In this document: piece by piece, positions 1 through 64,000 of the stretch
Layout of the letters: each line of letters opens with the position of its first letter
Position numbering within the stretch: position 1 is the first letter of the stretch
DNA from: Streptomyces sp. NWU339
GTDB lineage: Bacteria; Actinomycetota; Actinomycetes; Streptomycetales; Streptomycetaceae
NCBI RefSeq assembly: GCF_003143855.1
Contig: NZ_QFRK01000011.1
Location: 62,001-126,000, forward strand
Direction: 5' to 3'
Length of the DNA stretch: 64,000 nt
Position numbers and translations under genes: made by a program
Notes under the pieces: generated by a model
Seen by the model: only the letters and a program-made list of their open reading frames with translations
The model's database searches: none
What the model was told of the DNA's origin: nothing

Positions 1-75
1 TACGGCCTCCGCTGCAGCCCGGACCGGCGCGCCGGACGGGACCGTGTCCGGATCACGACGACCGGAACGACCGGA

Positions 76-768
76 TCAAGTGGTGCTCTCCGGACGGGGC
101 TTCTTCTGCCAGGGATAGGTGAGGCGCGGTCCGGGCGGTGTGATGGCGGGGCGGGCCGGTTCGGCTGCCGGGGCGTCCTCGGCCGGCGCTGCGGACCGGG
201 GTGCGGAGGCGGACTGCTGCTCGGTGGTCGTCCAGTGCCGCAGGGCTCCGGTCTCCATGTCGATCTGGGTGCTGAGGGAGTCCAGGTCGTCGTCCGCGAA
301 GTGGCGGGCTCGGTCGCGGGCCGCCCAGCGCAGGGAGTCCGCGGACCGTGTGATGCGGTTGGTGCGCTCACGCAGTTCGGGCAGCCGCTTGCCGAGGGTG
401 CCGCGGTCCGGCTCGGACTCCAGGCGCCTGAGTTCGCCCTCCAGTTCGTGCCCGTGCGCGCTGAGCCGCTCGAAGAGGGCGAGGGACTCCTTGAGGGACT
501 GGTCCTCGGCGGCGCCGGCCTCCAGCGCGTCCTGGGTGGCGCGCATGGAGGTACGCAGTGTGAGCCGGAGTTGGGCGATCTCGCCGGCCGGGCCGGACTG
601 GGCGAAGGACTTGACCTTCAGGGTGTGGTCCTCGACCGTGCGGCGGGCCTGGGTGAGGCGACGGTCCGCGCTGCGCTTGGCGGCGCCGACGACCTTCACG
701 GTGGCATACGCGCCGAGCACGACGAAGAGCACGAAGAGCAGGGCCAACACTGCGATCACTGCTTCCAC
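76..768 (-). CDS. Small membrane-anchored protein of unknown function
   Basis: About 230 residues. It opens with one strong hydrophobic segment (roughly residues 3-27), followed by a long charged region rich in Arg, Glu and Leu that looks alpha-helical or coiled-coil, and a Pro/Ala-rich tail. I chose the GTG at 768 because an AGGAGGA ribosome site lies 5-6 bases upstream; an in-frame GTG at 804 would read through that site. The topology suggests a short N-terminal anchor with a helical domain beyond it. It lies downstream of leuS on the same strand, behind a hairpin, so it probably has its own promoter. I do not recognise a family, and no catalytic motif is visible. Confidence 0.75.
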   Translation of the reverse strand: MEAVIAVLALLFVLFVVLGAYATVKVVGAAKRSADRRLTQARRTVEDHTLKVKSFAQSGPAGEIAQLRLTLRTSMRATQDALEAGAAEDQSLKESLALFERLSAHGHELEGELRRLESEPDRGTLGKRLPELRERTNRITRSADSLRWAARDRARHFADDDLDSLSTQIDMETGALRHWTTTEQQSASAPRSAAPAEDAPAAEPARPAITPPGPRLTYPWQKKPRPESTT

Positions 769-834
769 GAGACTCCTCCTCCGGGCCCTGGGGCCTGCCG
801 CCACACACCGCGCCGCTCTTCAAAGGTAAACGCA

Positions 835-877
835 ACGGGCAGGCCCGGAGTTCCGGAAGAACCCCGAACCTGCCCGT
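835..877 (-). terminator. Probable leuS terminator hairpin
   Basis: The inverted repeat ACGGGCAGG / CCTGCCCGT encloses a loop region with further internal pairing. It lies about 120 bases past the leuS stop codon and before the next minus-strand gene. There is no clear U tract, as is common for Streptomyces terminators. Confidence 0.45.
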
Positions 878-998
878 AGGGGAGTACCCCGAGCCCGCCG
901 TTCCGCAGCCCGGCGGCCCGGCGGTCCAGCAGCTCAGCAGCCCGGTCGGCCCGCAGTGCTACGGCTTCACAGCGTGACGGCGACACGACACCACGGCG

Positions 999-3896
<2,898 letters not shown>

Positions 3897-3975
3897 GGTC
3901 CTCAAAGCTCCATCGATCGTCTGCGCCTTCGGCTGCGGCATTTCAGGCCTTCGGGCCTCCGGACTTCCGGAAATG

Positions 3976-4000
3976 AAAAATCCCCTCGCACAGGAGGGGA
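3976..4000 (-). terminator. leuS leader attenuator terminator
   Basis: On the minus strand a TCCCCTC / GAGGGGA hairpin with a six-base loop is followed directly by a run of five T. This is a textbook intrinsic terminator placed about 80 bases upstream of the leuS start and about 45 bases after the leader peptide stop codon. Its position inside the leader, not after a gene, marks it as an attenuator. Confidence 0.8.
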
Positions 4001-4013
4001 CGCCGCGCCGATT

Positions 4014-4040
4014 CCGACCACCTGGTTCGACCGTGGTCGG
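4014..4040 (-). promoter_or_regulatory. leuS leader hairpin, part of the attenuator switch
   Basis: CCGACCAC pairs perfectly with GTGGTCGG around an 11-base loop, just after the leader peptide stop. In addition, 11 leader bases at 4046-4056 (end of the leader peptide frame) can pair, with one G-U, with bases 4002-4012 just before the terminator. A ribosome stalled on the Leu codons would cover the first of these segments. The exact switching order is inference. Confidence 0.6.
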
Positions 4041-4046
4041 GACTGA

Positions 4047-4085
4047 TCAGCGCGGCTCGCTAAGCAGAAGGCGTACGGCACGCAT
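4047..4085 (-). CDS. leuL: leuS leader peptide (12 residues, three consecutive Leu)
   Basis: The frame reads MRAVRLLLSEPR and then TGA. It holds three adjacent leucine codons, CTT-CTG-CTT, two of which are the rare CTT in this very GC-rich genome. It sits directly upstream of a hairpin and an intrinsic terminator in the leuS leader. Slow reading of these codons when Leu-tRNA is scarce should favour transcription into leuS. No strong ribosome site precedes the ATG; a TACCCT hexamer six bases upstream could be a -10 element, in which case the peptide would be translated from a leaderless 5' end. The symbol is a conventional leader name. The frame and codons are seen directly; the regulatory role is inferred. 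Confidence 0.7.
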   Translation of the reverse strand: MRAVRLLLSEPR

Positions 4086-4362
4086 GGCGCCAGGGTACCG
4101 CAGGCCCGCGGCGCGCCGCGACGCGCTTTCCGGGCCCACGAGGCCGCCGAGAACCGGTGGAGAGCCCGCAGAGAGCGCTCCCGCCCACCGGCACCCCTGA
4201 ATTCCGGTCAAAGATTACTTCGCGTAACACCCCCTATGGGGCATCCCTCCGGCCGGATCGTCCTTTGATAACAGCGCAATAACTCAAACCTGTACTCCCC
4301 GGTACGCAGGAGGTTTAGAGTGCGGCCCGGGACCGCTTCTCCCGAACGTTCGGAGTTCCCCC

Positions 4363-4476
4363 ATGAACCCTCGTCCAGACAGCAGCCCACCGCCCGTTCA
4401 GGGCCGGTCGGCTGCCGGTCAGTCGTACCCGCTCGCCGTCGTGCTTTCCGTCGTGACGTGGGGAGGTAGGGCGTGA
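4363..4476 (+). CDS. Possible 37-residue upstream ORF coupled to the next gene
   Basis: An ATG with GGAG about eight bases upstream opens a 37-codon frame whose TGA overlaps the GTG start of the following membrane protein in a four-base GTGA overlap. This arrangement is typical of translational coupling. The peptide is Pro/Ser-rich at its start and has a short hydrophobic stretch near its end, with no family signature. It may be a real small protein or only a coupling leader. Confidence 0.4.
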   Translation: MNPRPDSSPPPVQGRSAAGQSYPLAVVLSVVTWGGRA

Positions 4477-5753
4477 GGCCGGACGACAGCACGGCGGACG
4501 ACTGGTTCCTCGAGTTCCTCAACTTCGGCGCGGGCGTCCTGTCGCTCGTCTGCCTGAGCTGCTCGGTGATCTGGGGGCTCGTCGCCCAGGACCGGGTTCT
4601 GCTCGGCCCGCGCGAGCGCATCCTGGCGCAGGCCGTGCACCGCACCACGGCGGTCGGTTCGGTCGTCTTCCTGCTGGTGCACATGGTCATCAAGCTGGTC
4701 CTGGACCACACCACCTGGATCGCCGCGGTACTGCCCTTCGGACTGCTCCTCACGGACGACGAGGTGGTCGCCGGCCGGAGCTTCCTGATCGGCCTGGGCA
4801 CGCTGGCCGGCCTGCTGATGATCTTCGTGGCCATCACCGGCATCCTGCGCAACCGCTTCGCCTCGCCCGCCCCCGTCGCGGCACGCTGGCGCGCCATGCA
4901 CATGCTGGCCTACCCGGCCTGGTGCGCCGCGCTGGTGCACGGGCTCTACGCGGGTCGAGCGGCCAAGCCGATCTTCCTGATCCTGTACGGCCTGTCCGTG
5001 CTCGGCGTCATGGCCGTCCTGGTGCTGCGCGTCTCCCCGCCCTCGGTCAAGCGCAAGGTCGCCGACCAGGTCACCGGCCTGCTCGGCATCACCGACCAGT
5101 CGGGCCGCGACGTCCTGGAGAAGAGCCGCTCCCGGTCGGCCGAGGCGTCGCTCCCCGGCTACGGGAACGGCGGCAGACAGGCCTCCCGGTCCCGTTCCGA
5201 GCGCCCCGAGCCGGCGGCACGGCCGCGGTACGAGGCCGCCGAACGCGTCACACCGGCCCCGGAGCCCGCGAACGGCTTCGCGGCCGCCTACCGCGCGGTC
5301 TCGCCCCCGTCCGTCCCGTCCCAGCCTCAGCAGCCCCTCTACGCCGACCAGACCGCCCGCATGGAACTGCCCCTGGACATGCAGCCCACGCAGGCCGTCC
5401 CGCGCGTGGACGCACCCCTCATGGACGCGGCACGCGTGGACGGCCCCTCCAGCACCTCGGGCAACTGGCCCATCCCCTCCCCGCCACCGGTCGGCGAGGC
5501 CCCGCCGTCGGCCTACGACCCGCTCCAGGACACCGGATACAACATCCCGACCTACGACAATTCGACCGCACCGGGCTACGGCGCGAGTGATGTGCGCGAC
5601 ACCGGTGAGTCGAACCCCCTCTACGGCACGTACAACCCGAGTGACACGTACAACAGCGGTCCCGCCACTGATCCATCCCCCGGTGCGTCGTACGACTTCG
5701 ACGCACCGGGTTCGGCCGAACCTTGGAACACGCCTTCCGGAGGCTTCAATTGA
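4473..5753 (+). CDS. Haem-type (ferric reductase/cytochrome b-like) membrane protein
   Basis: This 426-residue protein has a membrane domain in residues 1-190 with about five hydrophobic spans, followed by a disordered Pro/Ser/Tyr-rich tail of about 235 residues. Histidine pairs H56/H70 and H143/H156 lie 13-14 residues apart inside spans, the spacing expected for two haem ligations in cytochrome b561/ferric-reductase-like domains. The GTG start has a GGAGGT site five bases upstream. The next plus-strand gene encodes a NuoF-like flavoprotein with a ferredoxin domain, so the pair may form a membrane electron-transfer unit. The stop codon is part of a TTGA sequence that directly precedes an IS200/IS605-like end. 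The acceptor is not deducible. Confidence 0.8.
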   Translation: MRPDDSTADDWFLEFLNFGAGVLSLVCLSCSVIWGLVAQDRVLLGPRERILAQAVHRTTAVGSVVFLLVHMVIKLVLDHTTWIAAVLPFGLLLTDDEVVAGRSFLIGLGTLAGLLMIFVAITGILRNRFASPAPVAARWRAMHMLAYPAWCAALVHGLYAGRAAKPIFLILYGLSVLGVMAVLVLRVSPPSVKRKVADQVTGLLGITDQSGRDVLEKSRSRSAEASLPGYGNGGRQASRSRSERPEPAARPRYEAAERVTPAPEPANGFAAAYRAVSPPSVPSQPQQPLYADQTARMELPLDMQPTQAVPRVDAPLMDAARVDGPSSTSGNWPIPSPPPVGEAPPSAYDPLQDTGYNIPTYDNSTAPGYGASDVRDTGESNPLYGTYNPSDTYNSGPATDPSPGASYDFDAPGSAEPWNTPSGGFN

Positions 5754-6075
5754 ACCCTCCCCCAGCTGAAGCAGGGGGATTCCCGGCTCAGGACGCCTCG
5801 CAGGCCGACGACCTGAGAGGCCCTGCTCCCTCAACACCAGCCGGGACGGAACCTGCCCGGTTCGTCGAGCGAAGCTCGGGTGTGCCGTCCCGGTTCCCGA
5901 TCGACACGGTGTGCCCGCTCGGTCCCCGCACCGCACGGCAAGCCCTTTACCCGATCACATGGGCGGTATTCCGCCGTAGAGGCGGAATACCGTTCTCGCC
6001 TTGCTCCGCAAGGGTTCGAATCTCCTCCGCAAGCGGGCGGTACTCCCGCCCCGTCCTGAAGGCCGGGGCATCCTC
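5754..6075 (+). mobile_element. IS200/IS605-type relic or MITE (non-coding)
   Basis: The two ends carry matching imperfect palindromes with TGAA loops and one mismatch in the stem: CCCCCAGC-TGAA-GCAGGGGG at 5759-5778 and GCCCCGTCC-TGAA-GGCCGGGGC at 6048-6069. Subterminal imperfect hairpins of this kind are the recognition structures of IS200/IS605 transposases. The left end directly follows TTGA, similar to the TTGA(T/C) targets of some members. At about 320 bases it is too short for TnpA or TnpB, and no fragment of either is recognisable. A third palindrome lies inside at 5964-5992. The limits are approximate, and the strand is arbitrary. It fills the whole gap between the two electron-transfer genes. 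Confidence 0.6.
5964..5992. repeat. 12-bp perfect palindrome inside the IS-like relic
   Basis: CGGTATTCCGCC and GGCGGAATACCG flank a five-base loop. It could act as a terminator for the upstream gene or be a structural part of the element. It is AT-richer than its surroundings. Confidence 0.6.
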
Positions 6076-6087
6076 GAAGGAGGTCAG

Positions 6088-7695
6088 GTGAACGAGGCTC
6101 TGCCCGACGTACCCGAAGTCCGCGTCGTCGGACTTCCCCAGCTCACGTCGGGCTTCGACCTTGTCGACCGGCTCGATCTCCCCATGCACCTCAAGGTGCA
6201 CGGGCCGCTCGAACCCCTGGGCGGCGAACAGCTCGCCCAGCTGGCTGAACGCATCAACCTCAGGGGCCGCGGCGGCGCGGGCTTCCCCTTCCACAAGAAG
6301 CTGCGCTCGGTCGCCGAAACGGCGATCAAGCGCGGTGTCCGGCCGGTCGTCGTCGTCAACGGCAGCGAGGACGAACCGGCCTGCCGCAAGGACACGGTGC
6401 TGATCAACCGTGCTCCGCATCTCATCCTGGACGGCGCGCTGCTGTGCGCCGAGGCCATGGGTGCCCGCACGCTCGTGGTGGGGGTCACCCGGGAGTCCAC
6501 CCAGCGCTCCATGGAGGCCGCGCTGGCCGAACGCGGCCTCAACAACGGGCGCCGGTCCGTGCTGCGCGCCCGCGTGCAGCGCAACCCGGTGCGGATGGTC
6601 ACGGGCGCCGCGGCCTCACTGATCCGCTCCATCGACGGCGGTCCGGCGATTCCGCCGGGCCGCAAGACCAGCGCCTCGAAGAACGGCGTCGGCGGCGCGC
6701 CCACCCTGCTGTCCAACGCCGAGACGTTCGCCCAGCTCGCCATCGCCGCCCGCATCGGCCCGGAGCGCTACGGCAACACCGGCCTGTACGACGAACCGGG
6801 CACCGTCATGCTCACGGTGTCCGGGGCGGTCGCCCGCCCCATGGTGGTCGAGGTCCCGACGGGCGTACCGCTGCGCTACGTCCTGCAGCTCGCCGGTGCG
6901 CCACCGGTGCCGCAGGGCGTGCTGACCGGCGGCTACCACGGCAAGTGGATCGACGCGGCGACCGTCAACGAGGCGATCGTCTCCCGCAACTCCCTGGACG
7001 CGGTGGGCGGCGCCCTCGGTGCGGGGGCGATCCTGCCGATCAGTCAGAACACCTGCCCGCTGGGCGAGTCGCTGATGGTGGCGAAGTGGCTGGCCGAGGA
7101 GAGCGCCAACCAGTGCGGCCCGTGCTACCTGGGCCTGCCGGCCGCCGCGCGCGGCCTGGAGGACATCCTCAACGGCGGCGGACCGGCCGCCCTGGAGGCG
7201 GTCAAGCAGGTCGCCAAGAACGTGAAGCGGCGCGGCGCGTGTTCGCATCCGGACGGCTCCGCGATGTTCCTGGAGTCGACCATCAAGGCGTTCACCGACG
7301 ACCTCACCGCCCACGTCATGGGCAACGGCTGCGGGCGGCCCGTGGAGGGCGTCCTGCCGCTCTTCGAGGGCGGCCAGATCCCTACGGGCATCCCGGGCGG
7401 CGGCGGCGAGGAGAACGGCCCCAGCCGCCAGAAGATCTTCGTCGACTGGACGCTGTGCCGGGGCCACGGGCTGTGCGCGGACCTCCTCCCGGAGGTCTTC
7501 CAGCTCGGCGCGGACGGCTTCCCGACGGTCGCTCAGGCCCAGGTGCCGCGCCGCGCCGAGGACAAGGCGCTGCGCGCGGTGCGCCGCTGCCCGGCACTGG
7601 CCCTGCGCATCGAGGAGGGGGCTTCGTCCAAGGCGCCCTCTCGTAATCTGCCGGTCCTCTCCCAGGGGCGCGGTCGGCGCGCACTGGGCCGCTGA
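6088..7695 (+). CDS. NuoF-like flavoprotein fused to a C-terminal ferredoxin
   Basis: This 535-residue cytoplasmic protein resembles the NADH-binding NuoF subunit of complex I. It has the glycine-rich FMN motif RGRGGAGFP at about 59-67, the NGSEDEPACR segment matching NuoF NxDExEPG, an SLBB-like middle part, and the N3-type cluster motif ESANQCGPC near residue 340 with ACSHPDG later. Unlike NuoF it ends in a single-cluster ferredoxin with C457, C463 and C501-Pro. The middle cysteine of a normal 4Fe-4S set is missing, as in the 3Fe-4S ferredoxins that serve actinobacterial P450s. The GTG at 6088 has a GAAGGAGGT site. It follows a haem-type membrane protein; no other complex I subunit is nearby. 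The electron acceptor is unknown. Confidence 0.85.
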   Translation: MNEALPDVPEVRVVGLPQLTSGFDLVDRLDLPMHLKVHGPLEPLGGEQLAQLAERINLRGRGGAGFPFHKKLRSVAETAIKRGVRPVVVVNGSEDEPACRKDTVLINRAPHLILDGALLCAEAMGARTLVVGVTRESTQRSMEAALAERGLNNGRRSVLRARVQRNPVRMVTGAAASLIRSIDGGPAIPPGRKTSASKNGVGGAPTLLSNAETFAQLAIAARIGPERYGNTGLYDEPGTVMLTVSGAVARPMVVEVPTGVPLRYVLQLAGAPPVPQGVLTGGYHGKWIDAATVNEAIVSRNSLDAVGGALGAGAILPISQNTCPLGESLMVAKWLAEESANQCGPCYLGLPAAARGLEDILNGGGPAALEAVKQVAKNVKRRGACSHPDGSAMFLESTIKAFTDDLTAHVMGNGCGRPVEGVLPLFEGGQIPTGIPGGGGEENGPSRQKIFVDWTLCRGHGLCADLLPEVFQLGADGFPTVAQAQVPRRAEDKALRAVRRCPALALRIEEGASSKAPSRNLPVLSQGRGRRALGR

Positions 7696-7699
7696 GACA

Positions 7700-7739
7700 G
7701 GCCCGTGCGGGGCACCCCTCGGGGTGATCCGCACGGGCC
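7700..7739 (+). terminator. Terminator after the NuoF-like gene
   Basis: An 11-bp perfect stem (GGCCCGTGCGG / CCGCACGGGCC) has a second nested ACCCC/GGGGT stem in its loop. It starts five bases after the stop codon. Confidence 0.8.
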
Positions 7740-7791
7740 CCTCTCCGAGCCGCCGCACACCGTCCCCACGGCCCACCGTCCCCAACAACGC

Positions 7792-7831
7792 GTCGAGGGC
7801 GGACCATCCATTCGGATGATCCGCCCTCGAC
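7792..7831 (-). terminator. Terminator of the first tRNA-Ala gene
   Basis: A near-perfect 18-bp stem with an ATTC/GAAT loop lies six bases beyond the tRNA 3' end on the minus strand. One base pair in the stem is a mismatch. Confidence 0.75.
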
Positions 7832-7836
7832 TACTG

Positions 7837-7909
7837 TGGAGCTAAGGAGAATTGAACTCCTGACCTCCTGCATGCCATGCAGGCGCTCTACCAACTGAGC
7901 TATAGCCCC
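7837..7909 (-). tRNA. tRNA-Ala (anticodon GGC), copy 1
   Basis: The 73-base cloverleaf is complete. The acceptor stem GGGGCTA pairs with TAGCTCC (one G-U), the D arm and T arm (GGAGTTCAATTCTCC region) are normal, and the anticodon arm CCTGC-ATGGCAT-GCAGG places GGC at positions 34-36. The discriminator is A and CCA is not encoded. G3-U70 is present, the identity element for alanyl-tRNA synthetase. It reads GCC, the dominant alanine codon in this genome. A second identical copy lies about 770 bases away. Confidence 0.97.
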
Positions 7910-7948
7910 AGGTCCTGCTCCCGCCCGGTTTCCCCGGCGGCGACGCCA

Positions 7949-7979
7949 ACTTTACACGGTCATCGGGGCCCAACACCAA
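7949..7979 (-). promoter_or_regulatory. Candidate promoter of tRNA-Ala copy 1
   Basis: TAAAGT at 7954-7949 could be a -10 element with TTGGTG at 7979-7974 as a -35 (19-base spacer). The same TAAAGT hexamer precedes the second tRNA copy at the same distance. The spacer is longer than ideal. Confidence 0.45.
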
Positions 7980-8013
7980 ATCGATTCCGTTGCGCCCGGT
8001 TCCGTCCGCATTG

Positions 8014-8247
8014 TCACGCGGTCACGAACGAATAGAAGCGCTTGAGCGTGCAGTGCTCCTCCAGGAGCCGGCCGTAGATCGGTTCACCCTCGAGTTCGCG
8101 GTACGTCTCGATCGGGTCGCCCTTTATGATCAGCGCCCGCGCGCACTCCTCGCACCAGTACTGGTAGTCGGGATTGACCGGTTCCATGTCCCGGACGATC
8201 GGCGTCCCGCTGCCGCACCAGTCACACCTTCGCCTGTGCGCACCCAT
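8014..8247 (-). CDS. Small zinc-binding-type protein, conserved hypothetical
   Basis: The 77-residue protein has two Cys-x2-Cys knuckles: CDWCG near residue 7 and CEECA near residue 34. This fits a single structural zinc site. The rest is acidic and has no enzymatic motif. The ATG at 8247 follows the stop codon of the upstream frame by three bases, and a GGAG site lies inside the end of that frame, so the two are translationally coupled. Function is unknown; the position between two tRNA genes is the only context. Confidence 0.75.
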   Translation of the reverse strand: MGAHRRRCDWCGSGTPIVRDMEPVNPDYQYWCEECARALIIKGDPIETYRELEGEPIYGRLLEEHCTLKRFYSFVTA

Positions 8248-8250
8248 CAC

Positions 8251-8442
8251 TCAGCTCCAGCTGTGGCCGCAGGCCGTACACCCGTAGGAGACACCGTCGT
8301 TGCCGCCGAGGACGCCCAGGATGTCGAAGACTCGGGCGACGTGCGCGAAGCCGCGGGAAGGGCAGCGGTGGCGGATCGAGGTCCGTCGTGTCGACACCCC
8401 GCCGAGGAGGTGGTCGACCTCCCCGTGGATGCTCGCAGGCAT
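8251..8442 (-). CDS. Small cysteine-containing protein, conserved hypothetical
   Basis: A protein of 63 residues that ends in a CTACGHSW segment, with a lone Cys (HRCPS) about 30 residues earlier. This pattern resembles half of a zinc ribbon or a short DNA/RNA-binding finger. A GGGAGGGAG ribosome site precedes tandem GTG-ATG codons; I took the ATG at 8442, and GTG at 8445 is equally possible. It is followed without a gap by a second small cysteine protein, so the two form a short operon. The function is unknown. Confidence 0.65.
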   Translation of the reverse strand: MPASIHGEVDHLLGGVSTRRTSIRHRCPSRGFAHVARVFDILGVLGGNDGVSYGCTACGHSWS

Positions 8443-8602
8443 CACAACTCCCTCCCGTCGGGCCGCGCCCCCTTCCGGCCGTTTGATTCTGCCACGGCCG
8501 GGCCATCGCGGTCAGCGACGCCTGGGTACCGTTCGGGACACGGATCGGCGCCTCGTGGAGGTATACGACCGTCGACCCCGGAGTGCTCAACCAGGGACAA
8601 CG

Positions 8603-8631
8603 AAAAAACCCGCCCTCGTACCGAGGACGGG
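8603..8631 (-). terminator. Terminator of the second tRNA-Ala gene
   Basis: CCCGTCCTCG / CGAGGGCGGG forms a 10-bp stem with a three-base loop and one mismatched pair, followed on the minus strand by six T. This is a canonical intrinsic terminator. Confidence 0.85.
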
Positions 8632-8679
8632 ATCTTCGTCATGTGAAGCGGTGGATCTCTCGACCCAGCACCCCATCTG

Positions 8680-8752
8680 TGGAGCTAAGGAGAATTGAAC
8701 TCCTGACCTCCTGCATGCCATGCAGGCGCTCTACCAACTGAGCTATAGCCCC
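8680..8752 (-). tRNA. tRNA-Ala (anticodon GGC), copy 2
   Basis: This copy is identical over all 73 bases to the copy at 7837-7909, with the same GGC anticodon, G3-U70 pair and A discriminator. It has its own terminator and a candidate promoter. The duplication fits the heavy use of GCC codons. Confidence 0.97.
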
Positions 8753-8787
8753 GGGTGTTCTTCCCGCTCGGCGGGCGAACAAGAAGA

Positions 8788-8817
8788 ACTTTAGCCTGCG
8801 ACCTGCCGGAAAGTGAA
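8788..8817 (-). promoter_or_regulatory. Candidate promoter of tRNA-Ala copy 2
   Basis: TAAAGT at 8793-8788 and TTCACT at 8817-8812 are separated by 18 bases and lie about 36 bases before the mature tRNA 5' end. The -10 hexamer is the same as in front of copy 1. Confidence 0.5.
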
Positions 8818-8856
8818 ATCCGGTCCCCGGTCGGTCGTCCGCCGGTCGTCCGTCGG

Positions 8857-9531
8857 TCAGTCGTCGTCGCCGAGCACCGGCTCCGGCAGGGTGCCGGCGT
8901 TGTGCTCCAGCAGCCGCCAGCCGCGGGCGCCCTCACCGAGGACGGACCAGCAGCAGTTGGTGAGCCCGCCGAGGCCCTCCCAGTTGCGCGGGTCCAGCCC
9001 GAGCAGCCGGCCGATGGTGGTGCGGATCGTGCCGCCGTGGCTGACCACCACGAGCGTGCCGTCGTCCGGGAGCTTCTCGGTGTGCCGGAGCACCACGGGA
9101 GCGGCGCGGTCGGCGACCTCGGTCTCCAGTTCGCCGCCGCCCCTGCGCACCGGCTCACCGCGCTTCCACGCGGTGTACTCGTCGCCGTACCTGGCGATGA
9201 TCTCGTCGTGCGTCAGGCCCTGCCAGACGCCCGCGTAGGTCTCCCGCAGGGCCTCGTCGTGGACCGGCTCCAGACCGGTGAGCGCGGCGAGTTCCGCGGC
9301 GGTGCGCGCGGCCCGCTTCAGGTCGGAGGCGATGATCGCGTCCGGTTTGAGGCCCGCGAGGAGGCGCGCGGCCCGGCGCGCCTGGGCGACGCCGGTCTCG
9401 GTGAGCTCCACGTCGGTGCTGCCCTGGAAGCGGCGCTCCACGTTCCAGGAGGTCTGGCCGTGGCGCCACAGGATGATGCGGCGGCCCCGGCGACCGGACC
9501 CGAGCACCTCACCGGAGGCGCTCACCGCCAC
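8857..9531 (-). CDS. Histidine phosphatase (phosphoglycerate mutase-like)
   Basis: This 224-residue cytoplasmic protein has the branch-1 histidine phosphatase fold. The catalytic LWRHGQTSWN motif is at residues 21-30, with the phosphorylated His at 24. The second catalytic histidine is in VVSHGG near residue 165, and an acidic ETYAGVW segment supplies the general acid. It is annotated in relatives as phosphoglycerate mutase, but actinobacterial members include glucosyl-3-phosphoglycerate and other sugar phosphatases, so the substrate is open. Its start overlaps the end of rsfS; a GTG at 9525 in a GTGA overlap is an alternative to the GTG at 9531. It is co-transcribed with rsfS and probably nadD. 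Confidence 0.9.
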   Translation of the reverse strand: MAVSASGEVLGSGRRGRRIILWRHGQTSWNVERRFQGSTDVELTETGVAQARRAARLLAGLKPDAIIASDLKRAARTAAELAALTGLEPVHDEALRETYAGVWQGLTHDEIIARYGDEYTAWKRGEPVRRGGGELETEVADRAAPVVLRHTEKLPDDGTLVVVSHGGTIRTTIGRLLGLDPRNWEGLGGLTNCCWSVLGEGARGWRLLEHNAGTLPEPVLGDDD

Positions 9532-9980
9532 TCACCACCCGGCTCCGCGGTCTGCGCGGCGGCCTCCTCGGCCTCCAGCTGCCGGGCGTGCTCCGCGGCC
9601 TTGCCGCGGGTCGCCACGGCGTCCGCGGGCAGCTCCAGCTCGGGGCAGTCCTTCCACAGCCGCTCCAGGGCGTAGAAGACCCGCTCCTCGCTGTGCTGGA
9701 CGTGGACGACGATGTCGACGTAGTCGAGCAGGACCCAGCGGGCCTCGCGGTCGCCCTCGCGGCGCACCGGCTTGGCACCGAGCTCCTTGCTGAGCCGCTC
9801 CTCGATCTCGTCGACGATCGACTTGACCTGGCGGTCGTTGGGCGCGGAGGCCAGCAGGAAGGCGTCGGTGATGGACAGCACGTCACTGACGTCGTAGGCG
9901 ACGATGTCGTGCGCGAGCTTGTCGGCGGCCGCCTGGGCGGCGGTGGTGACGAGCTCGATGGAACGGTCGGTTGCGGTCAC
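9522..9980 (-). CDS. rsfS: Ribosomal silencing factor RsfS
   Basis: The 152-residue DUF143/Iojap family protein binds ribosomal protein L14 and blocks subunit joining under nutrient limitation. The family core is clear from residues 8 to 115: DVLSITDAFLLASAPNDRQV, then a basic EGDREARWVLLDYVDIVVHV segment and the YALERLW end. A charged Ala/Glu-rich tail of about 30 residues is extra. The gene belongs to the nadD neighbourhood that is conserved in many bacteria and overlaps the following phosphatase gene. The start is GTG at 9980 with a weak ribosome site. Confidence 0.93.
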   Translation of the reverse strand: MTATDRSIELVTTAAQAAADKLAHDIVAYDVSDVLSITDAFLLASAPNDRQVKSIVDEIEERLSKELGAKPVRREGDREARWVLLDYVDIVVHVQHSEERVFYALERLWKDCPELELPADAVATRGKAAEHARQLEAEEAAAQTAEPGGEWR

Positions 9981-10064
9981 TGCAAGGCTTTCGCTCGGAG
10001 GTCGGTTGCCTCCAAGGGTCTCACGGACCGCCGGGCACGCCCCACGCGTTTCGGGGGCGCGCCC

Positions 10065-10093
10065 GGGCGGGGGCGCCGTCGGCGCCCCCGCCC
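10065..10093 (-). terminator. Terminator after the LCP-family gene
   Basis: A 13-bp perfect GC stem (GGGCGGGGGCGCC / GGCGCCCCCGCCC) with a three-base loop lies immediately after the stop codon. There is no U tract. Confidence 0.7.
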
Positions 10094-10095
10094 GG

Positions 10096-11937
10096 TCAGC
10101 TGCCGGGCTCGTAGTCCTGGCCGAGGAGCACCGAGACCCTGGCGTTCCCGGAGACCTCGCCCTTGGCGACGGAGGAGGCGGGCAGTCCCAGGGTCTTGGC
10201 CACCTCGTCGGCGTTCTCCTTGTCGGCGGCGTCGGCGTAGACGACCTCGGAGGTCGCCTCCGCGGTGGCCGTGCCGCCCTTCAGGAAGGTGAAGCCGCCG
10301 TTGAGGAGCACCACGCGGGCCTTCTCGGTGTTGTCCTCCACACCGGTGGCGTTGCGCACCGAGACGCTGACCGCGGCGTCCTTGTCGGGGCTCTTCGCCG
10401 TGCCGCCGAGCACCTCCTTGACCACGCTGGCGCTCGTCTCGGCGGTGAGCGTGCCGTCCTCCTGCACGGGCAGCAGCGCGGTCCTGTGGTCGCCGCCCTT
10501 GGCGAGGTCGGCGAGCCGGGCGAGGAAGGAGCCGAGGTCCTTGTCGGTCAGGGGCGGCTCGATGATCTGCCCCAGGGTCTGGATGGTGGTCGTCGCGGCG
10601 CCCGCGTCGGAGGTCATCTTCCGCAGCACCCCCTGCATGACCTGCCCGAACCGCTCCAGCTGGGCGTCCTGCGCCTCGCCGGAGCCGCGGTGGGTGGCGT
10701 AGGCGACGGCCATCTTGCCGGAGAGGGTCTGGCTCTTCCCCTTCTTGACGAGAGGGGCCTCGCCCTTCTTCTTGGCGCCCGGGTCCGGCACGTCGGCGTC
10801 GGTGTCGATGTCGATGTTGCCGACCAGGTCGACGAGGTTCTGCAGATAGGGCGTGTCCAGCCGCCAGGTGCCCTCGATGTCGGTGCCGAGGACCGTGTCG
10901 AGCGCGGTCCGGGTCCCGCCGGAGCCGTCGTCCTCGACCGACTTGGCGAGCGTGGTGGTGGTGCCGTCCTCGGCGGCGAGGGCCAGGGAGTTGGGCAGCA
11001 GGACGGTGGTGCCCTGCTTGGTGGTGGTGTTGTCGACGAGCAGCGCGGTGGCGGTGCCGCCGCCCTTGGTGTCGTGCAGGTGGACGACGATGACGTCCCG
11101 CTTCTGGGCGCCCGCGGCCGTCGTGGTGCCGGTGCCGGCGTCGGAGCCGGTGCCGGGCAGCTTCCCGGCGTACCAGAGGTAGCCGACGCCGCCGGCCGCG
11201 ACCAGCGCGAAGACCACGACGAGGGCGACGATCCGGCTGCGTGCGCGGCGCTTGGCCTCCTCGCGGCGCTCGGTGCGGTTCTCGGTGAACTTCAGCCAGT
11301 CGATGACGTCCTCGGAGTCACCGTCCGGTTCCTCGACGAAGGCGAACTGCTCGGTGCGGTAATCCGGTTCGGGCGCCTCGGAGTCGGCGGGACCAGTCCG
11401 GTCGTCGGTCCGGTCGTCGGTCCGGCCGGTCTCGTCGTCGGCGGGGCCGGGCTGGTGCGGGATGTGCGCGGTCTGTGCGGTCTGCGCGGTGTGTTCGGCG
11501 GTCCGGGGCTGCCCGCCGGTGCCGCCGTGCGCGGTCTGCCCGTAGGAGTCCCCGTAGGGGTCGTACGACGGTGCCGTCCCGCCGTTCTGCGGGGTGCCGT
11601 AGGGGTCGTACGAGTCGTAGGTGCCGGGAGCGCCGGGGGCGGGGGTGTCCTGGGCCCCGTAGGGGTCGTACGGCGGCTGGGGCTGCTGCGGGCCGCCCGT
11701 GGCGTACGGGTCGTAGCCGTAGCCCTGCTGCCCCTGTCCGTCCCCGTACTGGTCCTGGCCCTGGTACTGCTGGTACTGGTCCTGGTGCCCCTGCTGCCCG
11801 TACGGGTCGTACGGCTGCCGCGGGGCCTGCTGGGCCTGGTCCTGGCGGTAGACGGGCCGTCCGTACTCGTCGTAGCCGACGAGCCCGTACGGGTCGTCCC
11901 CACCGTCGCCGTATCCCGCCTCGTATCGGTCGTTCAC
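10096..11937 (-). CDS. LCP-family (LytR-CpsA-Psr) membrane protein with a long Tyr/Gln/Gly-rich N-terminus
   Basis: A 613-residue protein with three parts: a disordered cytoplasmic region (1-225) with about seven DPYG repeats, one membrane span (about 236-256), and an extracytoplasmic part with an LCP-like domain and a C-terminal LytR_C-type domain (NATGVEDN... region). LCP enzymes move glycopolymers from lipid carriers to peptidoglycan. By position next to nadD and rsfS it matches S. coelicolor SCO2578, which I recall as the transferase PdtA; this is memory, not a search. The usual catalytic arginines are not obvious: the site of RSDT reads GTAT and the RDT site reads NSL. The GTG at 11937 has a GAGAGGGG site; nadD ends 16 bases upstream. 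Confidence 0.8.
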   Translation of the reverse strand: MNDRYEAGYGDGGDDPYGLVGYDEYGRPVYRQDQAQQAPRQPYDPYGQQGHQDQYQQYQGQDQYGDGQGQQGYGYDPYATGGPQQPQPPYDPYGAQDTPAPGAPGTYDSYDPYGTPQNGGTAPSYDPYGDSYGQTAHGGTGGQPRTAEHTAQTAQTAHIPHQPGPADDETGRTDDRTDDRTGPADSEAPEPDYRTEQFAFVEEPDGDSEDVIDWLKFTENRTERREEAKRRARSRIVALVVVFALVAAGGVGYLWYAGKLPGTGSDAGTGTTTAAGAQKRDVIVVHLHDTKGGGTATALLVDNTTTKQGTTVLLPNSLALAAEDGTTTTLAKSVEDDGSGGTRTALDTVLGTDIEGTWRLDTPYLQNLVDLVGNIDIDTDADVPDPGAKKKGEAPLVKKGKSQTLSGKMAVAYATHRGSGEAQDAQLERFGQVMQGVLRKMTSDAGAATTTIQTLGQIIEPPLTDKDLGSFLARLADLAKGGDHRTALLPVQEDGTLTAETSASVVKEVLGGTAKSPDKDAAVSVSVRNATGVEDNTEKARVVLLNGGFTFLKGGTATAEATSEVVYADAADKENADEVAKTLGLPASSVAKGEVSGNARVSVLLGQDYEPGS

Positions 11938-11953
11938 CGGTGCCCCTCTCGGC

Positions 11954-12712
11954 TCACTCGCCGCGGTACAGCTCGCGCTTGGCGATGTAGCGCACGACCC
12001 CGTCCGGCACCAGGTACCAGACGGGATCCCCCTTGGCGACTCTCGCACGGCAGTCCGTCGAGGAAATGGCCAGGGCGGGGACCTCGACGAGCGACACGCC
12101 CCCCTCGGGCAGGCCCGCGTCGGTCAGATGGTGGCCGGGCCTGGTGACGCCGATGAAGTGCGCCAGGGAGAACAGTTCCTCGCTGTCCCGCCAGGTGAGG
12201 ATCTGGGCGAGGGCGTCGGCGCCGGTGATGAAGAACAGGTCCGTGTCGGGATTGAGTGCGCGCAGGTCGCGCAGGGTGTCCACGGTGTAGGTGGGCCCGC
12301 CGCGGTCGATGTCGATGCGGCTCACCGAGAACTGCGGGTTCTCGACGGTCGCGACGACCGTCATCAGATAGCGGTCCTCCGCCGCGGAGACCACCCGGTG
12401 GCTCTTCTGCCACGGCTGCCCGGTGGGGACGAAGACCACCTCGTCGAGGTGGAACCGCGCGGCGACCTCGCTGGCCGCCACCAGGTGCCCGTGGTGGATC
12501 GGGTCGAAGGTGCCGCCCATGACGCCGAGCCGGCGCTTGCCCGGTCGCACCATGCCGCCGCCCCGGCGCGGCGCCGGACGGTGCTCGGCGCCGCTCGCCG
12601 GTCGCGCGGCCGTGCCTTCGGCCCCGGACCCGGTCGTGACCTCGGTGGTCGCCTCGGTCGACTCCCCGCCCGTGTCCTTCGCCGGACCGACAGGCATGTC
12701 CTGCTCTTCCAT
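11954..12712 (-). CDS. nadD: Nicotinate-nucleotide adenylyltransferase
   Basis: NadD joins ATP and nicotinate mononucleotide to form deamido-NAD in NAD synthesis. The nucleotidyltransferase signature [14 protein letters not shown] starts near residue 63, and the C-terminal ISSTDCRAR motif matches ISSTxIR. The core is a normal length, but about 55 extra residues precede it, acidic and Pro/Ala-rich. In-frame ATG codons at 12697 and near residue 54 are alternative starts, and none has a clearly superior ribosome site. The gene leads a minus-strand group nadD, LCP gene, rsfS, phosphatase; the LCP gene follows 16 bases after the stop. Confidence 0.93.
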
Positions 12713-12818
12713 GCGTGCAGACCCTACCGGCCCAACATGGCGACCCCGACGGCCAGGTGTGCCCTCCGGCCGGCCCCGGACGGCCCGGGGCCGGTCCGGC
12801 GGCTCATGCCGGAATGAT

Positions 12819-12983
12819 CTAGCGGTCGCGGTTGAAGCGGGTGGTGATCCACAGCAGGACCAGCAGGGCGGCCAGGACGCAGCCGCCGACGAGGTAGGGG
12901 TTGAGGCTCTCGTGGTTGCTACTGTTCGCTCCGCCCTCGGCGGCGAGGGTGACCAACTGGGCAGCGGCGCTGGGGAGGCTCAT
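12819..12983 (-). CDS. 54-residue single-span membrane peptide
   Basis: The frame runs from ATG at 12983 to TAG and encodes a short polar N-terminus ([18 protein letters not shown]), a central hydrophobic span (about residues 30-47, [15 protein letters not shown]) and a basic end TTRFNRDR. Third codon positions are almost all G or C, which supports real coding. The basic end after the span suggests N-out, C-in topology. It stands about 105 bases upstream of nadD on the same strand. The family is not recognised; single-span peptides of this kind next to nadD appear in Streptomyces genomes as I recall. Confidence 0.65.
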
Positions 12984-13328
12984 CTTCGGCAGTACCTATC
13001 GCGTGTGGGCGGGATAAAGACTTCGGCTCATCGTAAGCGGGCACCTTCTCGACGATCACCCCGACTCCGTCGTTGCGGGCCATGCTGCCTTCCCGGGCGC
13101 TTCCCTGGCGGGCGCCGGGCCGTCCACGGCGGGCGCCCCGGCAGGCAACCATCCCGCCGCCCGGGCCGTCCTTCCCGGGGAGCCGCACGGCTCACATCCG
13201 GTCTGCCGGTCCACGCCGTCTCCGCCTAGGCTGGGCTTCGCCCCGGGGCGGGCAGCGGGCGAAGCAGGGACCGCACAGAGGACCGGCAAGGAAACCGCGA
13301 AGGTCACACAGACGCACATGGGGGACAC
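12984..13328. other. Intergenic region between divergent genes
   Basis: This 345-base region separates the 54-residue peptide gene (minus) from the M48 peptidase (plus), so it should hold both promoters, but I see no convincing -35/-10 pair. A 54-codon frame from ATG at 13081 down to 12919 has a GAAGG site but includes a TTA codon, overlaps the start of the peptide gene and ends in Arg-rich shadow sequence. I do not annotate it as a gene. Confidence 0.5.
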
Positions 13329-14480
13329 ATGTCCGACGGCCATCAGCACAACGGGCACGAGAACGTGCCGAGCAGGCAGCGCAGGCGCTTCCCCGGAATC
13401 TCCTCGCGTGCGTACGAACACCCCGCCGACCGCTCCGCCCTGGTGGCGCTGCGCAAGCTGACCGGTTTCGACACGGTCTTCAAGGCGCTGAGCGGCCTGC
13501 TGCCCGAGCGCAGCCTGCGGCTGCTCTTCCTGTCCGACTCGGTGCGTGTCTCGGACCGGCAGTTCGCGCACCTCAACGTCATGCTGCGGGACGCCTGCTA
13601 CATCCTGGACCTGGAGAAGGTCCCGCCGATGTACGTGAACCAGGACCCGACGCCGAACGCCATGTGCATCGGCCTGGACGAGCCGATCATCGTGGTCACC
13701 ACGGGACTGGTCGAGCTGCTCGACGAGGAGGAGATGCGGGCCGTCGTCGGACACGAGGTCGGGCACGCGCTGTCCGGGCACTCGGTGTACCGGACCATCC
13801 TGCTGTTCCTGACGTCCCTCGCGGTGCGGGTGGCCTGGATTCCGCTGGGCAATGTCGCGATCATGGCGATCGTGACGGCGCTGCGCGAGTGGTTCCGCAA
13901 GTCGGAGCTGTCCGCGGACCGTGCGGGGCTGCTGGTCGGCCAGGACCTCCAGGCCTCGATGCGCGGCCTGATGAAGATCGCCGGTGGCAACCACCTGCAC
14001 GAGATGAACGTCGACGCGTTCCTGGAGCAGGCCGAGGAGTACGACGCCGGGGGCGATCTGCGCGACTCCGTGCTGAAGATCCTCAACGTGCTGCCCCGCT
14101 CCCACCCGTTCACCACCGTGCGGGCGGCCGAGCTGAAGAAGTGGGCGGAGTCCCGCGACTACCAGCGGCTCATGGACGGCCACTACCCGCGCCGCGACGA
14201 GGACAAGGACGCCTCGGTACGGGACTCCTGGCGCGAGTCGGCGAGCAGCTACGTCGGTGACGTGAAGAACTCCAAGGATCCGCTGATGAAGCTGGTCAGC
14301 GACATCGCGGGCGGCGCCGGTGATCTGGGCGGCCGGGTCCGCCGCGGCTTCGGCGGCTTCACGTCGTCGGGGTCGTCGGGATCCTCGGGGTCGAAGCCCT
14401 CGCAGGGGCCGGGTGCCTCGCCGGGCTCCGGCCCGGACTCCGGTTCCGGGGACGACCGCCCGCCGCGCGACGGCACGTGA
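13329..14480 (+). CDS. M48-family zinc metallopeptidase
   Basis: This 383-residue protein has the zinc motif HEVGH at residues 142-146 within HEVGHALSGHSVY, and the third ligand E193 in ELSADRAG, both diagnostic of M48 (HtpX/Ste24-like) peptidases. A hydrophobic stretch between them (about 150-180) could insert into the membrane. The N-terminus is short and basic, and the C-terminal 70 residues are a Gly/Ser/Pro-rich disordered tail. It is presumably a membrane-associated quality-control protease. The ATG at 13329 is preceded by a GGGGGAC-like site. It is transcribed alone, converging on the next minus-strand gene. Confidence 0.9.
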   Translation: MSDGHQHNGHENVPSRQRRRFPGISSRAYEHPADRSALVALRKLTGFDTVFKALSGLLPERSLRLLFLSDSVRVSDRQFAHLNVMLRDACYILDLEKVPPMYVNQDPTPNAMCIGLDEPIIVVTTGLVELLDEEEMRAVVGHEVGHALSGHSVYRTILLFLTSLAVRVAWIPLGNVAIMAIVTALREWFRKSELSADRAGLLVGQDLQASMRGLMKIAGGNHLHEMNVDAFLEQAEEYDAGGDLRDSVLKILNVLPRSHPFTTVRAAELKKWAESRDYQRLMDGHYPRRDEDKDASVRDSWRESASSYVGDVKNSKDPLMKLVSDIAGGAGDLGGRVRRGFGGFTSSGSSGSSGSKPSQGPGASPGSGPDSGSGDDRPPRDGT

Positions 14481-14540
14481 GGCACACCTGCGGCGCAGGA
14501 ACCACGACGGGGGCGGCCCCGGAGCCACGGGGGCGTCGCG

Positions 14541-15611
14541 TCACAGCCTGGGCTGCGCCCCCGCCGCCAGCGAGCCGCACAGGGCCGCGGTGCCGCCCAC
14601 GGCGTAGGGGTCGGTACCGGCGGGGCCGCCCTCCTCGGCCGTGGCGCCCGCCAGCAGGGGGTGCAGCCGGCCGGCCGAGTCCTCGGCGCAGGACAGCGGG
14701 CCGGCCTGGACGTACGAGACGGCGAGCTGCGCCTGGTGCAGGCGCAGGTCCTCGCGGTCGAAGCGGAAGTGCAGCTCGCGCCGGACCGTGAACAGCGACG
14801 CCTCCGCGCCCTTCCCCGCACCGGCCGGCCGCAGCGCGTACACGGAGGTGTGGTCCGCGGTGACCTCGAGGGTGGAGGGGTCGGTCTCGGCTGCCTGCAG
14901 GGTGCCCTGGACGCGGATCCTGCGGTCGGCCAGCTCCGCGCGGGAGGGGTCGAAGCGGACGAGCCATCCGGTGGGCGCGTGCCGCCCGTCGGCGGCCGGC
15001 CGCGTGAAGCTCCGGTCGAACTGCTCCTGCTGGTCGGCGTCGAGCAGGACACGTACCGAGTGGGTCTCCCCGCCGGTGAGCACCGCGGGATCGAGCGCGG
15101 ACCGGACGATGTAGTCCTTCGCGGTGACCAGCGCGGCCACGACCTGCCCGTCCGAGAAGTGCGCGGTGCGCCGGGACGCCGGGAGCGGCACCCCCTCGGC
15201 ACCGACGCGGAACTGCGCCGCCGGACTCCTGGCGTACAACTGTTCGGCGCTGGTGGTGCCGGGCACCTTGCCCTCGGGCTCGAGCGGGAGCACGGTCATG
15301 CGCAGGGGTTCGACCGTCTCCCCGGCGGTGGTCGCCCGGTAGGGGTGCTGTACACCCATGTAGACCGCGGTGCCGAAGGCCAGGGCGATCAGGACCACGA
15401 GCATCAGCGCCTGCCGGGGCAGGCCCCGGCGGCGCCGCGGACGGCGGCGTACCGCGGGGGCGTGGTCGGTGATGCGCTCCTCGGCGGAGAACTCCTGGAG
15501 GCGGGCAGCGCGGACGAAGGACTCGTCGAAGACGACGGACCGGTACTCGTCCTCGCCGCCCGAGGGGGCGCCCTCAGGAGTCCCTCCAGGGGGGTCCGCT
15601 GGCCCTGCCAT
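14541..15611 (-). CDS. Single-span membrane protein with SVVFDExF motif (larger paralogue)
   Basis: A 356-residue protein with a cytoplasmic N-terminus, one span (about 68-87, LMLVVLIALAFGTAVYMGV) and a 270-residue outer domain. The cytoplasmic part carries SVVFDESFVRAARLQEFSAEER (reported here in outline), which matches the next gene closely. The outer domain contains no enzyme motif; two cysteines near the C-terminus may pair. It lies just downstream of its paralogue on the same strand. By position it corresponds to S. coelicolor SCO2583, a neighbour of envelope genes. I recall two-hybrid work linking this pair to the MreB wall machinery, but I cannot verify that here. Confidence 0.8.
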   Translation of the reverse strand: MAGPADPPGGTPEGAPSGGEDEYRSVVFDESFVRAARLQEFSAEERITDHAPAVRRRPRRRRGLPRQALMLVVLIALAFGTAVYMGVQHPYRATTAGETVEPLRMTVLPLEPEGKVPGTTSAEQLYARSPAAQFRVGAEGVPLPASRRTAHFSDGQVVAALVTAKDYIVRSALDPAVLTGGETHSVRVLLDADQQEQFDRSFTRPAADGRHAPTGWLVRFDPSRAELADRRIRVQGTLQAAETDPSTLEVTADHTSVYALRPAGAGKGAEASLFTVRRELHFRFDREDLRLHQAQLAVSYVQAGPLSCAEDSAGRLHPLLAGATAEEGGPAGTDPYAVGGTAALCGSLAAGAQPRL

Positions 15612-15699
15612 ATCTTCAGAGTAGGTCGCGGGGAGTCCCCGTAAACGCCCTGCCGCACGACAAGTTCTGACAGGTTCTCACCAGGTCCGACCTCCGCTG

Positions 15700-16320
15700 T
15701 CAGGGGCTGGGCGGGATCACCGGGACGGTCGGCCGGGAGAAGTCGGCGGAGGCGGACGGTGTCACGCCGCCGCCCTGTTCCGGGCCGGTCGAGGCGGGCG
15801 TCGGAGCCGGGTCCTGGCGGTTGGAGGAGGCCCCCCGGTAGACGGCCGAGAAGGCGAGCGCCACCATGCCGATGCCCATCACGAGGGCGAGCATCCAGGC
15901 GACCGGGCGGTGCCAGCGGACCTGTCTGCCGTACGGCCCCGGGGAGCCGTACCCGTCCTCCAGCACATCGGGTTCGTCGGGGTTCTCGCCCACGTCGTCG
16001 AAGGCGTCACCGCGGCGGTGGCGGTCGTATCCGCCGTACCCGTCCGCGTACCCCTCGTCGTACCGCTCGGTCTTCGAGCGGGTGCGGCGGGCCTCGGCCT
16101 CGGACGCCTCGGCTCTGGCCTGGGCGGCCGCCAGGAGGCGCTCGACGGCGGTCGGCTCGTGCACCACGGCCGCACCGATGAACGCCTCGTCGAAGACCAC
16201 GGAGTCGAACGCGTCGTCCGACATTCCGCGGTCGTGGTCGTCGTCGGGCTCCCCGCCGTCAGGGAACGGCATGCCCCCCACGTCCTCCGGCACATCTCCA
16301 GGGTAGACCTGAGGGGTCAA
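15700..16320 (-). CDS. Single-span membrane protein with SVVFDExF motif (smaller paralogue)
   Basis: A protein of up to 206 residues with an acidic cytoplasmic N-terminus, one span (about 141-160) and a short Pro/Ser-rich outer tail. The motif SVVFDEAFIGAA followed by an AVERLL segment is shared with the next gene downstream. A Tyr/Gly/Asp-rich linker (YDEGYADGYGGYD) lies between motif and span. The longest frame begins at TTG 16320; an ATG at 16272 or nearby GTG codons are possible starts, so the first 16 residues are uncertain. It directly follows the proA terminator. Confidence 0.75.
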   Translation of the reverse strand: MTPQVYPGDVPEDVGGMPFPDGGEPDDDHDRGMSDDAFDSVVFDEAFIGAAVVHEPTAVERLLAAAQARAEASEAEARRTRSKTERYDEGYADGYGGYDRHRRGDAFDDVGENPDEPDVLEDGYGSPGPYGRQVRWHRPVAWMLALVMGIGMVALAFSAVYRGASSNRQDPAPTPASTGPEQGGGVTPSASADFSRPTVPVIPPSP

Positions 16321-16323
16321 TTT

Positions 16324-16356
16324 GGGCAGACGGTATGGAAATTCATCCGTCTGCCC
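16324..16356 (-). terminator. proA terminator
   Basis: GGGCAGACGG and CCGTCTGCCC form a 10-bp perfect stem 13 bases past the proA stop. The loop is AT-rich and AAATT follows on the minus strand. Confidence 0.75.
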
Positions 16357-16369
16357 GAGCCACCGTGGT

Positions 16370-17656
16370 TCAGCGGCGTACGTGTCCGTCGCCGGTCACG
16401 ATGTACTTGGTGCTGGTCAGCTCCGGCAGGCCCATCGGCCCCCGGGCGTGCAGCTTCTGCGTGGAGATGCCGATCTCCGCGCCGAAGCCGAACTGACCGC
16501 CGTCGGTGAACCGGGTGGAGGCGTTGACGGCGACGGTGGTGGAATCCACCAACTGGGTGAACCGGCGGGCGGCCTGCTGCGAGGTGGTGACGATGGCCTC
16601 GGTGTGGCCGGAGGTCCACAACCGGATGTGCTCCACGGCCCGGTCCAGGGAGTCGACGACCGCCGCGGCGATGTCGTAGGAGAGGTACTCGGTCTCCCAG
16701 TCCTCCGTGGTGGCTTCCACCACGGTCGCCTTGGAATCCTTGGCGTACGCCATCACCCGCTCGTCGGCGTGCACGGTGACCCCTGCCTCCGCCAGGGCGT
16801 CCAGGGCGCGCGGCAGGAACACGGGGGCGATGTCCTGGTGGACCAGGAGGGTCTCGGCGGCGTTGCAGACGCCGACCCGCTGGGCCTTGGAGTTGACCAG
16901 GATCTCCACGGCGGTCTCGATGTCGGCGTCGGCGTCGACGTAGACGTGGCAGTTGCCGGTGCCGGTCTCGATGACCGGGACGATCGACTCCTGGACGATC
17001 GTGTTGATCAGGGAGGCGCCGCCGCGCGGGATGAGCACGTCGACCAGGCCGCGGGCGCGCATCAGCTCGCGCACGCTGTCCCGGCTCTCGCCGGGCACCA
17101 TCTGCACGGCGTCGGCGGGCAGCCCGGCGCCGCCCACCGCGTCGCGCAGCACCCGCACCAGTGCGGTGTTCGACCGGTACGCGGAGGACGAGCCGCGCAG
17201 CAGGACCGCGTTGCCGGACTTCAGGCACAGGGCGGCGGCGTCGACCGTGACGTTGGGGCGGCCCTCGTAGACGATCCCGACGACGCCGAGCGGCACCCGG
17301 ACCTGACGCAGGTCGATGCCGTTGGGCAGGGTGGAGCCGCGGACGACCTCGCCGACCGGGTCGGGCAGCGCGGCCACGTCCCGTACGTCCGAGGCGATCG
17401 CGCGCACCCGCTCCGGGGTGAGGGTGAGCCGGTCGATCATGCCCTCGCCGATGCCCGCCTCGCGTGCCTTGGCCACGTCCTGGGCGTTGGCCTCGACGAT
17501 CTCGCCCGCCCGGACCTCCAGCGCGTCCGCGATGGCGAGCAGCGCGTCGTCCTTGGCGGCACGCGGCAACGGCGCGAGGGTGGCGGCGGCGCCCTTGGCC
17601 CGGTAGGCGGCCTGGTTGACCGGGGACATCGAGTCATAAGGCGAAAGCGTGGTCAT
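16370..17656 (-). CDS. proA: Gamma-glutamyl phosphate reductase
   Basis: ProA reduces gamma-glutamyl phosphate to glutamate semialdehyde with NADPH, the second step of proline synthesis. The 428-residue length is normal. The catalytic cysteine is C264 in RVGVCNAAE, and the ALDH-fold segments [18 protein letters not shown] and [15 protein letters not shown] are intact. I start at ATG 17656 (MTTLSPYDS). No ribosome site precedes it; instead a CATTAT hexamer ends nine bases upstream, suggesting a leaderless transcript. proB is about 760 bases upstream on the same strand with a small gene in between. Confidence 0.97.
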
Positions 17657-17665
17657 GGGGGAAGG

Positions 17666-17671
17666 ATAATG
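17666..17671 (-). promoter_or_regulatory. Candidate -10 element giving leaderless proA mRNA
   Basis: CATTAT lies nine bases before the proA ATG within pyrimidine-rich sequence that lacks any Shine-Dalgarno match. Transcription should then start at or next to the ATG. I see no convincing -35 hexamer. Confidence 0.4.
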
Positions 17672-17818
17672 CGGCCGGAGAGGGCCGGGGGCGGGGCAGT
17701 CGCCCCTTTGCGCCCGAACCGGCGCCGCTCTCGCGGACGTGGTGGCGCACCGTGGCGGTTGCCCCATCGATGGTTGCGGTGCGTGGTCGTCATGAGCGGC
17801 TGCGGTGCGTGGTGGGGT

Positions 17819-18286
17819 TCAGAACGGGTGTACCCCCACCGGGGTCGCCGGGGCCGGGCCGTGGCCCGCGGCGATGCGCTGGTGGTAGGTGGCCCGGTCG
17901 ATGACCTCCAGGCCGACGATCTCCCAGGGCGGCAGGCCCGCGGTCTGCCGGTGCTCGCCCCACAGCCGCAGCGCCACGGCGGCCGCGTCGTGCAGGTCCC
18001 GGGCCTCCTCCCAGTAACGGATCTCCGCGTGGTCGTCGGCGTACCGGCTGGTCAGCAGGAAGGGGTGGTCGTGGGCGAGCTGCTCCAGGGCTCGGCGGAC
18101 CTCGGCGACCGGGACCCGGCTGCCGGAGACGCTGAGGGTGACGTGCCACAGGCGGGGGAGGTCCCGGTGCTCGCCGCCCTGGAACCGGTCCCCCGCCGCG
18201 ACACTGGTCAGGGCGCGCTCCTCGCCGGCCGCCCGGGAGCCGGCACCACCGCGGGACGCCGTCGTCCCAGGGCGTACTCGTCTCAC
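17819..18286 (-). CDS. Conserved hypothetical protein between proB and proA
   Basis: This 155-residue soluble protein has a basic, disordered first 45 residues and then a compact alpha/beta region beginning LWHVTLSVSGSRVP and running through an Ala/Leu helix, an EIRYWEEARDL segment and GLEVIDRATYHQR. No signal, span or catalytic motif is evident. The GTG at 18286 is well supported by AAGGAGG five bases upstream. It sits between proB and proA on the same strand. It may be co-transcribed with them, but nothing in the sequence ties it to proline metabolism. Confidence 0.75.
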   Translation of the reverse strand: MRRVRPGTTASRGGAGSRAAGEERALTSVAAGDRFQGGEHRDLPRLWHVTLSVSGSRVPVAEVRRALEQLAHDHPFLLTSRYADDHAEIRYWEEARDLHDAAAVALRLWGEHRQTAGLPPWEIVGLEVIDRATYHQRIAAGHGPAPATPVGVHPF

Positions 18287-18419
18287 GACGGCCTCCTTCA
18301 CGCACAGACCGGCTCTCGGGCCGGGCGGATGTGTCCCTGGAGGAAAGTTGAGCAGGCCGCCGGGCGTCATGGGGCGGTTTTGCGGAACGTCCACCGCGAG
18401 GGGCGAACGATCCTGGACA

Positions 18420-19547
18420 TTACGGGTGCAGGACCACCAGATCGTCCCTGTGTACGACCTCGCGCTCGTACGCGGGTCCGAGATCGCGGGCGAGATCGTG
18501 GGTGGAACGGCCGATCAGCCGGGGGATCTCCTTGGCGTCGAAGTTGACCAGGCCGCGGGCCACCGGTCGCCCCGCGCGGTCCCGCAGCTCGACCGGGTCA
18601 CCCGCGCTGAACTCGCCCTCGACGCCCGCGATCCCGGCCGGCAGCAGCGACATGCGGCGCTCCACGACCGCGCGCACCGCGCCGTCGTCGAGGGTGAGCG
18701 CGCCCTGCGGGGTGGACGCGTGCTGGAGCCAGAGCAGCCGGTCGGCGGAGCGCCGGCCGGTGGGGTGGAAGTACGTTCCGGTGTCCGCGCCGGCGAGGGC
18801 GTCGCCCGCGTGGATGGCGCTGGTCAGCACGACCGGGACGCCCGCGGCGGCGGCGATCCGGGCGGCCTCGACCTTGGTGACCATGCCGCCGGTGCCGACA
18901 CCGGCCTTCCCCGCGCTGCCGATGTCGACGTGGGCGAGGTCCTCGGGCCCCCACACCTCGGCGATCCGCGAGGTGCCGGGCCGCGCGGGGTCACCGTCGT
19001 ACACGCCGTCCACGTCGGACAGCAGGACGAGCAGATCGGCGTGGACCAGGTGGGCGACGAGGGCGGCGAGGCGGTCGTTGTCGCCGAAGCGGATCTCGTC
19101 GGTGGCGACGGTGTCGTTCTCGTTGACGACCGGGAAGGCGCCCATCGCGAGCAGCTTGTCGAGGGTGCGGGAGGCGTTGCGGTGGTGGGCGCGGCGGCTC
19201 ATGTCGTCGGAGGTCAGCAGCACCTGGCCGACGCGGACGCCGTAGCGGGCGAAGGAGGCCGTGTAGCGGGCCACCAGCAGGCCCTGGCCGACGCTGGCGG
19301 CGGCCTGCTGGCGGGCGAGGTCCCTGGGGCGCCGGGCGAGGCCCAGCGGGGCGAGGCCGGCGGCGATGGCACCGGAGGAGACGAGGACGAGTTCGCGCTC
19401 CCCTCCGGATCGCACTTTGGCGAGCACGTCGACGAGTGCGTCGACCCGGTCGGCGTCCAGACCGCCCGCCGCGGTGGTCAGCGAGGAGGATCCGACCTTG
19501 ACCACGATCCTGCGGGCCTCGCCCACGGCCTGCCTTGCCCGTGCCAC
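18420..19547 (-). CDS. proB: Glutamate 5-kinase
   Basis: ProB phosphorylates glutamate to gamma-glutamyl phosphate, the feedback-inhibited first step of proline synthesis. The 375-residue protein has the amino-acid-kinase domain (VVKVGSSSLTT near residue 14, VSSGAIAAG near 57, VVNENDTVA near 142, LLSDVDGVY near 177) and a C-terminal PUA domain (about 285-370), the usual two-domain bacterial form. The start is GTG at 19547 with a weak ribosome site. In many Streptomyces proB lies close to obg; here about 11.7 kb of glycopolymer genes separate them. Confidence 0.97.
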   Translation of the reverse strand: MARARQAVGEARRIVVKVGSSSLTTAAGGLDADRVDALVDVLAKVRSGGERELVLVSSGAIAAGLAPLGLARRPRDLARQQAAASVGQGLLVARYTASFARYGVRVGQVLLTSDDMSRRAHHRNASRTLDKLLAMGAFPVVNENDTVATDEIRFGDNDRLAALVAHLVHADLLVLLSDVDGVYDGDPARPGTSRIAEVWGPEDLAHVDIGSAGKAGVGTGGMVTKVEAARIAAAAGVPVVLTSAIHAGDALAGADTGTYFHPTGRRSADRLLWLQHASTPQGALTLDDGAVRAVVERRMSLLPAGIAGVEGEFSAGDPVELRDRAGRPVARGLVNFDAKEIPRLIGRSTHDLARDLGPAYEREVVHRDDLVVLHP

Positions 19548-19751
19548 CTGGTGTTCCGTCCCCTCGTGTCGGCCATGGGGCCCGTCTCGTGCCGGCCATG
19601 GGGCCCGTTCGGCAATCTACGCGAGACGGGGCGGGGCACGCCTGCCGGTCCAGGTTCCGGACACCCCCACGTAACCGCTCGCTCACGGAGCGCTGATGTG
19701 AAAAAGGTTGCTTTGGTTGCCCGTAGAAATTAAAGCTTCCGGAAACATATT

Positions 19752-21212
19752 GTGAACGGCGTGTCACCCAACGCTCGCCGCATACAGCGCATCCTCCTCA
19801 GATCGGGGAAGAGCCCCTACGACGTCGTACCGGTGGAGGAGGCCCTCCATCGCGACGTCTTCGCCAGCAACGCAGGCAACCTGATCTTCAGCGACGCCAC
19901 GCACAAGATCCTCGAGACGCCGCAGACCACGGTGGTGTCCAACGGTATTCGAACCGACGGCACCCCTCCGGGCCGCATCAACGAGGAGTACGACGCGTTC
20001 GTCGTGCCGCTCGCCAACGCCTTCCGGCCGTCGTTCGAGGCAAGCCTGCGCCGACTGACCCGGCTCATCAGCCAGTTGAAGATTCCCGTGGTCGTCGTCG
20101 GCGTCGGCGCCCAGGCGGGACTCGACTACGACCCGGCGCGGCTGAAGCCGATGGAGCCTGCGGTACGCGAGTTCGTCTCCGCCGTGCTGGACCGCAGCGC
20201 CTCGATCGGTGTGCGCGGCGAGTTCACCGAGAAGTACCTCAACGGCCTCGGTTTCAAGGACGTCGAGGTCATCGGCTGTCCCTCGCTGTTCATGTACGGC
20301 AAGGAACTCGCCGTGCAGAAGCGGACGCAGGAGCTGACCGCCGACTCCCGGATCGCGATCAACGGCTCGCACAGCGCGGTGCGCAGCCAGGGGCTGGGCC
20401 GGGTCATCACCCGGGCCCACGCCCGCTACCCGAACCTGCGGTTCATAGGCCAGAACCTCAGCGACGCACTGCAGTTGCACTGGCGGGACCTGTCCGACCC
20501 GAACGGGAAGGTCACCGGGATGCCGACGCATCCCGACCACCCGATGTACCGGGAGGACAAGGTCCGCGTCTACATCGACCCGGTGACCTGGATCGACGAT
20601 CTGCGGGACTTCGACTTCTCCTTCGGTTCCCGCATCCACGGCAACATCGCGGCGCTGCTCGCCGGTACGCCCGCGACCGTGCTCTGCTCGGACTCGCGCA
20701 CGCTGGAGCTGTGCCGCTACTTCGAGATCCCGCACCGCACGCTCGACAAGCTCTCCGGGGCCCCCGAGGAAACCGACCCGGCTCGGCTGTACGAGGAGAC
20801 CGACCTCAGCGGGCTGACCGGCAACCACCACGAGCGGTTCGAGCGGTTCACCTCGTTCCTGGACCGCAACGGGCTGGACAACACGTTCTCGCACGGCGAC
20901 GGCGGCACGGCCCACGAGGAGCGGATGCGCTCGCTGGACTTCCCCGGCGGCGTCCGCCCGTGGCTCGACACCGACCCGGCCGCGCTCGTCGCGCGTTTCG
21001 GCTGGCTGCACACCCGGGTCAGCGAACTGACCGCGGACAACGCCAAGTTGAAGAAGGAACTGGCCGGCGTCAAGGCCAGGACGAAGACCGGGACCAAGAC
21101 CGGCGCCGGGAAGACCGCCGTGGTCGCCCCCGCGTCCGGCTCGGTGTACCGCAGGGCCCGCCGGGTGGTGGGCCGTCCCCTGCGCCGAGCCCTGCAGGGC
21201 GGGCGGAACTGA
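19752..21212 (+). CDS. Polysaccharide pyruvyltransferase-family (CsaB-like) protein
   Basis: A 486-residue cytoplasmic protein resembling the PS_pyruv_trans family, which ketal-links pyruvate from PEP to wall polysaccharides. Typical features are the VVVVGVGAQAG segment (about residue 116), a GVRGEFTEKYL...VIGCPSLFMYG core, and the C-terminal DFSFGSRIHGNIAALLAG region with the conserved SRxHG-type histidine. Residues 425-450 form a short coiled coil, followed by a basic tail. It starts at GTG 19752 in a strikingly AT-rich patch with no good ribosome site. The following plus-strand gene is a polyol-phosphate-transferase-like protein, so it probably modifies a secreted glycopolymer. The donor and acceptor are not proven. 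Confidence 0.82.
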   Translation: MNGVSPNARRIQRILLRSGKSPYDVVPVEEALHRDVFASNAGNLIFSDATHKILETPQTTVVSNGIRTDGTPPGRINEEYDAFVVPLANAFRPSFEASLRRLTRLISQLKIPVVVVGVGAQAGLDYDPARLKPMEPAVREFVSAVLDRSASIGVRGEFTEKYLNGLGFKDVEVIGCPSLFMYGKELAVQKRTQELTADSRIAINGSHSAVRSQGLGRVITRAHARYPNLRFIGQNLSDALQLHWRDLSDPNGKVTGMPTHPDHPMYREDKVRVYIDPVTWIDDLRDFDFSFGSRIHGNIAALLAGTPATVLCSDSRTLELCRYFEIPHRTLDKLSGAPEETDPARLYEETDLSGLTGNHHERFERFTSFLDRNGLDNTFSHGDGGTAHEERMRSLDFPGGVRPWLDTDPAALVARFGWLHTRVSELTADNAKLKKELAGVKARTKTGTKTGAGKTAVVAPASGSVYRRARRVVGRPLRRALQGGRN

Positions 21213-21216
21213 CGGC

Positions 21217-21283
21217 GGCGGCCCGGGAAAGCCACCCGGGCCGCCCTTGGGGCCCGTCCGGGTGGATCCCGCCGGACGGGCCC
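21217..21283 (+). terminator. Two tandem GC hairpins between the plus-strand wall genes
   Basis: The first stem (GGCGGCCCGGG / CCCGGGCCGCC, 21217-21245) begins four bases after the stop codon. The second (GGGCCCGTCCGG / CCGGACGGGCCC, 21250-21283) follows at once. Together they should stop transcription, implying a separate promoter for the next gene. Confidence 0.8.
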
Positions 21284-21390
21284 ATACATCCAACGGTCAC
21301 TCCACCCTTCGTGGACACGCGCGTGTCGTCCGGACGTCGGTACGCGTTAACCCGTGCGTCCGTCTCCGCGACGCGCTTTGGAGTGACCGC

Positions 21391-23559
21391 GTGCCCCTGT
21401 CCCTGTCCCGCCGGTGGTTCCCGGCGGGGATCCGCCCACACCGTGCCTCGCCCCGCACCCCCGGCCCCGCCTCCGGGCGTCCGCCCGGCGGCCCGGCCGT
21501 CGCCAAGGTGACGGTGGCGGCCGTGCTGGTCGGCGCCTTCGTGGCGCAGGCCGCGGCGGCCCTGCTCCCGAACATCCCGCTGCTGCTCGCCGCGACCGCC
21601 GTCTGCCTGGCGGTCGAGGGCGTGCTGTACCGGTGGCAGCCCGGCACGCTGTCACTGCTGGCCAAGTCGCACGCGGACATCACCGTCCGCCACGTACTGC
21701 GGGATCTGCTCCTGGTAGTGGGTCTGCTGCGACTCGGGGAGAACGACCGGGAGCCGCAGTACGCGTGGCTCGTCGCCGGCCTGCTCGCCTTCTACGCGCT
21801 GCACTGCGCGATCCAGGCGGTCTCCGTGCTGGTCCGCCGCACCCGCACACTGCCCGTGGTGACCCGGAACATCGACGCCTCGGCCCTGCGCCTGACCCGC
21901 GCCCCGGCCGCGCTGCTGCGCCACCCCGGCCACCGGCTGCTGCTCCTCGGTCTGCCCACGACGGCCGGCCTGGCCTCGACGGCGGTGACCCGGACCCCCC
22001 TGCCCGCAGCGGCCGGGATCGCGTTGTCGCTGGTACTCGCGGCGGCGGGCCTGGGCGCACTGCTGCTGCGTCTGCTGCCCTCCCGGCGCCCGGCGGGCGA
22101 ACAGGAGGTACTCGACTGGTTCGACGCCTGGCTGGCCGACTACCGGCCCACGGTCGGCCTGTACTTCTCCGGCGGGGTCTCCTCCGCCTACCAGGCGAAC
22201 ATGTGGCTGGAGACGATGAGCGGGCTCGACGGCCGGCCGGTGATCGTCCTGCGCGAGCGGTTCATGGTGGCGAAGCTCGCGGCGACCGACATCCCGGTCG
22301 TGTGCCTGCCGAAGGTGTCCACCCTGATGCGGCTCGAGCGCTCCTCACTGCGGGTCCTCATCCACCCGTCGAACTCCGGCAAGACCTCACAGGTGCTGCG
22401 CATCCCCACGATCAAGCACGCCTTCGTCAACCACGGCGAGAGCGACAAGCTGTCGTCCTGCAATCCGTACGCGAAGGCCTACGACGAGGTGTGGGTGGCC
22501 GGTCCCGAGGCGCGTGAGCGGTACGCGCGGGCCGAGGTGGGAGTCGAGGACAAGGACGTGGTGGAGATCGGCCGTCCCCAACTGGACGCCGTGCGCCCGT
22601 ACGCGGGCCCACCGGCCGGTACGTACACCACGGTGCTGTACGCGCCGACCTGGGAGGGCTGGGACGGCAACCCGGGCAACACCTCGGTGCTCGCGGCCGG
22701 GGAGAACATCGTACGGGCGCTGCTCGCGGACCCGGGCGTACGGCTGCTGTACAAGCCGCACCCGCTGACCGGCTCGGTGGATCCGCGGACGGGCGCCGCC
22801 GACCGGCGCGTCCGGGAGCTGATCCGGGCGGCGAACCGGGAACGGTCCGCGGGAGCCGCCCGGCCCACGCGTTCCACCTCGGAACTGGACCGGCTCACCG
22901 CGGAGCTGGACCGGCTCACCGCGGCCGACGTCCGCCCGAGTGCCGACCAGGTCGAGCGGATGCTGGCGCAGTCCGCCCCGCCGCCGGGCCGGGCCGAGGC
23001 GGTGAGGGGGGCCACGGCGGCCTGGGAGCAGGCGTACTGGGCGTCGCTGCCGGAGGGGGAGCACCAGATCGTCACCGGCGTACGACCCGCCCTGTACGCC
23101 TGCTTCGACGTCGCCGACCTGCTGATCAGCGATGTGTCGAGCGTCATCAGCGACTTCCTGGCCAGCGGCAAGCCGTACGCGGTGGCGAACACCGGCGGGC
23201 TGTCCGAGGAGGCGTTCCGAACGGAGTTCCCGACGGTGGCGGCGGCGACCGTACTGACGCCGGACGCGGGCGGGGTGCCGGCCCTGCTGGAATCGGTCCG
23301 GAATCCGGAGAAGGACGAACTGGCGGATGCCCGAGCGGAGTTGAAACTGAGGCTGCTGGGCCCCGACGAGCCGACGGCCCAGGACCGCTGCAACGCGGCC
23401 CTGCGCGCCCTGTCCACGGCCGCGCTGCACCACAGGACGCGCGTGTCCCCTCTCCCCCCGGAGGCCCTGCTCCCCGCCCCACGCCAGAACCCCGAAACCC
23501 ACCCGGGAGCCGGCCCCGGAGCCGGAGCCGACACCGGAGCCCGGGGCGGTCAGGGGTAG
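21391..23559 (+). CDS. Membrane-integral polyol-phosphate (CDP-glycerol-type) transferase, copy 1
   Basis: A 722-residue protein. The N-terminal 250 residues hold about six membrane spans. The cytoplasmic half begins YFSGGVSSAYQANMWLE and continues as a Glyphos_transf-like (TagB/TagF-type) domain: HAFVNHGESDK, YAPTWEG, LLYKPHPLTG and SDVSSVISDFLASGKPY. The HG and KPHP histidines and the SDxSS motif are the catalytic and nucleotide-binding landmarks of teichoic acid polymerases. Unlike TagF it is integral to the membrane. GTG 21391 has GGAG seven bases upstream. A close paralogue is encoded at 25266-27374. The stop codon lies exactly at the edge of a MITE, so the Pro/Gly-rich C-terminus may have been altered. 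The polyol is unknown. Confidence 0.85.
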   Translation: MPLSLSRRWFPAGIRPHRASPRTPGPASGRPPGGPAVAKVTVAAVLVGAFVAQAAAALLPNIPLLLAATAVCLAVEGVLYRWQPGTLSLLAKSHADITVRHVLRDLLLVVGLLRLGENDREPQYAWLVAGLLAFYALHCAIQAVSVLVRRTRTLPVVTRNIDASALRLTRAPAALLRHPGHRLLLLGLPTTAGLASTAVTRTPLPAAAGIALSLVLAAAGLGALLLRLLPSRRPAGEQEVLDWFDAWLADYRPTVGLYFSGGVSSAYQANMWLETMSGLDGRPVIVLRERFMVAKLAATDIPVVCLPKVSTLMRLERSSLRVLIHPSNSGKTSQVLRIPTIKHAFVNHGESDKLSSCNPYAKAYDEVWVAGPEARERYARAEVGVEDKDVVEIGRPQLDAVRPYAGPPAGTYTTVLYAPTWEGWDGNPGNTSVLAAGENIVRALLADPGVRLLYKPHPLTGSVDPRTGAADRRVRELIRAANRERSAGAARPTRSTSELDRLTAELDRLTAADVRPSADQVERMLAQSAPPPGRAEAVRGATAAWEQAYWASLPEGEHQIVTGVRPALYACFDVADLLISDVSSVISDFLASGKPYAVANTGGLSEEAFRTEFPTVAAATVLTPDAGGVPALLESVRNPEKDELADARAELKLRLLGPDEPTAQDRCNAALRALSTAALHHRTRVSPLPPEALLPAPRQNPETHPGAGPGAGADTGARGGQG

Positions 23560-23799
23560 GGCCTGTCCGGCGGACCAGGCCGCAGGAAATCGACGGTGCC
23601 TCATCGGCGCGGGTGAGCAGGAGCGATGGGTCCCCTCCCGCTCATGGGGGTCCCTCCCGCTCGAGCGAAGTCGAGAGTGGGGGAGAAGTCGAGAGTGGGG
23701 AAGAGTGACGACAACGCCGCTGGGGCCCCCTGCTCGAAGAGCTTGGGGGAGGGCGTGCCGGATCCCGCGTCTGTGGCATGACCCGCCGGACAGGCCCTA
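23557..23799. mobile_element. TA-flanked MITE with 17-bp terminal inverted repeats
   Basis: The 243-base segment begins TAGGGCCTGTCCGGCGG and ends with the exact complement CCGCCGGACAGGCCCTA. TA at both ends fits a duplicated TA target, the hallmark of IS630/Tc1-mariner-type elements. It has no coding capacity. An 18-base unit is repeated in tandem at 23667-23684 and 23685-23702 (one base different). It begins inside the stop codon of the plus-strand transferase gene and ends nine bases before the stop of the convergent glycosyltransferase gene. Similar sequences recur in Streptomyces genomes as far as I recall. Confidence 0.75.
23667..23702. repeat. 18-bp tandem duplication inside the MITE
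   Basis: Two adjacent copies of GAAGTCGAGAGTGGGGGA occur; the second ends in GGAA. This is probably a slippage product within the element. Confidence 0.85.
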
Positions 23800-23807
23800 G
23801 GGCGGTG

Positions 23808-25037
23808 TCATGCCGCCGTCGGGGTCTTCGGCTCCGGGGCGGGTCTCCCGGGCGAGGTCAGCAGGTGGCGGGCCCGACGGGCGGCGCGGCGCAGGACGGT
23901 GGCCGTGCCGCCCTCGCGGTAGCCGGGGAAGGCGCGGGCCTCCCGGGACGAGGCGAGGTAGACGGAGTCGGGGATGCCCGCCGCACGGTCACGGAAGTGC
24001 GGATACACGAGGTAGACGCGTCGGCCCCGCCGCTCCAGCAGGGCCGGAGCCTGCTTCCTCGACGCCGTGAACTTCACGGCGTCGAGGAGGAGTTCGAGCC
24101 GCTGTTCGGCCACCAGGTGCAGCCTCAGCCGTTCCTCGACCTTCAGGTGCCGGGCGACGTCGTCGCTCCAGTGGGCGTCCATCAGGGGCCTCGCCAGCTC
24201 CAGCTTGTGCCGCCGCACCCGGTCGCTGTCCTTGAGGAAGCGGGGGCCGAACTGCGGGAGCAGGGTGACGGTCAAGGGCCGCAACATGAGCCGGTCGCGC
24301 CGGGGGCCCTCGGGGACGAGGTCGGCGATCAGGTCCGTCAGGCGGCGGGCCGACTCGAAGCGCAGGGTGTAACTCCCGCTCTTGGTCACGTGCTTGCCGT
24401 CGTCGCGGCCCACCAGGTAGTAGCAGGTGTAATCGGCGATCACGGAGACGCCGTTCGCCCTGAGGTACGCCTCCATGGTGAACAGCGCGTCCTCGCCGGT
24501 GAACAGCGACTCGTCGAACCGTATGCCGTGCCGGACGAGTAACTCGCGGCGGAACAGCTTCTGCGCGCTGAGCGTGTACTTGATGTTGGAGGAGTGGACG
24601 TCCGTACGCTCCAGTGTGCGGCCCCACATGGACTTCGGGGCGCCCCGGTTGACGCCTTCGACCCGGCCGAGGACCACATCGGTGCCGGCCCGGTCGGCCA
24701 TGGCGACCATCCGCTGCAGGGCCTCGTGGCCCAGCCGGTCGTCGGCGTCCAGGAAGAAGACGTACCGCCCGGTGGCCTTGCCCAGGCCGATGTTGCGCGG
24801 GCCGCTGGGACCGCCCGAGTTCGCCTGCCGGATCACGGTGACCGGCATGGGAGCACGGCCCGCGAACTCCTCCAGGAACTCCCCCGTGCCGTCCGTCGAG
24901 CCGTCGTCGACGGCGATGACCTCTATGCGCTCCGGGTCGATGGTCTGTGCCTCCAGCGAGGCGAGGCACTCGACCAGATACGGCATCGCCTCGTACGCCC
25001 CGATGACCACGGTGACATCAGGCTGCGCCACGGTCAC
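23808..25037 (-). CDS. Family 2 glycosyltransferase
   Basis: A 409-residue cytoplasmic, membrane-associated GT-A enzyme. The nucleotide-sugar core spans residues 8-230: VTVVIGAYEA, VDDGSTDGT (43-51), RNIGLG, the DxD metal motif FFLDADD at 95-101, and the FTGEDALFT acceptor-side motif near 190. The last 180 residues are basic and helical, similar to TarP/TagA-side glycosyltransferases. GTG at 25037 has an AAGGGGG site four bases away, so the upstream ATG-like frame is leader. The gene lies downstream of the second polyol-phosphate transferase but behind a strong hairpin. It likely adds sugar to the glycopolymer; donor specificity cannot be read from the sequence. Confidence 0.9.
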   Translation of the reverse strand: MTVAQPDVTVVIGAYEAMPYLVECLASLEAQTIDPERIEVIAVDDGSTDGTGEFLEEFAGRAPMPVTVIRQANSGGPSGPRNIGLGKATGRYVFFLDADDRLGHEALQRMVAMADRAGTDVVLGRVEGVNRGAPKSMWGRTLERTDVHSSNIKYTLSAQKLFRRELLVRHGIRFDESLFTGEDALFTMEAYLRANGVSVIADYTCYYLVGRDDGKHVTKSGSYTLRFESARRLTDLIADLVPEGPRRDRLMLRPLTVTLLPQFGPRFLKDSDRVRRHKLELARPLMDAHWSDDVARHLKVEERLRLHLVAEQRLELLLDAVKFTASRKQAPALLERRGRRVYLVYPHFRDRAAGIPDSVYLASSREARAFPGYREGGTATVLRRAARRARHLLTSPGRPAPEPKTPTAA

Positions 25038-25183
25038 GTTTCCCCCTTGTTGCAGGATATTTCCCTCGTATCGCCTCATTCGCTACTTGTTAGACGGGCG
25101 TTCGAGGTAGGGGGTTGCCTCGAACGGCCCTTCAAGTGACCTATGTCATAAGGGAGTTCGGCCAACTGCGGGCCGACACGAAA

Positions 25184-25222
25184 GGCTCGGCCCCCGAGGA
25201 GTTGCTCCTCGGGGGCCGAGCC
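25184..25222 (-). terminator. Strong terminator after the second polyol-phosphate transferase
   Basis: An 18-bp perfect stem (GGCTCGGCCCCCGAGGAG and complement) with a TTG/CAA loop is followed on the minus strand by TTT. It lies 43 bases past the stop codon. Confidence 0.9.
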
Positions 25223-25265
25223 TGTGGGGTGTTCGAGTGGGTGCCGGGCGGGTGCCCGGAGCGGG

Positions 25266-27374
25266 TCAGCCCGCCCCGGCGCCCTCCGTCTCGCCGGTCA
25301 CCGACGCCGCCTGCACGGGCAGCGCGTCCGCCGGCTCCACGTCCGGTCCGCCGACCGCGGTCCGGGACTCCTGACCGAGGTTGCGCGTCTCGGCCTTCTG
25401 GGCGAGTCGGCCCACCGCGCTGTTGAACTGGTCGATGGACTTCGGCTCGTCCGGGCCCAGCAGGTAGCGCTTGAGCTCGCCCCGCTCCGCGGCCAGCGGA
25501 TCGCTCTCGGGCGCCCGGACGGCGGCGAGCAGCTCGTCGAGTCCGGCCGCGTCGTTGGACAGGATCACCGCGGCGCGCACCGCCGTGTTCTGCCGCTTGA
25601 ACTCCTCCGCCCCCAGCCCGGCGGAGTCGGTCACCGCGTACGGCTTGCCGCTGGCGATGAAGTCGGAGACGACACTGGAGATGTCGGAGACCATCGCGTC
25701 GGAGACGTTGAAGCAGTCGTACAGGCGCGGCTGGGGGCCCGTGATGACGCGGTGCTCCCAGTCGGGGAAGGAACGCCAGTACGCGGTGTTCCACTCGGTG
25801 CGCAGCCGGGCGGCCTCCTCGTGCCGGGCCGCGTCGACCAGGCCGTCGCGGCTGGTCTCCGCCTCGTCGCCGCCCCCGGCGCCGTCGGTCAGCTCGGCCA
25901 ACCGGGCCTCGATGCGCGTCAGCTCGGCCGCGGCCCGCTCCTGGGCCGCCGTGTCCGCGGTGTAGCGGGGGTCGGCGGCGCGCTCGGCGGTGGCCTTCTC
26001 GATCAGCGCGGTGATCCGCTGGTGGGCGGCCTTGGCCTGCGCGCTGCGGGTTCCGGTGAACGGGTGCGGCTTGTAGAGCACACGGACCGCGGGGTCGGCC
26101 GCGACCAGCCGCTTCACGATGTTCTCGCCGGCCAGCAGGATCGAGGTGTTGCCGGGGTTGTCGTCCCAGCCCTCCCAGGTGGGGGCGTACAGGACCGTCG
26201 GACGGTGCCCGTCGGCGGCTTCGCCGCGGGCGCTCTCGATGGGGGCCAGCTGGGGGCGGCCGACCTCGACGATGTCGTCGTCGCGGACACCGACGTCGGC
26301 GATGGCATAGCGGTCGCGGCCCGCGCGGCCGGCCGTCCACACCTCGTCGTAGACCTTGCTGTACGGGTTCACGCTGGCGATCTTGTCGCTGTCGCCGTGG
26401 CCGATGAAGACGTGCTTCATGGTGGGAACGCGCAGCAGGTGGATGTTCTTGCCGACGTTCGCCGCGTACAGCGCGACGCGCACCGTGGACAGGTCCAGGT
26501 TCATCAGGTGCACCCCTCCGGGCACGCAGATGACGGGGACCGTGGTGGGGGCCAGGTTGCTCAGTATGACCCGCTCACGCAGGATGATCAGCGGACGGGT
26601 GTCCAGCTGCTCCATGGTCTCCAGCCACATGTTGACCTGGTAGGCGGAGTCCTTGGAGCCGGAGAAGTACAGCACGGTCTCCGGCCGGTAGTCGCTCAGC
26701 CAGCCGTCGACCGCTTCCAGCACCTTCTCGGCGTTCGGCGGTGTCCGCCGGCCCCGCACGTAGGGCACCAGGGCCAGCACGTACAGGACGCCCAGGAGCA
26801 CCGTGGCTCCGATGCCGGCGAAACCGATGACGGCCGAGTCCAGCGCCGCGGCGACCAGTATGCCGACGACCGCCGCGAGGTCGAGGTGGAGCATCTTCTC
26901 GGCGGCGCGGTGCATCAGTGCGCGCGGCGGCGCGTCCGGGATGCGGACGCGGGAGGCCAGGTCGATGTTGCGGGTGGCCACCGGCATGCGTCGGCGGTTG
27001 CGGATCAGCGTGGTCAGCGCGCCGTGCGGGGCCTGAAGACCGTAGAAGGCGATGAAGCAGGCGATCGCCCCGTAGTAGATCAGGTTGTCCGCGAGCGACA
27101 GGCGGGCCAGCAGCAGGATCAGCAGCAGCTGCCGGATCAGGAAGCGGATCGACAGGCCCGCCCGCACCTTGCTGAGGCGGTTGACCAGGTAGCTGCCCCT
27201 GTGGTGCAGGTAGTGGTCCGCCAGGTACGTCACGGCGGCCGCTGCCGCGAAGGCGGGGACGCTCGGGACGAGCGCGGCCAGCATGAGGCAGGGGAAGGCC
27301 AGCATCATGACGACCGCTGCGACCAGTTCGGCCGCGCTGCCCACCCGGGCGACGCGAATAGCGGTGGATATCAA
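25266..27374 (-). CDS. Membrane-integral polyol-phosphate (CDP-glycerol-type) transferase, copy 2
   Basis: A 702-residue paralogue of the 21391-23559 product with the same plan: about six spans in residues 1-215, then YFSGSKDSAYQVNMWLE, HVFIGHGDSDK, YAPTWEG, VLYKPHPFTG and SDISSVVSDFIASGKPY. The HG and KPHP histidines and the SDxSS motif of TagF-type polymerases are all intact. An acidic, helical insertion between KPHP and the SDxSS region is longer than in TagF. The frame opens with TTG at 27374, with AGCAGG about nine bases upstream; I see no better start. It lies just downstream of the cytidylyltransferase/SDR gene that could make its CDP-polyol donor. Confidence 0.85.
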   Translation of the reverse strand: MISTAIRVARVGSAAELVAAVVMMLAFPCLMLAALVPSVPAFAAAAAVTYLADHYLHHRGSYLVNRLSKVRAGLSIRFLIRQLLLILLLARLSLADNLIYYGAIACFIAFYGLQAPHGALTTLIRNRRRMPVATRNIDLASRVRIPDAPPRALMHRAAEKMLHLDLAAVVGILVAAALDSAVIGFAGIGATVLLGVLYVLALVPYVRGRRTPPNAEKVLEAVDGWLSDYRPETVLYFSGSKDSAYQVNMWLETMEQLDTRPLIILRERVILSNLAPTTVPVICVPGGVHLMNLDLSTVRVALYAANVGKNIHLLRVPTMKHVFIGHGDSDKIASVNPYSKVYDEVWTAGRAGRDRYAIADVGVRDDDIVEVGRPQLAPIESARGEAADGHRPTVLYAPTWEGWDDNPGNTSILLAGENIVKRLVAADPAVRVLYKPHPFTGTRSAQAKAAHQRITALIEKATAERAADPRYTADTAAQERAAAELTRIEARLAELTDGAGGGDEAETSRDGLVDAARHEEAARLRTEWNTAYWRSFPDWEHRVITGPQPRLYDCFNVSDAMVSDISSVVSDFIASGKPYAVTDSAGLGAEEFKRQNTAVRAAVILSNDAAGLDELLAAVRAPESDPLAAERGELKRYLLGPDEPKSIDQFNSAVGRLAQKAETRNLGQESRTAVGGPDVEPADALPVQAASVTGETEGAGAG

Positions 27375-27527
27375 CGGATAAACCTGCTCTTGGAGGGTGA
27401 GTGCCGGTTTGTGCCTATGGGTAACGCGTGGGCGAAGGATTCAGGCCCCCGCGAACACCCGCGCGCGAACTGCGTGAACGGGGGGCCGCAGAGGCCTGAA
27501 TTACCGGAGTCTATTTGCCGCCAATTA

Positions 27528-29024
27528 TTACACGCCGTCCTGACGATCCAGCACCGACGCGAGTGCCTGCTCGAATCCGGTGGCACGGGCCGCGCCCGCG
27601 GTCGGGTCCTGCTGCCGTACGTCGATGACATGGCCGGTGAGCTCGGAGAGCAGCACGTCCAGGGAGGTGCGGGCCACCGCCTCGGAGGACAGCAGGCTGC
27701 CCGCGGGCTCCTGGCCGAAGGCCTTGGTGCGCATCGGCGTGGCGGTGCGCTCCGGGTTGACGCAGTTGACGCGCACTCCGTCGCCGGCCCACTCGTCGGA
27801 CAGGGCCTGGGTGAGGTTCACCATCGCGGCCTTGGTCGAGGAGTAGAGGCTGTACTCGGCGCGTCCGCGGGTGTAGCTGCTGGAGGTGTAGAGCAGCAAC
27901 TGCCCCTTCGTCTCGGCGAGGTACTTGTACGCGGACCGGGCGATCTGCACCGGGGCCAGGTAGTTGACCTTCAGCGCCTCCTCGATGGTGGCGTTGTCGG
28001 TCTCGGCCAGCTTCCCGATGCGCAGCACGCCCGCCGTGTTGACGACGTAGTCGATGCGGCCGGTCTCCGCGTACGCCTTGGACAGCGCGTCGTCGACCTC
28101 CTCCGGGTTCTCGACGTGGGTGCCGGTGGTGGACCGCCCGAGCGGGTACACGGTGGCACCGTAGGACTCGGCGAGGTCGCAGACGTCCTTGCCGATGCCG
28201 TAGGAACCGCCGAAGACGACGAGGGTCTTGCCGGTGAGCAGCTCGCGGTAGGCCTCTTCGCCGATCTGCTCGGGCGCCGCCGTGGAGGCGAGCTGGAACA
28301 GCTTGTCGGCGATGAAGACGTCGACGGGCTGGGTGACCTTCATGTTGTACTCGTCACCCGCGACGACGTGGATCGGCACGTCGGGCAGGTACTTGAGCAC
28401 GACGGAGCAGTCGTCCGTGGCCTGGAAGTTGGGGTCGCCGGCGGCGACCTCGTAGGCGCGGCGGATCGTGGACAGCTTGAAGGCCTGCGGGGTCTGGCCG
28501 CGGCGCAGCCGGGAGCGGTCCGGGATCTCGGTGATGAACTCGCCGTCGTCGCCGTGCGTCCGCGTGACGATGATGGTGTCCGCGGACGGGATGGCCACGT
28601 CGACGGCCTGGTAGCGCTCCAGGGCGCTCACGCAGTCGTCGATGACGCGCTGTGACAGCAGGGGGCGGACGGCGTCGTGGAAGAGGACGTTGCGGTCCTC
28701 CCCCTCGGCCAGGCCCTCGCCGAGGACCGAGATGGCCCGCTCGGTGGTCTCGTTTCGTGTCGAGCCGCCCTCGATGACCCGGGTGACCTTCGTGAAACCC
28801 GCCTTGGCGACGATCTTCTCGACGTCGGACACGTAGCCCGGCGCCATCAGCACGATGATGTCGTCGATCGAGTCGGCGTTCTCGAAGGTGGTCAGGGTGT
28901 GCTCGATGACTGCCTTGCCGGCGATCTTCAGCAGTTGCTTGGGGATCGACAGACCCACCCGCTGGCCGGTGCCACCGGCCAGAATCACTGCGGTGGTACG
29001 GGGCTTGGCTATGTGCTGTGACAC
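27528..29024 (-). CDS. Bifunctional IspD-like cytidylyltransferase / SDR reductase (CDP-polyol synthase type)
   Basis: A 498-residue fusion. The N-terminal 235 residues are an IspD/TarI-type cytidylyltransferase: ILAGGTGQRVGLSIPKQLL at about 14-32, VLFHDAVRPL, and the DRSRLRRGQTPQAF segment. The C-terminal half is a short-chain dehydrogenase with VVFGGSYGIGKD, NTAGVL and the catalytic YSLYSSTKAA. The same fusion order occurs in Bcs1/Acs1 proteins that make CDP-ribitol from ribulose 5-phosphate for capsules and teichoic acids. I therefore infer CDP-ribitol or a similar polyol. GTG 29024 follows an AAGGTAGGT site. The downstream gene is the matching transferase, 153 bases away. Confidence 0.88.
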   Translation of the reverse strand: MSQHIAKPRTTAVILAGGTGQRVGLSIPKQLLKIAGKAVIEHTLTTFENADSIDDIIVLMAPGYVSDVEKIVAKAGFTKVTRVIEGGSTRNETTERAISVLGEGLAEGEDRNVLFHDAVRPLLSQRVIDDCVSALERYQAVDVAIPSADTIIVTRTHGDDGEFITEIPDRSRLRRGQTPQAFKLSTIRRAYEVAAGDPNFQATDDCSVVLKYLPDVPIHVVAGDEYNMKVTQPVDVFIADKLFQLASTAAPEQIGEEAYRELLTGKTLVVFGGSYGIGKDVCDLAESYGATVYPLGRSTTGTHVENPEEVDDALSKAYAETGRIDYVVNTAGVLRIGKLAETDNATIEEALKVNYLAPVQIARSAYKYLAETKGQLLLYTSSSYTRGRAEYSLYSSTKAAMVNLTQALSDEWAGDGVRVNCVNPERTATPMRTKAFGQEPAGSLLSSEAVARTSLDVLLSELTGHVIDVRQQDPTAGAARATGFEQALASVLDRQDGV

Positions 29025-29466
29025 AGGTGACCTACCTTGGGCATCAGGGAACTGCAAAATGGTCCCACTTGTGGTTACCGCAATGCAAGGTGAGCGACCT
29101 CCGTCGCATATGTGCGCGCCACCTGTCATTCACCTGGGATCCCCAGGTGGTCGGCACCGGTTCCCCCGGACGCCCCGGAAATCTCTGTGAGTAACTGCAC
29201 AGGTCACCGGCCCGCCGCGGCGGGTGTCCCGGGCGGGCGCGGCGGCGGGCCGGGGCGCGGCCGGCGGCCGCGCCCCGGCCCGGGAACCGCGGATCTTCAC
29301 CCGCCGAGGGCGGGACTGCACCATTTCTTCATATTCGGGAGCACCGCAAAGGATGAAGCGCCCGACAACCCGAAATTCGTCTGGTCCGCCCGCTCTTTGC
29401 GGGGGAATTCCATATGAAGATCCGGCGGTTTTTCGGTATCGGCGGGAGCGGGACGACGGCCGGTGG
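29025..29466. other. 442-bp intergenic region with two strong hairpins and an unexplained low-GC stretch
   Basis: Three things are visible. A palindrome CACCTGGG-atc-CCCAGGTG lies at 29131-29149. An 18-bp GC stem with almost no loop lies at 29246-29282 and would terminate minus-strand transcripts. Between 29297 and 29413 the composition drops, and a 38-codon minus-strand frame (ATG to TGA, ending in WCSPALGG) can be read without a convincing ribosome site. The promoter of the cytidylyltransferase gene must also lie here. Confidence 0.55.
29246..29282 (-). terminator. GC-rich terminator hairpin downstream of phoD
   Basis: CGGGCCGGGGCGCGGCCG pairs perfectly with its complement two bases later. 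It lies about 185 bases after the phoD stop codon on the minus strand. Confidence 0.65.
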
Positions 29467-31020
29467 TCACACCAGGTGGACGCCGGGGCGGCCCGCCTCC
29501 ACCCGCAGCCGGGCCAGCGTGCGCGGTGTGGCCCGCGGCTGCACCACGGTGTCCACCACCCGCACCCGTGCGTCGATGCCCTCGCGGCGCACGTCGAACA
29601 GGTGGTAGCCGCGGTGGGCGTCGAGCAGCTTCCAGTGCGGGTTGTCCGCGCGCCGCGGGTCCCACTGCTCGCGGAAGGCGGCCTGGTCCTGGTCGCCGTT
29701 GCTGGAGATGGAGGTGCCGACGAACTCGGCGCCCACGACGGCGGACTTCGGGTCGGCGAAGTCCGCCTTGAGGTCGCTGACCATCGTGAGGTGGCGGTCG
29801 CCGGTGAGCACGACGGGGTTGCTCACCCGCCGGAACTCCTGCAGCAGCGTGTTTCGTTCGGCCTGGTAGCCGTCCCAGGCGTCGTAGAACCAGAGCTTGC
29901 CGGGACCGACCTGGAGGTCCGTCTCGGCCATCATGATCTGGGAGGCGATCAGGTTCCAGCGGGCGGGCGAGTGGCGCAGCCCGTCGACCAGCCACCGCTT
30001 CTGGGCGGCGCCGAGCATGGTCAGCGCGGGGTCCTGGGCGCCTTCCTGGCTGGTCGCCTGGTCGCTGCGGTACTGCCGGGTGTCCAGCACGTTGAGCCGG
30101 GCCAGCCGACCGAACTCCAGCCGGCGGTACATCCGGATGTGCGGACCGTTCGGGACGGCGCTCGCGCGTACCGGCATGTGCTCGTAGTACGCCTGGTAGC
30201 CCGCCGTCAGCCGGGCCGTGAACGCGTCGTGCGACTGCTTGTCGGGGTCCTGCGGGATCTCGCCGGCGAAGTCGTTGTCGATCTCGTGGTCGTCGAAGGT
30301 GACCACGAAGGGCGCGTTCGCGTGCATGGCCGCGAGGTCCGGGTCGGAGCGGTACTGGGCGTACCGGTTGCGGTACTGGGTCAGGCCGTACGGCTCCCCG
30401 GACCCCTCGTGGCGGCGCACGCCGGTCGCCGACGGGTTGGACTCGTAGATGTAGTCGCCGACGAACAGGACGACGTCCGGGTCCTGTTCCAGCATGTCGG
30501 CGTACGGCGTGAAGTAGCCGTGCTGCCAGTTCTGGCAGGAGGCGAGCGCGATCCGCAGCCTGCCGCCCGCGCTGTGCGCCGGGGGCGCGGTACGGGTGCG
30601 GCCGGTGCGCGAGAGCTGCCCTTCGACACGGAAGCGGTACCAGTACCGGGTGTCGGGACGCAGACCGCGCACGTCGACGTGGACGCTGTGCCCGTGGGCG
30701 GGCCTGGCCCAGGCGGTGCCCCGGCGGACGACCTTCTTGAAGCGGGCGTCCTGGGCGAGCTGCCACTCCACGGGCACCGGGAGGTCCGGCATGCCCCCGC
30801 CGTTCAGGGGCTCGGGAGCGAGCCGGGTCCACAGCACGATCCCGTCGGGCAGTGGATCGCCGGAGGCGACACCGAGGCTGAACACCCCGTCGGGCAACGG
30901 TTTCCGCCCCGCGGCCCGAGCGGTGGCCGGCAGCCACAGCTGGGCGGAGGCCGCGGCGCCGAGTACGGCGGCGCCGGTGGTCAGAACGCGTCGGCGGTCG
31001 GGCGAAACTGTTCCGGACAT
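29467..31020 (-). CDS. phoD: Tat-exported alkaline phosphatase/phosphodiesterase PhoD
   Basis: A 517-residue secreted enzyme. A Tat signal (SPDRRRVLTTG, then a hydrophobic Ala/Leu core ending near ATARA-AG at about residue 36) opens the protein. A PhoD_N domain follows, and the metallophosphatase domain shows FVGDYIYE, TFDDHEIDND and TGDRHLTMVSD, which bind the Ca/Fe centre. PhoD enzymes release phosphate from esters and diesters, including teichoic acids. ATG 31020 has a GGGGAG site eight bases upstream. Its place at the end of a wall-glycopolymer locus suggests polymer turnover or phosphate scavenging. I looked for PHO boxes upstream and found no convincing direct repeat. Confidence 0.93.
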   Translation of the reverse strand: MSGTVSPDRRRVLTTGAAVLGAAASAQLWLPATARAAGRKPLPDGVFSLGVASGDPLPDGIVLWTRLAPEPLNGGGMPDLPVPVEWQLAQDARFKKVVRRGTAWARPAHGHSVHVDVRGLRPDTRYWYRFRVEGQLSRTGRTRTAPPAHSAGGRLRIALASCQNWQHGYFTPYADMLEQDPDVVLFVGDYIYESNPSATGVRRHEGSGEPYGLTQYRNRYAQYRSDPDLAAMHANAPFVVTFDDHEIDNDFAGEIPQDPDKQSHDAFTARLTAGYQAYYEHMPVRASAVPNGPHIRMYRRLEFGRLARLNVLDTRQYRSDQATSQEGAQDPALTMLGAAQKRWLVDGLRHSPARWNLIASQIMMAETDLQVGPGKLWFYDAWDGYQAERNTLLQEFRRVSNPVVLTGDRHLTMVSDLKADFADPKSAVVGAEFVGTSISSNGDQDQAAFREQWDPRRADNPHWKLLDAHRGYHLFDVRREGIDARVRVVDTVVQPRATPRTLARLRVEAGRPGVHLV

Positions 31021-31242
31021 CAGTGAACTCCCCTGCCTCGCAAGCGTCTTGGACACGGGGAAGCTCGCCGTCCGGGAGGTCGGGGCACTGAACACGACGG
31101 TGCACGTGCATGACAAAAAGAAAGACAACGGAAGACCCGCCCCGGCACGGGAACATCGCGTTGCCCGGGCAGGTCCTGAAGGTGAGCGGCGGACGACGGG
31201 GCCGCGGCGCCGGCCGCCCGGTTCGGGCACCGTGATCCGTCA

Positions 31243-31318
31243 GGAGCGTGCCGCGAGCCCGGCACGCTCCACACGACAGGCCCTGGGACCTGTCCGGCCC
31301 AGTGCCTCGACAGGCACT
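31243..31318 (-). terminator. Tandem hairpins after obg
   Basis: AGTGCCT/AGGCACT (31301-31318) overlaps the obg stop codon. A second 10-bp perfect stem GGAGCGTGCC/GGCACGCTCC (31243-31270) follows. The rest of the roughly 300-base gap to phoD shows no gene. Confidence 0.7.
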
Positions 31319-32753
31319 AGAACGGCTTGAAGTCGCCGTACTCCCGCTCGGCCTCGTCCCGTTCGGCCTGCCGCTCGCGGCGTCGCTGGGCAGCCGGGCG
31401 GGGCGCCTCCAAGCGGTGGTCCTCGCCGCGCCGGCCGAGCATCTCCGCACCGGCGGTCACCGTCGGCTCCCAGTCGAAGACGACCGCGTTGTCCTCGGGG
31501 CCGATGGCGACACCGTCGCCGGACCGGGCGCCGGCCTTCACCAACGCGTCCTCCACACCGACCCGGTTGAGCCGGTCGGCGAGGTAGCCGACGGCCTCGT
31601 CGTTGTTGAAGTCGGTCTGGCGGACCCAGCGTTCGGGCTTCTCGCCGCGCACCCGGAACAGTCCGTCGTCCTCGCGGGTGACGGTGAACCCGGAGTCGTC
31701 CACGGCCTTGGGCCGGATGACGATGCGGGTCGCCTCCTCCTGCGGCCTGGCGGCCCGCGCCCGGGCCACCGACTCGGCGAGCGCGAACGACAGCTCCCGC
31801 AGCCCGAGGTGGGCGACGGCGGACACCTCGAAGACGCGGTAGCCGCGCGCCTCCAGGTCGGGCCGGACCATCTCGGCGAGGTCCTTGCCGTCCGGTACGT
31901 CGGTCTTGTTGAGGACGACGATGCGGGGGCGGTCGTCGAGGCCGCCGTACTGCCGCAGTTCCTCCTCGATGATGTCGAGGTCGGAGAGGGGGTCGCGGTC
32001 CGACTCCAGCGTCGCGGTGTCCAGCACGTGCACGAGCACGCTGCACCGCTCCACGTGCCGCAGGAACTCGAGCCCCAGGCCCTTGCCCCGGCTGGCGCCC
32101 GGGATGAGCCCCGGCACGTCGGCGATGGTGTAGACGGTCGACCCGGCGGTGACGACGCCCAGGTTGGGCACGAGGGTGGTGAACGGATAGTCGGCGATCT
32201 TGGGCTTGGCCGCGGAGAGCACGGAGATCAGCGAGGACTTCCCCGCGCTCGGATACCCGACCAGTGCCACGTCGGCGACGGTCTTCAGCTCCAGGACGAT
32301 GTCCTGCAGCTCCCCCGGCACACCGAGCAGCGCGAACCCGGGCGCCTTGCGCCGCGCGGAGGCGAGGGCGGCGTTCCCGAGCCCGCCCCGGCCGCCCTGG
32401 GCGGCGACGTACGAGGTCCCGTTCCCGACCAGGTCGGCGAGCACGTTGCCCGCCTTGTCGAGGACGACGGTTCCGTCCGGCACCGGCAGGACCAGGTCCT
32501 GACCGTCCTTGCCGCTGCGGTGGCCGCCCTCGCCGGGCTTGCCGTTGGTGGCCTTGCGGTGCGGGGAGTGGTGGTACTCGAGGAGCGTGGTCACGGACTG
32601 GTCGACGGTCAAGATGACATCGCCGCCCCGCCCGCCGTTCCCGCCGTCCGGTCCGCCCAGCGGCTTGAACTTCTCGCGGTGGACGGAGGCACAGCCGTGG
32701 CCTCCGTTACCCGCGGCGACATGCAGTTCGACGCGGTCCACGAAGGTGGTCAT
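31317..32753 (-). CDS. obg: GTPase Obg (CgtA), ribosome assembly and sporulation
   Basis: A 478-residue GTPase with the glycine-rich Obg fold (1-158), a G domain (GYPSAGKSS at 166-174, DVPGL near 213, NKTD near 291) and a C-terminal OCT domain with a basic tail ending in the charged REYGDFKPF. Obg assists 50S assembly; in Streptomyces it also influences the onset of aerial growth. ATG 32753 is preceded by GGAGG eight bases away; upstream in-frame codons lack a site. It is the last gene of the conserved rplU-rpmA-obg cluster, with a 117-base gap to rpmA. Confidence 0.97.
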
Positions 32754-32870
32754 GGGGGGTGCCTCCAGAGACAGTGCGGTGTACGTGTGTACGTGTTTCC
32801 TGGTCAACACGCGAAAGGCGGACCCGCCTTCCCGCCAGGGAAGTGAGGTCCGCCTCGCGAAAGTTTCCGA

Positions 32871-33125
32871 TCAGGCGACCGGAACGATGTTCACGACCTT
32901 GCGGCCACGGCTGGTGCCGAACTGCACCGAACCGGCCTCCAGGGCGAACAGCGTGTCGTCGCCGCCACGACCGACGCCGGCGCCGGGGTGGAAGTGGGTG
33001 CCGCGCTGGCGGACGAGGATCTCACCCGCGTTGACGACCTGACCGCCGAAGCGCTTCACGCCGAGCCGCTGGGCATTGGAGTCGCGACCGTTCCGGGTGG
33101 ACGATGCGCCCTTCTTGTGTGCCAT
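32871..33125 (-). CDS. rpmA: Ribosomal protein bL27
   Basis: The 84-residue protein begins [20 protein letters not shown] and continues with the [23 protein letters not shown] region of bL27, whose N-terminal tail reaches the peptidyl transferase centre. It has no Firmicutes-type N-terminal cleavage extension. A GAGGAG site precedes the ATG closely. It lies 14 bases after rplU, so the two are co-transcribed. Confidence 0.98.
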
Positions 33126-33139
33126 CTCTCCTCAGTCCC

Positions 33140-33460
33140 TTACTTCGCAGCCGTGGGGATCTCAGTGACCTTGATCGCCGTGTACTGCTGGCGGTGGCCC
33201 TGACGACGGCGGTAGCCGGTCTTGTTCTTGTAGCGCAGAATGTCGATCTTCTGGCCCTTGTGGTGGTCCACGACCTCGGCCTGGACCTTGACACCGGCTA
33301 GCACCCACGGGTCGCTGGTCACGGCCTCGCCGTCGACGAGGAGCAGGGTCGAGAGCTCGACCGTGTCGCCGACCTTGGCGGTGGAAATCTTGTCAACCTC
33401 AACGATGTCGCCGACAGCAACCTTGTGCTGGCGACCACCGCTGCGCACGATGGCGTACAC
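33140..33460 (-). CDS. rplU: Ribosomal protein bL21
   Basis: The 106-residue protein begins at GTG 33460 ([14 protein letters not shown]) and ends EIPTAAK. The bL21 signature ([18 protein letters not shown]) is intact. The longer open frame upstream of the GTG is leader; a purine-rich GAGAGAGA tract serves as ribosome site. It is the first gene of the rplU-rpmA-obg group. The 230-base leader region between it and the ankyrin gene should contain the promoter, but I cannot assign clear hexamers. Confidence 0.97.
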
Positions 33461-33691
33461 GCGGATCTCTCTCTCACTCGATGAACGGCACCCCGCAGGC
33501 CAGCCGCCCGACAGACACACGGGCAACCTCTCCCGAGCCGACCCGCGCCCGGGAGGAAGAGGTTTACGGGGATGTGGCGTCCCGATGGACACGCCGACGG
33601 TCAAGGTTACGAGGACATGCCCCGACCGGTCAAACCGGGCCCGGTCGATCGGTGGACACCGTGCCGGACGGGGGCGGCCCCACCCGGTGGA

Positions 33692-34078
33692 TCAGCTCGC
33701 GAGCAGGTGGGCGCGCCCGAACATGGCCGCCGCGACCCGAGCGGTCGGCGTACCGGAGTCCAGATCCGCACCGGCCTCCCGCAGCACCTCGACCACCTCG
33801 TCCGCGCCCTTGAACAGGGCGCCGGCGATGGGCGTCTGGTCCCGGGCGTTGCGCAGGTCGGGGTCGGCGCCGAGCCGGAGCAGAGCCCGTACGGTGTCGG
33901 CGTGGCCGTGATAGGCGGCGAGCATGAGCAGGGTGTTGCCGGCCGCGTCGGTCACGTCGACCGGCAGCCCGTGCTCCACGAACCCCGCGAGCTCCTCGGT
34001 GCCGCCCTCCCGGGCCAGGTCCATGGCGATGGCCACGACGCGTTCCGTCTGCTCAGGAGTCAGACCGCCCCTGCTCAT
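33692..34078 (-). CDS. Ankyrin-repeat protein beside catalase
   Basis: A 128-residue soluble protein with two to three ankyrin repeats, clearest in DAAGNTLLMLAAYHGHADTV (about 45-64) and DQTPIAGALFKG (about 78-90), with a helical N-terminal cap. Ankyrin genes next to catalase genes occur in several bacteria, where they support catalase activity or haem loading (for example AnkB in Pseudomonas). The gene lies 145 bases downstream of katA beyond a strong hairpin, so it may be expressed by readthrough or separately. The partner is inferred from position only. Confidence 0.85.
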   Translation of the reverse strand: MSRGGLTPEQTERVVAIAMDLAREGGTEELAGFVEHGLPVDVTDAAGNTLLMLAAYHGHADTVRALLRLGADPDLRNARDQTPIAGALFKGADEVVEVLREAGADLDSGTPTARVAAAMFGRAHLLAS

Positions 34079-34145
34079 GTGAATCCCTCCTGATCACGCG
34101 GTTGTGCTGGTCATGTCTGTGAGGACACCGGGCGGTGACGGCGCA

Positions 34146-34184
34146 CGCCCGGGCGCGGGCCACCGAGTGGCCCGCGCCCGGGCG
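34146..34184 (-). terminator. katA terminator
   Basis: An 18-bp perfect GC stem (CGCCCGGGCGCGGGCCAC and complement) with a three-base loop lies about 40 bases after the katA stop codon. Confidence 0.85.
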
Positions 34185-34223
34185 CGGTGCGGCATGTACC
34201 GCGGTTCCCTCGAACGGCGAGGC

Positions 34224-35687
34224 TCAGAGGTTGCCGGCGGCCAGGGCCTCGATCGCCTTGCGGACGCCTTCGCCGTAGGCCGGGTCGGCCTGGGTGCAGT
34301 TGGCGATGTGCCGCTCGACGGTCTGCTCCGAGGCGCCGTTGATGGCACGCGCCGTGTTCTCGAAGAGAACCTTCTGCTGCTCGGGGCTCATCAGGCGGAA
34401 CAAGTTCCCGGGCTGCTCGAAGTAGTTGTCGTCGTCCTCACGGAAATTGAACCGGTCGGCGACGGCACCCACAGCCAGGCTCGGCTCGCGGTAGGCCGGC
34501 TGGTCGGCCCAGCGGCCGTAGGAGTTGGGCTCGATGCCCGGGGTGGAGCCCTGGTTGCCGTCGACCCGCATGGCGCCGTCGCGGTGGTAGGTGTTCACCG
34601 GGTTCTTCGCGGCGTTGACCGGGATCTGGTGGTGGTTCACACCGAGGCGGTAGCGCTGGGCGTCGCCGTAGGAGAAGAGGCGGCCCTGCAGCATCCTGTC
34701 GGGCGAGTAGCTGATGCCCGGAACCACGTTCGCCGGGGTGAAGGCGGCCTGCTCGACGTCCGCGAAGTAGTTCGCGGGATTGCGGTTGAGCTCCCACTCG
34801 CCGACCTCGATCAGCGGGTAGTCCTTCTTCGACCAGACCTTGGTGAGGTCGAAGGGGTGGAAGCGGTAGTTCTCCGCGTCGGCCTCCGGCATGACCTGGA
34901 TGAACAGCTTCCACTTCGGGAAGTCGCCGTTCTCGATCGCCTCGTAGAGGTCGCGCTGGTGGGACTCGCGGTCCTTGCCGACCAGGGCCTCGGCCTCGGC
35001 GTCGGTGAGGTTCTTGATGCCCTGCTGGGTGCGGTGGTGGAACTTGACCCAGAACCGCTCGCCCTCGGCGTTGATCAGGCTGTAGGTGTGCGAGCCGAAG
35101 CCGTGCATGTGCCGGTACGAGGCGGGGATGCCGCGGTCGGACATCACGATCGTGACCTGGTGCAGGGCCTCGGGGAGGTTGGTCCAGAAGTCCCAGTTGT
35201 TCTCGGCGTCGCGGAGGTTGGTGCGCGGGTCGCGCTTCACCGCGCGGTTGAGGTCCGGGAACCTCAGCGGGTCGCGGAAGAAGAAGACCGGGGTGTTGTT
35301 CCCGACCAGGTCCCAGTTGCCCTCGTCCGTGTAGAACTTCAGGGCGAAGCCGCGGATGTCGCGCTCGGCGTCGGCCGCACCGCGCTCACCGGCGACGGTG
35401 GAGAACCGGGCGAACATCTCGGTCTTCTTGCCGATCTCGGAGAAGATCTTCGCGCTCGTGTACTGCGTGATGTCGTGGGTCACCGTGAAGGTGCCGAACG
35501 CGCCCGAGCCCTTGGCGTGCATCCGGCGCTCCGGGATGACCTCGCGGTCGAAGTGTGCGAGCTTCTCCAGGAACCACACGTCCTGCAGGAGCATCGGACC
35601 GCGCGGACCGGCCGTCAGGGAGTTCTGGTTGTCGGCGACCGGCGCGCCGGCAGCCGTGGTCAACGGCTTCTGGTTGTTCTCGGTCAA
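34224..35687 (-). CDS. katA: Monofunctional haem catalase
   Basis: Catalase converts hydrogen peroxide to water and oxygen. The 487-residue size is that of the small-subunit clade. The catalytic His lies in [13 protein letters not shown] (about residue 55), the Asn in the [12 protein letters not shown] region (about 128-140), and the haem-ligating Tyr in [15 protein letters not shown] (about 340). I start at TTG 35687 ([11 protein letters not shown], translated as Met), because GAGGAG lies six bases upstream and the family begins here. It diverges from catR across a 190-base region carrying a palindrome within the katA promoter, so it should be peroxide-inducible. Confidence 0.97.
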
Positions 35688-35789
35688 AGCTCGCTCCTCG
35701 GTGTGTGGTTCTTCGCGGGGGGTCAAGGCCTGGCGGTCCTGGCCGTCCGAGTGTCCGCGCGTGCTGCTCCGCAGCCCGCATCAGGACCC

Positions 35790-35817
35790 ACCCTATGTTA
35801 GACATGGTCTAAGTCAA
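35790..35817 (-). promoter_or_regulatory. katA promoter with embedded CatR-type operator
   Basis: On the minus strand TTGACT (35817-35812) and TAGGGT (35795-35790) are spaced by 16 bases, a good housekeeping promoter. The spacer contains the palindrome TTAGAC-cat-GTCTAA (35798-35812 on the plus strand). A Fur/PerR-family repressor bound there would block polymerase directly. The repressor is presumably the divergent catR product. Confidence 0.75.
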
Positions 35818-35827
35818 GGCGACATTC

Positions 35828-35844
35828 AGAACCATATCTGTTCT
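35828..35844. promoter_or_regulatory. Second inverted repeat in the catR-katA interval
   Basis: AGAAC and GTTCT flank seven bases. It lies 16 bases from the katA operator and about 36 bases before the catR start, where it could serve catR autoregulation. The arms are short. Confidence 0.35.
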
Positions 35845-35879
35845 TGAGATGGGATCAATCGCTGGTTAGGGTGACGTAC

Positions 35880-36293
35880 ATGAGTGATCTCTTGAAGAGG
35901 CTTCGGGAACGCGGCTGGCGCCTGACCGCGCAGCGACGCGTCGTCGCCGAGGTTCTCGGCGGGGATCACATCCATCTGACCGCCGACGAGGTGCACGCGC
36001 GCGCGGTGGAGCGGCTGCCCGAGATCTCCCGGGCTACGGTCTACAACACCCTGGGCGAACTGGTGACGCTGGGCGAGCTCGTCGAGGTCTCGACCGACCA
36101 CCGCGCCACGCGCTACGACCCGAACGCGCACCGGCCCCATCACCACCTGCTCTGCGACCGCTGCGGCACCATCCGCGACGTGCACCCGGTGGGCGACCCC
36201 CTCTCGGACCTTCCGGAGTCGGAACGCTTCGGATACACGCTCGCCGACGTCGAACTGACCTACCGCGGAGTCTGTCCGGACTGCACGGCCTGA
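35880..36293 (+). CDS. catR: Fur-family peroxide regulator CatR
   Basis: A 137-residue transcription factor with an N-terminal winged helix (LKRLRERGWRLTAQRR, EISRATVYNTLGEL) and a C-terminal metal-binding domain (HRPHHHLLCDRCGTIRDV, then CPDCTA). The two CxxC pairs form the structural zinc site and the His-rich stretch the regulatory site, as in PerR. In S. coelicolor CatR represses the divergent catalase gene until oxidised. I start at ATG 35880 (MSDLLKRL) with AGGGTG eight bases upstream; GTG 35868 is an alternative. It is divergent from katA. Confidence 0.93.
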   Translation: MSDLLKRLRERGWRLTAQRRVVAEVLGGDHIHLTADEVHARAVERLPEISRATVYNTLGELVTLGELVEVSTDHRATRYDPNAHRPHHHLLCDRCGTIRDVHPVGDPLSDLPESERFGYTLADVELTYRGVCPDCTA

Positions 36294-36340
36294 CGCCGTT
36301 CACGGCGCGACCCGGCGGAGGCCGCGACCCGGCGGAGACG

Positions 36341-36388
36341 CAGAGAGGCGCGGGGCACCGGCTGTCACCGGTGCCCCGCGCCTCTCTG
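36341..36388. terminator. Bidirectional terminator between catR and rne
   Basis: A 21-bp perfect stem with a six-base loop lies between two convergent genes and can serve both. Just before it GCGACCCGGCGGAG occurs twice (36307-36320 and 36324-36337). Confidence 0.9.
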
Positions 36389-36415
36389 TGTGCCGCCCCT
36401 GAGGGCGGCTCCTGA

Positions 36416-39400
36416 TCAGTCCTCCGTCGACGCCGTGACCGAGGGCGAGGGCTGCTGGGCCGCTGCCGCGGCCTTCTTCGCCGTCGTCTTCTTCGCGGCC
36501 GTCTTGGTGGTCTTGGCCGCGGCCTTCTTCGCCGTCGTCTTCTTGACGGCGGTCTTCTTCGCCGCCGTCGTCTTCTTCGCGGCCGTCGTCTTCTTGGCCA
36601 CCGTCTTCTTCGTGGCGGCCTTCTTCGCCGTGGCCTTCTTGGCCGCCGCGCGGGCGGTCTTCTTGGCCGGAGCCGCCTCGTCGGCGACCGCCTCGTCGGC
36701 TTCCTCGACGGCCGCCGCCTCGTCCGCCGGGGCCGTCTCCACCACCGGGGCCGACGGGACGACCACGACGGCCGCCTCCTCGGACGCGGTGGACACGGTG
36801 GGCTTGCGCACCGCACGGCGGCGCGGGCGGGGCGGGGCGGCGGTCTCGGCGGCCGGCTCGGGCGCCTCGGCCGGGGACTCCTCGGCCACCGGCTCCGGCG
36901 TCTGCTCAGGCGCCGCGGGGGCTGTAGCTGCCGTGTCCGCGATCGTCACCACCGCGGCCTGCGCACCCGCCGGAGAACCGGCCGGCGCGGACACCTTGCG
37001 GGTGGCCCGGCGACGCGTACGGCCCTGGGGAGCGGCGTCCTCGGCGGGCGCTGCCGCAGCGGCGGGCGCCTCGACGACCGGGTCCTCGGCGGCGGCCGGT
37101 ACGGCGTGCGCCTCGGCGGCCGGCTCCGGCTGGACCGGGCGTGCGGTCTCCTCGGCGACCGTCGTCTCCTGAGCCGTCGGCACCTCCGCGCCGGACCCGT
37201 CGGGCCCGGACCCATCGGCGGCCGCGGCGGCAGCCGGCTCGCGCCGGGGCTGCTCGCGCCTCGGCGCACCCGCCGGGGCCGAGGCCCTGCGGCTCACCCG
37301 GCGGCGGGTACGTCCGCGAGTGGCCGCGGCCTCCGCCTCGGCGGCGCTGCTGTACAGCTCCTCGTCCGGCGTGTACTCCGGAGCGGGAAGCGCGACCGGC
37401 GCGGCGACCTCGGCGGCCACCTCGGCCGCCGTCTCCGACTCCGACTCCGCTTCCGCCTCCTGCTCCGCCGTCGGGACGGCGTCGGCCTCGTGCTCGTGGA
37501 GGTGCTCCCCGGCACCGGCCCGCGCCCGCTTCCTGCGCTTGCCGCCGCCTCCGGCGGAGGTGGGCTGGTCCAGGTGGACGACGACACCGCGCCCGTTGCA
37601 GTGGACGCAGGTCTCCGAGAACGACTCCAGCAGGCCCTGGCCGACCCGCTTGCGGGTCATCTGCACCAGACCCAGCGAGGTCACCTCGGCGACCTGGTGC
37701 TTCGTACGGTCCCGGCCCAGGCACTCCAGCAGGCGCCGCAGCACCAGGTCCCGGTTGGACTCCAGGACCATGTCGATGAAGTCGATGACGATGATGCCGC
37801 CGAGGTCGCGCAGCCGCAGCTGGCGCACGATCTCCTCGGCCGCCTCCAGGTTGTTCCTGGTGACCGTCTCCTCGAGGTTGCCGCCCTGACCGGTGAACTT
37901 TCCGGTGTTGACGTCGATGACGACCATCGCCTCGGTCCGGTCGATCACCAGCGAACCGCCGCTGGGCAGCCAGACCTTGCGGTCGAGCGCCTTGGCGAGC
38001 TGCTCGTCGATCCGGTACGTGGCGAAGACGTCGACCTCGCTGGTCCACCTCTGCAGCCGGCCGGCCAGGTCGGGCGCGACGTGCGCGACGTACCCGTGGA
38101 TGGTCTCCCATGCCTCGTCGCCGCTGACGACGACCTTGGAGAAGTCCTCGTTGAAGATGTCCCGCACGACCCGGACGGTCATGTCCGGCTCGCCGTACAG
38201 CAGCGACGGCGCGTTCGAGCTGCCACCGCTCTTGGACTTCTTCTTGATCTCCTCCCACTGCGCCTGCAGCCGCTCGACGTCACGGCGCAGCTCGTCCTCG
38301 CTCGCGCCCTCGGCGGCGGTGCGCACGATGACACCCGCGTCCTCGGGGACGACCTTCTTGAGGATGCTCTTCAGCCGGGCCCGCTCGGTGTCGGGCAGCT
38401 TGCGGCTGATGCCGGTCATCGAACCCTCGGGGACGTACACGAGGTAGCGGCCCGGGAGGGAGACCTGGCTGGTCAGACGGGCACCCTTGTGCCCGATCGG
38501 GTCCTTCGTCACCTGGGCGAGGACCGACTGGCCCGACTTCAGCGCGGCCTCGATCCGACGCGGGCCGTTGGCCATGCCCAGCGCCTCGAAGTTGACCTCA
38601 CCGGCGTAGAGCACGGCGTTGCGGCCCTTGCCGATGTCGATGAACGCGGCCTCCATCGACGGCAGCACGTTCTGCACCTTGCCGAGGTACACGTTGCCGA
38701 CGTACGAGGTCGCCTGCTCCTTGTTGACGTAGTGCTCGACGAGCACCCCGTCCTCCAGGACGCCGATCTGCGTACGGTCGCCGTACTGCCGGACCACCAT
38801 GACGCGCTCGACGGCCTCACGGCGGGCCAGGAACTCGGCCTCGGTGATGATCGGGACGCGCCGACGGCCCTGCTCACGGCCTTCCCGGCGGCGCTGCTTC
38901 TTCGCCTCCAGGCGGGTGGAGCCCTTGATGGACTGCACCTCGTCCGACGGCTCGGCGGGCCTGCGCGGTTCGCGGACCTTGACGACGGTGCGCTCGGGGT
39001 CGTCGGTGGAGGTCTCGGCCTCGCCGCCGCTGTCCCCGGCCCGGCGGCGCCGGCGACGACGACGCCGGCTGCTGCTGGAGCCGCCCGCGGTGCCCTCCTC
39101 GTCGTGGTCCTCGGCCGACTCGTCGGCGTGCTCCGCCTCGTCGGCGGACCGGTCCGCTCCGTCCTCGGTGTCGTGTTCGGTGCCGGTGCTCTCGGTGTCG
39201 TCCCCGGGTTCGCCGCCCTCGGCCTCCGCCTCGGCGGACTCGCCGCGCCTGCGGCGACGGCCACCGCGGCGACGGCGCCGGCGGGAACCGGCCCCTTCGC
39301 TCTCGTCGTGGTCATCGTGGTCGTCGTGGTCGTCGTCGGAGAGGCCCTCCGCCGACTCGTCGGTCTCCGCGTCGTCGGCGGACCGGGCCGGGCCGTCCTC

Positions 39401-40585
39401 GGCATCCTCGACACGGACGGCGGCAGCGGCCGGAGCCGCGTCGGTCTCGTCCGCCGCACCCCGACGGCGACGGCGGCGGCGCGAGGCGGTGGGCTGCTCC
39501 TCCGGGAGTTCCTCGGTCTCCTCCGGCTGCTCGGGCTCCGGCCTGCCGACGGCCTCGGCGGCCGCTTCGGCGGCGGCCCGCTCCGGCGTCTGGAACTGGG
39601 GCTCGGTGAACACGGGAGCCTGGAAGACGGCGACGGCGGGGCGGGCGGGGCGCCTCGACGTCCCGGCCTCGGCCTCGGTCGCGGCGGATCCGGTGGCCGG
39701 CCGGGCGGGCTCCGCGAACCCGGCGGCGGCCTTGCGGACCGTACGGCGACGGCGGCGCGGAGCGGCGTCGTCCGCGGCGGGCTCGGCGGGCGTCTCGGAG
39801 ACCGCGGTCTGCCCGGTGGACTCGGTCACGGGAGCCTGCGCCTCCTCGGCGGGGGAGGCGGCGGCCTCGGCGGTCGCGGGCGCGGAGACGCTGCGCGAGG
39901 CGCGGCGCCGGGTGCGGCGGGGAGCCGCGTCCTCGGCGGTGTCGGTGATGTTGTCGGCGGTGTCGGTGATGTTGTCGGCGGTGACAGCCGTGTCGGCGGC
40001 CTGGGCCGCGCTCGCGGGCACGGCGCTCTCCGCCGGTTCGGTGGCCTCGATGACGGTGGCCGTCGGCGAGGTCACACGGCGCGTCGCACGACGGCGCGCG
40101 CGCGGCGGGGCGGCGTCCCCGGCGGGCTCGGCCGGCGCCGCCTCCACGGCGGGCTCGGCGGCCGGAGTGGCCTGAGCAGCGGGGGCCTCGGCCGTCGGCA
40201 CGACGGTCTCGGCGGCCTCCGCCGACGCCGGTGTCCCGGCGGGCGAGGTCGAGCGGCGCACCACACGGCGACGCCGGGGCGGAGCGGCGGTGTCCGTGGC
40301 GACCGGTGCCTCCTCCCGGGCGGCCGCCGGCTGCGCGGCGGCCTCGGCCTCGGTGCTCTCCTCGGCCGCGAGCTCGTCGTTCTCGTCGAGCGGCTCCGCG
40401 GGTTCAGGAGACTCGGGGAACTCGGCGGCCGGTATGGCCGACGTGACCGTCTCGGCCTTCGTGCCGGTGCCCGCCGTGGGCGGACCAGCCGGACGGGACG
40501 CGGCCCGTCGCCGCCGACGCGGCGGCAGGGTGTCGCTGGGGCTGTTCGGTTCGGAGCCCTCTGTGGGCTCGGTCGGTTCGAGCAT
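36416..40585 (-). CDS. rne: RNase E/G family endoribonuclease with large disordered flanks
   Basis: A 1389-residue RNase E/G. The catalytic region lies in the middle (about 560-1080): an S1 domain ([17 protein letters not shown]), the DNase-I-like metal sites [11 protein letters not shown] and IIVIDFIDM, and the zinc-link [10 protein letters not shown]. As in other actinobacteria, long low-complexity arms lie on both sides; these bind RNA and partners such as PNPase. The arms repeat an Arg-rich module RxRRRxxRxxSAP-AG at least six times, acidic Glu/Asp runs follow it, and the last 90 residues are an AKK-type Lys/Ala tail like histone H1. ATG 40585 ([10 protein letters not shown]) has a GGGAGA site. 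Its role is mRNA decay and rRNA processing. Confidence 0.95.
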
Positions 40586-40846
40586 GCGGGGGTTTCTCCC
40601 GTCAGGCTCCCGGGCGCCGCACCCGGTCCGGCGATGCCGGTGACGTCCGCGGCTCGCGCGAAGCGCGGTTGCCGCCGTCCGGGGCGCGGGCGCCGCACGG
40701 GAACTCTCTGTGTCCTGTCTCACCGGTTCCGTACACCGAATGCGCACGGCCTGGCGAAAGTCTTGTGATCGGTGCGCTGCCCGACCCAGGTGGCTCCCGA
40801 GGTACGAGGGCGGCGCTACGACGTCCGTCCCTACGCGGGACCTTCC

Positions 40847-41665
40847 TTACACCGGCGCCGTCGCGGTGGCAGTGGCACCGGCCGGATGCGGCTCGGTCGC
40901 TGCTGCCTCGCGGTCGGGCGCGAGCGGGTCGGTCACCGTGCCGGTCTCTTCATCGAGCAGCCCCTGCGCCAGCCTGGTCACCGCTGCGGGGACCGGCGGC
41001 GCCAGATCGGCCACGGCGCGGAGACCGGACAGGACGTCGTCGGGTCGAACGGCAGGCGTCACGTGCCGAACAACCAGCCGCAGTATCGCACAGGGCTGGT
41101 CGGTCGGCCTATCAGCCGACGAAGGGGGCGTTTCCGGGCTTTCCAGAGCCACGACCGCGGAACGGGTGTCGAACGTACGCACCCCGTTCTTCGTCCGGCG
41201 CTGCACCTCGACGGTACCGGCCGCGTTGAAGGCGTCCACCGCTCGGCGGGCCTCCTCGTGGTCGACACCGGCCAGCCGCAGCTCCCACACCGAGGCCGTG
41301 AGCCGGTCGGCGAGCCCCGAGGTACGGGCCTCGGCCGCCTCGATGATGTCGAGCCCGGGGGGCAGCGACTCGTCGAGGAGGGCTCTGATCCGCTCCGGAT
41401 CCCGCGCCCGGGTGAGCGCGATCTCCAGGTACTCCGCCTCACTGCCCGTGCCGGTGGGTGCGGCATTGGCGTACGACACCTTCGGGTGCGGCGTGAACCC
41501 CGCCGAGTACGCCATCGGCACCTCGGCACGGCGCAACGCGCGCTCGAAAGCACGCTGGAAGTCACGGTGGCTGGTGAACCGGAGGCGGCCGCGCTTGGTG
41601 TAGCGCAGTCGAATGCGCTGTACCGCGGGTGCGGGCGGCGGACCTTCGGGCTGTCGCTTGCCCAG
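40847..41665 (-). CDS. TIGR03936/DUF2344 radical SAM-linked protein, apparent CTG start
   Basis: A 272-residue protein when read from 41665. The N-terminal part (QRIRLRYTKRGRLRFTSHRDF, FERALRRAEVPMAYSAGFTPHPK) is the strongly conserved core of DUF2344, a family found next to or fused with radical SAM proteins of the TIGR03960 type, one of which is encoded at 43978-45927. The conserved region needs a start before QRIRLRY, but the only codons between it and the in-frame TGA at 41674 are ACG, ACA and CTG; GGCAAGCGA follows. CTG at 41665, with GAAGGA about ten bases upstream, is the best start. Starting at TTG 41536 would delete half the conserved core. Confidence 0.8.
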   Translation of the reverse strand: MGKRQPEGPPPAPAVQRIRLRYTKRGRLRFTSHRDFQRAFERALRRAEVPMAYSAGFTPHPKVSYANAAPTGTGSEAEYLEIALTRARDPERIRALLDESLPPGLDIIEAAEARTSGLADRLTASVWELRLAGVDHEEARRAVDAFNAAGTVEVQRRTKNGVRTFDTRSAVVALESPETPPSSADRPTDQPCAILRLVVRHVTPAVRPDDVLSGLRAVADLAPPVPAAVTRLAQGLLDEETGTVTDPLAPDREAAATEPHPAGATATATAPV

Positions 41666-41671
41666 TGTCGT

Positions 41672-42760
41672 TCAGTCCTTCGTGAGAGCGGTTGTACTGC
41701 TATCAAGAGTACGCGCCTCACCGCCGATAGGTTCCCGTCGGTTCGTGCGCACCGGCTCCCCCTGCTCTCCGAGGAACATCCGGCGGACGTCGGCACGGGC
41801 CCGCCGCACCGACGCGCGGGCGACGGCGAGGGACTGCCGTACGGCCCTCCCCACGGCGCGCCCGGCCTCGGCGGCGGGCCGCAGCACCGCGTCCCGCACC
41901 ATGTGCCCCACCGGTGTCAGCACACGCGTGTACATCCACCGCGCGGGCTCCACGAGGATCCACCGCACCAGGGCGCCCAGGAACCGCCCCACCGCGAGCG
42001 AGACGTGCCCGGCGACCCGCCAGGCATGCCCGAGGGCATTGCCGATCTCTCTCGCGACGACGGCGAGCACCCGCCCGACCGGCACCAGAACCCATCGCCA
42101 CACGGCGAGCAGGGGCAGCACGAGCAGGATTCGGGTGATCCAGTACAGCCCCGTACCGATACCGGTGACGAGCATGCCCGCCAGCCGTACCAGCCCCTTC
42201 ACGCACCAGGCGACGGCCTGTCCGACGGGTGTGAGCACCCACCTGTACAGCCACGCGCAGGGCACGACGACCAAATACCGCGTGAGCCGAGCGAGGACCG
42301 CGAACACCCCGAGCCCGATCGCGGCGCAGACGGCCGCGATCCCGCGCAGCACCCACATCACGCCATGTCCGAAGGGCGTCAGCACGCGCCCGTACAGCCA
42401 CACCAGCGCGTGCCCGAGCGGCACGAGCACATACCGGTACAGCCACCCGGCGGGAACGACGATCACCAGGTTCCCGAGCCGGGTGAGCACCTTGCCGAGC
42501 GGCACGAGGCCGTATCGCCACAGCCCCACCAGCGGCCACACGAACACCGCTCGCCCTACCCACCACAGCGCCCGCCCGAGCGGCCGGAACACGGCACGCC
42601 CCAGCCACCGCCCGGCGGCAACACACCCGTCCCACACCATCCGCACCGGCAGCACCAGGACGAACACGACGATCCGCACCGGCAGGCGAACCGCCGTGAC
42701 CAGACACCCCTCACCCGCGGGCGCCACCGGCCGCTCGACACCCGTCTTCTCCTGCTCCAT
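41672..42760 (-). CDS. Repeat-built Trp/Arg-rich membrane protein, unknown function
   Basis: A protein of about 362 residues made of degenerate 30-40-residue repeats, each with a hydrophobic Val/Leu helix followed by (W)LYRxVLxPxG. Examples are GWLYRYVLVPLGHAL, WLYGRVLTPFGHGVMW, AWLYRWVLTPVGQAVAW, VWRWVLVPVGRVL and WMYTRVLTPVGHMV. About eight repeats span residues 30-300, so it is probably a multi-pass or membrane-lying protein; the C-terminal 60 residues are basic and soluble. No known family comes to mind. I use ATG 42760; ATG 42826 lengthens it by 22 residues, and neither has a good ribosome site. The stop lies six bases before the CTG of the next gene, in the same frame. Confidence 0.75.
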   Translation of the reverse strand: MEQEKTGVERPVAPAGEGCLVTAVRLPVRIVVFVLVLPVRMVWDGCVAAGRWLGRAVFRPLGRALWWVGRAVFVWPLVGLWRYGLVPLGKVLTRLGNLVIVVPAGWLYRYVLVPLGHALVWLYGRVLTPFGHGVMWVLRGIAAVCAAIGLGVFAVLARLTRYLVVVPCAWLYRWVLTPVGQAVAWCVKGLVRLAGMLVTGIGTGLYWITRILLVLPLLAVWRWVLVPVGRVLAVVAREIGNALGHAWRVAGHVSLAVGRFLGALVRWILVEPARWMYTRVLTPVGHMVRDAVLRPAAEAGRAVGRAVRQSLAVARASVRRARADVRRMFLGEQGEPVRTNRREPIGGEARTLDSSTTALTKD

Positions 42761-42825
42761 ACGGATGAGGACGCCCCTGCGGAACGTTCGGATGCGCCGA
42801 CCGCACACCGGAGGGAATCCCCACA

Positions 42826-42841
42826 TCTACAGTGCTGTAGA
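42826..42841. promoter_or_regulatory. Perfect 7-bp palindrome in the divergent promoter region
   Basis: TCTACAG-TG-CTGTAGA lies between the repeat-built membrane protein gene (minus) and the ion channel gene (plus). It looks like a dimeric repressor site. It is similar to, but spaced differently from, the TACAnnTGTA sites of BlaI/CopY repressors. No regulator gene is adjacent. Confidence 0.5.
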
Positions 42842-42931
42842 AATCTGCCCGGAAGTGTCACCGCTGCACGATCCGCCGGCTCCTTCGAACGGCGGGCATG
42901 GCGCGCAGCACGAAGGAGTAGATACAAGCAC

Positions 42932-43849
42932 GTGAACGACCACCCTGCCCTCACGGGCACCACCCCCCGGCCCCTCCGTCACGCCTTGGCGGAGAGAGCC
43001 CGCACCGTCACCGAAGCCCGCTGGTTCGCCCTCACCGTCTTCCTCCTGATCCTCACCAACGCGGCCCTGCTGGGAGCCGAGACCTACAGCGGACTCTCCA
43101 GGGACTGGCACCACGGGTTACGCCTCGCCGAGCACCTCTGCCTCGCCGCCTTCACCGTCGAGATAGCCCTGCGCGCCTGCGCCCACGCGGACCGCCCCCG
43201 CGACTTCTTCCGCGACCCCTGGAACCTCTTCGACCTGGCCGTCGTCGCCTGCGCCTTCCTGCCCCTCGTCCGCGAGAACACCACCGTTCTGCGGCTCCTG
43301 CGCCTCTCCCGCGTCCTGCGCACCGCCCGCTTCCTCCCCCAACTGCGGATCGTCTTCGTCGCGGTGGCCCGCAGCCTGCCGGGCACCGTCAGCTTCCTCC
43401 TGGTGGGCGCGCTCCTGCTCTACGTCTACGCCATGGTCGGCTGGGTCTTCTTCGGCGAGGCGGACCCCGGCCAGTTCGGCTCCATCGGCCGCGCCGTCCT
43501 CACCCTCTTCCTGCTGATGACCCTGGACGGCCTCGGTGACGCCGTCCACGCGGGCCTGGAGATCTCCCGCTGGAGCATCGTCTACTACGCCTCCTACGTA
43601 CTGTTCGCCTCGTTCGTCCTGGTCAACGTCCTCATCGGGGTCGTCATCAGCTCCCTGGAGGAAGCTCGCGAACTGGAACGCGAACACTCCCCCGAGGTCC
43701 CCGTCCCGGACCCCGCCCCGGACCTGCGCACCCGCATCGCCATCGCCAGAAAGGCCCTGGACGACCTGGAAGCCGTCCTCCCACCGCTCCTCACCCCCCA
43801 CCAACCCGAACCCACCCCCGCACCCACCCCTGACACGGCCCGGTCGTAA
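42932..43849 (+). CDS. Voltage-gated cation channel, six-span (NaChBac-like) subunit
   Basis: A 305-residue ion transport protein with the S1-S6 plan of bacterial sodium channels, which form tetramers. S4 shows regularly spaced arginines (TVLRLLRLSRVLRTARF, about 118-135). The pore region reads LLMTLDGLGD in place of the TLESWAS type filter: the filter Glu is Asp, and the usual Trp is absent. A charged coiled coil (SSLEEARELEREH) follows S6, as in NaChBac, and the end is Pro-rich. The GTG at 42932 is the only in-frame start, and GAAGGAG lies 13 bases upstream, rather far. Ion selectivity cannot be assigned from this filter. Confidence 0.85.
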   Translation: MNDHPALTGTTPRPLRHALAERARTVTEARWFALTVFLLILTNAALLGAETYSGLSRDWHHGLRLAEHLCLAAFTVEIALRACAHADRPRDFFRDPWNLFDLAVVACAFLPLVRENTTVLRLLRLSRVLRTARFLPQLRIVFVAVARSLPGTVSFLLVGALLLYVYAMVGWVFFGEADPGQFGSIGRAVLTLFLLMTLDGLGDAVHAGLEISRWSIVYYASYVLFASFVLVNVLIGVVISSLEEARELEREHSPEVPVPDPAPDLRTRIAIARKALDDLEAVLPPLLTPHQPEPTPAPTPDTARS

Positions 43850-43877
43850 CACCGCCCCCGTCGCAGGCCGCGAACGC

Positions 43878-43914
43878 CGGTGGGCCCACTCCGTGTTCCG
43901 GAGTGGGCCCACCG
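43878..43914. terminator. Bidirectional terminator between the channel and radical SAM genes
   Basis: A 14-15-bp perfect stem (CGGTGGGCCCACTCC and complement) with a short loop lies between the convergent genes. Confidence 0.85.
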
Positions 43915-43977
43915 AACATCCCGGGACGACGGCTCAGGACGAAGCACCGCGGGAAGCGGGCGCCGTGTGCCGCACGG

Positions 43978-45927
<1,950 letters not shown>

Positions 45928-46003
45928 CTCGGGAACCTTTGTGTGCTGGCTGGGGCTCCCCCGGCCGGAGGCTGGGGGCGGGTGACCATCCAGCCTAACC
46001 GCT

Positions 46004-47560
46004 TCAGAAGGCGGCGGATTTTCTGATCGGCTTCCAGGTTTCCGGGAGGGCGTTCTCGGTGATCTCCGCGCGCCGTTCCTCGCGTCCGTACAGCACCCCG
46101 TACGTGAAGTCGCTCTCCCCCGCCGCGTGGGCGACGGCGGCGAGTTCGCGCAGGGTCTTGCGGGCCATGATGCTGTCCTGGTGGTCGCCGAGCAGGCCCT
46201 GGAGCGACTTCATGCTCTTGACCAGGTCCTTGGCGGGGTCGTCGAGGGCCGGGGTGGCGGCCTCGGCGGCGTAGCGGGTGCGCTTGGTCTTCTTGCGGGC
46301 CTCGTGCAGGGCGAGGTCGCGTTCGTGGCCGGGCGGGAGGTCCAGGGCCCGGGTGACGAGGCCGGACAGCTTGTCGAGGTCCTTGCTCACGGCCTTGGCG
46401 AGCACCTTGTCCGGGCCGGCCGCGGCCTTCTTCCGCAGGGGCGGGTCGGCCAGCAGGGCGTCGAGGGTGTCGAGCAGGGTGAGGTAGCGGTGGGAGTCGA
46501 GGACTCCGGTGACCTTGCCGTGGGCTCCGCGGTGGCCGGTCTCGGACCAGGTGGTCAGCCTGTCGCGCACGGGGCCGTGGACGAGGGTGTCGGGCAGGTC
46601 GTCCAGGGCCGTGATGAGGCGCCCGGCGAGGACTTCCTGGTCGCGGTCCAGGCCGAGTTCTCCGGCCAGCCATTTCAGGTCGACGCCGACGGGGTCGGTG
46701 GTCTTCCGGTCGAGGACGCTGCGGAAGGAGCGGAAGGTGCTGCGCAGGCGGCGGGTGGCGACGCGCATGCGGTGCACGGAGTCGGGTACGTCCTGGCGTA
46801 CGGCGGGGTCGAGTTCGACGAGGGCGTCCCGCTGGGCGCGGACGTAGGCGAGGACGTGGTCGCCGGCGGTGACGGGTTTCCCCACCGGCCGGCTGCGGTG
46901 CTTGCGCTTCGGTGCCGCGGCCGGGGCGGCCGCGGGCGCGGGGGCGGCCTCGGGCGTGTGCGTGGGGGGCGCCGTCTCGGCGAGGGCCCTGGCGAGCTTG
47001 GAGGGCGCCTTCGAGGGGCGCAGGCCCGCCTTGCGGAGCCGTTTGTCGACCTTGTCGAGGAAGGCGGGGTCGCCGTCGTCGGCGAGTTCGACCTCGATCT
47101 CGGTCCACTGGGCGGTGCCGTCGCCGGTGAGGCGTTCGGCGTGCACGGTGTCGACGCTGATCTCGGCGAGGAGCCGGCCGGTGGCGTCGAGGAGGTGGCG
47201 TACGTCGCGGTCGGAGCGCAGCCGGACCACGGGGCTCAGTGCGGCGCCGCGGACGCGGGAGCGGACGAGCCGGGCGAGGTCCTCCGGGACGGTGTCGGAG
47301 AGCGGGGCGCGGATCTCGTCGCGCACTCCGGGGGCGACGGGGAACTTCAGGTGCCAGCCGGCGTCGGAGCCGCCGGTGCGGCGGCGCAGGGTGAGGGAGG
47401 CGGCGGCGAGGCGGTGGTCGGCGGTGTCGTAGTAGGTGGCGTCGAGGTGGACGACGCCCTGGTCGACGAGGGACGCCACGCCGGGGACGCCGGTCAGGTC
47501 GGGGAGTCCGCTGTCGCCGGACTCGTACTTTCGCTCGATTTCGCGTGTGGTGTCCGCCAT
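46004..47560 (-). CDS. CYTH and CHAD domain protein
   Basis: A 518-residue soluble protein. The N-terminal CYTH/triphosphate tunnel domain (1-200) starts with the diagnostic EIERKYE (residues 7-13) and has alternating charged beta strands (TLRRRTGG, WHLKFPV). After a Pro/Ala linker comes the helical CHAD domain (about 240-500) with conserved basic His motifs (SVHRMRVATRRLRSTFRSF, HEARKKTKRTRY). CYTH enzymes hydrolyse triphosphates and CHAD domains bind polyphosphate, so a role in polyphosphate or triphosphate metabolism is likely. It begins nine bases after rodA, so it is probably the tail of the wall operon. Confidence 0.93.
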   Translation of the reverse strand: MADTTREIERKYESGDSGLPDLTGVPGVASLVDQGVVHLDATYYDTADHRLAAASLTLRRRTGGSDAGWHLKFPVAPGVRDEIRAPLSDTVPEDLARLVRSRVRGAALSPVVRLRSDRDVRHLLDATGRLLAEISVDTVHAERLTGDGTAQWTEIEVELADDGDPAFLDKVDKRLRKAGLRPSKAPSKLARALAETAPPTHTPEAAPAPAAAPAAAPKRKHRSRPVGKPVTAGDHVLAYVRAQRDALVELDPAVRQDVPDSVHRMRVATRRLRSTFRSFRSVLDRKTTDPVGVDLKWLAGELGLDRDQEVLAGRLITALDDLPDTLVHGPVRDRLTTWSETGHRGAHGKVTGVLDSHRYLTLLDTLDALLADPPLRKKAAAGPDKVLAKAVSKDLDKLSGLVTRALDLPPGHERDLALHEARKKTKRTRYAAEAATPALDDPAKDLVKSMKSLQGLLGDHQDSIMARKTLRELAAVAHAAGESDFTYGVLYGREERRAEITENALPETWKPIRKSAAF

Positions 47561-47569
47561 GAACTGAAC

Positions 47570-48850
47570 CTATCCGCCAGACCTGAATCTAGTCGTGACC
47601 GGTGCGGAACGGCGGGGCCGGTCCGCACCGGTCGTACGGCCGGCCACGCTCGCGGACAGCGGGCGCTGCAGTCTGATCGACTGCAGGAGTCCCACGGCCA
47701 GCCACACCGCGAACATCGACGAGCCGCCGTAGGACACGAAGGGCAGGGGCAGGCCGGTGACCGGCATGATGCCGAGGGTCATGCCGATGTTCTCGAAGGT
47801 CTGGAAGGCGAACCAGGCGACGATGCCGGCGGCGACGATGGTGCCGTACAGGTCGGTGGTGTCGCGGGCGATGCGGCAGGCGCGCCACAGGATGACGCCG
47901 AGCAGGACGATGATGAGTCCGCCGCCGATGAAGCCGAGTTCCTCCCCGGCGACGGTGAAGACGAAGTCGGTCTGCTGCTCGGGCACGAACTGGCCGGTGG
48001 TCTGCGAGCCTTCGAAGAGGCCGGAGCCGGTGAGGCCGCCGGAGCCGATGGCGATGCGGGCCTGGTTGGTGTTGTAGCCGACGCCGGCGGGGTCGAGTTC
48101 GGGGTTGGCGAAGGCGGCGAAGCGGTTGATCTGGTACTCGTCGAGGATTCCGAGCTGCCAGACGGTGACGGCGCCGATGGCTCCGGCGCCGATCAGGCCG
48201 AAGATCCACCGGTTGGAGGCGCCGGAGGCGAGCAGTACGCCGAGCACGATGACGACCATGACCATGACCGAGCCGAGGTCGGGCATCAGCATCACGATCA
48301 GCATGGGGACGACGGCCAGCCCCAGGGCCTGGAGGACCGTGCGGTGGTCGGGGTAGGGCTTGTCGCCGGCGTCGACCCGGGCCGCGAGCAGCATGGCCAT
48401 GCCCAGGATGATGGTGAGCTTCACGAACTCCGAGGGCTGGAGCGAGAAGCCTCCGCCGAGCTTGATCCAGGAGTGGGCGCCGTTGATGGTGGAGCCCAGC
48501 GGGGTGAGCACCAGCAGGATCAGGAAGACCGAGGCGCCGTAGAGGACCGGTACGGCGGTGCGCAGGGCGCGGTGGCCGAGCCAGAGCATGGCGATCATCA
48601 GGGCCAGGCCGATGCCGGTGTTCAGCCAGTGCCGGACCAGGAAGTAGTACGGGTCGCCCTGGTTGAGTTCGGTGCGGTTGCGGGTCGCCGAGTAGACCAG
48701 GAGGGAGCCGAGCAGCGACAGGGCGATCGCCGACAGCAGTATCGGCCAGTCGAGTCGCCGGGCCGGGGAGTCGCGGGCGAGGAGCCGCGTCCAGCCGGCC
48801 CGCTCGGGTCCGTAGCCGGAGACGTGGAAGCTGTTGACTCCGCCGGTCAT
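47570..48850 (-). CDS. rodA: RodA/FtsW-type SEDS peptidoglycan polymerase
   Basis: This 426-residue membrane protein has about ten spans and the SEDS signature: GINGAHSWIKLG-like TINGAHSWIKLGG near 120-132, LQPSEFVKLT near 138, MLMPDLGSVMV near 190 and PVTGLPLPFVSYGGSSM near 370. SEDS proteins polymerise glycan strands together with a class B PBP. In S. coelicolor the homologue of this locus is called sfr. The ATG at 48850 overlaps the pbp2 stop codon in ATGA and has GGAGG eight bases upstream, so the polymerase and transpeptidase are translationally coupled. Confidence 0.96.
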   Translation of the reverse strand: MTGGVNSFHVSGYGPERAGWTRLLARDSPARRLDWPILLSAIALSLLGSLLVYSATRNRTELNQGDPYYFLVRHWLNTGIGLALMIAMLWLGHRALRTAVPVLYGASVFLILLVLTPLGSTINGAHSWIKLGGGFSLQPSEFVKLTIILGMAMLLAARVDAGDKPYPDHRTVLQALGLAVVPMLIVMLMPDLGSVMVMVVIVLGVLLASGASNRWIFGLIGAGAIGAVTVWQLGILDEYQINRFAAFANPELDPAGVGYNTNQARIAIGSGGLTGSGLFEGSQTTGQFVPEQQTDFVFTVAGEELGFIGGGLIIVLLGVILWRACRIARDTTDLYGTIVAAGIVAWFAFQTFENIGMTLGIMPVTGLPLPFVSYGGSSMFAVWLAVGLLQSIRLQRPLSASVAGRTTGADRPRRSAPVTTRFRSGG

Positions 48851-51132
48851 GGCGCCGTCCTCCGGTCTGCTGTGCGGCGCGCCCGGCCGGCGCTCCGTCG
48901 TGCGTCTCGGCGGCGGGTGTCGCGGTTGGCGGGCGGGGGCGTGTTCACGGTCGCGCCCTGGTCCTGGCCGTCGGGCGTCGTCCCGCCCTCCTCGGTCCTG
49001 GCCTCCTCGGTGGTCCGCAGGTCCTTGGCCGGGTCCTTGGAGATCTTCGGGGAGATGATGGTGCCGTCCGTCCTGACCTTGGGCAGCGTCTTCTGCGGGG
49101 TGGGCAGCAGTGCCTTCTTCTTGTCGATCTCGCCGTCCGGGGAGACGCCGTACAGCGCGTTGTAGACGTTGCGCACGGCGGGGCCCGAGGCGCCGGAGCC
49201 GGTGCCGCCCTGGGAGATCGTCATGACGATCGAGTAGTCCTTGGTGTAGGTCGCGAACCACGAGGTGGTCTGCTTGCCGTGGACCTCGGCGGTACCGGTC
49301 TTGGCGTGCATCGGGATCTTGTCCTGCGGCCAGCCGCCGAACCGCCAGGCGGCCGTACCGCGGGTGGCGACTCCCTCGAGGGCTCCGTCTATGGCCTTGA
49401 GGGTCTTCTTCGTCACCGGCAGCTTGCTGTGCGCCTTGGGCTCGATCTCCGTGACCTGCTTGCCGTCGGGGCTGATGACGGCCTTGCCGACGGTGGGGTG
49501 GTAGAGGGTGCCGCCGTTGGAGAGGGCCGCGTAGACGGCGGCCATCTGGATGGGGGTGACGAGGGTGTCGCCCTGGCCGATGGAGTAGTTGACGGAGTCA
49601 CCGGCGCGCAGTCGGTTGCCTTCGAGGCAGTTCTCGTAGGCGATGCGCTCGACGTAGCTGCCGTCTTTCTTGCCGGACTTGCACCAGGCGTCCTTGTTGG
49701 CCTTCCAGTAGTCGGCCTTCCACTGGCGGTCGGGGACGCGGCCGGTGACCTCGTTGGGCAGGTCGATGCCGGTCAGCTCACCGAGGCCGAACTGGTGGGA
49801 GGTCTTGTAGAACCAGTCCTTGGCGTTCTTCTTCGGCTTGTTGCCGCCGTCGCGCTTCCACTCCTCGTGGGCGAGCCGGTAGAAGACGGTGTCGCAGGAG
49901 ACTTCGAGGGCTCGGCCGAGGCTGATCCCGCCGTGGTTCTGGGATTCGAAGTTCTTGAAGACCTGGCCGCCGATGGAGTACGAGCTGGAGCACTCGTAGG
50001 GGCCTTCGAAGGAGTAGCCGGCGTTGATCGCGGCGGCCGTCGGGATGACCTTGAAGATGGAGCCGGGTGCCGACACGCCCTGGATGGCGCGGTTCAGCAG
50101 CGGGTAGTTGGACTTCTTGCCGGTGAGCTTGGCGTAGTCCTTGCCGGAGATGCCGCCCACCCAGGCGTTGGGGTCGTAGCTCGGGTTGGAGGCCATGGCG
50201 ACGACGCGGCCGGTCTTGGCCTCCATGACGACGATGGCCCCGGAGTCGGCCTCGTAGAGGCGGTTGGTGTTGCGGTCCATCTCCTTGCGGGCCTGCTTCA
50301 TCGCCTCGTTCAGCTCGTACTCGGCGACCCGCTGGACGCGGGCGTCGATGCTGGTGACGAGGTTGGCGCCGGGCTGGGCGGAATCGGCCTGGGCCTCGCC
50401 GATGACGCGGCCGAGGTTGTCGACCTCGTAGCGGGTGACGCCCGCCTTGCCGCGCAACTGCTTGTCGTACTCGCGTTCCAGGCCGGAACGGCCGACCTGG
50501 TCGGAGCGCAGGTAGGGCGAGTCGGTGTCCTTGGCCTCCTGGAGTTCCTCGTCGGTGACGGGCGAGAGGTAGCCGAGGACCTGGGCGGTGTTGGCCTGCC
50601 CGGGGGCCGCGTACCGGCGTACGGCCTGGGGCTCGGCGCTGATGCCGGGGAATTCCTCGGCACGCTCGCGGATCTGCAGGGCCTGCTTGGCGGTGGCCTC
50701 GTCGGTGATGGGGATGGGCTGGTACGGCGATCCGTTCCAGCAGGGCCGGGGGGTCTTGGCGTCACACAGCCGGACCTTCTCCATGACCTCCTTGGTGGGC
50801 ATGCCGAGGACGCCGGCGAGCTTGGTGAGGACGGCCTCGCCGTCGTCCCTCATCTTCAGGAGTTCGGTGCGGGAGGCGGAGACGACCAGCCGGGTCTCGT
50901 TGTCGGCGAGGGCCACTCCGCGGGCGTCCAGGATGGAGCCGCGGACCGCGGGCTGGACGACCTGCTGCACGTGGTTGCCGGAGGCCTTCTTCGCGTACTC
51001 GGCGCCCTCGCGGATCTGGAGGTACCACAGGCGCCCGCCCAGGGTGCCGAGGAGGGAGAGGACGAGGACCTGGATGACGACGAGCCGGATCTGGACCCGT
51101 GGACTGCGCCCGGTCTCGGGGATGTTAGTCAT
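48847..51132 (-). CDS. pbp2: Class B penicillin-binding protein 2 (transpeptidase)
   Basis: A 761-residue cell-wall transpeptidase with one N-terminal anchor (about 14-37), a PBP dimerisation domain (about 55-230) and the transpeptidase domain with S358-x-x-K361 (SIFK), S412-C-D and K611-T-G-T. Two cysteine-bearing inserts (CDAKTPRPC near 123-131, and a lysine-rich insert near 425-500) are longer than in E. coli PBP2. The C-terminal 90 residues are charged and disordered, ending in an Arg-rich tail. It cross-links peptidoglycan with its SEDS partner rodA, which overlaps it by four bases. In S. coelicolor this cluster acts mainly in spore wall formation. Confidence 0.96.
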   Translation of the reverse strand: MTNIPETGRSPRVQIRLVVIQVLVLSLLGTLGGRLWYLQIREGAEYAKKASGNHVQQVVQPAVRGSILDARGVALADNETRLVVSASRTELLKMRDDGEAVLTKLAGVLGMPTKEVMEKVRLCDAKTPRPCWNGSPYQPIPITDEATAKQALQIRERAEEFPGISAEPQAVRRYAAPGQANTAQVLGYLSPVTDEELQEAKDTDSPYLRSDQVGRSGLEREYDKQLRGKAGVTRYEVDNLGRVIGEAQADSAQPGANLVTSIDARVQRVAEYELNEAMKQARKEMDRNTNRLYEADSGAIVVMEAKTGRVVAMASNPSYDPNAWVGGISGKDYAKLTGKKSNYPLLNRAIQGVSAPGSIFKVIPTAAAINAGYSFEGPYECSSSYSIGGQVFKNFESQNHGGISLGRALEVSCDTVFYRLAHEEWKRDGGNKPKKNAKDWFYKTSHQFGLGELTGIDLPNEVTGRVPDRQWKADYWKANKDAWCKSGKKDGSYVERIAYENCLEGNRLRAGDSVNYSIGQGDTLVTPIQMAAVYAALSNGGTLYHPTVGKAVISPDGKQVTEIEPKAHSKLPVTKKTLKAIDGALEGVATRGTAAWRFGGWPQDKIPMHAKTGTAEVHGKQTTSWFATYTKDYSIVMTISQGGTGSGASGPAVRNVYNALYGVSPDGEIDKKKALLPTPQKTLPKVRTDGTIISPKISKDPAKDLRTTEEARTEEGGTTPDGQDQGATVNTPPPANRDTRRRDARRSAGRARRTADRRTAP

Positions 51133-51218
51133 GGGCGCAGCCCATTCCGTTGAGGGTGGTGGTGGGAGACGGGTGGGAGGTCACGCGGTTTCCTCCCCCT
51201 CGGTGAGGTTCTGCGGTG

Positions 51219-51884
51219 TCACAGGCGCTTTACCCCCTTGATGCGGCCGGCCCGCGCCACCCGCGCCCGCGCCGCCTTCGCCCTCAGGCCCCGCTGGGCG
51301 CCGATGCGCAGCCCGGTGCCGCCCGAGCTCCAGCCGGAGGCGATGTCACCGGACTTGGCGGAGCTGTTCTCGGCGAGTGGATCGTTCTCGGCGCGCCGGG
51401 CCAGGGCCATGACCCCGGGGACGACGAAGGGGGCGAGCAGCAGGTCGTACAGGGCGGCGCTGAAGAGCAGTCCGCCGAGGCCGACGTTGCGGGCCGCGGT
51501 GTCGCCGACGAGGGCGCCGACACCGGCGTAGAGCAGGGTGGTGCCGATGGCCGCGGCGACCACCACGGCCATCGGGCCGGTCGCCGATCTCACCTGGCCG
51601 CTCTCGGGCTTGACCAGCCCGGCGAGGTAGCCGACGACGCACAGCACGAGGGCGTAGCGGCCGACGGCGTGGTCGGCGGGCGGGGCCAGGTCGGCGAGGA
51701 GTCCGGCGGCGAAGCCGACGAGGGAGCCGCCGACATGGCCGTAGACCAGGGCGAGGCCGAGGACCGTCAGGAGGAGCAGGTCGGGGACGGCGCCCGGGAG
51801 ATGGAGGCGGGCGAGGACGCTCACCTGGATCACCAGGGCCACGACGACCAGTGAGCTGGAGAGCAGGATCCGGTTGACGCGCAT
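51219..51884 (-). CDS. mreD: Rod-shape-determining protein MreD
   Basis: A 221-residue membrane protein with about five hydrophobic spans, beginning MRVNRILLSSSLVVVALVIQ and followed by the VPDLLLLTVLGLALVYGHVGGSLVGFAAGLLADLAPP segment typical of MreD (given in outline). The C-terminal 45 residues are basic and cytoplasmic. MreD bridges MreC and the synthesis enzymes. The identification rests on position as well as sequence, since MreD proteins diverge. It starts 13 bases after mreC. Confidence 0.93.
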   Translation of the reverse strand: MRVNRILLSSSLVVVALVIQVSVLARLHLPGAVPDLLLLTVLGLALVYGHVGGSLVGFAAGLLADLAPPADHAVGRYALVLCVVGYLAGLVKPESGQVRSATGPMAVVVAAAIGTTLLYAGVGALVGDTAARNVGLGGLLFSAALYDLLLAPFVVPGVMALARRAENDPLAENSSAKSGDIASGWSSGGTGLRIGAQRGLRAKAARARVARAGRIKGVKRL

Positions 51885-51897
51885 GGGGTGACAGCTC

Positions 51898-52839
51898 CTA
51901 CTGCTCTTGCTGGTCCTGGCCGTCGGCCGGGGCTGACGGGGTGACGGTCACCGTGACGGTCGGCGTGGGCGTGGGCTTCGGTTTCTCGGGCAGCACCGTG
52001 TCGCGCGGGTCCTTCTCGGGGGCCTGGACGACCACACCGACGACGTCGAGCTTGGTGAAGCCGACGAACGGCGTGACGTAGAGGGTGCGGGTGAGGTCAC
52101 CGCCGGAGGGGTCGACGCGGGAGACTGTGCCGACGGGGACTCCGGGCACGAACGGCTTGTCGGCCTGTGAGCCGAAGGTGACCAGCCGGTCGCCCTTCTT
52201 GATCTCGGCCTTGCCGTTGAGGAGTTCGACGCGCAGGGGCCGGTCGCCCTGGCCGGAGGCGAAGCCGAGTTCGTCACCGGCCTCCATGCGGGTGCCCACG
52301 GTGAAGTCGGGGTCGCTGGCGAGCAGCACGGTGGCGGTGTTCGGACCGACGGTGGTGACCCGGCCGACGAGTCCGTCGCCGTTGAGGACGGTCATGTCGC
52401 GCTTGACGCCGTCGTTGGCGCCGACGTCGATGGTGATGGTCCAGGAGAAGCCCTGGGCCGCTCCTATGGCGATGACCTGGGCGCCCTTGATGCCGTACTG
52501 GCCCTGGCCGGCGACCTTCAGCAACTTGTCGAGCTGCTTGGCTCTGCTGCGGTTGCGGTCGTCGCTGCCGAGTTCGGCCTTGAGCGCGGCGTTCTCCCGC
52601 TCCAGTTCGGCGAGCCGGTCGTACCGGTCACCGGAGCCGCGGACCGCGGAGACGGCGTTGCCGATCGGGTCGACCGCGCCAGCCACTCCGTTCTCGATCG
52701 GACCGAAGACCGTCGCCGCGGCCTGCCGGGCACCGTCGACCGGTGAATCCTCTCCGCCGCGGATGTCCACCGTGATCAGTGCGAAAGCGGTGGTGATCAG
52801 CAGCACCAGGAGCAGCCGGCTCTCTCGTGTGTCCCTCAC
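51898..52839 (-). CDS. mreC: Rod-shape-determining protein MreC
   Basis: A 313-residue bitopic protein with one N-terminal span (about 8-26), a coiled coil (YDRLAELERENAALKAEL, about 73-90) and a periplasm-facing beta domain (about 115-270) with the typical VIAIG...SWTITIDVGANDGVKRDMTVLNGDGLVGRV pattern (in outline). The last 45 residues form a Pro/Thr/Glu-rich tail. MreC organises the elongation complex outside the membrane. The GTG at 52839 is the start. It is separated from mreB by 250 bases that hold a hairpin and direct repeats, so it may have its own promoter. Confidence 0.95.
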   Translation of the reverse strand: MRDTRESRLLLVLLITTAFALITVDIRGGEDSPVDGARQAAATVFGPIENGVAGAVDPIGNAVSAVRGSGDRYDRLAELERENAALKAELGSDDRNRSRAKQLDKLLKVAGQGQYGIKGAQVIAIGAAQGFSWTITIDVGANDGVKRDMTVLNGDGLVGRVTTVGPNTATVLLASDPDFTVGTRMEAGDELGFASGQGDRPLRVELLNGKAEIKKGDRLVTFGSQADKPFVPGVPVGTVSRVDPSGGDLTRTLYVTPFVGFTKLDVVGVVVQAPEKDPRDTVLPEKPKPTPTPTVTVTVTPSAPADGQDQQEQ

Positions 52840-52943
52840 GTGCGACGGCCGTGCCTTCCTCGTCGAGAACGGGTAGCGAAAACGGGGGTGGTACCGAAGT
52901 GGTCGGAAACTGTGGGGAATTACGGGAACAGCGGATCTGACGA

Positions 52944-52973
52944 TCTACAGATCCACGGTTCTGCAGATCTACG
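52944..52973. repeat. Two 14-bp near-identical direct repeats upstream of mreC
   Basis: TCTACAGATCCACG (52944-52957) and TCTGCAGATCTACG (52960-52973) repeat with a 16-base period and two differences; a third degenerate copy overlaps at 52936. The region is much AT-richer than its surroundings. It lies about 105 bases before the mreC start and could be an activator or repressor site. Confidence 0.5.
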
Positions 52974-53019
52974 GGCCTGGGAACTACGGGGGGTCAGCTT
53001 ATGTCTCTATATCAACGAT

Positions 53020-53053
53020 CCGCCGTACGAGAGGAGATCGTCCCGTACGGCGG
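53020..53053 (-). terminator. Hairpin after mreB
   Basis: A 10-bp perfect stem CCGCCGTACG/CGTACGGCGG lies 15 bases past the mreB stop codon. It may end or attenuate mreB transcripts before mreC. Confidence 0.6.
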
Positions 53054-53068
53054 AATCGAAGAGCCGCG

Positions 53069-54088
53069 TCATCTGCGCGGCTGGGCGTCCAGCACCTGCT
53101 GGAGCGCCTCGAACTCCTCGACGCACTTTCCGGAGCCGAGCGCCACGCTGTCCAGCGGGTCCTCGGCGATGTGGATGGGCATGCCCGTCTCGCGGCGCAG
53201 CCGCTCGTCCAGACCGCGCAGCAGCGCTCCGCCGCCGGTCAGCACGATGCCCCGGTCCATGATGTCGCCGGACAGCTCCGGCGGGCACTTGTCCAGGGTG
53301 GTCTTGACGGCGTCCACAATGGCGTTGACCGGCTCCTCGATCGCCTTGCGCACCTCGTCGGCGGAGATGACCACGGTCTTGGGCAGCCCGGAGACCAGGT
53401 CCCGGCCGCGGATCTCGGTGTGTTCGTCGGAGTCGAGGTCGTACGCCGAACCGATCGTGAGCTTGATCTGCTCGGCCGAGCGCTCACCCAGCAGGAGGGA
53501 GTACTCCTTCTTGATGTGCTGGATGATCGCGTTGTCCAGTTCGTCGCCCGCGACCCGGATGGACTGGGCGGTGACGATGCCGCCGAGGGAGATGACCGCG
53601 ACCTCCGTGGTGCCGCCGCCGATGTCCACCACCATGTTGCCCGTGGCCTCGTGGACCGGCAGGCCGGAGCCGATGGCGGCGGCCATGGGCTCCTCGATGA
53701 TGTGCACCTGGCGGGCGCCGGCCTGGGACGACGCCTCGATGACGGCACGGCGCTCGACGCCGGTGATGCCCGAGGGGACACAGACGACGACCCGCGGACG
53801 GGCCAGGTAACGCCGCTTGTGGATCTTCAGGATGAAGTAGCGGAGCATCCGCTCGGTGATCTCGAAGTCGGCGATGACGCCGTCCTTCAGCGGACGTACG
53901 GCAACGATGTTGCCGGGGGTGCGCCCGATCATCTTCTTCGCTTCGGCCCCGACCGCGAGGATGCCACCGGTATTGGTGTTGATCGCGACGACGGACGGCT
54001 CGTTGAGTACGATTCCGCGACCTCTCACGTACACCAGCGTGTTGGCGGTCCCGAGGTCGACAGCCATGTCACGGCCGATGAACGACAT
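53069..54088 (-). CDS. mreB: Actin-like cytoskeletal protein MreB
   Basis: A 339-residue actin-fold ATPase. The phosphate-1 loop [14 protein letters not shown] is at residues 8-21, the phosphate-2 loop [14 protein letters not shown] near 150, and the adenosine motif [14 protein letters not shown] near 280. MreB positions the wall synthesis machine; in Streptomyces it acts mostly during sporulation. I use ATG 54088 (MSFIGRD), preceded by GGGGA five to six bases upstream; ATG 54100 adds MGNS and is the start used for some relatives, but it has no ribosome site. The gene is first in the order mreB, mreC, mreD, pbp2, rodA. Confidence 0.97.
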
Positions 54089-54304
54089 AGAGTTCCCCAT
54101 GAGGATTCGTCTGGCCTTCCCACTGGCTTTTGAGGGCTTTTCAGGTCGGCGAGGTGGGTGCGGTGACGCGAAGGCTTCCATCGTAGACGCGCCTTCGCGA
54201 ACACTGCGCGAGGGTCTTCGCCATTGTCAGCAGATGGCGGGTCCGGTTGCTTGTGGAGACGGGCCATCGGGGGCATGCGTTCCCCCGAACGCCGCGCATA
54301 TGTC
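54089..54304 (-). promoter_or_regulatory. mreB upstream region
   Basis: This interval between the ndk terminator and mreB holds no gene. A CTGACA with an 18-base spacer to CAGTGT near 54220-54190 is a possible promoter, but the match is modest. S. coelicolor mreB is reported to have several promoters. Confidence 0.3.
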
Positions 54305-54334
54305 AAAAAGGTCTGGGGGCAAAGCCCCCAGACC
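54305..54334 (-). terminator. ndk terminator
   Basis: GGTCTGGGGGC/GCCCCCAGACC forms an 11-bp perfect stem with a three-base loop, followed on the minus strand by five T. It is a canonical intrinsic terminator about 70 bases past ndk. Confidence 0.92.
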
Positions 54335-54406
54335 AGCCGCCAAACGGCCGAAGCGCGGCGCACGGCCGCTATGCGATTGTTATGCGCGGTCTCGAGGGGC
54401 GGGACG

Positions 54407-54820
54407 TCACGCGTGGCCGGGGAAGAAGATCTTGACCTCGCGCTCGGCGGACTCCTCGGAGTCGGAGGCGTGGATCAGGTTCTCCCGGACGATCACGCCG
54501 AAGTCGCCGCGGATCGATCCCGGGGCCGCGGCGACCGGGTCGGTCGGACCGGCCAGTTGGCGCACTCCCTCGATGACCCGCTCACCCTCGACGATCATCG
54601 CCACGACCGGACCGGAGGCCATGAACTCCACCAGCGGCTCGTAGAACGGGCGGCCGACGTGCTCCTCGTAGTGCTGCTCCAGAGTGGCACGGTCCAGGGT
54701 GCGCAGTTCCAGCGCGGTGATCCGCCAGCCGGCCTTGCGCTCGATACGGCTGATGATCTCGCCGACCAGTGAGCGGCGGACGGTGTCCGGCTTCAGGAGG
54801 ACGAGGGTGCGCTGGGTCAT
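54407..54820 (-). CDS. ndk: Nucleoside diphosphate kinase
   Basis: The enzyme of 137 residues transfers the gamma phosphate between nucleoside triphosphates and diphosphates. It begins [16 protein letters not shown] and has the active-site histidine H117 in ENLIHASDS, within the GSIRGDFG...HASDS signature. The ATG at 54820 has AAGGAG nine bases upstream; the longer open frame before it is not coding. It follows folC and the DUF4233 gene on the same strand, an order conserved in actinobacteria, and ends in a strong terminator. Confidence 0.98.
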
Positions 54821-55013
54821 GGTGTGCGGCTCCTTGCAGGCCAGGAAGTCGGATGGGCCCGAGGCTACCCGGTGGGGCAGCTGGGTCGGCACCTGGACCC
54901 CGTCCGACAGCCCCGCCACCGCGGGAAGCACGATCAGCAGTACGCCGAGCACAATTCGGTGGAGAGGGACCGGGTGCCGAGCACCATGAGGCACCCGGCA
55001 CCGGCAACACCTG

Positions 55014-55352
55014 CTACGCCGACTGTTGCGCGGCGAACCGGGCCTTCGCCTCGTCGATCTTCCGCCCGTAGTGCACCGAGGCCCACCACAGCACCGCGAA
55101 CAGCGCGCCCAGGAAGAACATCGTCGGGACGAAGAAGCCGGAGGCGAGCAGGGCGAACTGCAGGGCCCAGCCGAGGGTGAGGCCGCCGGGCCGGGTGATC
55201 ATCCCGCACAGCGCCACGCACAGGAACATGGCGACGCCGCACACCGTCCACACGGTGGCGACGGAGAGGTCCGGGTCCTTCATCGCGACCAGTCCGGCGA
55301 AGCCGATGACGAGGACCTCGCTGATCAGGGTCGAAGCGCAGAGCGTACGCAC
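55014..55352 (-). CDS. DUF4233 membrane protein
   Basis: The 112-residue protein has three to four hydrophobic spans (about 10-25, 34-50, 58-90) and a basic C-terminal helix ([17 protein letters not shown]). It matches the actinobacterial DUF4233 family that sits between folC and ndk. The ATG at 55352 lies six bases after the folC stop, so the two are co-transcribed and probably coupled. No function is established. Confidence 0.88.
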
Positions 55353-55358
55353 GGTTTC

Positions 55359-56885
55359 TCAGCCCCTCCCCAGGAGCAGTCGGGCCTCGCCGACGGTGAT
55401 GACGGAACCGGTGACGAGCACACCACCACCGGTGAACTCGCCCTCCTCCTCGGCCAGCGTGATCGCGGCCTCCAGCGCGTCGGGCAACCGGGGTTCGACC
55501 TGGACGCGGTCCTCGCCGAACACCTCGACGGCGATCCCCGCCAGTTCGTCGGCGTCCATCGCGCGGTGACTGGAGTTCTGGGTGACGACGACCTCGGCGA
55601 AGACCGGCTCGAAGGCCTCGAGCAGCCCGCGCACGTTCTTGTCGCCGCTGGCGCCCACCACGCCGATGAGCCGGCTGAACTGGAACGCCTCCCCGATCGC
55701 CGCGGCCGCGGCCCGCGCGCCCGCCGGGTTGTGGGCGGCGTCCAGCACGACGGTGGGCGAGCGGCGTACGACCTCCAGCCGGCCCGGTGAGGCGACGGCG
55801 GCGAACGCCCCCCGCACGGTGTCGAGGTCGAGCGGTTCGGCCCGCTGGGCGCCGACGCCGAAGAACGCCTCCACGGCGGCGAGCGCCACGGCCGCGTTGT
55901 GCGCCTGGTGGGCTCCGTGCAGCGGCAGATAGAGGTCGGGGTACTCCCCGCCGAGGCCGCGCAGGGTCACCTGCTGGCCGCCGACGGCGACCTGCCGGTC
56001 GACGACGCCGAACTCGAGCCCTTCCCGGGCCACCGTCGCGTCGACCTCCACGGCCTTCTTCAGCAGCACCTGGGCCGCGTCGACCGGCTGCTGGGCCATG
56101 ATCACCGTCGCGTCCGGCTTGATGACGCCGGCCTTCTCGGTGGCGATCTCGGCGGGCGTGGCGCCGAGCCGGTCGGTGTGGTCGAGGTCTATGGGCGTCA
56201 CGACGGCGACGCTCCCGTCGATCACGTTGGTGGCGTCCCAGGTGCCGCCCATGCCGACCTCGACGACGGCGACGTCCACCGGCGCGTCGGCGAACGCCGC
56301 GTACGCCATGCCCGTGAGCACCTCGAAGAAGGACAGCCGGTACTCCTGCTGGGAGTCGACCATCTCGATGTAGGGCTTGATGTCCTGGTACGTCTCCACG
56401 AACCGCTCGGCGGAGATCGGCGCCCTGTCGAGGCTGATCCGCTCGGTGACCGACTGGACGTGCGGCGAGGTGTACCGGCCCGTGCGCAGTTCGAAGGCGC
56501 CGAGGAGGGCCTCGATCATGCGGGCGGTGGACGTCTTGCCGTTGGTGCCGGTGATGTGGATCGAGGGGTACGCGCGCTGCGGCTCGCCCAGCACGTCCAT
56601 CAGCGCGGCGATACGGCTGACCGACGGCTCCAGCTTGGTCTCGCCCCAGCGGGACGCCAGCTCCCCCTCGACCTCCCGCAGCGCCTTGTCGACCTCGGGG
56701 TCGGCCGGCCGCGCGGGCACCTCGGCCTGCGGCGGGCCGCCCTGCGTGCGCAGGGTACGGCTGCCGGCCTCGATCACCGCGAGGTCGGGGTCTCGTTGCG
56801 TCTCGGCCTCGATGATCTCCTCGAAGGAATCGAGGGGGTCACCGGAGCCGGACCGCTCACTGTCGTTCGGGGGGAGCTCACTCAC
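55359..56885 (-). CDS. folC: Folylpolyglutamate/dihydrofolate synthase
   Basis: FolC adds glutamate to dihydropteroate and folates using ATP. The 508-residue protein has the Mur-ligase-type P-loop HITGTNGKTSTARM at about 108-121, the SPHVQSVTERI omega region, and the C-terminal VVLDAAHNPAGARA motif. An acidic, probably disordered extension of about 75 residues precedes the core, longer than in E. coli. The start GTG at 56885 has no clear ribosome site. It lies between valS and the DUF4233 gene on the same strand, behind the valS terminator. Confidence 0.96.
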   Translation of the reverse strand: MSELPPNDSERSGSGDPLDSFEEIIEAETQRDPDLAVIEAGSRTLRTQGGPPQAEVPARPADPEVDKALREVEGELASRWGETKLEPSVSRIAALMDVLGEPQRAYPSIHITGTNGKTSTARMIEALLGAFELRTGRYTSPHVQSVTERISLDRAPISAERFVETYQDIKPYIEMVDSQQEYRLSFFEVLTGMAYAAFADAPVDVAVVEVGMGGTWDATNVIDGSVAVVTPIDLDHTDRLGATPAEIATEKAGVIKPDATVIMAQQPVDAAQVLLKKAVEVDATVAREGLEFGVVDRQVAVGGQQVTLRGLGGEYPDLYLPLHGAHQAHNAAVALAAVEAFFGVGAQRAEPLDLDTVRGAFAAVASPGRLEVVRRSPTVVLDAAHNPAGARAAAAAIGEAFQFSRLIGVVGASGDKNVRGLLEAFEPVFAEVVVTQNSSHRAMDADELAGIAVEVFGEDRVQVEPRLPDALEAAITLAEEEGEFTGGGVLVTGSVITVGEARLLLGRG

Positions 56886-56930
56886 GGAGCCCAGTCTACG
56901 TACCCGGTCCGCGCCCCCTCCCACGGCAGC

Positions 56931-56971
56931 CGACGGCCCCCGGAGCCGTGCTCGGGCTCCGGGGGCCGTCG
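56931..56971 (-). terminator. valS terminator
   Basis: A 17-bp perfect stem (CGACGGCCCCCGGAGCC and complement) with a seven-base loop lies 36 bases past the valS stop codon. It probably separates valS from folC. Confidence 0.85.
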
Positions 56972-57006
56972 GTCGCCGTAAGTGATGCGCGGTCCGCGGT
57001 CCGCGG

Positions 57007-59631
57007 TTACGCCGGGGGCAGCCGGTCCAGCTGGGTCTGGATGCGGGCGATGTCCTCGTCCGCCTTGGCCAGCCGCGTACGGATCTTGTCGACCACGTGG
57101 TCGGGGGCCTTCGCCAGGAACGCCTCGTTGCCCAGCTTGGCCTCCGCCTGCTGGCGCTCCTTCTGCGCCGCGGCCAGGTCCTTGGCGAGGCGCTTGCGCT
57201 CCGCCGCGAAGTCGATCACCCCGGAGAGGTCCAGGGCGACCTCGACGCCCGCCACCGGCAGGGTCGCCGTCGCGGTGAACGCCTCACTCTCCGGCTGCAG
57301 CCGGAGCAGCTGCCGGATCGCCGCCTCGTGCGGGGCGAGGGCCGAACCGTCCAGGGTCAGCCGGGCGGGGACCCGCTGGCCGGGCTGCAGGCCCTGGTCG
57401 GCGCGGAAGCGGCGGACCTCGGTGATGACCGACTGGAGGGTCTCGATCTCCCGCTCGGCGTCGGCGTCCCGGAAGCCACTGTCCTCGGGCCAGTCGGCGA
57501 TGACGACCGACTCGCCGCCGGTCAGCGTCGTCCACAGCGTCTCGGTGACGAACGGGACCACCGGGTGCAGCAGCCGCAGCGTGACGTCGAGGACCTCGCC
57601 GAGGACCCGCTTGCTGACCTCGGCCGGCTCACCGCCCGCCTGGAACGTCGTCTTGGACAGCTCGACGTACCAGTCGAAGACCTCGTCCCAGGCGAAGTGG
57701 AACAGCGCGTCGGACAACTTGGCGAACTGGAAGTCGTCGTAGAGCGCGTCGACTTCGGCGACGACGGAGTTCAGCCGGGACAGGATCCAGCGGTCGGTGG
57801 ACGACATCTTCGAGGCGTCCGGCAGCGGACCCTCGACCGTGGCGCCGTTCATCAGCGCGAAGCGCGTGGCGTTCCAGATCTTGTTGGCGAAGTTGCGCGA
57901 GCCCTGGACCCAGTCCTCGCCGATCGGCACGTCGACGCCCGGGTTGGCGCCGCGCGCGAGGGTGAAGCGCAGGGCGTCGCTGCCGTACTTGTCCATCCAG
58001 TCCAGCGGGTTGACCGCGTTGCCGAAGGACTTCGACATCTTCTTGCCGAACTGGTCGCGGACCATGCCGTGCAGGGCGATGGTGCGGAACGGCGGGGTGC
58101 CGTCCATCGCGTACAGGCCGAACATCATCATCCGGGCGACCCAGAAGAAGAGGATGTCGTAGCCGGTGACCAGGACGGAGTTCGGGTAGAACTTCGCGAG
58201 CGATTCCGTCTGTTCCGGCCAGCCCAGGGTGGAGAACGGCCACAGGCCGGAGGAGAACCAGGTGTCGAGGACGTCGGTGTCCTGGTGCCAGCCCTCGCCG
58301 CTGGGCGGTTCCTCGTCCGGCCCGACGCAGACGACCTCGCCGTCCGGCCCGTACCAGACGGGGATGCGGTGGCCCCACCACAGCTGGCGGGAGATGCACC
58401 AGTCGTGCAGGTTGTCGACCCAGTCGAAGTACCGCTTCTCCATCTCCTGCGGGTGGATGGTGACGCGGCCGTCGCGGACGGCGTCACCGGCGGCCTTGGC
58501 CAGCGGGCCGACCTTGACCCACCACTGCATGGACAGCCGGGGCTCGATGGTGGTCTTGCAGCGCGAGCAGTGGCCGACGCTGTGGACGTACGGCCGCTTC
58601 TCGGTGACGATCCTGCCTTCGGCGCGCAGCGCGGCGACGATGGCGGAGCGGGCCTCGAGCCGGTCCAGGCCCTGGAAGGGGCCGTGGGCGGTGATGACGG
58701 CGTGCTCGTCCATGACGGCGATGGCGGGCAGGTCGTGCCGCCGGCCGATCTCGAAGTCGTTCGGGTCGTGCGCCGGGGTCACCTTGACGGCGCCGGTGCC
58801 GAACTCGGGGTCGACGTGCTCGTCGGCGACGACCGGGATGGAGCGGTCGGTCAGCGGCAGCTTGATGAGCTTGCCGACCAGGTGCTTGTAGCGCTCGTCG
58901 TCGGGGTGGACGGCGACGGCGGTGTCGCCGAGCATCGTCTCGGCACGGGTCGTGGCGACGACGATCGTCTCGTCCCCGTCGCCGTACTTCATGGAGACGA
59001 GTTCGCCGTCGTCGTCCTGGTACTCGACCTCGATGTCGGAGATCGCGGTCAGGCAGCGCGGGCACCAGTTGATGATGCGCTCGGCGCGGTAGATCAGCTC
59101 GTCGTCGTGGAGCCGCTTGAAGATGGTCTGGACGGCCTTGGACAGCCCCTCGTCCATGGTGAAGCGCTCACGCGACCAGGCGACGCCGTCACCGAGGCGC
59201 CGCATCTGGCCGGAGATCTGTCCGCCGGACTCGCCCTTCCACTGCCAGACCCGCTCGACGAAGGCCTCCCGGCCGAGGTCGTGCCGGGACTTGCCCTCCT
59301 TGGCGAGTTCCCGCTCGACGACGTTCTGCGTGGCGATGCCGGCGTGGTCCATGCCGGGCTGCCACAGCGTCTCGTACCCCTGCATGCGCGCACGGCGGGT
59401 GAGGGTGTCGATGATCGTGTGTTCGAAGGCGTGCCCGAGGTGCAGGCTGCCCGTGACGTTCGGCGGCGGGATGACGATCGTGTACGGAGGCTTGTCGCTC
59501 TTCGCGTCGGCCTCGAAGTAGCCCCGCTCCACCCAGCGCTCGTACAGCGGCCCCTCTACGTCGGCCGGCGCGTACTGGGTCGGCAGTTCGGGGGTGGACG
59601 CTGGCTGCGGCTGCTGAGTGTTCTCGGTCAC
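57007..59631 (-). CDS. valS: Valyl-tRNA synthetase
   Basis: This 874-residue class I synthetase charges tRNA-Val. HLGH is at residues 64-67 and KMSKS at 531-535. The editing domain lies between them, with zinc-type cysteines in NWCPRCL and GHCSRCKT. The C-terminal coiled-coil arm ([18 protein letters not shown]) contacts the tRNA. The start is GTG 59631 ([10 protein letters not shown]). No ribosome site precedes it; TAAACT ends seven bases upstream, so a leaderless transcript is possible. It is divergent from the 59770 gene. Confidence 0.98.
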
Positions 59632-59769
59632 GAGCGTCAGTTTACGGGTGTCACGGCCCAGTCCCGAAACGCGATTCCTTTGTAACGGTGCACCCCCCGC
59701 CGGCTTGATCGCGTCCCCTCTGCGCCAGGATGTCAACGACACGTAAACATCTGGAGGGGAACCCAGAAG

Positions 59770-60702
59770 ATGAGCCACAACCAGCCGGGCCCGTACGGCG
59801 GGCAGCCCCAGCAGCCCGGACCGTACGGTCAGCCGGGTCCCTACGGCCAGCCGGGTCCCTACGGCCAGCAGCCGCAGGCTCCGCAGCCCGGCTACGGCTA
59901 CCCCCAGCAGGCGCCCCCGCCCGGCCAGCCCGGCCAGGGCGTCCCGCCCCAGCAGCCCCCGTACGGCCAGGCCCCGTACGGCGCCCCGCAGCCCCCGGCA
60001 CCGGACGGCGGCTCCAAGAAGGCCGGCTGGATCGTCGGCGCGGTGGCGGTCGTGGTGGCGATCGGTGTCGGCGTGTACTTCGTGGTCGGCGGAGGCGGTG
60101 GCGGCCTGGAGGACGACGGCCCGCACAAGCTCTCGGCGCCGGAGAAGGTGATGGGCGAGTACACGCGGGTCGGTGAGGGCGGCGAGGACTCGAGCTCCAG
60201 CACCACGAAGGACCTGGCCGAGGGCGGCGTGAAGAACGGCAAGTCGGTGGGTGCCCAGTACTCGACGGCCGACTTCAGCCGGTACGACCTCAAGAACCCC
60301 GACCCGGCCGACCTGCCCAGCAAGGAAGAGCTGCTCACGGCGAAGGGCGTGACGTTCCTCGGCGCCTACGGCGAGGTCGAGGACCCCGAGGCGGCCGTGG
60401 ACAAGCTCTTCGCCAACATCAAGAAGGAGACCGGCAAGAGCAAGGGCTCGGACAACCCGCTCCTGTCCGAGCTGGTGGGCGAGCCCGAGGCGGTCGACCT
60501 CGACGGTGCGGTCATGAAGTGCCAGGCCGGCAAGGGCAAGAACAACCTCACCCAGCAGGACACCACCAACTGGTTCTGCATCTGGGCGGACTACAGCACG
60601 GTCGCGGTGGTCTCCCCCGGTGACAACACCAAGGACATCACGAAGGACGCAGCCGCGGACATCGCCACGAAGCTCCGCGACGAGGTGCGCGTCCCGGCGT
60701 AG
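59770..60702 (+). CDS. Single-span membrane protein with Pro/Gln/Gly/Tyr-rich N-terminus
   Basis: A 310-residue protein. Residues 1-80 are built of GPYGQP-type repeats, followed by a single span (about 86-108, [24 protein letters not shown]) and an outer domain of about 200 residues. The outer domain has two cysteines (in MKCQAGKG and NWFCIWADY) that probably form a disulphide. This plan is common among Streptomyces surface proteins of unknown function. GGAGGGG lies about 11 bases before the ATG. It is divergent from valS and ends at a bidirectional terminator. No role can be assigned. Confidence 0.85.
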
Positions 60703-60715
60703 GGGTACGCAACGC

Positions 60716-60751
60716 GTGAAGGGCCCCGGTCGAGTGACCGGGGCCCTTCAC
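60716..60751. terminator. Bidirectional terminator between the 59770 gene and clpX
   Basis: A 16-bp perfect stem GTGAAGGGCCCCGGTC and complement with a GAGT loop lies between convergent genes. Confidence 0.92.
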
Positions 60752-60775
60752 CCGTGCCGGGGACGGCTGTTGCCG

Positions 60776-62062
60776 CTACGCCGTCTTCTGCTCGCCCGGT
60801 CCGCGGCCGCGGGCGTCGCGCGGGATCAGGGTCGGGTTGACGTTGGAGAGGACCACGTCCGCGGTGATGACCACCCGGGCGACGTCCTTGCGGGACGGGA
60901 CCTCGTACATGACGCCCTGGAGGACTTCCTCCATGATGGCGCGCAGACCGCGGGCGCCGGTCTGGCGGAGGATGGCCTGGTCGGCGATGGCTTCCAGCGC
61001 CTCGCGCTCGAAGTCCAGCTCGACGCCGTCGAGTTCGAAGAGGCGCTGGTACTGCTTGACGAGCGCGTTGCGCGGCTCGACCAGGATCTGCAGCAGGGCC
61101 TCGCGGTCGAGGTTGTGGACCGAGGTGATGACCGGGAGCCGGCCGATGAACTCGGGGATCATGCCGAACTTGACCAGGTCCTCCGGCATGACCTGCTCGA
61201 ACTGGTCCTTGGACTCCAGTTCCCGCTTGGAGCGGATGGTGGCGCCGAAGCCGATGCCCTTGGCTCCCGCGCGGCCCTCGATGATCTTCTCCAGGCCGGC
61301 GAAGGCGCCGCCCACGATGAACAGGACGTTCGTCGTGTCGATCTGGATGAACTCCTGGTGCGGGTGCTTGCGGCCGCCCTGCGGCGGGACGGACGCCGTG
61401 GTGCCCTCGAGGATCTTCAGCAGGGCCTGCTGGACGCCCTCGCCGCTCACGTCGCGCGTGATCGACGGGTTCTCGCTCTTGCGGGCGACCTTGTCGATCT
61501 CGTCGATGTAGATGATGCCGGTCTCGGCCTTCTTGACGTCGTAGTCGGCGGCCTGGATCAGCTTGAGCAGGATGTTCTCGACGTCCTCGCCGACGTACCC
61601 GGCCTCGGTGAGGGCGGTGGCGTCGGCGATCGCGAACGGGACGTTCAGCATGCGGGCGAGGGTCTGGGCGAGGAGGGTCTTGCCGGAGCCGGTGGGGCCC
61701 AGCAGCAGGATGTTGGACTTCGCCAACTCGATGGCGTCCTCGCGGCCTTGGGCGCCGCCGTTCTCCCCCGCCTGGACCCGCTTGTAGTGGTTGTACACCG
61801 CGACGGAGAGAGCTTTCTTGGCCGATTCCTGGCCGACCACGTACCCCTCGAGGAACTCGTAGATCTCGCGGGGCTTGGGCAGTTCCTCCCAGCGGACCTC
61901 GCTGCTCTCGGCGAGCTCTTCCTCGATGATCTCGTTGCAGAGGTCGATGCACTCGTCGCAGATGTACACACCGGGCCCTGCGATGAGCTTCTTGACCTGC
62001 TTCTGGCTCTTGCCGCAGAACGAGCACTTGAGCAGATCGCCGCCGTCACCGATGCGTGCCAC
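60776..62062 (-). CDS. clpX: ATP-dependent Clp protease ATPase subunit ClpX
   Basis: This 428-residue AAA+ unfoldase feeds substrates into ClpP. The N-terminal zinc domain uses C13, C16, C35 and C38. Walker A is GPTGSGKT at 122-129, Walker B IIYIDEID near 185, and the ClpP-docking IGF loop is in [12 protein letters not shown] near 267. The GTG at 62062 has GGGGAAG about seven bases upstream. It lies downstream of clpP2 with 190 bases between, including a hairpin, so it probably has its own promoter. Confidence 0.98.
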
Positions 62063-62168
62063 GGTGTGCTTCCCCTTCGCCTGGGAGCCACCTGGACGTC
62101 AACGTCCATCGACTCCTGGTGCTGCCTTATGTCCGACGGTACCTTGCCGGGCCCCCCGTCCGGGCCCC

Positions 62169-62216
62169 CCTTGGCACGGTTCGCTTCGACGTGGACCGTC
62201 CGCGACCATGCCAAGG
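62169..62216 (-). terminator. Hairpin after clpP2
   Basis: CCTTGGCACGGT and ACCATGCCAAGG pair over 12 positions with one mismatch around a 24-base loop. It lies about 35 bases past the clpP2 stop codon and may end the clpP1-clpP2 transcript. Confidence 0.5.
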
Positions 62217-62251
62217 AGCGGCAGACAATACAGCCTCCCGGATCCCACGCG

Positions 62252-62932
62252 TCAGCGCAGGCTGGTGTTGTCCATCTTCCGGGTGGTGATGATCTGGTCG
62301 ATCAGACCGTAGCTCAGCGCGTCCTCGGCCGTGAGGATCTTGTCCCGCTCGATGTCCTCGCGGATCTTCTCGACCGGCGTGGTGGAGTGCTTGGCCAGCA
62401 TCTCCTCCAGCTGCGAACGCATCCGGAGGATCTCGTTGGCGGCGATCTCCAGGTCGGAGACCTGGCCGCGGCCGGTCTCGCTGTACGGCTGGTGGATCAG
62501 CACGCGCGCGTTCGGCAGGGCCATGCGCTTGCCGGGCGTACCGGCGGCGAGCAGCACGGCGGCGGCGGAGGCCGCCTGGCCCATGCAGACCGTCTGGATG
62601 TCCGGCTTCACGTACTGCATGGTGTCGTAGATCGCCGTGAGCGCGGTGAAGGAGCCGCCGGGGCTGTTGATGTAGACCGAGATGTCCCGGTCGGGGTCCA
62701 TCGACTCCAGGCACAGCAGCTGCGCCATGACGTCGTTGGCGGAGGCGTCGTCGATCTGCACGCCGAGGAAGATCACGCGCTCCTCGAAGAGCTTCGCGTA
62801 CGGGTCGTACTCGCGGATGCCCTGGGAGGTGCGCTCGACGAAGCGCGGGATGACGTAGCGGGATTCGGCCGCGGGGCCGGTGTACTCGGCACGGGCGCGG
62901 TCGTACAGGCCGCTGCCGGGGAAGTCGTTCAC
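62252..62932 (-). CDS. clpP2: ATP-dependent Clp protease proteolytic subunit 2
   Basis: The 226-residue serine peptidase has S122 in [10 protein letters not shown] and H147 in VLIHQP, with the Asp of the triad near residue 198. An N-terminal extension of about 35 residues is longer than in E. coli ClpP and is typical of actinobacterial ClpP2, which is processed and assembles with ClpP1 into a mixed tetradecamer. It is preceded by clpP1 on the same strand with a 113-base gap, the standard clpP1-clpP2 operon. ATG 62932 is the start, with GGAG upstream. Confidence 0.97.
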
Positions 62933-63045
62933 AGTGTCTCCTGGAAAGGGGCTGAGGCGGTCGGCCGGGGCTGCTGGGGCTGCCGTCGGACCCTGGGGCG
63001 GGTCCGACGGGGTCCTACGGGGCCGCTGGGGCTCCCGTGGGCCGC

Positions 63046-63666
63046 TCAGGCCGCCCCGGTGCCGCCGCCGCCCGGCATGCCCGCGGCCGTGGGGATGACG
63101 TCGTCGATGAGGCCGTAGTTCTTGGCCTCGAAGGCGTCGAACCAGCGGTCGCGGTCCGAGTCGCGGGTGATCTGCTCGACCGACTGGCCCGTGTGCTGGG
63201 AGGTGAGCTCGGCCATGCGCTTCTTGGTGTGCAGCAGCCGCTCGGCGTGGATCTTGATGTCCGAGGCCGAGCCGGCCAGGCCGGCGGAGGGCTGGTGGAT
63301 CAGGATCTCCGCGTTCGGCAGCGCGAAGCGCTTGCCGGGCGTGCCCGCGCTGAGCAGGAACTGACCCATCGAGGCCGCGAGGCCCATGGCGATGGTCACC
63401 ACGTCGTTCTTGATGAACTGCATGGTGTCGTAGATCGCCATACCGGCCGTGATCGAGCCGCCGGGGCTGTTGATGTAGAGGTAGATGTCCTTGTCCGGAT
63501 CGGCGGCAAGGAGCAGCAGCTGTGCGGTGATCTTGTTGGCGATGTCGTCGTCCACCGGCTGGCCGAGGAAGATGATCCGCTCGTTGAGCAGCCGGTTGTA
63601 GACCTGGTCGCCGAGGCCACCACCGATGGAAGGCTCGCCGGCGGCTGAAGGCATCAGATTCGTCAC
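63046..63666 (-). CDS. clpP1: ATP-dependent Clp protease proteolytic subunit 1
   Basis: The 206-residue serine peptidase has S99 in [11 protein letters not shown]124 in ILIHQP and the triad Asp near residue 173. The C-terminus ends in a Gly/Met-rich stretch. GTG 63666 has AGGTGG four to five bases upstream; the longer frame before it is leader. It is the first gene of the clpP1-clpP2 operon. A GTTCGC-N5-GCG motif about 155 bases upstream matches the published ClgR consensus, so heat- and ClgR-dependent activation is likely. Confidence 0.97.
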
Positions 63667-63817
63667 GTATCCACCTGCTCGTCTTACGACGGCGCCGGGC
63701 CGTCTCACGTGTTCTGCCGGGGTGTGGGGCCGTCCGGCCGTACTCGCGGACTCCCCTGCCCTCGTATTCATGGACCCTAACGCGCGGGCCCCTTCGGGGA
63801 ATCCCGCAGCGGGGGGT
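63667..63817 (-). promoter_or_regulatory. clpP1 leader and promoter region
   Basis: This stretch between the ClgR-type site and the clpP1 start contains no gene. I cannot identify convincing -35/-10 hexamers. TTAGGGTCC (minus strand, near 63779) is a possible -10 area. Confidence 0.3.
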
Positions 63818-63831
63818 GTTCGCTGTGAGCG
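63818..63831. promoter_or_regulatory. ClgR-type operator upstream of clpP1
   Basis: GTTCGC-TGTGA-GCG matches the GTTCGC-N5-GCG consensus described for the Streptomyces activator ClgR, which controls clpP1P2, clpC and lon. It lies about 155 bases upstream of clpP1. Confidence 0.65.
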
Positions 63832-63910
63832 CAGGTGGCTCCGCGGGGCGGGACGGGGTTCCTCGCGCCGCGGGCGGTCCGGCCGGTGGGGCCCGCCCCG
63901 CCGTACGGCA

Positions 63911-63944
63911 GACGGGCCCCGGCCATGATGGTCCGGGGCCCGTC
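63911..63944 (-). terminator. tig terminator
   Basis: GACGGGCCCCGG/CCGGGGCCCGTC forms a 12-bp perfect stem with a ten-base loop, about 28 bases past the stop codon of the gene at the window edge. Confidence 0.8.
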
Positions 63945-63971
63945 GTACGTCCGTCAGAGGCGGCGCGAGGG

Positions 63972-64000
63972 TCAGCCCTCGGTCTTCTCCTCGGCCTCGT
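63972..64000 (-). CDS. tig: Trigger factor, last eight codons only
   Basis: The minus strand ends with codons for EAEEKTEG and a TGA stop at 63974-63972. An acidic Glu/Ala/Lys tail upstream of clpP1 matches the C-terminus of actinobacterial trigger factor, and tig precedes clpP1 in these genomes. The rest of the gene lies outside the window. Confidence 0.7.

Follow-up and report, generated by a model that had tools for sequence, protein, structure and literature searches.

The proB-obg interval of Streptomyces sp. NWU339 lies within the 64,000-nucleotide stretch of contig NZ_QFRK01000011.1 that was analysed here (the window). Its left border is proB, encoding glutamate 5-kinase (18420–19547, minus strand), and its right border is obg (31317–32810, minus strand), both open reading frames (ORFs) with genus-wide matches. 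The ORF list of the window places between them the six genes, P1 to P6, that an earlier note on this DNA had described, and Pfam returned the families it had named. P1 (19752–21212, plus strand) is polysaccharide pyruvyltransferase-like (PF04230, PS_pyruv_trans, 64.4 bits against a cut-off of 25.3). P2 (21391–23559, plus strand) and P4 (25266–27374, minus strand) are membrane-fused TagF-like polyol-phosphate transferases. P3 (23808–25079, minus strand) is a TarS-like glycosyltransferase of the GT2 type (PF00535, 110.8 bits; PF22181, TarS_linker, 51 bits), P5 (27528–29129, minus strand) is a TarIJ-type fusion of a cytidylyltransferase to an SDR enzyme, and P6 (29467–31020, minus strand) is a PhoD-type phosphodiesterase (PF09423, 344.9 bits; PF16655, 117.5 bits). 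PHROGs returned no match for P1, P2 or P4, and phosphate-regulon-like boxes gave 4 matches in the window against 6.25 expected. Together, P1 to P6 probably build a phosphate-rich polymer for the Streptomyces cell wall and decorate it.

P5 looks like a CDP-ribitol synthase of the TarIJ type. It scored 170.7 bits against the NCBIfam model for D-ribitol-5-phosphate cytidylyltransferase (NF001183, cut-off 166) and 169.7 bits against the related ispD model TIGR00453, which is under that model's cut-off of 181.3. Pfam divides the protein into an IspD domain (PF01128, 157.8 bits) and an SDR reductase domain (PF00106, 106.9 bits), and it matches the solved structure 4jis with an E-value of 2.4e-35. 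Ribulose 5-phosphate reduction and CTP activation, as predicted for P5, are familiar from TarI/TarJ of S. aureus and Bcs1/Acs1 of Haemophilus influenzae. The fusion of the two activities is presumably the arrangement of Bcs1, while TarJ of S. aureus is a separate zinc-type reductase.

Judging from its sequence, P3 probably glycosylates the ribitol-phosphate chain. It matches 5tze (phmmer E-value 3.2e-42), which together with 5tz8 we take to be TarS of S. aureus, the structure listing giving just "Glycosyl transferase", and P3 shares with these both the GT2 domain and the linker domain. However, P3 has 423 residues compared with 572 in the longest listed TarS chain. TarS of S. aureus has a C-terminal trimerisation region; Pfam found no match to such a region, or any other, past residue 333 of P3. 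The best match of P1 among solved structures was at chance level (E-value 0.35). P1 is a variable member of the locus and may decorate the polymer with pyruvate. By eye, P6 begins with a twin-arginine-like signal, and a PhoD gene was present in 67 of the 73 loci with a P4-type gene that include obg.

P2 and P4 are 43% identical, with the start of P2 being probably the GTG at 21391 and not the TTG at 21247, as inferred from its relatives. Both exceed the cut-off of Glyphos_transf (PF04464, 22.1 bits), with low scores of 25.4 bits for P2 and 32.6 bits for P4 that cover the model partially. A PF04464 search of the NWU339 genome listed neither of them and reported solely a gene on another contig, a canonical TagF with 423.6 bits, so their match to that family is weak. 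Nevertheless, the motifs that mark TagF/TagB membership (HG, G(Y/R)P, LYAPT, H and DxSS) are present and in order. When a profile of the wider family (A4) was compared with four canonical TagF domains, the motifs HG, GRPQ, LYAPTW, KPH and SDISS aligned in TagF order over 247 columns (probability 97.8, E-value 6.9e-13). A profile of P2/P4 relatives from the genus alone (A1) aligned over just 28 columns with the same four domains; since the match became strong only once membrane-free relatives were added, the strong value is that of the wider family. A sequence search with P4 against solved structures gave no match up to an E-value of 1, and the sole match of the A1 profile, ribosomal eL8 (best E-value 0.0012), was taken as chance.

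In the AlphaFold model of P4 (mean pLDDT 74.6, but below 50 over residues 325–373, where the putative catalytic HG motif lies), residues 229–664 form a GT-B fold, with a best VIA Z-score of 15.5 (rmsd 4.2 over 281 residues). Other GT-B enzymes lead the VIA list, and the fold alone is therefore no proof of activity; in Foldseek, a solved TagF (3l7l) ranked third with an E-value of 3.8e-4. P2 and P4 share with TagF (3l7i and related entries, which we take to be from Staphylococcus epidermidis) the GT-B fold and the order of the catalytic-region motifs, but differ in their weak sequence similarity, extra N-terminal membrane helices and a long insert, which in P4 lies near residues 445–535. To our knowledge, characterised TagF/TagB members are soluble or peripheral and have no integral helices, a point that is not part of the Pfam definition. 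P2 and P4 depart from these soluble enzymes in having a membrane-helical N-terminal half, seen by hydropathy in both and by AlphaFold in P4. As for the "about six" spans of the earlier note, six is possible from the AlphaFold helices of P4 (residues 14–35, 39–58, 72–91, 98–127, 166–178 and 181–206), while a crude hydropathy analysis gives four in each protein. The YFSG...SAYQxNMWLE motif, previously described as a distinct region ahead of the TagF-like half, sits inside the GT-B fold, and its F, Y, Q and W positions are invariant in a 16-row family alignment that includes membrane-free relatives. It is therefore the start of the catalytic fold, not a region of its own. P4 is a probable ribitol-phosphate polymerase.

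The membrane half of P4 has a weak fold likeness to CDP-alcohol phosphotransferases. In a VIA comparison with 236 chains, the nine best were all CDP-alcohol phosphotransferases (Z-scores 8.5–9.9), followed by a designed helical protein (Z-score 8.2); the best Foldseek E-value for these enzymes was 2.2. CDP-alcohol phosphotransferases carry the motif DxxDGxxAR(x8)GxxxDxxxD, and its acidic quartet is absent among the invariant columns of the N-terminal half of P2 and P4. An hhalign comparison of the membrane half with seven CDP-alcohol phosphotransferases, picked by motif after two of the eight PF01066 loci of NWU339 (L158 and L159) were dropped as off the pattern, gave a probability of 0.2. Homology to PF01066 thus finds no support in the motif or in hhalign.

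Is the membrane-fused TagF linked to CDP-ribitol? A search for P5, using a query with a provisional start at 29015 (the ORF extends to 29129), found it in 65 of 121 genomes sampled from the genus, with 68 matches. All 68 are adjoined on the same strand by a P4-type gene, within 429 bp in 67 of them, and this pairing includes 10 TarIJ matches not placed in a proB-obg interval. The family as a whole is not bound to CDP-ribitol, since 48 membrane-TagF matches in the interval have no TarIJ linkage. P2-type (T1) and P4-type (T2) genes were divided at a bit score of 850, a line that counts the single gene of genome G107 as P2-type although it stands beside TarIJ. In a tree with long-branch warnings at L140, L142 and other rows, the P2 clade (support 97/99) contains no TarIJ-linked row; one row, L105_T1int_11885, is mislabelled, its position being that of the TarIJ-adjacent gene of G049, in whose clade it falls. 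Among the 80 loci nearest to that of NWU339, which are the top-ranked of 289 and hence weighted towards close relatives, P4 is accompanied at over 50% identity by P5 in 79, P3 in 76, P1 in 46 and P2 in 44. The idea of one pathway of six genes therefore has partial support: P5 and P3 go with P4, whereas P1 and P2 are variable, the P2 clade also being unlinked to the CDP-ribitol synthase.

We consider it likely that this is a ribitol-phosphate wall-teichoic-acid locus of Streptomyces, with P4 as its membrane-held polymerase and P5 as its donor synthase. This reading is built on the computed families, GT-B fold, TagF motifs, TarIJ linkage and position; from these we infer the substrates, which way the pathway runs, and what the membrane domain, P1, P2 and P6 do. 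P5 would reduce ribulose 5-phosphate to ribitol 5-phosphate and convert this to CDP-ribitol. P4, held at the membrane by its N-terminal helices, would work at the cytoplasmic face, using CDP-ribitol to lengthen a chain of ribitol phosphates that a lipid-linked acceptor carries. The ribitol units would receive a sugar from P3, P1 would probably add pyruvate to a sugar, and the exported P6 could trim or recycle the finished polymer. The paralogue P2 may differ in its donor, its acceptor or the step it takes, serving for example the linkage region or side chains. Sequence, fold and gene linkage, together with a published parallel, support the proposal that the locus directs an anionic wall glycopolymer through CDP-polyol synthesis and membrane-anchored transferases.

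Alternatively, P4 and P2 could be TagB-like priming or transition enzymes that place one or a few polyol phosphates on the linkage unit, with a canonical TagF elsewhere as the polymerase. This is a tentative possibility. The canonical TagF on the other contig would suit such a division of labour, a pair of membrane-bound paralogues might act where the lipid-linked chain begins, and the P2 clade is found without TarIJ. One interval (L107) has a P4-type gene, a P2-type gene and a canonical TagF domain together, which counts against naming P4 as the polymerising one. However, the invariable pairing with TarIJ suggests that the membrane TagF is the main user of CDP-ribitol, and canonical TagF-type genes also occur in some intervals that have no membrane TagFs (L089 and L092, for example).

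In S. griseus, TarIJ (SGR_4956) and TagF (SGR_4957) lie near the L21 and L27 genes, and wall NMR gave ribitol phosphate (PMC13274773), so this kind of locus is already known. The same account describes a wall-teichoic-acid and teichuronic-acid (utr) locus, SGR_4943–SGR_4957, which resembles ours in its TarIJ and TagF, probably also in their nearness to L21/L27, in the ribitol-phosphate backbone predicted here, and in its TarS-like glycosyltransferase and species-variable content (PMC13274773). In NWU339, P5 and P4 lie beside obg. Beyond obg, the ORF at 33140–33604 is presumably ribosomal L21, by eye from its N-terminus, and the genes beyond it in the window look, again by eye, like ankyrin-type and catalase genes; no utr cluster was recognised in the ~9 kb beyond obg, with gene starts read by eye. 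In S. coelicolor, SCO2589–SCO2590 and SCO2592 are presumably also between proB and obg. These have been cited as genes for wall teichoic acid or for its glycosyltransferases, and SCO2589 and SCO2590 appear as CDP-glycerol glycerophosphotransferases, in passages that give neither substrate nor membrane topology (PMC3937824, PMC6629963). Similarly, the available part of the S. griseus account mentions no TagF membrane helices, proB/obg or genus-wide gap (PMC13274773). The core of the locus was already described in 2025. Less expected features are the fusion of TagF to a membrane domain, the site common to the genus, and the weak fold likeness of the membrane half to CDP-alcohol phosphotransferases, which sequence comparison does not back.

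It is improbable that the locus serves a lipid-anchored, lipoteichoic-acid-like polymer, whose glycolipid acceptor the membrane domain would present. Actinobacteria have no clear LtaS orthologues, and the lipoteichoic and wall polymers of S. hygroscopicus have a common backbone, suggesting shared enzymes (PMC3196553); the membrane domain is also similar, though in fold alone, to CDP-alcohol enzymes that process lipids. However, S. hygroscopicus lipoteichoic acid is a glycerol phosphate, while the donor enzyme P5 is of the ribitol type, and the S. griseus product comes off the wall (PMC13274773).

The separation of proB from obg had been read as a sign of insertion. Both genes matched in all 121 genus genomes (E-value cut-offs of 1e-80 for proB and 1e-100 for obg). 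In the 113 genomes that remained after 8 with the two genes on different contigs were left out, they are always on the same strand, and separated by 1.9 kb or more in 111. Of 79 sampled genomes of the same class outside the genus, 77 have obg directly next to proB. Because the split is common to the genus, it is not a recent insertion; insertion applies here only as an ancient matter, with the junction open throughout most of the genus. We read 20 of the 113 gaps, chosen non-randomly (of the 24 that lack a membrane TagF, 13; of the 89 that have one, 7), using gene calls from a simple script and labelling genes as GT2-type by BLAST to P3 (E-value up to 1e-8). Phosphopolymer-type or glycosyltransferase genes were found in 18 of the 20, and Pfam left 2 of 20 proteins from these intervals without a match. 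The genus carries varying sets of such genes at this site.

The locus contains a MITE-like element, as had been noted; it lies between P2 and P3 (23557–23799), with 29-nt inverted ends that are 86% identical, the left one holding the TAG stop of P2. Its matches in the NWU339 genome, full and partial ones together, number 50, with 40 of 121 first-look candidates scored, and its exact 9-nt end string, the only form sought, was in none of 39 related P2-P3 junctions. This element is the only part of the locus that looks recent. Despite it and the interval content that differs between species, a recently acquired, strain-specific island is highly improbable given the open interval in 111 of 113 genomes, the constant orientation of proB and obg, and TarIJ in 65 of 121.

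Umbrella toxins act between Streptomyces species, and a teichuronic-acid polymer carried on wall teichoic acid is a receptor for them (PMC13274773). More speculatively, and we think this doubtful, the membrane half could be a degenerate CDP-alcohol phosphotransferase domain that has lost its catalytic aspartates and serves for docking, either of the lipid-linked acceptor or of the CDP-polyol, with the transfer itself left to the GT-B domain. If so, one chain would unite the two known ways of using CDP-alcohols, and selection by surface-binding toxins would keep exchanging such modules at the obg-proB junction. The backbone-building enzyme is uncharacterised in the available part of the S. griseus account (PMC13274773), and the membrane-fused TagF that accompanies each CDP-ribitol synthase of our sample is a concrete candidate. 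The obg-proB junction is a simple spot to seek the phosphate-polymer genes of a Streptomyces strain.

The six genes between proB and obg were recovered where the earlier note had placed them, as open reading frames with Pfam families, on contig C37 of a 9.43 Mb assembly. P1 (19752–21212, + strand) matches PS_pyruv_trans, P2 (ending at 23559, +) and P4 (25266–27374, −) each match Glyphos_transf weakly, and P3 (23808–25079, −) combines GT2 and TarS_linker. P5 (27528–29129, −), an IspD-SDR fusion, passes the NCBIfam cut-off for ribitol-5-phosphate cytidylyltransferase, while P6 (−, PhoD) starts at 31020 with an N-terminal twin-arginine-like signal, read by eye. The TTG start listed for P2 is probably too early, relatives indicating GTG at 21391. 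Upstream of this likely start, 21300–21390 seems conserved in translated reads of several relatives, and is perhaps a promoter or leader. The related loci compared were the best 80 of 289, all Streptomyces by record title.

As a whole, the locus is quite likely a Streptomyces ribitol-phosphate wall-teichoic-acid (WTA) locus, a confidence we lowered slightly after weighing the PF04464 search of the own genome, which listed neither P2 nor P4, the 28 alignment columns described below, and the L107 interval, where both membrane types and a canonical TagF domain occur together. In one article (PMC13274773), the S. griseus WTA proteins SGR_4957 (TagF) and SGR_4956 (TarIJ), which lie near ribosomal L21 and L27, are discussed together with a variable teichuronic-acid cluster, ribitol phosphate is detected by NMR, and the same genomic locus is typical for homologues in 20 selected Streptomyces genomes. 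Two others name SCO2589 and SCO2590 as teichoic-acid genes (PMC3937824, PMC6629963). Among titles and abstract openings in the open-access literature, we found no paper on a TagF-membrane fusion or the obg-proB site, and none joining proB, obg, Streptomyces and teichoic.

Linkage to P5, the TarIJ-type gene, was followed in 121 genomes of the genus, each at least 95% complete. At E≤1e-60, P5 had 68 matches in 65 genomes, 58 of the matches lying within a proB-obg interval. All 68 are accompanied, on their own contig and strand, by a membrane-fused TagF match, which is no more than 429 bp away in 67 cases and 2162 bp away in one; it is downstream of P5 in 62 and upstream in six. Membrane-TagF matches number 133 or 134 in all; 133 divide into 68 linked to P5, 48 unlinked in the interval and 17 unlinked elsewhere. 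By genome, 36 have only linked copies, 29 both kinds, 29 only unlinked copies and 27 none. In a 44-row tree, where one P2-type label was wrong, the other 12 P2-type interval rows all share a clade (97/99) with six of nine unlinked rows from elsewhere and no TarIJ-linked row; P2 therefore probably acts at a different step from P4. The remaining three unlinked rows cluster with six TarIJ-linked rows, and P4-type rows form a third, more weakly supported group (81/76); linkage to P5 is an imperfect clade marker.

AlphaFold modelled P4 from a 45-row alignment (A1) with a mean pLDDT of 74.6 and pTM of 0.69, residues 325–373 falling below 50. GT-B enzymes align to residues 229–664 (best Z 15.5, rmsd 4.2, 281 residues), and the solved TagF ranks third in Foldseek (E 3.8e-4; 13 hits at ≤0.001). 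Across the phylum, A1 matched 33 of 396 genomes, 16 of these outside the genus. A 16-row alignment including other genera (A4) matched four canonical TagF domains from the genus over 247 columns (probability 97.8, E 6.9e-13); A1 alone aligned over just 28. Among the A4 rows from other genera, three (L138–L140) have a membrane half, and eight (L141–L148), ORFs of 383–516 aa with starts as called, largely lack it. The earlier note had set YFSG...SAYQxNMWLE apart from the TagF-like half, a division that does not hold, as F237, Y245, Q246 and W250 are invariant in all 16 rows, including those largely lacking the membrane half. Together with the TagF match, this indicates that P2 and P4 carry a whole catalytic module, and that the membrane half is, by alignment and model, what differs. 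P2 and P4 also have in common an extended insert, located between KPHP and H541, for which the rows of other genera have no counterpart. L138 and L139 (G305 and G440, another family of the class) are membrane-fused TagF relatives without this insert. Within the own genome, a canonical TagF lies on C125, and two strong, adjacent Stealth matches (G000:C1:403245–405325; L149, L150) are perhaps a further phosphopolymer locus.

Structure prediction of the N-terminal half, as the earlier note proposed, yielded a helical fold (227 residues modelled alone, pLDDT 79.8). Among 236 chains compared with VIA, CDP-alcohol phosphotransferases (PIP and PGP synthases, PgsA1) take all nine top places (Z 8.5–9.9, rmsd 3.6–4.7, 156–174 residues), although such Z is reachable by chance for helical bundles, by the tool's own warning, and row 10, a designed helical protein, is level with the weaker of the nine at Z 8.2. 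The family's best Foldseek E was 2.2, a profile of the membrane half found no sequence match among seven members (hhalign probability 0.2), and its invariant acidic residues include no set fitting the family's catalytic motif. We treat kinship with these enzymes as a lead from modelling.

A MITE-like element (23557–23799, ~245 bp, 29-nt inverted ends) lies inside the locus, as previously noted, and has 50 full or partial matches genome-wide. Its exact 9-nt end string is absent from all 39 related P2-P3 junctions, so the insertion looks recent. Since the TAG stop of P2 sits in its left end, the change to the protein is probably confined to the extreme C-terminus, where conservation is poor.

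The separation of proB from obg had also been taken as a sign of insertion. Both genes share a contig in 113 of the 121 genus genomes, always on the same strand, and lie at least 1910 bp apart in 111 (135 or 152 bp in the other two); the split is thus genus-wide rather than strain-specific. Across the class, 88 genomes were sampled (eight of the genus, 80 others); 79 of the 80 outsiders have both genes, within 464 bp in 77; the exceptions are G305, with the pair 678 kb apart, and G539, with them on different contigs. The junction is therefore shut in nearly all outsiders sampled and open in nearly all genus members sampled. A membrane-TagF match occupies 89 of the 113 intervals and is missing from 24: the P4 type alone in 40, the P2 type alone in 32 (including G107, which adjoins TarIJ) and both in 17. 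Of 20 intervals inspected, 18 carry one or more genes of the membrane-TagF, GT2-type or Stealth-cluster kinds; L095 holds PhoD only and L100 is empty. Among the genes checked with Pfam are GT2-TagF fusions (337–426 bits), a TagF domain lacking GT2 (364 bits), Stealth proteins, a CDP-alcohol phosphotransferase, acyltransferases and sugar-nucleotide enzymes; they also include trypsin-like, ALF-repeat and FG-GAP proteins, for which a connection to polymers is not apparent. In one interval (L101, G025), a P2-type gene is accompanied by a CDP-alcohol phosphotransferase (PF01066), a fusion of SGNH and acyltransferase domains, and two Stealth-cluster genes. Stealth proteins stand beside trypsin-like and ALF-repeat proteins in L091 (G074), and beside an FG-GAP protein in L103 (G112).

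The kind of locus is already known; the variant is the polymerase architecture, at a site that varies genus-wide. Its function is mostly ordinary, its design and evolution moderately interesting.
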